A stretch of DNA of 24,561 bases, from contig JBDRZZ010000026.1 of assembly GCA_039804165.1 (NCBI GenBank), forward strand, positions 1 to 24,561. The letters run 5' to 3'. This document shows, piece after piece, positions 1 to 24,561 of the stretch (position 1 is its first letter; the number at the start of each line of letters is the position of its first letter). This DNA comes from a candidate division WOR-3 bacterium (GTDB lineage Bacteria; Hydrothermota; UBA3072). Made by a program: the position numbers and the translations under genes. The notes below the pieces were generated by a model. The model did not search any database, had not been told where the DNA came from, and saw only the letters and a list, made by a program, of their open reading frames with translations.

Positions 1-123
1 GCTTGCCAATTATCTTTTGAAGTTTCTCTACCTCATCTGACTGATTCCATGCTCCCCAGATATCTCAGAAACTGTTCGCATTTCCCTCAAACCCTCAAGA
101 ACTATCGCTAATTTCTCATCAAC
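1..123 (-). pseudogene. Relic of IS3-family transposase OrfA (partial, frameshifted)
   Basis: Reading the minus strand from 123 down gives DEKLAIVLEGLREMRTVSE and then GEHGISQ, which matches the N-terminal helix-turn-helix of IS3-family OrfA proteins (compare the family pattern of a charged start, VLEAL, TVSEIA and EHGVHPNQ). The frame meets a stop at 28-30. The sequence continues in another frame as EVEKLQKIIGK, which resembles the OrfA C-terminal coiled coil (EIEKLQRKIGQL). So at least one frameshift lies within about 40 nt. No start codon or SD is visible, and OrfB would lie before base 1. It is a dead fragment as seen here, although the remainder of the element lies outside the window. 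Confidence 0.6.
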
Positions 124-239
124 TGACTAATTCCTTCTTTTCATTCTCTGCCCCCTTCTTTATAATTTTTATTATATCTCTACACACTTCCAGTGTCCAC
201 TCCCTATGGGAAGCAGTATAGAAGAGGCTTCATTCAATT

Positions 240-911
240 ATCAAAGTGTAAACCATATGTCTTACCACATCTCATTTATAAGCCTATCCTCTATATGATT
301 TTTCTCCTCTTTAATGCTGACTTCATAATGTAATCCTCTGCCTTATTAACATCTAAAGGCATAAAAAACAATTTATTTTCAATAACTTTCTTTATCCCTT
401 CCATATTGTTAAAAGCTGTATCTTTAGAAAAAACTTTGTAAACAATAGTTAATTTGTGGCATAATCTATTATTGTTATGAGATACCACTCTTTTAGAATG
501 TGTTCTAACAATCAATGTAAGGAAGAATCTATCAGAAGGAGCATTCCTTCTCTTGGCATCCGTTCTCTTCTCTTATAACCATCATCTCCTTTTCTCTTTT
601 TAGGTTTATGAACTCCTTTCTCTATTAAAATATTCCTGAGCAAACTATAATAAAAAATGTATGTCTTCTAATTCTAATTTCTCTTTGAAATGGACAACAT
701 TAAATCTATTCTCATATTTTCCCTTGAACAAATCCGTTCCTCTCTAAGGCGGTCCGGAACCCTTCCTTCCACCTCTTTTCTTTGAAACCTCTAAGTCTAA
801 TCTTAAAGCATGTGGATAAACTCACCCCTAAAAGAATGCTCACTTGATTGCCTCCTATTTCTCTTTTAAGCCAGCTATTGATATTATCTTGTCTCTTTTA
901 ATATTTTTCAT
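240..911 (-). pseudogene. Decayed DDE transposase, ISNCY-like (multiple frameshifts and stops)
   Basis: From an ATG at 911 the minus strand gives MKNIKRDKIISIAGLKEK, then stops. Shifting frame along the strand recovers, in order, LLGVSLSTCFKI (helix-turn-helix), GKYENRFNVVHFKEKLE, VHKPKKRKG, REGMLLLIDSS (the DG.PH-type first catalytic Asp region), LITIIDYATN (second Asp block of the DDE/rve fold), then FSKDTAFNNMEGIKKVIEN, and near 250-275 IEDRLINEM, resembling the conserved C-terminal QDRLVKELR stretch. This order is that of transposases of about 400 residues in the ISNCY/ISDol1-type group. At least six breaks separate the blocks, so it cannot make a protein. The 74-codon open frame at 291-515 is only one of these blocks. 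Assignment to ISNCY is from memory of the motif order; the transposase character is fairly clear. Confidence 0.65.
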
Positions 912-979
912 CTTATTAAGAGAACATGTTTTTGAGGTTACCTCTTTCTTACAAAGAAGCGACCTTTTTCAATTCAATT

Positions 980-1029
980 TTATAAATAAATGACACATTC
1001 TACCCCTAAAATGTGACATTTATTTATAA
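980..1029. repeat. 50-bp imperfect palindrome, copy 1
   Basis: The arms are 20 bp, beginning TTATAAATAAATGACACA on the left and ending GTGACATTTATTTATAA on the right, with a single mismatch, around a 10-nt centre (CTACCCCTAA). A second copy lies at 23725-23774 in the opposite orientation. The copy sits between a minus-strand transposase relic (240-911) and a plus-strand one (1122-1365). It could be two abutting terminal inverted repeats of head-to-head insertion sequences, or the end structure of one element. Downstream on the plus side it shares AGAAGGT and a TCGAGGAA box (1065-1072) with the other copy. Confidence 0.8.
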
Positions 1030-1121
1030 ACAGAAGGTATTAAGGGTATTGAAATAAAAAGATATCGAGGAAGTTTCCAGGATAAGGGAGATAATAAATA
1101 AGTGAAAGATTCTTCAATTAA

Positions 1122-1365
1122 GGAGTGGATTTTTATATCTTGATTTATGTTTTAAAGAAGAAGGGGTTAGAGGGTTTAAAAGGCCCAAGAAAAGCTTTTA
1201 GTGATTCACAAGAAGAGAAAAAGGATGTAGAAGATTCAGTTGTTTTATTAAGGAAACAAAGCTGATTTAGAGGAATATAAGAATTATAAAAAAGAGTAGA
1301 CCAATTATTAAAAAATAAAGAAAGGAGCAACAAAAAGGGATTTAAAAAAGATAAAGAACCAAATT
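1122..1365 (+). pseudogene. Eroded helix-turn-helix transposase fragment (IS481-like N terminus)
   Basis: One open frame from 1122 reads through VLKKKGLEGLKGPRK and EDSVVLLRKQS before a stop near 1268. This pattern, a helix ending KEEGLEGL followed by a basic linker and VEDKVVxLRK, is typical of the N-terminal helix-turn-helix part of IS481-type and related DDE transposases. Coding-like sequence continues in another frame (VDQLLKNKERSNKKG) to about 1365. No catalytic domain follows, because ndk starts 220 bp later. It lies on the opposite side of the palindrome from the minus-strand relic. The family is uncertain. Confidence 0.4.
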
Positions 1366-1554
1366 AAAACTTTCCAATCTTAAAGCATTTACATAGGAGA
1401 CTTATTTTAATCTTTATTGAAGGAACTCATAAAGAGGATGGTAACCAACAAAGGATATCATCCGGGAACCAGTTAAAATTTTGATGTTGTGTCCTATTAT
1501 AATTATGTTTATATTTTAAATTGAAAGAAGTTCTTTTTAAAAGAGGCTATCACC
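1366..1554. other. Gene-free stretch before ndk
   Basis: AT-rich sequence with no open frame of useful length, no tRNA-like fold and no clear terminator hairpin. It probably completes the eroded mobile-element region that begins at base 1. I see nothing functional here. Confidence 0.5.
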
Positions 1555-1582
1555 TTGACTTTTAATTTTTAGGGAATATTTT
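1555..1582 (+). promoter_or_regulatory. Probable promoter of ndk, apparently leaderless
   Basis: TTGACT at 1555-1560, a 16-bp spacer, and TATTTT at 1577-1582. The ndk ATG begins at 1589, only 6 nt after the -10 box, so transcription would start at or next to the A of the ATG. No Shine-Dalgarno sequence is present. The same geometry occurs at dprA. Confidence 0.5.
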
Positions 1583-1588
1583 AAATTT

Positions 1589-2002
1589 ATGGAAGAGACT
1601 TTGTTACTAATAAAGCCTGATGCGATTCAAAGGAAGCTTGTTGGAAAGATAATTACAAGAGTAGAAGAGGAAGGGTTTGAGATTTTAGATATGAAGATGG
1701 TTTATCTTCCAAGAAAAGATGCTGAAGAGTTTTATATTCAGCATAAAGGAGAATATTTTTATGAAAGGTTAATTAATTATATGGGGGATAATAAAATAAT
1801 TGCTTTAAGATTAAAAGGAAAAAATGGAATAAGTAGACTTAGAGAATTAATTGGAGAAACGGATCCAAAATTGGCAAAGAAAAATACAATTCGTGGAGAT
1901 TATGGTCTTGGGGTTCCGCAGAATAGCGTCCATGCTTCTGACTCCCCTCAGTCTGCTAAAAGAGAGATTGACTTCTTTTTTAAAACTCCTCTAGGGATTT
2001 AG
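1589..2002 (+). CDS. ndk: Nucleoside diphosphate kinase
   Basis: The 137-residue product matches the usual length of bacterial Ndk. It transfers the gamma-phosphate between nucleoside tri- and diphosphates through a phosphohistidine. The start ETLLLIKPDA is the family N terminus, IRGDYG (101-106) is the conserved nucleotide-binding loop, and NSVHASDS holds the catalytic His115. The Kpn loop around YMGDNKII (64-71) is slightly divergent from the common GP form. It is the first gene of the plus-strand run. There is no Shine-Dalgarno; the -10 box lies 6 nt upstream, so the mRNA is probably leaderless. The upstream boundary is decayed insertion-sequence DNA, so this promoter is the likely driver of the whole operon. 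Confidence 0.95.
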   Translation: MEETLLLIKPDAIQRKLVGKIITRVEEEGFEILDMKMVYLPRKDAEEFYIQHKGEYFYERLINYMGDNKIIALRLKGKNGISRLRELIGETDPKLAKKNTIRGDYGLGVPQNSVHASDSPQSAKREIDFFFKTPLGI

Positions 2003-2025
2003 AGCTTCTTTATTAAGGAGGAAAG

Positions 2026-3285
2026 ATGATCATACTTACTATCAATTGTGGAAGTTCTTCAGTAAAATATATGGTATATAACTGGGATACACAAAAAGAA
2101 CTTGCTAAGGGAATTGTAGAAAGAGTAACATTAAAAGGGTCTTTTATAAGACATAAGGCAGAGGGAAGAGAAGAGGTAAGGATTGAGAAAGATTGCCCAA
2201 CTCATAAAGATGCTCTAAACCTTGTTTTTAGTCTTCTTGTTGATCCGGAAGTAGGAGTTATTAAAAACCTTAACGAAATAAACGCTGTAGGGCATAGAGT
2301 TCTTCATGGAGGGGAAAAGATAAAGCATTCAATAAAAATTGATAAAGAAGCTATAGCTTTTTTCAAAAGTATTTATGAACTTGGTCCCTTGCATCTTCCC
2401 CCCCATGTAACAGGAATTGAAGCTGCTATGGAACTTTTAGGGAATGTTCCCCATATTGCCGTTTTAGATACGGCTTTCCATTCAAGTATGCCAGAGGTCT
2501 CATATATTTATCCTGTTCCTTATGAGTGGTATGAGAAATATGGAGTCAGGAAGTATGGATTTCATGGGACTTCCCATCTTTATGTTTCAAGGAGAGCGGC
2601 TGTTCTCCTTGAAAAAGACATAAGAGAGACTAATTTGGTGACCTGTCATATAGGTAATGGAGTAAGTCTAACTGCGATAAAAAATGGGAGGTCTTATGAT
2701 CACTCTATGGGTTTAACGCCTCTTGAAGGACTCGTTATGGGAACAAGGTCTGGGAGTATAGATCCTGCAATCATCCAGTTCATATGCGAGAAAGAGAATA
2801 AAACAGTCTCGGAAGTTATTGATGATCTAAACCATAGAAGTGGGCTTCTTGGAATTTCTGGTAAATGGAGTGATAGAAGGGATATTCTTAGAGAAATGTC
2901 TAAAGGAGATAAAAGAGCTGAGCTTGCATTCAACAAAGAAGTTCATACACTTAAGAAATTTATAGGAGGATATATTGCAATTCTTGGAAGAGTAGATGCT
3001 ATTGTCTTTACAGCAGGAGCAGGAGAAAAAGCTACTCTATTAAGAGAAGCTGTTTGCCTAAATATGGAGCATATTGGAATAAAACTTGACATAGAAAAAA
3101 ACAAGGAAGAGAAAGGAGAAAGAGAAGCTTTTATTTCTACTGATGATTCTCCAATAAAAGTTCTTGTTATTCCCACAAATGAAGAAATAGTTTTTGTAGA
3201 AGATGTTGTGGGAATCCTTAAGGGCGAATACGAGTCTCATGAAACTTATAACTATTCTTTCTCTTCTCCTAATTATAAAAAATGA
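2026..3285 (+). CDS. ackA: Acetate kinase
   Basis: A 419-residue protein of the ASKHA fold that interconverts acetate plus ATP with acetyl phosphate plus ADP. Visible signatures are the N-terminal phosphate-binding TINCGSSSVKY, GHRVLHGG near residue 89-96, GFHGTSHLY, HIGNGVSL, and GLTPLEGLVMGTRSGSIDP. The late adenosine-binding motif is FTAGAGEKATLLRE, where FTGGIGEN is more usual, and VLVIPTNEE follows. The ATG is preceded by a strong AAGGAGG 5-8 nt upstream. The length is about 20 residues over the common 400, due to a C-terminal tail. No phosphotransacetylase gene is in the window. In an anaerobe this would be an ATP-yielding fermentation step, but that role is inferred. It overlaps rsmD by 4 nt. 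Confidence 0.95.
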   Translation: MIILTINCGSSSVKYMVYNWDTQKELAKGIVERVTLKGSFIRHKAEGREEVRIEKDCPTHKDALNLVFSLLVDPEVGVIKNLNEINAVGHRVLHGGEKIKHSIKIDKEAIAFFKSIYELGPLHLPPHVTGIEAAMELLGNVPHIAVLDTAFHSSMPEVSYIYPVPYEWYEKYGVRKYGFHGTSHLYVSRRAAVLLEKDIRETNLVTCHIGNGVSLTAIKNGRSYDHSMGLTPLEGLVMGTRSGSIDPAIIQFICEKENKTVSEVIDDLNHRSGLLGISGKWSDRRDILREMSKGDKRAELAFNKEVHTLKKFIGGYIAILGRVDAIVFTAGAGEKATLLREAVCLNMEHIGIKLDIEKNKEEKGEREAFISTDDSPIKVLVIPTNEEIVFVEDVVGILKGEYESHETYNYSFSSPNYKK

Positions 3286-3791
3286 ATATAATAGGAGGAA
3301 TTGCAAAAGGGCATAAAATTTTTTCTCCTCCAAATGTAAGACCAACAATTGGGAAAGTGAGAGAAGCTATTTTTTCAATTATAGATGTGAGAGGGAAAAG
3401 TTTTCTTGATTTATTTGCGGGTTCAGGAGCAGTAGGCATTGAGGCTTTATCAAGAGGAGCGGTTAAAACAGTGTTTATAGAAAGATCGAAGAAAGCCACA
3501 GATTATATAAAAAGAAATTTAAAAAAGACAGGTTTTGAGGCAATTGTAATAAATGAGTCTGTTTTTCCTGCGTTAGATAAAATTGATGAGACATTTGATT
3601 TCATTTTTATAGATCCTCCATATGATTCAGAATTAATAAGTAAAACTTTAGGTAAAATCAAGAGAGTTTTAAAAAAAGAAACGGTAATAATTATTGAAAC
3701 TCGCAAAGGAACAAAGTTTTCTTATAACGGTTTTGAAATTGTTAAAACGAAAACTTATGGGGACACCTCCCTTACATTCTTAAAGAGATGA
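3282..3791 (+). CDS. rsmD: 16S rRNA (guanine-966-N2)-methyltransferase RsmD
   Basis: A 169-residue SAM-dependent methyltransferase that modifies G966 of 16S rRNA on assembling small subunits. It starts with the family hallmark MNIIGGIAKGHK and RPTIGKVREAIFSI. The SAM-binding motif I is LFAGSGAVGIEA (residues 44-55), and the catalytic DPPY tetrad is at 111-114 in IFIDPPYDSE, the NPPY-like signature of base N-methyltransferases. Length is close to the usual 180. The start overlaps the ackA stop as ATGA, and its end overlaps coaD, so translation is probably coupled. The pairing rsmD-coaD is a very common bacterial neighbourhood, which supports the assignment. Confidence 0.93.
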   Translation: MNIIGGIAKGHKIFSPPNVRPTIGKVREAIFSIIDVRGKSFLDLFAGSGAVGIEALSRGAVKTVFIERSKKATDYIKRNLKKTGFEAIVINESVFPALDKIDETFDFIFIDPPYDSELISKTLGKIKRVLKKETVIIIETRKGTKFSYNGFEIVKTKTYGDTSLTFLKR

Positions 3792-4279
3792 GGATAGCAT
3801 TATACCCTGGGACTTTTGATCCAATAACAAATGGACATATAGACATTGTCAAAAGAGCTCTTAAGATTTTCGATCATCTAATCTTACTTGTTTCTGACCA
3901 CTATGGGAAGAGAACTCTTTTTTCTTTAGAAGAGAGAAAAAATTTATGCGAAATTGCGCTAAGAGAAATAAAAAATGTGGAGGTTCAGATCTGGAAGGGG
4001 CTTTTGGTAGAGTACCTTAAAACAAGGAAGATCGACGCAATTATAAGGGGAATCAGAGCTATTTCTGATTTTGAGTATGAGTTCCAGATGGGAATGATGA
4101 ATAGAAGGTTTTTTAAGGATGTAGAAATTTTATATTTCTTCCCTGGCGAAAATTATATTTTTTTATCTTCGAGTATTTTGAAAGAAATAGCTCTATTTAA
4201 TGGAGATATTTCGGATTTTGTGCCAAGAGAAATAGAGAGAAAGCTAAAAGAACGTCTTAGAGAAAGAAAAGAGAAGTAG
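3788..4279 (+). CDS. coaD: Phosphopantetheine adenylyltransferase
   Basis: A 163-residue nucleotidyltransferase that makes dephospho-CoA from 4'-phosphopantetheine and ATP, the fourth step of CoA synthesis. MRIALYPGTFDPITNGHIDI contains the TxGH motif (TNGH, residues 14-17) that binds ATP. IIRGIRAISDFEYEFQM is the substrate-binding helix, and LSSSILKEIA corresponds to the ISSSxIKE loop. Length is the normal 160. It overlaps rsmD by 4 nt and shares one base with the GTG start of obg. The first enzyme of the same pathway, coaX, lies three genes downstream in the same operon. Confidence 0.95.
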   Translation: MRIALYPGTFDPITNGHIDIVKRALKIFDHLILLVSDHYGKRTLFSLEERKNLCEIALREIKNVEVQIWKGLLVEYLKTRKIDAIIRGIRAISDFEYEFQMGMMNRRFFKDVEILYFFPGENYIFLSSSILKEIALFNGDISDFVPREIERKLKERLRERKEK

Positions 4280-5211
4280 TGGGAGTAGGTTCATATAAAG
4301 TCTTAATAGAGGTAAGGGGAGGGAAGGGGGGTGATGGCCTTGTAAGTTTTAGGCATTTCCCTAAAAAACCAAAGGGAGGCCCTGATGGTGGAGATGGAGG
4401 AAATGGAGGTGGGGTTTATATTGAAGCTTCGGAAAATTTTTATTCTTTGGAGCACTTGAGTTGTTTTGCATCTCTAAAAGCAGAAGACGGAGAAATTGGG
4501 GGAAAAGAAAAAAGACATGGAAGAAATGGAAATGACTTGATAATAAAGGTTCCAGTGGGAACAGCTATTTATGAAGGAGACGAGAAGAGTCTGATTGCCG
4601 ATTTAGTAGAACCAAAGCAAAAAGTTAAAATCGCTAAAGGAGGAAAAGGTGGGAAAGGTAATGCGAGCTTCGCTACTTCTACTAATCATATACCAAAAAT
4701 TGCCACTCCTGGAGAGCCTGGGGAAACGAAAAAAATTTTACTTATTTTCAGTCCAAAGGTGAAAGTCGCTGTAATAGGACCTCCAAATGTAGGAAAATCT
4801 TCTTTAATAGCCACTCTAACCGGGAAAAAGATCGATGTTGCCCCATACCCTTTTTCTACAAAAAAACCACATTTATGGACTCACATTCATAATTTTGAAA
4901 GATATACATTCCTGGACACTCCTCCTTTTGTGCCTGAAACTTTTGAGGAAATAAAAATTCTAACGAAAAGAGCAGAAATCCTTCTTATTGTTTTTGATTC
5001 TTCGGAGCTTAAAAATTTTAAAGAAATAGAAGTTATGGCAGAAGATTTCTTGAAGGAAAATAGAGACAAAAAAATTGCTATTGTTCTTTCGAAGATTGAT
5101 AAAACAGACCAAATTCCTTCTTTTATTTCCTCTTATCCAATATTTCCTTTGTCAACAGAAACAGAAAAGGGTATGGATAAATTAAGAAAATTCATATTTG
5201 GAAAAGAGTAG
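4279..5211 (+). CDS. obg: Obg/CgtA-like GTPase with short, degenerate G domain
   Basis: A 310-residue protein with the complete Obg N-terminal glycine-rich fold (residues 5-158): RGGKGGDGLVSFRHF and PKGGPDGGDGGNGGGVYI are near-canonical. It would act in large-subunit ribosome assembly. The G domain (161-310) keeps G1, GPPNVGKSS (167-175), and the G2 Thr in PFSTKKP. G3 reads DTPP (213-216) instead of DxPG, the switch II segment that normally follows (IEGAxxGxGLG) is missing about ten residues, and G4 reads SKID (271-274) instead of NKxD. The C-terminal OCT domain is absent. The GTG start shares one base with the coaD TAG stop. GTP binding may survive through G1, but normal hydrolysis or switching is doubtful. 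Family certain; biochemical activity uncertain. Confidence 0.88.
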   Translation: MGVGSYKVLIEVRGGKGGDGLVSFRHFPKKPKGGPDGGDGGNGGGVYIEASENFYSLEHLSCFASLKAEDGEIGGKEKRHGRNGNDLIIKVPVGTAIYEGDEKSLIADLVEPKQKVKIAKGGKGGKGNASFATSTNHIPKIATPGEPGETKKILLIFSPKVKVAVIGPPNVGKSSLIATLTGKKIDVAPYPFSTKKPHLWTHIHNFERYTFLDTPPFVPETFEEIKILTKRAEILLIVFDSSELKNFKEIEVMAEDFLKENRDKKIAIVLSKIDKTDQIPSFISSYPIFPLSTETEKGMDKLRKFIFGKE

Positions 5212-5212
5212 A

Positions 5213-5241
5213 TTGCAAAATTTTTCTAATGTCACTATAAT
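5213..5241 (+). promoter_or_regulatory. Probable internal promoter for dprA, leaderless type
   Basis: TTGCAA at 5213-5218, a 17-bp spacer, and a perfect TATAAT at 5236-5241. The dprA ATG is at 5248, 6 nt after the -10 box, the same distance as at ndk. No Shine-Dalgarno is present. It occupies the only intergenic gap (36 nt) in the run after ackA. Confidence 0.6.
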
Positions 5242-5247
5242 TTTTAT

Positions 5248-6309
5248 ATGATAGAATTTAATCTTTTAAAATTATCAAATTTAAAATTAAAGGCTTCTAA
5301 GTTAAAAGAAATAATTATAGAGAATAAAGATCTTCTTGAGGAGAAAGAGTTTTTTAATAAATTAATTGCAAATAAAATCTTAACAAAAGAGCAAGTTCTT
5401 CTCTCGGAAAGAAAGGTGAATATAAAAAATCAAATTCGTGCTCTTCAGGATCACAAGGTGAAAATAATTACGGTTCTTTCTAAGGAATACCCCGAGCCTT
5501 TAAAAGAGATAGAGGATGCACCTCCTATTTTATATTGTAAGGGAAATCTTTTCTCGGATGACTCTAATGCAATAGCTATAATAGGGACGAGAAAGGCCAC
5601 CGATTATGGAAGAACAGTAGCAAGGAATCTTGCTAAAGAGCTTTCTGAACGTGGAATTACTATAATAAGTGGTTTAGCAAGTGGAATTGATACTCAAGCA
5701 CACTTAGGGGCTCTTCTGAGTGGAGGGAGGACTATTGCTGTTATGGGAACAGGAATAGACTTTGTTTATCCCCCTTCAAATAGAAATCTTGCAAAAAAGA
5801 TTGTAGAAAATGGAGCATTACTTACAGAACTACCACCGAATTCTCCAGCGCTTCCTTATCACTTTCCTTCAAGAAATAGAATTATAAGTGCACTCTCTAA
5901 AGCAGTAATTGTGGTTGAAGCTTCTCTCCAAAGTGGTGTTTTCTCTACAGTGAGATGGGCTCTTGAATATGGAAAGGATGTTTATGCTGTCCCTGGAGAT
6001 ATAAATAGAAAAAGTTCAATGGGAACAAATGAACTCCTAAAAAATGGAGCTTTTCCTCTAACAAGTTACGAAGATTTATTAAATAATACAAAACTTTCGG
6101 TTAAAGAAAAAGAAGAAAAAAGGATCCCCGCTTTAGATGAAAAGGAGCAAAAACTGTTCGAGGTTTTAAATACAATGCCCAAGAGTATTGATTTATTAGT
6201 AAAAGAAGTTGGATATACCCCTCAAGTTGTTATAGCTACGCTGGCTTCCCTTGAAATAAAAGGGCTTGTAAGAGAATTGCCGGGAAAAAGGTTTATAAAA
6301 GAAGAATGA
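5248..6309 (+). CDS. dprA: DNA processing protein DprA/Smf
   Basis: A 353-residue DNA-protecting protein that binds incoming single-stranded DNA and loads RecA during natural transformation. An N-terminal helical region (1-70) is followed by the Rossmann-like DprA core (about 100-285) with IIGTRKATDYG, SGLASGIDTQAH, VMGTGIDFVYPP, ELPPNSPALPYHFPSRNRIIS and YAVPGDI. A winged-helix domain ends the protein (295-353). In the core, SGVFSTVRWALEYGKD replaces the usual SGSLITARFALEQGRD. It has its own probable leaderless promoter and overlaps coaX by 4 nt as ATGA. In the absence of visible competence genes, its job could be transformation or a general recombination role. The PilT-type ATPases nearby would be consistent with DNA uptake. 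Confidence 0.93.
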   Translation: MIEFNLLKLSNLKLKASKLKEIIIENKDLLEEKEFFNKLIANKILTKEQVLLSERKVNIKNQIRALQDHKVKIITVLSKEYPEPLKEIEDAPPILYCKGNLFSDDSNAIAIIGTRKATDYGRTVARNLAKELSERGITIISGLASGIDTQAHLGALLSGGRTIAVMGTGIDFVYPPSNRNLAKKIVENGALLTELPPNSPALPYHFPSRNRIISALSKAVIVVEASLQSGVFSTVRWALEYGKDVYAVPGDINRKSSMGTNELLKNGAFPLTSYEDLLNNTKLSVKEKEEKRIPALDEKEQKLFEVLNTMPKSIDLLVKEVGYTPQVVIATLASLEIKGLVRELPGKRFIKEE

Positions 6310-6998
6310 TTGGAATAATAGATATTGGGAATACCTTCTTTCACTGTGGACTATTTAAGAGTTTTGAACTTATAAAAGTTAAAAGGACTCTGAGTCCTCT
6401 TGAAGTTAAAAATTTCTTTAAAAAAGTGAAAGATATTCTATGTATTTCTGTTGTTCCTTCAAAAAAGAAGTTGATTGAAGAAGTTCTTGAAGTTGAATTG
6501 ATTTCTTTTCCTTCTCATCTTATCCAATTGAGTTATAGCTCAAAACCTGGAGAAGATAGGCTTGCCAATGGTATTGGAGCTATGGAAGTGAGTGGATTAC
6601 CTGTGATTGTTGTTGATTGTGGAAGTGCAATAACGATCGATCTCTTTAGCGACCCAGATGATTCTAAATTTTTGGTTAAGTTTGAGGGAGGTGCTATCTT
6701 ACCTGGACTTTCTTTATATTTTGAAGCCATCTATACTGCAGGAGCTTTGCTTCCCTCTATATCTCCTCAATTTGTTAGTAGTATTGGAAAAACAACAGAG
6801 GATTGTATAAAATTTGGCGCTTATGGATGTTTTGTTGGAGGGATGAAGGAAATTTTACTAAGACTGGATTATAAAAATAAAAATCTTATATTTACAGGTG
6901 GGGATGGGAATAAATTTTCTTCTTTTTTTGGAGCAAAATATGAGCCCAATTTAACTTTGAAAGGAGGAGTCGTTGCCTATAACAAGCTCTGCTCTTGA
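6306..6998 (+). CDS. coaX: Type III pantothenate kinase
   Basis: A 230-residue ASKHA-fold kinase that phosphorylates pantothenate, the first step of CoA synthesis. IIDIGNTFFHCG (4-15) is the phosphate-binding motif, PGEDRLAN (81-88) is the pantothenate-binding GxDR motif, and VVDCGSAITID (102-112) carries the catalytic Asp104. Further signatures are GGAILPGLSLYFEAIY, IGKTTEDCIKFGAYG and TGGDG. It is somewhat shorter than the common 255. The ATG overlaps the dprA stop. Type III enzymes typically need a monovalent cation and resist CoA feedback; that is family knowledge. The gene pairs functionally with coaD upstream. Confidence 0.93.
   Translation: MIGIIDIGNTFFHCGLFKSFELIKVKRTLSPLEVKNFFKKVKDILCISVVPSKKKLIEEVLEVELISFPSHLIQLSYSSKPGEDRLANGIGAMEVSGLPVIVVDCGSAITIDLFSDPDDSKFLVKFEGGAILPGLSLYFEAIYTAGALLPSISPQFVSSIGKTTEDCIKFGAYGCFVGGMKEILLRLDYKNKNLIFTGGDGNKFSSFFGAKYEPNLTLKGGVVAYNKLCS
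6962..6967 (+). promoter_or_regulatory. Shine-Dalgarno deciding the TTG start of tsaE
   Basis: The stretch AAGGAGGAG at 6961-6969 lies inside the coaX 3' end, 5-10 nt before the TTG at 6973. It is the only good ribosome-binding site near the start and supports TTG over the ATG at 7003, which would remove ten conserved-looking N-terminal residues. Confidence 0.6.
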
Positions 6999-7380
6999 AA
7001 CAATGCTATTAGCGGAAAATTTGGTAAGGGATATTTTTAAGCCTACTTGTGTTGCTCTTTTCGGAGAATTGGGTTCAGGTAAAACGGTTTTCGTTAAAGG
7101 GTTAGCAAAAGGACTTGGGATAAAAGAAGAAATAAGAAGCCCAACTTTTGTCTTAATGTGTTCCTATTATGGGAGAATGAAATTAAATCACATTGATCTT
7201 TATAGAATAGAAAGAGAGGAAGAATTTTTCCCTCTTGAAGAAGTTTTAAGTGAAGGAATTACAGCTATAGAGTGGGCGGAAAAGGTAAAGGAAATTCTAC
7301 CCCCAAAAAGAATAGAAGTTAAATTTAAAATCCTTTCACAAAATAAAAGGGAGATAATAATAGATGATTATAGGGATTGA
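6973..7380 (+). CDS. tsaE: tRNA t6A biosynthesis ATPase TsaE
   Basis: A 135-residue P-loop ATPase that drives the TsaB-TsaD complex in forming N6-threonylcarbamoyladenosine at position 37 of ANN-decoding tRNAs. The Walker A motif is GELGSGKT (31-38), followed by FVKGLAKGLGI and the family motif SPTFVLM. HIDLYRIE and GITAIEWAEKV are the conserved Asp and Glu-Trp segments. It starts with TTG, supported by a strong GGAGG inside coaX, and overlaps coaX by 26 nt and tsaB by 17 nt. Having tsaE directly before tsaB is a common arrangement. The catalytic partner tsaD is not in the window. Confidence 0.92.
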   Translation: MPITSSALETMLLAENLVRDIFKPTCVALFGELGSGKTVFVKGLAKGLGIKEEIRSPTFVLMCSYYGRMKLNHIDLYRIEREEEFFPLEEVLSEGITAIEWAEKVKEILPPKRIEVKFKILSQNKREIIIDDYRD

Positions 7381-8425
7381 TTGTAGTAGTAAAGAAGGGG
7401 GGATTGCCACTTCTCCTAATGTTTTTTATCCTATTGAGATAGTAGAAGATATTCCATTTAAGCTGAAGGATTTGAATATAAAAAGTGAAGATATTGAGAA
7501 GGTATTGATAACTTATGGACCTGGATCTTTTACAAGCCTGCGAGTGGGACTTGTTATTGCTCAAGGGATTGCATTACCTAAAAATACACCAATTCTAGGA
7601 TATTCTACCTTCTATGCAATGATAGAAGGGATTCCGGAAGGGGATCTTTTCCCTCTTATTCCTCTAAGAAGTGAAGTGGTTTATGCTGCATATTTTAAGA
7701 AAAAAGGAGGGAAAATAGAAGAGATATTTAAAGACAAAATTATCAGAGTAGAGGATCTAATAATTTATCTTAAATCTAATTCTATTTCTTCTCCTATAAT
7801 ATTTGGTAAGGGAGCCGAAGAAAATAAGGCTATATTAGAAAAGAATGGTTTTAGAATTTATCTATGTTCTTTTTCTATAGCTTGTAATTTATTTTCTTTA
7901 TACAATAGAAATGCAGAATTTGTGGAGAATCCTCTTACCCCTTTGTACATTTCAGAGCCTGGAGCTATCAAAAAACGTTCTATAGCAGAAATCAAGATTA
8001 GAGAAATGAAAGAAGAAGATCTTGAGAAAATTTTAGAAATCGAGAGAAGCGTTTTCAAAGATCCTTGGCCTTATGAAGTTTTTTATACTCGTTTTTATTC
8101 GGATTTTTGTATAAAGTTGGTTGGAGAGTTCTCCGGAGAGATTGTAGGTTATTTGTTTGGGAGTAAAGAAAAAAATAAGTTTCATTTAGAAAATTTTGCA
8201 ATTGAAAAGAAGCATTGGAGAAAAGGTTTTGGAACAAAACTTTTAACATATTTGTTAGATGAACTTTCTAAAAATCCTGAAATAAATTCGTGTTATCTTG
8301 AACATAGAATCCAAAATAAAGCGGCCTTTGAATTCTATAAAAAGTTAGGGTTCACTTTTAAGGGAATAAAAAAAGGCTATTATGGAGAAAAAGAAGATGC
8401 GGTAATTATGGAGATAAAATTTTAA
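7364..8425 (+). CDS. tsaB-rimI: TsaB-RimI fusion protein
   Basis: A 353-residue two-domain protein. Residues 1 to about 205 are TsaB, the ASKHA-fold partner that dimerises with TsaD for t6A synthesis: MIIGIDCSS and YGPGSFTSLRVGL (51-63) are diagnostic. Residues 211-353 are a GNAT acetyltransferase of the RimI type, with REMKEEDLEKI at its start, the acetyl-CoA loop as HWRKGFGTKLL (284-294), NKAAFEFYKKLGF (318-330) and YYGEKEDAVIMEI at the end. RimI acetylates the N-terminal Ala of ribosomal protein S18. The two genes are often neighbours in bacteria; here they are one open frame with no internal start signal seen. The stop is 10 bp from the convergent Omp85 gene. Confidence 0.92.
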   Translation: MIIGIDCSSKEGGIATSPNVFYPIEIVEDIPFKLKDLNIKSEDIEKVLITYGPGSFTSLRVGLVIAQGIALPKNTPILGYSTFYAMIEGIPEGDLFPLIPLRSEVVYAAYFKKKGGKIEEIFKDKIIRVEDLIIYLKSNSISSPIIFGKGAEENKAILEKNGFRIYLCSFSIACNLFSLYNRNAEFVENPLTPLYISEPGAIKKRSIAEIKIREMKEEDLEKILEIERSVFKDPWPYEVFYTRFYSDFCIKLVGEFSGEIVGYLFGSKEKNKFHLENFAIEKKHWRKGFGTKLLTYLLDELSKNPEINSCYLEHRIQNKAAFEFYKKLGFTFKGIKKGYYGEKEDAVIMEIKF

Positions 8426-8435
8426 TTTAGCTCTT

Positions 8436-10235
8436 TTAAAAAGGATGCCCAAAATTTAGATATATTTTACCTCTATAGTCTTTAGAAATTTCCTTTGAAG
8501 CTCTTGCATAATCAAGGCGTATTACTCCAATAGGAGAACCATAACCAATTCCAAATCCAAAACCTACATTAAAATCATTTAGGGATATTTCCTTCGGTTC
8601 CATCCAAAGAGAGCCAAAATCAGAGAAAATTATTGTATATAAGTTCTTGTAAACATTTATTCTAAGCTCTATATTAAATAATAATTCATCTAAGCCACTC
8701 TTTCTATTAGGTCTTGGATCAGGAAAACCAATAGAGGCTTCATCAAAACCTCTTAATGAACCATACCCTCCCATTTCAAGACGGATATCAGGGCTTATTT
8801 CTAAAGGATCTTCTTTAGGGAATGTAACAATAACTCTTGAACGTTGAGCGAGGACTAATCTGAAGGGAAGAGGATAAAAGGAAGCAAAGTCAAATGTTAA
8901 ACGGTCGAAATGGTTGTCTCCTCCGAAAATACGTCCTGCGTAGTCATATTGAATAAGTAATCTTAAACCTTTATTTGGATTTAAGATGTTTCTTCTTTTA
9001 TCAAACAAAAACCTACCAGAAATTCTATTTGTTATACTTATTGTATCTTCTGTTATCGTTGCTCTTTTATATTCATATGGAAAAGAGAGGATTGAGAAAG
9101 GTAAAAATTCTCTTTCAAGCACAAACTCAAAAGAAAAAGCTGATTCAAATTCTCGCCTCAATAAGGAAGGGGAGATTATCAGGTTAAAACCGCTTCCGAA
9201 AAGATAGGATTCTCTATAACTTAATCTATATTCCTGTTCCCATTCTTTAAATGTTAAAAATTTATTTTCTTCTTTTTGAGGAACCCCTTTGAAATAAAAA
9301 TCGGTTATTAACCTCTGAAGATTTCCAAAAAGATCCAGATCCCCCCATTTGAAATTAAATAAAGTCTTACGGGGAGATTCGTAACCCATACCTATCTGGA
9401 AAAATCTTGATTTTTCCTCTTTTAAAATAAAAGTTATATCTACTGAGTCCTTTTTAACTTTCTCTTCGATCACTCTTATATGAGAAAAAAGTTCGGTTTT
9501 GTAAAGGTTACTTTGTGAAAGATAAACTAAAGAAGGCCTATAGAGTTCTTCTTCTTTTATCCTTAGTTCTCTCCTCGCAACTTTGTATCTCACGCTTTCT
9601 AAACCTTTAATCTTAATATTTCTCACATATATTTTCTCTCCTTCCTCTATAATTACTTTAAGATAAACTCTTTTTTCTCCTTCATCTAAAAAATACCTTT
9701 CTATCTTTATGCTTGCATCCACAAACCCTTTTTCTGCATAACTCGTTGATAAAGCATATCTTCCAGCATCTATAATACCTTCATCGTAATAACTTCCTTT
9801 TTTTATTGACAACTTTCCTATTATATATTTTTCCGAGAATATCTTATTTCCTACGATTTCCACACTATCAATTTTACTCCTTGTTCCTTCAAAAATATGA
9901 TATGTTATAATGAAACCATTTTTCTTTGAATCGAATTCTCCTTCCATTTTTAAAATTCTCATACTAAAAAATCCCCTACTCCTGTAATAGCTTATTAACC
10001 TTTGGGGAGTTTCCTTTATAAATTGCTCAACATATTGGTCTCCCTCCTTTATGGGTAACAAATTTTTTAATTTATTACCTTTTACAAAGTGATTCCCTTT
10101 AAAATTTATCTTTAAAACTTTAATAAATTCGCCTTGCCGCAGTTCTCCAAAACAGCCATAAAGTAGAAGAAATAAAAAGATAAAGACCTTATTAATTTTT
10201 AAGATGTTCTTAAAAATTCCAAAATATTTTTCCAA
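8436..10235 (-). CDS. Omp85-family outer membrane protein (BamA/TamA-like, three POTRA domains)
   Basis: A 599-residue protein that would insert beta-barrel proteins into the outer membrane. A hydrophobic signal segment (16-27) ends LLYGC, so the leader could be a plain signal peptide or a poor lipobox. Three POTRA repeats follow at about 37-118, 119-199 and 200-278, then a C-terminal beta-barrel (280-599) with the conserved GGYGSLRGF lid-lock motif, GSPIGVIRLDYA and a terminal Phe (NFGHPF). BamA usually has five POTRAs and TamA three, so by size it is nearer TamA. It starts with TTG, 10 nt after the upstream pilT stop, with only a weak AAGAG site; no ATG exists near the signal peptide. It is the last gene of the HU-tRNA-pilT operon and proves a diderm envelope. 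Confidence 0.88.
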   Translation of the reverse strand: MEKYFGIFKNILKINKVFIFLFLLLYGCFGELRQGEFIKVLKINFKGNHFVKGNKLKNLLPIKEGDQYVEQFIKETPQRLISYYRSRGFFSMRILKMEGEFDSKKNGFIITYHIFEGTRSKIDSVEIVGNKIFSEKYIIGKLSIKKGSYYDEGIIDAGRYALSTSYAEKGFVDASIKIERYFLDEGEKRVYLKVIIEEGEKIYVRNIKIKGLESVRYKVARRELRIKEEELYRPSLVYLSQSNLYKTELFSHIRVIEEKVKKDSVDITFILKEEKSRFFQIGMGYESPRKTLFNFKWGDLDLFGNLQRLITDFYFKGVPQKEENKFLTFKEWEQEYRLSYRESYLFGSGFNLIISPSLLRREFESAFSFEFVLEREFLPFSILSFPYEYKRATITEDTISITNRISGRFLFDKRRNILNPNKGLRLLIQYDYAGRIFGGDNHFDRLTFDFASFYPLPFRLVLAQRSRVIVTFPKEDPLEISPDIRLEMGGYGSLRGFDEASIGFPDPRPNRKSGLDELLFNIELRINVYKNLYTIIFSDFGSLWMEPKEISLNDFNVGFGFGIGYGSPIGVIRLDYARASKEISKDYRGKIYLNFGHPF

Positions 10236-10245
10236 TGGGTTTCTC

Positions 10246-11316
10246 TTATTTCTTGCTTTGCAGTAACTCGTTTAACTCCTCTGGGTTAGTAGAAACATTC
10301 AATGCATCTTTATGAGTTATAATTCCTTGTTGAATTAATTCAATAAGAGAGTGGTTCATTGTTTTCATACCTTCTTTTGTTCTGGTCTGCATAATTGAAT
10401 ATAATTGATGTGTTTTCCCTTCCCTAATAAGTTTTCTAACCGCAGCTATAGAGACAAGTGTTTCTGTGACTAAGATTAATCCTCCATTTTTTCTATTCTT
10501 TACCAGGTCTTGAGAAATTATTCCAAGTAAATTTGCAGAAAGTTGAAGTCGAATTTGACGTCTTTGATGAGGAGGGAAAATGTTAATGATTCTGTCAATT
10601 GTTTGAATAGCACCTCTTGTGTGTAGAGTAGAAAGGACTAAATGACCTGTTTCCGCTGCTGTAATAGTCATCTGAATAGATTCTCTATCTCTCATTTCCC
10701 CAACAACGATTACATCCGGATCCTGACGGAGAGCAAATTTCACAGCTGTAGCGAAAGAATGGGTATCATTTCCTACCGCTCTTTGGTCAATAATTGATTT
10801 TTTATCTTCATATAAGAATTCTATTGGGTCTTCTATTGTTATTATATGAACCCCTTTATTTTTATTTATATGTTCAACTATAGAGGCAATAGTTGTTGAT
10901 TTTCCACTTCCAGAAGGTCCTGTAATCAAGAGAAGCCCTCTTGGTCTTCCCGCGAATTCTTTTAAGATCTTTGGAAGATTTAGGCTATCAATATCCGGAA
11001 TATCTTTTGGGATAAGTCTAAAAACGATCCCCATCGCTCCTTTTTGCATAAAAACATTTACTCTAAACCTGGAAAGCCCTGGGACATTTACTGCAAGATC
11101 CATTTCCTTTTCTTTCTCAAATCGCTCTAATTGTTTCGATGACATAATATTCTTTGCTACATTACCTATATCCTCTTGAGTAACAATAGGGTAATTTTCC
11201 CATCTAATGAGGTCTCTATTTTTCTTTATAATTGGATGAGAATTAACTTTAAGAATAAGATCTGAAATCCCCTCCTTTTTCATCCTATTTAGAAGTTCTC
11301 CAATATTAATAGCCAT
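10246..11316 (-). CDS. pilT: PilT-type twitching motility ATPase, second copy
   Basis: A 356-residue hexameric AAA-like ATPase of the type IV pilus retraction family. Walker A is GPSGSGKST (133-141), the Asp box is IEDPIEFLYE, Walker B is VIVVGEMRD, and the His box lies in STLHTRGA. The C-terminal AVRKLIREGKTHQLY resembles the PilT AIRNLIRE signature needed for retraction, which makes this copy the more PilT-like of the two. Its ATG follows directly on the TAA of the upstream copy, with the SD (GAGGGG) inside that gene. It drives pilus disassembly with the platform protein PilC, which is not in this window, and neither are pilA or pilB. Confidence 0.9.
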   Translation of the reverse strand: MAINIGELLNRMKKEGISDLILKVNSHPIIKKNRDLIRWENYPIVTQEDIGNVAKNIMSSKQLERFEKEKEMDLAVNVPGLSRFRVNVFMQKGAMGIVFRLIPKDIPDIDSLNLPKILKEFAGRPRGLLLITGPSGSGKSTTIASIVEHINKNKGVHIITIEDPIEFLYEDKKSIIDQRAVGNDTHSFATAVKFALRQDPDVIVVGEMRDRESIQMTITAAETGHLVLSTLHTRGAIQTIDRIINIFPPHQRRQIRLQLSANLLGIISQDLVKNRKNGGLILVTETLVSIAAVRKLIREGKTHQLYSIMQTRTKEGMKTMNHSLIELIQQGIITHKDALNVSTNPEELNELLQSKK

Positions 11317-12384
11317 TTAACCCCTCGCCAAAGAAGCTTCAAATAAATTTGGATTAGAGGCTTTTGAAAGAGCTTCTTCGTAATCCACAAGACCTCTAAG
11401 ATATAGATCCTTTAGATAATCATCAAGTAACTTCATTCCAAATTGTCCACCTGCTTTTATTATGTTATAAATTTGCTCCACCTTACCTTCCCTAATTGCA
11501 TTCGCCACTCCTTTTGTGCCTATAAGTATTTCGAAAGCTGCAATCATCCCTTTGCCATCTTTTCTTCTTAGTAATGTTTGAGAGATTACAGCTCTAATTG
11601 TTGAAGCAAATTGAACTCTAATTTGATGTTGATGTTCTGGCTCAAAAACATCTACTATTCTATCCACAGTTTGTGGGGCATCTGGGGTGTGAAGTGTTGC
11701 AAAAACAAGAGCTCCCATCTCTGCCGCATTAAGAGCTCTTTCTATTGTTTCTCTATCTCTCATCTCCCCTACCATTATCACGTCTGGGGTCTGACGCATA
11801 ACTCTTTTTAAAGCTTCTTCAAAAGAGTTCGTATCTACTCCTATTGCTCTTTGCTCAATTACGCTTTTCTTGTCTTCAAAAACGTATTCAATTGGATCCT
11901 CTATTGTTACAATGTGCTTTTTCTGTGTGAGGTTTATCTCTTCAATCATAGCTGCAAGGGTGGTGGATTTCCCTGCACCTGTTGGTCCTGTTACAAGAAC
12001 AAAGCCATGGGTAGAAAGAGCAATCTCTTTGAGAATCTCTGGCATTTTCCATTCATCTATTGTCTTGACTTTTAAGGGGATAACCCTAACTGCTACACCT
12101 ATTTTCCCTCTTTGGAGAAAAACGTTCATTCTAAATCTAGAAATTCCTGGAAGTTCATAAGAAATATCAAGCTCCCATTCTTTTTTGAACCTCTCTATTT
12201 GTTCTTCGGTCATTATTTCAAAAATTAGTTCTTTAATTTCTTCTAAGGAAAAAGGTTTGTAATTTTCTAATCTTTTTAACTCTCCTTGAATTCTTACAAC
12301 AGGAGGTTCGTCTACTTTAAGGTGAAGATCTGAACCTCCAAGCTTTACAACCTCATTTAAATATTTTTCAATTTTTGCAGCCAT
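11317..12384 (-). CDS. PilT/PilU-type ATPase, first copy
   Basis: A 355-residue secretion ATPase related to the neighbouring copy. Walker A is GPTGAGKST (133-141), the Asp box is IEDPIEYVFE, Walker B is VIMVGEMRD (202-210), and ATLHT (229-233) is the His box. The retraction signature is altered to GVANAIREGKVEQIY, so this copy may be a PilU-like accessory ATPase instead of the main motor, as in the pilT-pilU tandems of proteobacteria; this is inference from order and sequence. The ATG is 15 nt after the tRNA-Arg 3' end, with AAAGGA as the ribosome-binding site in that gap. No separate promoter is visible, so the transcript should include HU and the tRNA. Confidence 0.85.
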   Translation of the reverse strand: MAAKIEKYLNEVVKLGGSDLHLKVDEPPVVRIQGELKRLENYKPFSLEEIKELIFEIMTEEQIERFKKEWELDISYELPGISRFRMNVFLQRGKIGVAVRVIPLKVKTIDEWKMPEILKEIALSTHGFVLVTGPTGAGKSTTLAAMIEEINLTQKKHIVTIEDPIEYVFEDKKSVIEQRAIGVDTNSFEEALKRVMRQTPDVIMVGEMRDRETIERALNAAEMGALVFATLHTPDAPQTVDRIVDVFEPEHQHQIRVQFASTIRAVISQTLLRRKDGKGMIAAFEILIGTKGVANAIREGKVEQIYNIIKAGGQFGMKLLDDYLKDLYLRGLVDYEEALSKASNPNLFEASLARG

Positions 12385-12399
12385 TTATCCTTTCAAAAA

Positions 12400-12472
12400 T
12401 ACACCCGAAAGGACTCGAACCTTCAACCTTCCCGGCCGGAGCGGGACGCTCTATCCATTGAGCTACGGGTGT
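12400..12472 (-). tRNA. tRNA-Arg (anticodon CCG)
   Basis: The 73-nt sequence folds as a canonical cloverleaf. The acceptor stem ACACCCG/CGGGTGT is perfect, the D arm is GCTC/GAGC, the anticodon stem is TCCCG/CGGGA with the loop CTCCGGC (anticodon CCG, decoding CGG), a 5-nt variable loop follows, and the T arm is GAAGG/CCTTT with a TTCGAGT loop. The discriminator is A and CCA is not encoded. The 5' end overlaps the last ten bases of the HU gene on the same strand: the HU stop TAG is tRNA nucleotides 8-10. It has no obvious promoter of its own and so is probably processed from the HU-pilT transcript. Confidence 0.97.
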
Positions 12473-12771
12473 AAATTTTTGGAAAAATCTTTATTTTCTA
12501 CCTCTCTTTTTAACACTTTAGAAGGCTTAAAGGAAGGTAACCACCTCCCAGGGATTTTCACTTCTACATTCGTTTTTGGATTTCTCCCTATTCTACTTTT
12601 ACGAAATTTGTTTTCAAAAACACCGAATCCTCTGAATTCAATTCTGCTATTAGTATAATAAACTTCTTTAATTTCTTCGAGGAAAGCTTCTATTACTGTT
12701 CTTACTTCTTTTACTGGAATTCCAGTCCCTTTTGAAATATTAAGGACAATATCTGCTCTCGTTTTTGTCAT
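12463..12771 (-). CDS. HU/IHF-family DNA-binding protein
   Basis: A 102-residue nucleoid-associated protein that dimerises and bends DNA. The helical base (1-45) begins MTKTRADIVLNISKGTGI, and the family signature RGFGVFENKFRKSRIGRNP and VKIPGRWLPSFKPSKVLK form the DNA-embracing arms. HU proteins normally end shortly after FKPSKxLK; here about 12 extra residues (EVENKDFSKNLHP) extend into the tRNA-Arg gene, where the stop lies. The start has AAAGGAGG about 6 nt upstream. The promoter is at 12828-12856, with a perfect palindrome at the transcription start, so autoregulation is possible. It is the first gene of a transcript that continues into the tRNA, the two pilT-type genes and the Omp85 gene. 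HU versus IHF cannot be decided. Confidence 0.93.
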   Translation of the reverse strand: MTKTRADIVLNISKGTGIPVKEVRTVIEAFLEEIKEVYYTNSRIEFRGFGVFENKFRKSRIGRNPKTNVEVKIPGRWLPSFKPSKVLKREVENKDFSKNLHP

Positions 12772-12812
12772 AAAATCCTCCTTTGTAATTTTGTTAAGAT
12801 ATTTAATTACAT

Positions 12813-12826
12813 TTACTTATAAGTAA
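12813..12826. promoter_or_regulatory. 14-bp perfect palindrome at the HU transcription start (possible operator)
   Basis: TTACTTATAAGTAA is a perfect two-fold palindrome directly downstream of the -10 box of the HU promoter, so it covers the expected start site. Such placement suits a repressor site. No regulator is identifiable; autoregulation by HU or another dimeric repressor is a guess. Confidence 0.4.
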
Positions 12827-12827
12827 G

Positions 12828-12856
12828 TATATAAACAAAAAATAAAGTAATGTCAA
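12828..12856 (-). promoter_or_regulatory. Promoter of HU-tRNA-pilT-omp85 transcript
   Basis: On the minus strand TTGACA (12851-12856), a 17-bp spacer and TATATA (12828-12833). Transcription would start near 12821, giving a leader of about 50 nt with AAAGGAGG before the HU ATG. Confidence 0.7.
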
Positions 12857-12860
12857 GGGG

Positions 12861-14018
12861 TTATTTTTTCTTTATCTCTTCTTTTAAAAGTTCGCTCGCT
12901 ATAACAAGTTTTTGTATTTCGTTAGTTCCTTCGTAAATTTGAGTAATTTTTGCATCTCTCATCATTTTCTCTACAGGATAGTCTTTCATATACCCATAAC
13001 CCCCAAAGACTTGTATTGCTTCAATCGTCACTTCCATTGCTACATCAGAAGCAAATAGCTTTGCCATTGAAGATTCTTTAGAAATTCTCTTTCCTCCTCC
13101 ATCTATATACCTTGCAACCTGGTAAGTCAAAGCTCTTGCTGCTTCTACTTTTGTTGCCATTTCCGCAAGTTTAATCTGAATAGCCTGAAATTCACCAATC
13201 TTTTTCCCAAATTGTTTTCTTGTATTTGCATAAGAAACAGCTTCTCTTAAGGCACCTTCTGCTATCCCAACCGCCTGAGCTGCTACACCCACTCGAGAAT
13301 TATCAAATGTTTTCATAGCTACCATAAAACCAGCACCTTCTCTTCCTATTAAATTTTCTTTGGGGACTTTACAATTTGTAAAGACAAGCTCCCTTGTGGC
13401 AGCCGCTCTTATCCCTAGTTTGTCCTCTTCTTTACCGAAAGAAAATCCTTCGTAACCTTTCTCTACAATTATTGCAGATAGTCCTCTTATACCTCTCTCT
13501 GGATCTGTAGAGACAATAACACAATATATATCAGCTTCTCCTGCGTTAGAAATAAATATTTTATTCCCATTCAAAATATAATAATTCCCGTCATCTTTTG
13601 CTTTAAGTTTTACATTCCCTGCATCAGAACCAGCCTCTGGCTCAGTTAAGGCAAAGGCAGCCCATTTTTCTCCTCTTCCTATTAATGGTAGATATTTCTT
13701 TTTCTGGTCTTCGCTTCCGAAAAGGATTATTGGTATTGCTCCAAGGCCGTTCGCGGCATAAGCTGTTGCTACTCCTCCATCCACAATAGAAATTTCTTCT
13801 ATAGCAAGACACATCCCAAACATTCCCATCCCTAGGCCTTCATATTCCTCAGGGATAAAAACTCTTAAAAGATCAGATCTACCTAATTCTTCCTTAATTT
13901 CTGGAGCGAGTTTACTTTCTCTATCCATCTTCTCTCTTAAGGGCTTTATTTTCTCTTCTGCGATGGCTCTTGCGACTTCCTTTATCATTTGTTGTTCTTC
14001 GGTAAGATTATAATCCAT
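12861..14018 (-). CDS. Acyl-CoA dehydrogenase (short-chain/butyryl-type)
   Basis: A 385-residue flavoprotein that oxidises short acyl-CoA to enoyl-CoA and passes electrons to ETF, or runs in the crotonyl-CoA direction in fermenters. It starts MDYNLTEEQQMIKE, and contains FALTEPEAGSDAG (FAD and substrate binding), FISNAGEADIY, RVGVAAQAVGIAEGAL, YANTRKQFGKKI, FGGYGYMKDYPVEKMMRDAKI and the catalytic Glu in QIYEGTNEIQ near residue 363. The open frame runs back to 14123, but the ATG at 14018 has an ideal AAAGGAGG and matches family N termini, so the extra 35 codons are rejected. It follows the methyltransferase gene by 38 nt and probably shares its promoter. No ETF or thiolase genes are in the window. 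Confidence 0.93.
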   Translation of the reverse strand: MDYNLTEEQQMIKEVARAIAEEKIKPLREKMDRESKLAPEIKEELGRSDLLRVFIPEEYEGLGMGMFGMCLAIEEISIVDGGVATAYAANGLGAIPIILFGSEDQKKKYLPLIGRGEKWAAFALTEPEAGSDAGNVKLKAKDDGNYYILNGNKIFISNAGEADIYCVIVSTDPERGIRGLSAIIVEKGYEGFSFGKEEDKLGIRAAATRELVFTNCKVPKENLIGREGAGFMVAMKTFDNSRVGVAAQAVGIAEGALREAVSYANTRKQFGKKIGEFQAIQIKLAEMATKVEAARALTYQVARYIDGGGKRISKESSMAKLFASDVAMEVTIEAIQVFGGYGYMKDYPVEKMMRDAKITQIYEGTNEIQKLVIASELLKEEIKKK

Positions 14019-14056
14019 ATTACCTCCTTTAAAGTTATTTGTTGTTCTATAAAATT

Positions 14057-14935
14057 TCAAGATTGGCTTTCTTTTAAAATCAAGCTTGATAAAATCTTTA
14101 TGTGTTCTGGAGTTGTTCCGCAACAGCCTCCAATAAGTGTTGCTCCTCTTTTATAACATTCAAGGGTAGAAATAGCAAAATTTTCAGGGTTCATATAAAA
14201 AGTCTTTCCTTCTCTTATTTCTGGCTTACCAGCATTTGGCTCGGCTATTATAGGTAAAGAGGTCATATTTTTGAAAATAGAAACCACATTAGCCATCTCT
14301 AAAGGTGTGAGTTCTCCACAATTGGTTCCTATTATATCTGCTCCTTCTTTAGATAGTTGTAAGGCACAATCCCTAACAGAATCCCCCATTATTGTTCTCC
14401 CTCCATTTTTATCTGTATGAAAACTCATTGATACAATAGTAGGAAGATTCGAAGTATCCTTACAAGCACGTAAGGCCCAAATACCCTCTCGGAGATCAGT
14501 GATTGTCTCGATTATAAAACCATCCACCCCTTCTTCTAAAAGATATGAAGCTTGTTCTTTAAAGGCTTCGTAAAAATCTTTCTCTTTATAAGATCCATAA
14601 GGCTCAAGTAATTGTCCTGTAGAGCTAATATTCCCAAGAATAAAAACTTTATCCTGAGCTGCAGTTTTTGCAAGAAAGACGCCCTTTCTATTTACTTCTT
14701 CTACTTCAATCTTTAAATCGTGAGTTTGGATGTAGATTCTATTCATTCCGAAAGTATTTGTTATTATAGCATGACTTCCTGCATTTATATAGTCTTTATG
14801 GATCTCTATTACTTTTTCGGGATTAATGAGATTACTTCTTGGACCTCCGGGAGAACCTCTTCTTTCTAATTCTGTTCCCATTGCGCCATCCAAAATAACA
14901 AAATTGTTTTTCTTGATAAAATCTAAAAAATTCAT
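14057..14935 (-). CDS. Homocysteine S-methyltransferase-domain protein (MetH N-terminal-like)
   Basis: A 292-residue stand-alone Hcy methyltransferase barrel. It starts VILDGAMGTELERRG, the family N terminus, and has the three zinc-ligand cysteines in GTNCGEL (Cys206) and GGCCGTTPEH (Cys271, Cys272), which activate the homocysteine thiol. It equals the first module of MetH only: the folate, cobalamin and reactivation modules are missing. It could work with a separate corrinoid protein, as in split methionine synthases, or use S-methylmethionine. The ATG has AAAGGA in front and a promoter at 14950-14977. Coupling to an acyl-CoA dehydrogenase downstream is unexpected for methionine synthesis. 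Domain certain, methyl donor unknown. Confidence 0.88.
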   Translation of the reverse strand: MNFLDFIKKNNFVILDGAMGTELERRGSPGGPRSNLINPEKVIEIHKDYINAGSHAIITNTFGMNRIYIQTHDLKIEVEEVNRKGVFLAKTAAQDKVFILGNISSTGQLLEPYGSYKEKDFYEAFKEQASYLLEEGVDGFIIETITDLREGIWALRACKDTSNLPTIVSMSFHTDKNGGRTIMGDSVRDCALQLSKEGADIIGTNCGELTPLEMANVVSIFKNMTSLPIIAEPNAGKPEIREGKTFYMNPENFAISTLECYKRGATLIGGCCGTTPEHIKILSSLILKESQS

Positions 14936-14949
14936 TTTTTCCTTTAGTT

Positions 14950-14977
14950 AAAATAAGAAGCTTACTTTATATGTCAA
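14950..14977 (-). promoter_or_regulatory. Promoter of the methyltransferase/acyl-CoA dehydrogenase pair
   Basis: On the minus strand TTGACA (14972-14977), a 16-bp spacer and TATTTT (14950-14955), followed by AAAGGA and the ATG at 14935. The leader is too short for an S-box or cobalamin riboswitch. Confidence 0.6.
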
Positions 14978-14989
14978 GATTTTGAGAAC

Positions 14990-15018
14990 TTGACAATATT
15001 GATGTTCTTTATTAGTAT
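14990..15018 (+). promoter_or_regulatory. Promoter of rnpA-yidC-queA operon
   Basis: TTGACA (14990-14995), a 17-bp spacer and TAGTAT (15013-15018). The two -35 boxes of this and the divergent promoter lie 12 bp apart, back to back. Confidence 0.6.
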
Positions 15019-15048
15019 AAATAGATTTTTTAATGCTTGATTCTAAAA

Positions 15049-15399
15049 ATGGGGAAGAAATTTGGTCTTAAAAGAAAGGAATGGATGATCCAAGATGGGG
15101 AGAGGATAAAAGAGGTTTACAAAAAAGGGGTTGCTTTTGAAGGAGATTATACTTATATCTATTATTTGGAAGATGAGGAGAAAAAATTCTCTATTAGAGT
15201 TGAGAAAGGAGTAAAGGGTGGTGTGAGAAGAAATAAATTGAGAAGATGGTTAAGAGAAATCGTAAGGCAAGCAAACCCTCTTCTTAAAAATGGACATTAT
15301 ATAATTGAAGGAAAAAAAAGGGCTTTAGAGAGCACCTATAATGAGATTAAGGAAGATTTTGAAAAGATATGCTTAAGAGGAAATTTATGGTTAAGATAA
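15049..15399 (+). CDS. rnpA: Ribonuclease P protein component
   Basis: A 116-residue basic protein that helps the RNase P RNA cut tRNA 5' leaders. [13 protein letters not shown] at the start fits the family pattern (KKFRLKKxxDF), [14 protein letters not shown] is the central strand, and [15 protein letters not shown] is the RNR signature helix. A TTG at 15037 would add four residues, but the ATG at 15049 fits homologues better. Neither has a good Shine-Dalgarno. rpmH (ribosomal protein L34), almost always just upstream, is absent: only 113 nt separate this start from the divergent gene. The gene overlaps yidD. Confidence 0.93.
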
Positions 15400-15602
15400 T
15401 TATAGGGATATTAAAATTTTACTCCCATAAAATCTCGCCTTTTTTGCCGAGAAGATGCAAATATTATCCTACTTGTTCATCTTATGCAATAGAGGCTTTT
15501 GAGAAGAAGGGGTTTTTAAAAGGCTTGTTACTCACTTTTTGGAGAATTCTTCGATGTAATCCTTTTAGTAAGGGTGGTTACGATCCTCTGGAGGTAAAAT
15601 AA
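15387..15602 (+). CDS. yidD: Membrane protein insertion efficiency factor YidD
   Basis: A 71-residue protein of the YidD/DUF37 family that assists YidC-dependent membrane insertion at the inner face of the cytoplasmic membrane. The amphipathic N terminus [19 protein letters not shown] is followed by the conserved [21 protein letters not shown] with its Cys pair, then [23 protein letters not shown]. The frame is open from 15369, but the ATG at 15387 has AGAGGAAA just upstream and matches the family start. It overlaps the rnpA end by 13 nt and shares one base with yidC (TAATG). Confidence 0.93.
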
Positions 15603-17113
15603 TGGATGAAACGAAAAGATTAATACTTGGTTTTGTTTTGATATTTATTGTTATGTGGTTATTCCAGTTATACACAACTCAAAAAAAAGAGAGAGTGGAA
15701 GAACCCCCTATTGAAGAGACTTCTAAAGAGGTTATTTCCCAGAAAGAAGAGAAAATTGCTGAATTAGTGAAGGGCAAAGTGAAAGTTATGAAAGATAGTT
15801 CAAAATTAATAAAAGTGGAAACAAAGCTAATGAACGTTTATTTATCTTCTTTTGGAGGCGTTGTAGATTCAATTTATCTAAAGGATTATAAGGTGAGATT
15901 TTCTCCTCTTAATAGAGAGGGCCCCTTCCTTTCCACCTCTATTATTATGGGAGGGAAACCTATTCCTCTGAGTTTGTTGCCTTTTAAGGTGGAAATAAAA
16001 GAAGGGAAAAATAAAAAGGTGATTTTTTCTTATACTCTGGATTCTATTATTCTTAATAAAACTTACACATTTGAAGATTCCTCTTATATTGTTCATCTTG
16101 AATGTAGCCCTAAGAGTAAATATCTATATGAAATAAGTGCTTTTGAGACAGGTGAGAAATTTTCAAGAGAAGATTATTATAGTGGAGTAGTATACTATGC
16201 AGGGGGTAAAGCTTACCACATAAAAAAAGGGAATTTGTTAAAGGGCTTAGAAGAACCTTTTTCAGGGCTTTACCAATGGGTGGGATATAAAACCAAGTAT
16301 TTTTTTGGAGGTTTTGTTCCAGAGGATTATATTGAAGATTTTACTTTAAAGAAATCCCCTAAAAATCCAGTTTTGTCTATTCAGGCTGAAGATAAAGCAA
16401 GATTCTATTTTGGTCCTCTTAAATATTCTATTCTTGCCTCAGTGAAAAAGGGTTTTGAAGATGCTATATATTTTGGGTGGGCCCTTATAAGACCAATAGC
16501 AAAATTCATCTATCATTTTATGCAATTTCTCCATAATAGGGTAAGTAGTAATTATGGTGTAGTAGTAATCCTATTTGCTTTTTGTCTGAATTTTGTGTTT
16601 ATCCCTCTTACAATTCATCAGGCTAAATCAATTGGTAGAATGAGTAAACTTCAACCTAAATTGCAGGAAATAAAAAGAAAATATAAAGATGATCCTCATA
16701 GAATGAACCAAGAAGTTATTAATTTGTATAGAGAAATAGGATTTAATCCTTTTTCAGGCTGTTTAACTAGTATTTTTTTACAAATGCCTATTTTTATATC
16801 TCTATTTCAGGTTTTGAATTCTTCTATAGAACTTAAAGGAGCTCCTTTCGCTTTATGGATAAGGGATTTATCTGTAAGAGATCCTTATTTTGTGTTTCCA
16901 GTCCTTACTGGAATTTCTATATTTTTCCAGCAACGGATCACGAGTCCACAAACTCATGACGAACAACAGAGGATGATGTCTTATATGACACCTGTTTTTA
17001 TTACAGCGATTTTTTTAACACTTCCTTCGGGGTTGACACTTTACTTCTTTACTTATAATATTTTAACGTTGGTTACTCAGATCCTTATAAAAAGAAGACT
17101 CAAGGAGGTTTAA
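15602..17113 (+). CDS. yidC: Membrane protein insertase YidC
   Basis: A 503-residue Oxa1/Alb3-family insertase with the diderm architecture: an N-terminal anchor (LGFVLIFIVMWLFQLY, 9-24), a long charged linker, a large periplasmic beta-sandwich (about 65-290, including QWVGYKTKYFFGGFVPE) and the five-helix core. The core includes NYGVVVILFAFCLNFVFIPL, the charged hairpin KSIGRMSKLQPKLQEIKRKY, GFNPFSGCLTSIFLQMPIF, and LPSGLTLYFFTYNI. It inserts membrane proteins alone or with SecYEG. The periplasmic domain is typical of outer-membrane bacteria, which agrees with the Omp85 gene. The next gene, jag, begins after an ideal AAGGAGG at the very end of yidC. Confidence 0.95.
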   Translation: MDETKRLILGFVLIFIVMWLFQLYTTQKKERVEEPPIEETSKEVISQKEEKIAELVKGKVKVMKDSSKLIKVETKLMNVYLSSFGGVVDSIYLKDYKVRFSPLNREGPFLSTSIIMGGKPIPLSLLPFKVEIKEGKNKKVIFSYTLDSIILNKTYTFEDSSYIVHLECSPKSKYLYEISAFETGEKFSREDYYSGVVYYAGGKAYHIKKGNLLKGLEEPFSGLYQWVGYKTKYFFGGFVPEDYIEDFTLKKSPKNPVLSIQAEDKARFYFGPLKYSILASVKKGFEDAIYFGWALIRPIAKFIYHFMQFLHNRVSSNYGVVVILFAFCLNFVFIPLTIHQAKSIGRMSKLQPKLQEIKRKYKDDPHRMNQEVINLYREIGFNPFSGCLTSIFLQMPIFISLFQVLNSSIELKGAPFALWIRDLSVRDPYFVFPVLTGISIFFQQRITSPQTHDEQQRMMSYMTPVFITAIFLTLPSGLTLYFFTYNILTLVTQILIKRRLKEV

Positions 17114-17115
17114 GT

Positions 17116-17739
17116 ATGGTTAACCAGGAGATAGAGGTTGAGGGTGTAAATATTGAGGAGGCGTTAAAAAAGGGTTTAGAAAAGCTCTCTCTGGAAGATA
17201 AAAATCAAATAGAATGGGAAGTTTTGTCCTCAGAAGAAGGACTTGTGAGGCTAAGAGTTAAAAGAAAAAAAACTTCAGATATTTCTAATAAAGAAGAGTT
17301 GGTTCGCAGAGAGATAAATGCAATATTAGAGAAGCTCGGAACCACTGGAAAGATTAGAATTGAGAAAGAAAACGATAGACTTTATGTTGATATTAGAACA
17401 AAAGATATGGATGGAATATTGATTGGAAAATCTGGAAAAACCCTTGAATCATTTCAACACCTTCTATCAAGAATCATTCATTCAAAAGACGATTCGATAG
17501 AGCTTTATATAGATGTCGCAGGTTATAGAAGAAAGAGAGAGCGATCTCTTAGTAGTCGTGCGAAAGCCTTTGCAGAGGAAGTTAAAAGATCTGGAAGGGA
17601 ATATATATTTCAGCCTCTACCTCCATCTCTTAGAAGAGTAATTCATCTAGCTGTTTCAGAAATTGAAGGAGTAAGAACTTACACAATTGGCGATTCTGAA
17701 CTAAAGAAGGTGGTTATAGCCCCTGCAAGAGGTAAATAA
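17116..17739 (+). CDS. jag: RNA-binding protein Jag/KhpB (Jag_N-KH-R3H)
   Basis: A 207-residue protein with three parts: the Jag N-terminal domain (EIEVEGVNIEEALKKGLEKL, 5-24, and on to about 50), a KH domain with DGILIGKSGKTLESFQHLL (the GKSG is the GxxG RNA-binding loop), and an R3H domain at the end (SLRRVIHLAVSEIEG and TYTIGDSELKKVVIAP). It binds small and messenger RNAs and affects cell elongation in Gram-positives; the role in diderms is unclear. AAGGAGG at 17102-17108 gives it a strong ribosome-binding site. The yidC-jag-mnmE order is the classic one. Confidence 0.92.
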   Translation: MVNQEIEVEGVNIEEALKKGLEKLSLEDKNQIEWEVLSSEEGLVRLRVKRKKTSDISNKEELVRREINAILEKLGTTGKIRIEKENDRLYVDIRTKDMDGILIGKSGKTLESFQHLLSRIIHSKDDSIELYIDVAGYRRKRERSLSSRAKAFAEEVKRSGREYIFQPLPPSLRRVIHLAVSEIEGVRTYTIGDSELKKVVIAPARGK

Positions 17740-17768
17740 GCTTTTGCTATAAGCTTTGCCTTTAGTAA

Positions 17769-19139
17769 ATGAGAAAATTCTCTGACACCATTTGTGGAAT
17801 AAGCACTCCAATAGGGAAAGGAGCTATTTCAATAATAAGAGTTAGCGGAGAAGATGCTATCAAGATTGTTTCGAAAATCTTTATCCCAAAACAGAAACTC
17901 ATAGATGTAAAAGATAGAACAATTCTTCATGGTTGGATTGAAATTCCCCAAAGTGGAAAAATAATAGACGAGGTTCTTCTTTTCGTTTTTAAAAAACCCT
18001 TTTCTTACACCGGAGAGGATGTTATAGAGATTTCTTCCCATGGAGGTTTGGCAATTCCAAGAAAGATAATGCAATTACTTATAGAAAATGGAGCAAGGAT
18101 AGCAGAAAGAGGAGAATTTACAAGGAGAAGCTTTTTGAATGGGAAAATGAGCCTTTTAGAGGCTGAGGCTTTATTAGATGTTATTGAAGCGAAAACCGAG
18201 AAGAGTTTACTCCTCGCAGAAAGAAACTTAAATGGAAGATTTAGAAAAGAGATCGAAAAAATAAAAGAAGAGTTTATAGAAATAAAGACATTAGTTGAAA
18301 CCTCTTTGGATTTTGAAGAAACTGACTTAATATCTATTTCTCCTATAGAATTAATTAAAAGGATTAAGCTTCTAAAAGAGAAACTGAAGAAGATAGAATC
18401 AACATATAAAAGAGGAAAACTCCTTTTGGATGGATTTAATCTTGCAATAGTGGGGAAACCTAATGTTGGGAAATCAAGTCTTTTCAACGCATTACTTCAG
18501 GAAGAGAAAGCAATTGTGACAGAAATTCCGGGGACTACAAGAGATGTCTTGGAAGGAGTTCTGGATATCGAAGGTTACACGGTTATTATTCATGATATGG
18601 CTGGAATAAGGGATGCTGACTCTAAAGTAGAAGAAATTGGTATAAAAAAAGCCTTAGAAGTTGTGAATTATTCAGATGGAGTTTTGTTTGTTTTAGATGG
18701 CTCTCTACCTTTAAGCGAGGAAGATGAGGAAATCTTTAATATAATCTCAAATAAACCTTTTGTTTTGGTAATAAATAAGAAAGACTTAAAGAAGAAAATT
18801 GGAGAGATTCCTTTTCCTGGAGAAAGAATTTGGATTTCAGCTAAAAATCATTTGGGGATTGAGGAATTGAATAGAGCTATTATTAACCTGATTAAGGGAA
18901 AGGTCCCAGATTTCTTAGAAGAAGAAATTGTCTGTACCACTGAAAGGCAAAGGGATAAAATTAATAAAGCAATAGAGGCTCTTGAGGATGCTCTTCAACT
19001 TTTAAAAGCAGGAAAAGAAATAGAACTTATTGCTTTTGATATAGATGAAGCTATTACTTCTCTTAAAGAGTTAACAGGAGAAATCACTACAGAAGAGATC
19101 CTTGATAGTATATTTTCTAAATTTTGTATTGGTAAATGA
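17769..19139 (+). CDS. mnmE: tRNA modification GTPase MnmE
   Basis: A 456-residue GTPase that with MnmG installs the (carboxymethyl)aminomethyl group on wobble U34. The N-terminal folate-binding domain starts DTICGISTPIGKGAISIIRVSG and contains SYTGEDVIEISSHGG and GEFTRRSFLNGKMSLLEAEAL. The inserted G domain has G1 GKPNVGKSS (229-237), G2 TT (256-257), G3 DMAG (276-279) and G4 NKKD. The C-terminal CIGK (453-456) is the catalytic C-x-G-K end. All key residues are present, unlike the Obg homologue in this window. No Shine-Dalgarno is seen in the 29-nt gap after jag. The TGA overlaps the queA ATG. mnmG is not in the window. Confidence 0.95.
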   Translation: MRKFSDTICGISTPIGKGAISIIRVSGEDAIKIVSKIFIPKQKLIDVKDRTILHGWIEIPQSGKIIDEVLLFVFKKPFSYTGEDVIEISSHGGLAIPRKIMQLLIENGARIAERGEFTRRSFLNGKMSLLEAEALLDVIEAKTEKSLLLAERNLNGRFRKEIEKIKEEFIEIKTLVETSLDFEETDLISISPIELIKRIKLLKEKLKKIESTYKRGKLLLDGFNLAIVGKPNVGKSSLFNALLQEEKAIVTEIPGTTRDVLEGVLDIEGYTVIIHDMAGIRDADSKVEEIGIKKALEVVNYSDGVLFVLDGSLPLSEEDEEIFNIISNKPFVLVINKKDLKKKIGEIPFPGERIWISAKNHLGIEELNRAIINLIKGKVPDFLEEEIVCTTERQRDKINKAIEALEDALQLLKAGKEIELIAFDIDEAITSLKELTGEITTEEILDSIFSKFCIGK

Positions 19140-20152
19140 AAAGGTCTGATTTTTCTTTTAAGCTCCCTAAGGAGCTTATAGCACAATATCCAAAGGAAAA
19201 GGGGTCTTCTCGACTTATGGTTTTAGATAGAGAAACCGGAGGTATTGAGCATAGAAAATTCTCCGATATTGTAGAATATGTAAGATCTGGGGATTGCTTT
19301 GTTATAAATAATTCTAAAGTAATTCCAGCAAGACTTATAGGATATAAATCCCAGGGAGGAGAAATTGAGATTTTACTTATTGAAGAGATAGAAGAAAGAT
19401 TATGGAAGGCAATGGTTTTTCCTGGGAAAAGGGTAAAAGTCAATAATGTTATATTCATTAATGATAAAGTAAAATGCAAAGTTAAAGAGATAGATGAAAA
19501 AACTGGAGAGAGATTCTTAGAATTTAATGTGGATAAAAATGAGCTTCTAAGATATGGAGAAATTCCACTCCCTCCCTATATAAAAAGAGCCCCTTCAGAA
19601 GAGGATAAAAATTATTACCAAACAGTTTACGCAAAAATAGAAGGTTCAATAGCAGCTCCAACAGCAGGCCTTCATTTTAGTGAAGAGATTTTAGAAAAAT
19701 TGAAAGAGAATGGAGTAAAGATTGCAGAAATAACTCTACACATTGGCCCTGGCACTTTTAAACCTATTAGAACAGAAAATATAGAAAACCACGAGATGGA
19801 GAGCGAATGGTTCAAGATAGATAGGGAAGCTGTTTCTATTATAGAAGAGACAAAAAAAGAAGGGAGAAGTGTCTTTGCCATAGGAACTACAACCGTGAGA
19901 GTTCTTGAGACGGTTGCTGTAGGTAAAGGAAGATTGACCCCAAGGGAAGGAAGGACTTCTCTTTTTATTTATCCTCCATATGAGTTTAAAATCGTTGATC
20001 ATTTATTAACAAATTTTCATCTTCCAGAAACAACTCTTCTAATTCTTGTGGCTGCTTTTGCCTCCAGAGAAATGATTTTTAAATGTTACAGAGAAGCGAT
20101 AAAGGAAAAATATATGTTTTATTCTTATGGAGATGCAATGCTTATTCTTTAG
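19136..20152 (+). CDS. queA: S-adenosylmethionine:tRNA ribosyltransferase-isomerase
   Basis: A 338-residue enzyme that moves the ribosyl group of SAM to preQ1 in tRNA, giving epoxyqueuosine at wobble G34. Family motifs run from the start: LPKELIAQYPKEKGSSRLMVLDRETG, FVINNSKVIPARL, GRFL-like segment, YGEIPLPPYIKR, YQTVYAKIEGSIAAPTAGLHFS, LHIGPGTFKPIRTENIENHEMESEW and NFHLPETTLLILVAAFA. Full length, no gaps. It overlaps mnmE by 4 nt (ATGA). With mnmE it makes the 3' half of this operon a wobble-modification unit. Its stop codon overlaps the stop of the convergent marC by 4 bp. Confidence 0.95.
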   Translation: MKRSDFSFKLPKELIAQYPKEKGSSRLMVLDRETGGIEHRKFSDIVEYVRSGDCFVINNSKVIPARLIGYKSQGGEIEILLIEEIEERLWKAMVFPGKRVKVNNVIFINDKVKCKVKEIDEKTGERFLEFNVDKNELLRYGEIPLPPYIKRAPSEEDKNYYQTVYAKIEGSIAAPTAGLHFSEEILEKLKENGVKIAEITLHIGPGTFKPIRTENIENHEMESEWFKIDREAVSIIEETKKEGRSVFAIGTTTVRVLETVAVGKGRLTPREGRTSLFIYPPYEFKIVDHLLTNFHLPETTLLILVAAFASREMIFKCYREAIKEKYMFYSYGDAMLIL

Positions 20153-20742
20153 AGATTAAAATAAGTTTTTATAATTTCAATTACACCTTTTCTTAAAAGC
20201 ATTATAGCGATTGAAGCCAAGAAAAGACTTGCTATTTTGGATAAAGTCTTTGTTCCTGATTGTCCAAGGAATTTAGAAATAGGGATAGAGAACTCAAAAA
20301 TGAGTCCTGCAAAAAGAATATTCAAAATTACCGCAATAGCAGTTAGAAAAACTCCATAGGCATTTACAAGAATAATTGAAGTAGTAAGAACAGCAGGTCC
20401 TGTAATTAAAGGAACTCCCAACGGAACGGCTCCAAGAGTGTCCCGGTCAATACCTTTTGTGAGTTTCTCCCCCCTCGTCAAGTCTGTAAGAGCTATTGTT
20501 AGAAGTAAGATTCCTCCTGCTATCATAAAGTCTGAAACACTTACACCAATAACTTTCATCAATTCTGGCCCAACAAATAGAAAAACAATAGCTACAGCTG
20601 AAGCAGTTAAAATAGATTGAAATAAAACGTTCTTCTTCCTTTTTTTACTTAAACCCTCGGTAAGATTTATGAAGAGAGGTAAAATACCAATGGCATCCAC
20701 TGCAAAAAATAAAGGAACAAAGCAAAGCCAAAAATTTTTCAT
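20149..20742 (-). CDS. MarC/YhgN-family integral membrane protein
   Basis: A 197-residue hydrophobic protein with about six membrane segments: WLCFVPLFFAVDAIGILPLF near the start with the conserved DAIGxLP, then AVAIVFLFVGPELMKVIGV, FMIAGGILLLTIALTDL, the signature VPLGVPLITGPAVLTTSIILV, and two C-terminal helices. The MarC family has no agreed transport substrate; its old link to multidrug resistance in E. coli was withdrawn. It starts within the glycosidase stop (ATGA overlap), so it is translated as the last gene of the glycan operon, though MarC genes are often found in unrelated contexts. Confidence 0.88.
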   Translation of the reverse strand: MKNFWLCFVPLFFAVDAIGILPLFINLTEGLSKKRKKNVLFQSILTASAVAIVFLFVGPELMKVIGVSVSDFMIAGGILLLTIALTDLTRGEKLTKGIDRDTLGAVPLGVPLITGPAVLTTSIILVNAYGVFLTAIAVILNILFAGLIFEFSIPISKFLGQSGTKTLSKIASLFLASIAIMLLRKGVIEIIKTYFNL

Positions 20743-21890
20743 TTTCTAACTTCCTCAAAGAAAGGGGTTTTTCTAATCTCCACACATTTGGCAGCATAAA
20801 TATACAACGCCGCTGACCAGCTTTGCCAATCTTCGCCCATCGGCTCTCCATTTTGCGCCTTTATCCATTCATTAAAGCCGAAATCAAGTCTTTTATTCCT
20901 CGAAAATTTTACTAAATTTGTAAGTTCCATGAGCTTATCTTCTGCTAACTCATATTTCCCAATGGCAACTAAAGCTGCTATATAAAAACCACATATAAAA
21001 GGCCAAATCCCACCATTTTGGTATTCTCCTGGATTATTATAAATAGCGTATCTTGGCATCCAATCAGGATCTTCTGGATGTATAAAAGGGAAAAGACAGG
21101 GAGGCAAGTTTCCCCAAAGAAGCCCTTTTTTCTGCATAACCTTAATTTCTTTTTCAACCCAGTTAATAATTTCCTCTCCTTTTTTTCTATCACATAAGCC
21201 TGAGAGAATTGCAAGAGAGTTTCCCAAAAGGTCAAACCTCGTGCTTTTATATATTTTATAAATCCAGAATGCATAATAAGGTTTATTAGTTAACAAAAAG
21301 CTTCCTCTTCTCTTTGGATCTATTGTAAGCGTTTCTATTAATCTTTTTAATTTTTTTGCTCTTTCATAATTGCCCAATAACTTCAAATAGGTGTATACGA
21401 TAGTGTTTAGAAATAAACTATGGCCTAAAACCCAGAGTTCATCTCTCCAGTCACTTGTTGGGAGTTGTGCAACCATAACATTATCTTCTGGACTCTGATA
21501 CTCCATCCATTTCATTGCTTTTTCTACGGCTTCAGCAAGAAAATTTTTCTCTCCGCTAAAATTTCTAAAAAAACCCACTGCCATAAGAAATAATGGAGTA
21601 GTATCACTTGAACCTCTATCTTTTGGAGTGTGGACAAAAGAGGGTATATGTCCATGCTCAGTCTGATTTTTTGCAAGCCTTTCAAGAACTTTACGAAGCA
21701 CTTCAATTAATTTTTTATTCTCTGAGGTTAAAAAACCTAAGGAAGAAATCATTAAATCCCTTGTGTATGGTTCAGGATACCCCCATCCTGCAGTTCTTGG
21801 CAAACCTTTATAAGGACCTTTCGCATTGTTAAGTAGAACATCTATCGCTGCTTCTTTTGCTCTTTCAATCAGTTCTTTATCGTAATTCAT
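20739..21890 (-). CDS. Putative (alpha/alpha)6-barrel glycosidase, debranching/invertase-like
   Basis: A 383-residue soluble protein without signal peptide. The C-terminal half has GEYQNGGIWPFICGFYIAAL (288-307), FGFNEWIKAQNGEPMGEDWQS (338-358) and WSAALYIYAAKC, and the N-terminal half PEPYTRDLMISSLGFL and SSDTTPLFLMA. This combination occurs in (alpha/alpha)6 glycosidases related to glycogen debranching C-domains, alkaline/neutral invertases (GH100) and glucosylglycerate-type hydrolases (GH63). By analogy the acid would be an Asp in TSDWRDELW (147 or 150) and the base Glu341; these are my inference. Its ATG overlaps the glycosyltransferase stop by 4 nt. Substrate unknown: sucrose-like disaccharide, glucosylglycerate or short glucan are all possible. 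Confidence 0.7.
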   Translation of the reverse strand: MNYDKELIERAKEAAIDVLLNNAKGPYKGLPRTAGWGYPEPYTRDLMISSLGFLTSENKKLIEVLRKVLERLAKNQTEHGHIPSFVHTPKDRGSSDTTPLFLMAVGFFRNFSGEKNFLAEAVEKAMKWMEYQSPEDNVMVAQLPTSDWRDELWVLGHSLFLNTIVYTYLKLLGNYERAKKLKRLIETLTIDPKRRGSFLLTNKPYYAFWIYKIYKSTRFDLLGNSLAILSGLCDRKKGEEIINWVEKEIKVMQKKGLLWGNLPPCLFPFIHPEDPDWMPRYAIYNNPGEYQNGGIWPFICGFYIAALVAIGKYELAEDKLMELTNLVKFSRNKRLDFGFNEWIKAQNGEPMGEDWQSWSAALYIYAAKCVEIRKTPFFEEVRK

Positions 21891-23029
21891 GAAAGACCAA
21901 ATTTTTCTGTTATTATTTTTACAAACTTCCTGGTTATAACTCTATAATCAAAAAGTTCCACAACTCTTTTCCTGCCAGCTTTTCCCATTTTTTCTCTAAG
22001 TTTTTCGTCTTCCATTAAATCCATAAGATAATTTGCAATATCATGAACACTTGCCCTAAAGTCTACTGTTCTTGGCCTTTTAAAAACAATTCTTTGTTCG
22101 GTTTTCTCATTGGAAGGAGACTCTATGTAAATCTCCTTTGTTCTAATCTCTTGAGCAACATTGGCCAAAAAAGCAGTTTTTCCATGAATCATTGTGTCCA
22201 ACATTCCCATTGCTTTAATTCCTATTACTGGTTTTTCACAGGAAGCAGCTTCTATTTGAGCCATTCCAAAACCTTCAAGACGAGAAGGTGCTGCGTATAT
22301 ATCGCAGGCAGCCATAAGATATGGCATAAAATTTCTTGAAAGTATTGTTGTGGTATAAATTACCTTCTTAGAAATGCCAAGTTGTGCGGCAAGTTGCATA
22401 TCAAGTAAGTTTTGAATTTGAGTTCTCGGCTGAGGCCAAACTTTACACACATATTTCCATGGGGGTGCTTTTGAATCATTAATGGCTAAAGCCTGCATAA
22501 CTTCTTGAGCTCCTTTAGAAGCCGCATCCCCACCAACTGTTAAAATCATTAATTCTTGAGGAGAGATTCCAAGAGACTCTCGAATAGCCACGATTTTAGG
22601 ATCGTCCTTTTCTCTGGGGATAAAAGAATTAGTATCACAACCAACATGAAGAACTTCAATATTATCTCCGCTAAGTCCATCTCTTTTATAAACTTTTTTC
22701 ACCCATCTTGAAGTAACCAATATAAGAGGCAAAGCATCCAGAATTTCTCTATAACCTCCAACATATCCGTCTGCAACTAACCAAGGAACAGGAATACATC
22801 CAAATCTTTGAGGATGTAGAACAAGTTGTGGTGTATGTCCCCAATAACCCACTCCAACAACAATGTCAGGTTTAAACCACCGGTAATACCACTCTTTTTC
22901 TTGGTAGGATTCTAAATTTACAGGATAAGCTTCTATTCCCATTTCGGTCAAACCTCTGTATAATAGAGCTCCTTGTGTCGCAAGACCCCCAGGAGAGGCT
23001 GGATAATCAAACATCACAAGAATTTTCAT
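21887..23029 (-). CDS. GT4-family glycosyltransferase
   Basis: A 380-residue retaining GT-B glycosyltransferase. The N-terminal Rossmann half starts MKILVMFDYPASPGGLATQG, with the acceptor-side glycine loop. The C-terminal donor half has VGGDAASKGAQEV (165-177), and SRLEGFGMAQIEAASCEKPVIG (249-270) contains the E-x7-E motif (Glu252, Glu260) of GT4 enzymes. Residues 292-325 form an insertion rich in charged residues before the C-terminal helix, not usual in the family. The frame is open from a TTG at 23041, but the ATG at 23029 has GGGAG 6 nt upstream and restores the canonical start. It overlaps the PIG-L gene by 23 nt and the glycosidase by 4 nt. Donor and acceptor are unknown. Confidence 0.85.
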   Translation of the reverse strand: MKILVMFDYPASPGGLATQGALLYRGLTEMGIEAYPVNLESYQEKEWYYRWFKPDIVVGVGYWGHTPQLVLHPQRFGCIPVPWLVADGYVGGYREILDALPLILVTSRWVKKVYKRDGLSGDNIEVLHVGCDTNSFIPREKDDPKIVAIRESLGISPQELMILTVGGDAASKGAQEVMQALAINDSKAPPWKYVCKVWPQPRTQIQNLLDMQLAAQLGISKKVIYTTTILSRNFMPYLMAACDIYAAPSRLEGFGMAQIEAASCEKPVIGIKAMGMLDTMIHGKTAFLANVAQEIRTKEIYIESPSNEKTEQRIVFKRPRTVDFRASVHDIANYLMDLMEDEKLREKMGKAGRKRVVELFDYRVITRKFVKIITEKFGLS

Positions 23030-23654
23030 AATAACTCCCAAATTTTTCTCTCGCTTTATTTATAGAAGAAAATTGCCAAAAGGCTTCTTCTTTTGGAGTA
23101 ACTTTTGCTTCCCAACTATTAAGAGAAAACCCATATATCTCAGTTACAATTTTAATCTTCTTCATCCAGATTTCTTCTGGAAGCAGAAATACCAAATTTG
23201 CGTTTCTAATTGCTCGTGGATAATATTTTCCTCCTCCATCTTCATAAGCAAACATCCATAGTTCCTTCACTCTCAAAAACTCTTTTTCTATTAAAGATAA
23301 AACTGCCCATCCTGTTTCCTCATGGCGGAGATGTCTTGTATACTCACCTTTTGGGCTATGGGTTATTACAAGATCGTATTCTCTTTTCGTGAGTAACATT
23401 AAAATTGTCTCTTCTACCTCTTTTGTTCCAATTGGAGGTTGGCTGGGTTCGTCGTTAAGAGAGCCAATTTGCCCTTCTGCATGGAGCTCCTTTAAAGCTT
23501 TAAAGAATTTCTTACTTCTATCCAAGTCATCTTTTCTGCATAAACAGGCTACTTCCCAGTTTGCCTCTGAATGAGAAAGAATAAACCCTCCAGCCCAAAG
23601 AATTTCATCATCGGGATGAGCCACAATTAGGGCACAATTATCAAATTTATTCAT
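23007..23654 (-). CDS. PIG-L family zinc deacetylase
   Basis: A 215-residue member of the LmbE/PIG-L family, which removes acetyl groups from N-acetylglucosamine-linked small molecules and lipids. The zinc and catalytic motif AHPDDE is at 12-17, and the second zinc site is HLRH (108-111) after THSPKGEYTR. A conserved YPRAIRN segment and a C-terminal helical part follow. Known relatives act on GlcNAc-inositol (mycothiol), GlcNAc-malate (bacillithiol) and diacetylchitobiose. It heads a four-gene operon with a glycosyltransferase, which is the arrangement of thiol-cofactor or glycoside synthesis, but no cysteine ligase is present here. No Shine-Dalgarno is evident; the promoter is at 23671-23699. 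Confidence 0.9.
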   Translation of the reverse strand: MNKFDNCALIVAHPDDEILWAGGFILSHSEANWEVACLCRKDDLDRSKKFFKALKELHAEGQIGSLNDEPSQPPIGTKEVEETILMLLTKREYDLVITHSPKGEYTRHLRHEETGWAVLSLIEKEFLRVKELWMFAYEDGGGKYYPRAIRNANLVFLLPEEIWMKKIKIVTEIYGFSLNSWEAKVTPKEEAFWQFSSINKAREKFGSYYENSCDV

Positions 23655-23670
23655 AAGAATATATTGTTAA

Positions 23671-23699
23671 ATAATAAATAAACTTTATCTTAATGTCAA
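23671..23699 (-). promoter_or_regulatory. Promoter of the PIG-L/GT4/glycosidase/MarC operon
   Basis: On the minus strand TTGACA (23694-23699), a 17-bp spacer and TATTAT (23671-23676). Transcription would start about 10 nt before the ATG. The 50-bp palindrome lies 25 bp further upstream. Confidence 0.65.
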
Positions 23700-23724
23700 G
23701 ATATAGATTTTTCCTGTGTTGTTA

Positions 23725-23774
23725 TTATAAATAATAAATGTCACATTTGGGTAGAATATGACATTTATTTATAA
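23725..23774. repeat. 50-bp imperfect palindrome, copy 2 (inverted relative to copy 1)
   Basis: Begins TTATAAATAATAAATGTCAC and ends ATGACATTTATTTATAA, with the centre GGGTAGAA. Read on the plus strand it aligns with the reverse complement of copy 1, including the centre GGGGTAGAAT, with small indels. To the right, AGAAGGT, AAAATAAAG and TCGAGGAA (23827-23834) match the plus side of copy 1. A second small hairpin (TTCCTCTTTGG/CCAAAGGAA, 23789-23809) follows it. Confidence 0.8.
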
Positions 23775-24561
23775 AGAGAGAAAGAAGGTTCCTCTTTGGC
23801 CCAAAGGAAAGTAAAATAAAGTGGCGTCGAGGAAAGCTTATATGTCCGGTTGGCGAGCATAAAGACAGGAAAAATGAAACTATTAACATTGTTTAATAAA
23901 ATTTGAGCCCCGAAATCTTTGACAATTTAGGAGCCGATGTGGTTCATTTAAGAGAAGGCAGTAAGATTGGCTGTTAAGAGGGAGGTTGCTCTTACTTTGA
24001 GGATCTGAGGCAGTGGCACATAGAGAAAAGATAGTATTGGAACTTGGGAGACCATGAACGTTCCAGAGAGGTGGGGATGATATATATGTCTTGAGAAATA
24101 AATCCTTTTTCTTTTAACATTTTCAACGCTATATAACCCATCTTCTATTAGTTTATAGAAGCCTCTACATTTCCATTTGCATTCGTAGTTCTCTTATTTC
24201 TGATTACGCTACTATTAGGAAGTTTGAAAATGTCAGGAAGTTAAGTAAATACTGAGAAAGCACAAAGAGGGGTTATCTAATTGGAGAGCAAAAAGTGAAA
24301 GTACAGGAAAACGGAGGAAAATTATTTTTTGTTTTCATATTACAGGGTTTTTCGCATTTTATCACAGAGAATCTTGAGGTATATAAATCTTACAGTAAAC
24401 TTAAGATGTTTAAAAGATTAGGTAAAGCAAGAAGAGACCTTCCAAGGCAGGTGGTGGACACTTTGAGATATTTTAACATTCACAAGGTCTAATTCCAGAT
24501 CAAGAGTCACATCCATTTTCTTCTCCAGGAGTTTATCAAGATCCGCCGCAAACCAGTGGAC
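23775..24561. other. Gene-free region with eroded coding-like fragments
   Basis: No intact gene is supported. On the plus strand a frame from 23912 reads SPEIFDNLGADVVHLREGSKI and then stops at about 23976; an adjoining frame gives AVRLAVKREVALTL, so the stretch looks like a frameshifted former gene, probably of a mobile element. A 65-codon ATG frame at 24295-24492 and a 48-codon minus frame entering from base 24561 (VHWFAADLDKLLEKKM...) match nothing I recognise. Position beside a palindrome copy suggests insertion-sequence debris like that at 1-1365. Confidence 0.45.

Follow-up and report, generated by a model that had tools for sequence, protein, structure and literature searches.

The gene for an HU/IHF-family DNA-binding protein of a candidate division WOR-3 bacterium runs into the tRNA-Arg(CCG) gene that follows it on the same strand and takes its stop codon from the tRNA sequence. 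The overlap lies in a stretch of 24,561 nucleotides, analysed here as a whole and referred to as the window (Table 1). In the most probable reading, to which we assign a probability of about 0.8, a promoterless tRNA for a rare codon would ride on the HU mRNA, its sequence would have caught the reading frame after loss of the original stop, and the nonstop mRNA left by tRNA maturation would be passed to tmRNA. This reading draws on the overlap itself, homology, a one-base difference from a sister genome, further genes arranged in the same way, the missing promoter at the distance usual for tRNAs, and the occurrence of RNase P RNA, tmRNA and SmpB. From these sequence data we infer which way the base changed, that gene and tRNA share one transcript, and how translation, cleavage and rescue follow one another on it. 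The source genome (G000; approximately 2 Mb, a draft in 49 contigs) was placed in candidate division WOR-3 by a homologue search of 100 relatives and by the named record of its sister species, whose genome (G001) is the only other one compared from the same genus.

Table 1. Coordinates of the HU-tRNA overlap and of neighbouring features in the window.
Feature	Position	Strand	Basis
PilT-like ATPase gene	11317..12384	-	ORF list; name by sequence inspection
tRNA-Arg(CCG), intact cloverleaf, no encoded CCA	12400..12472	-	Rfam RF00005, ARAGORN
HU/tRNA overlap, 10 nt; HU stop is U8-A9-G10 of the tRNA	12463..12472	-	Sequence
HU/IHF-family DNA-binding protein gene, 102 codons	12463..12771	-	ORF list; Pfam PF00216; homologues in 97 of 100 relatives
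Probable shared promoter, TTGACA (12856..12851), 17 nt, TATATA (12833..12828)	12828..12856	-	Sequence; counterparts upstream of HU in relatives
Probable rnpA, RNase P protein subunit; nearby, outside the overlap	15037..15399	+	Sequence inspection, position before yidC

The HU gene is preceded by a strong Shine-Dalgarno sequence, AAAGGAGG, and its product matches PF00216 over residues 4-91 (E 2.4e-24, Pfam). Neither an HU nor an IHF equivalog-level cutoff is reached, and the protein is best described as HU-like. On the minus strand the frame ends AAA GAT TTT TCC AAA AAT TTA CAC CCG TAG, with TTA CAC CCG as last sense codons and TAG as stop. The final CAC CCG TAG (12471..12463) corresponds to nucleotides 2-10 of tRNA-Arg(CCG), and the last ten bases of the gene, ACACCCGTAG, are nucleotides 1-10. 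The tRNA scores 66 bits against RF00005 over the full model (gathering threshold 29, Rfam), is nearly identical in alignments of five family members, and is placed by ARAGORN at 12473..12399, that is, with one additional U-A pair. The sequence, both tRNA calls and the HU ORF thus confirm the sequence-only reading, in which the HU stop had been located within the same-strand tRNA. Its proposal that RNase P would cut inside a Leu codon also holds, the expected site between 12473 and 12472 falling between bases 2 and 3 of that codon. In contrast, its suggestion that the HU C terminus had grown by about 12 residues into the tRNA has to be abandoned, as the overlap adds three residues (LHP) by one base change. 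Since HU is 96-99 aa long in five other family members, the family as a whole has the long tail, which is thus no product of the overlap, and LHP alone stems from the new overlap; the C terminus could matter in some way invisible to sequence analysis.

Downstream, the ATG of the PilT-like gene lies 15 nt past the 3' end of the tRNA, so that HU, tRNA-Arg(CCG) and pilT form one compact row. A sequence scan found no terminator-like site between the tRNA and the PilT-like gene, which places the tRNA inside an operon. A long leader-trailer hairpin between the HU tail and the tRNA trailer (12385-12520), lengthening the acceptor stem and covering the pilT Shine-Dalgarno sequence, was considered as an explanation and dropped, being weak against shuffles and not conserved in relatives. 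Elsewhere in the window, an acyl-CoA dehydrogenase ORF read from its first TTG shares 67 nt with the upstream methyltransferase ORF (12861-14123 and 14057-14935), and its real start is likely a later ATG.

Comparison with relatives indicates how the overlap could have arisen. In the sister genome, HU is 99 aa long and ends GAA GAT TAA, the last A of the stop being nucleotide 1 of the tRNA, and the bases downstream of this TAA, CACCCGTAG, are identical to those of the window. Over the same stretch the alignment is gapless, and the decisive codon, TTA in the window and TAA in the sister, differs by one base. Within the family the distance from the HU stop to the tRNA is -10 (window), -1 (sister), 0, +1, +3 and +9 nt. 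As HU terminates ahead of or at the tRNA in the other members, the simpler direction is a stop lost in the window lineage, where TAA has probably changed to TTA, after which the tRNA's own TAG would end translation. Conservation of the overlap, put forward as a check on the original proposal, is borne out for the tight HU-tRNA linkage, which is kept, but not for the exact stop position, which drifts, the overlap coming and going.

Alternatively, the difference from the sister could stem from a fault in assembly or consensus calling, and HU would in truth stop at TAA as in that genome. A single base decides the matter, the genome is a draft and the sister does carry TAA, yet the difference is a substitution in a gapless alignment and not a homopolymer indel, the genome has two further, independent and longer overlaps and its relatives have many, and even with TAA the last base of the stop would belong to the tRNA. 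We therefore consider such an error very unlikely as an explanation. A sequencing error hiding an earlier HU stop had been named at the outset as something that could overturn the overlap; the gapless alignment makes a frame error unlikely, while a single-base consensus error is possible.

In many other families tRNA-Arg(CCG) follows HU after a phosphoesterase-like gene or a gene of 29-31 aa with a match to the bS22 protein in solved ribosome structures (E 3.5e-8). The final stop in these families is often at most 10 nt from the tRNA, with some 35-240 nt off, and in four genomes (G006, G007, G008 and G020) the final base of the bS22-like stop is nucleotide 1 of tRNA-Arg(CCG). Close linkage is thus ancient, and the gene preceding the tRNA has been exchanged. 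The bS22-like gene between HU and the tRNA, seen at loci L007, L017, L020 and others, is absent from this locus in the family of the window.

The arrangement recurs in other genes. In the window genome the tadA stop is nucleotides 12-14 of tRNA-Ser(CGA), a 14-nt overlap, and the pcm stop is nucleotides 8-10 of tRNA-Pro(CGG), a 10-nt overlap; TadA lies above the NCBIfam TadA cutoff and Pcm was identified by Pfam/NCBIfam profiles, the Pfam check covering the proteins of this genome and the frames of other genomes being judged by eye or homology. Eight genomes from five families (G000, G001, G006, G007, G009, G017, G020 and G026) end pcm at U8-A9-G10, and three (G002, G004 and G005) place its stop 2-4 nt ahead of the tRNA. 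Overlap of tadA with tRNA-Ser(CGA) is likewise found in eight genomes, with the stop at nucleotides 12-14 in five of them, at about 20-22 in G007 (where ARAGORN counts one extra base), at 22-24 in G020, and at 45-47 in G009, whose tRNA reads CGA at 12-14 in place of TGA. Since these stops differ in position and span all three reading frames, the end of tadA is set by the tRNA sequence and not by the protein. Also, the rdgB frame of G009 and G020 enters tRNA-Pro(TGG), and that of four other genomes stops 3-9 nt short of it. The linkage of HU, pcm, tadA and rdgB with their tRNAs lasts across families, with the stop moving in and out of the tRNA.

In many loci tRNA-Ser(CGA) is directly downstream of tadA (in the window genome on contig C2, near 127010-127626; L053, L125), and in 14 of 24 WOR-3 tadA loci tRNA-Arg(ACG), the tRNA edited by bacterial TadA, immediately precedes the gene, at a distance of about 40 nt or less (L126-L146). 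The gene thus has a tRNA on either side, and one of the two is its substrate.

A census of 254 tRNAs in six WOR-3 genomes, in which upstream frames of at least 70 aa were scored as entering, gave 17 tRNAs entered by an upstream frame, or 16 without one false case, namely a frame of 79 aa in G020 that reaches into tRNA-Thr(GGT) and was rejected as translated upstream tRNA genes. With that frame excluded, each genome has between one and five overlaps among 37-47 tRNAs; these base rates come from WOR-3 alone and do not rank the phylum against other bacteria. C34 is present in 13 of the 17 overlapped tRNAs (one of the 17 spurious) versus 82 of the 237 others, in genomes that are related, and the association, five of seven by distinct gene-tRNA pairs, is only suggestive. 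The census also points to why a tRNA can catch a frame: the frame starting at nucleotide 2 meets a stop at nucleotides 8-10 in 161 of the 254 tRNAs, so that the tRNA supplies a stop when the upstream gene loses its own. In the remaining two frames the first stop lies deeper, and about one third of the tRNAs have none there.

The tRNAs entered or closely approached by a gene differ from the rest in their upstream sequence. Spacing between upstream frame and tRNA in the six genomes is bimodal, few tRNAs falling at 10-30 nt. A TTGAC near -40 together with a TATAAT-like box around -16 is common ahead of roomy tRNAs and missing from tight ones; the median -10-like score is 1.65 for tight tRNAs against 4.12 for the others, and a good box is found in 1 of 27 against 58 of 154. 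This contrast holds against shuffles of each tRNA's own sequence, the P values being optimistic as the genomes are related. The probable promoter upstream of HU is missed by a strict promoter scan because its -10 ends in A. With a tight tRNA that shows no promoter at the usual distance and an HU gene whose probable promoter is conserved, the HU transcript is the expected source of tRNA-Arg(CCG). A perfect 14-bp palindrome, TTACTTATAAGTAA, is situated at the expected HU transcription start (12813-12826) and is a possible operator; its exact form is missing from the sister genome.

A separate promoter supplying the tRNA had been named as a finding that would speak against the proposal. None is present at the usual distance, but a 10/12 promoter-like match occurs inside the HU gene at 12617..12590, from which some tRNA-Arg(CCG) could start. 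If this were the main source, HU mRNA and tRNA would be mainly separate RNAs with little effect on HU. We regard this as quite unlikely: the scan of HU gives one promoter-like site where shuffles give a mean of 2.0, promoters of other tRNAs lie approximately 15-40 nt upstream and tight tRNAs have none there, and full-length HU transcripts, passing no terminator, would still contain the tRNA.

With cotranscription, ribosomes would complete HU inside a tRNA that is still unfolded, and a ribosome ending at nucleotides 8-10 would sit on the acceptor strand and on a portion of the D arm, which would delay folding. Once free of ribosomes, the tRNA would fold and RNase P would release it by cutting at its 5' end, leaving an HU message without a stop, the remainder of which could be cleared by tmRNA/SmpB. 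The required components are encoded in the same genome, with an RNase P RNA, a tmRNA of 194 bits (tag GNLNYAMAA) and an SmpB of 198 bits. The claim of the sequence-only reading that cleavage yields a nonstop HU mRNA is accordingly backed by the layout, the promoter gap and these factors, the cleavage step itself being predicted. Its further claim that tRNA maturation and HU translation are mutually exclusive does not follow, as one RNA may be translated many times and cut later, which would amount to competition in time. The same logic should apply to the sister, where the cut would remove the third base of the stop, and not to relatives with a stop before the tRNA. As the nonstop feature is gained and lost among close relatives, it appears to be tolerated rather than required.

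The arrangement may be permitted by low codon demand. The codons of the three overlapped tRNAs of the genome are very rare, with CGG 5, CCG 13 and TCG 19 among the 7220 codons counted in the window, so the load on rescue is probably small. The genome also encodes the U34 tRNAs Arg TCG, Pro TGG and Ser TGA, which by general wobble rules can read CGG, CCG and TCG as well.

It is also conceivable that the overlap is a regulatory device, in which ribosomes on HU, tadA and pcm keep the tRNA unfolded, RNase P destroys the message, and tmRNA degrades the unfinished product, giving mutual control of protein yield and tRNA supply. The tight linkage kept across families while intergenic sequence changes, the tadA overlap in different frames, the presence of the required factors, and the position of TadA, which edits a tRNA, between two tRNAs are all compatible with such control. 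However, close relatives stop just before the tRNA (0 to +9), the linkage survives without the nonstop feature, the stop position tracks whichever stop the tRNA holds, and nothing evident connects HU, Pcm and RdgB with the reading of CGG, CCG or TCG codons, which leaves regulation improbable. It is similarly unlikely that in WOR-3 the mRNA lifetime and yield of HU, TadA, Pcm and, in some lineages, RdgB are set by RNase P removing the stop and sending ribosomes to tmRNA, as a rescue-dependent form of tRNA punctuation. We favor instead the passive reading, in which rare-codon tRNAs without promoters travel on mRNAs and lost stops would be caught by tRNA sequence.

On this evidence, a bacterial tRNA can act as built-in terminator for the reading frame ahead of it, and does so repeatedly, at several genes of a single phylum; the conflict between tRNA maturation and translation on one RNA becomes directly testable. 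Also, under annotation rules that bar overlap between a CDS and a tRNA, HU, TadA and Pcm of these genomes would be lost or shortened; the default of Prokka forbids a protein gene overlapping a tRNA. Titles and abstracts from a partly covered literature yielded no study of bacterial stop codons located within a downstream tRNA, and no report of frames ending there as a repeated feature of bacterial genomes.

Among known arrangements, overlaps between coding sequences of -1 and -4 nt (ATGA type) are common in the window and comparable in size, but here the second gene encodes a tRNA, and maturation of that tRNA would physically break up the reading frame ahead of it. In Escherichia coli, the secG-leuU transcript, whose processing by RNase P was reportedly the subject of work by Mohanty and Kushner in 2008, likewise carries a tRNA immediately after a protein gene, with the tRNA cut from a common RNA. 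There, however, a 14-nt gap separates gene and tRNA, and cleavage leaves a complete frame, whereas here the frame ends inside the tRNA. The closest parallel is the tRNA punctuation of animal and fungal mitochondria, in which messages are bounded by tRNAs and split by tRNA-processing enzymes (PMC4394434). As in those genomes, bases of a stop codon can be common to the tRNA, the stop of the sister being divided into TA before the tRNA and A within it. In contrast to them, the present case concerns a bacterial genome of approximately 2 Mb with a bacterial RNase P RNA and few tRNAs so placed, most WOR-3 messages not being bounded by tRNAs, and in place of a stop completed by poly(A), of which there is no sign here, tmRNA is available.
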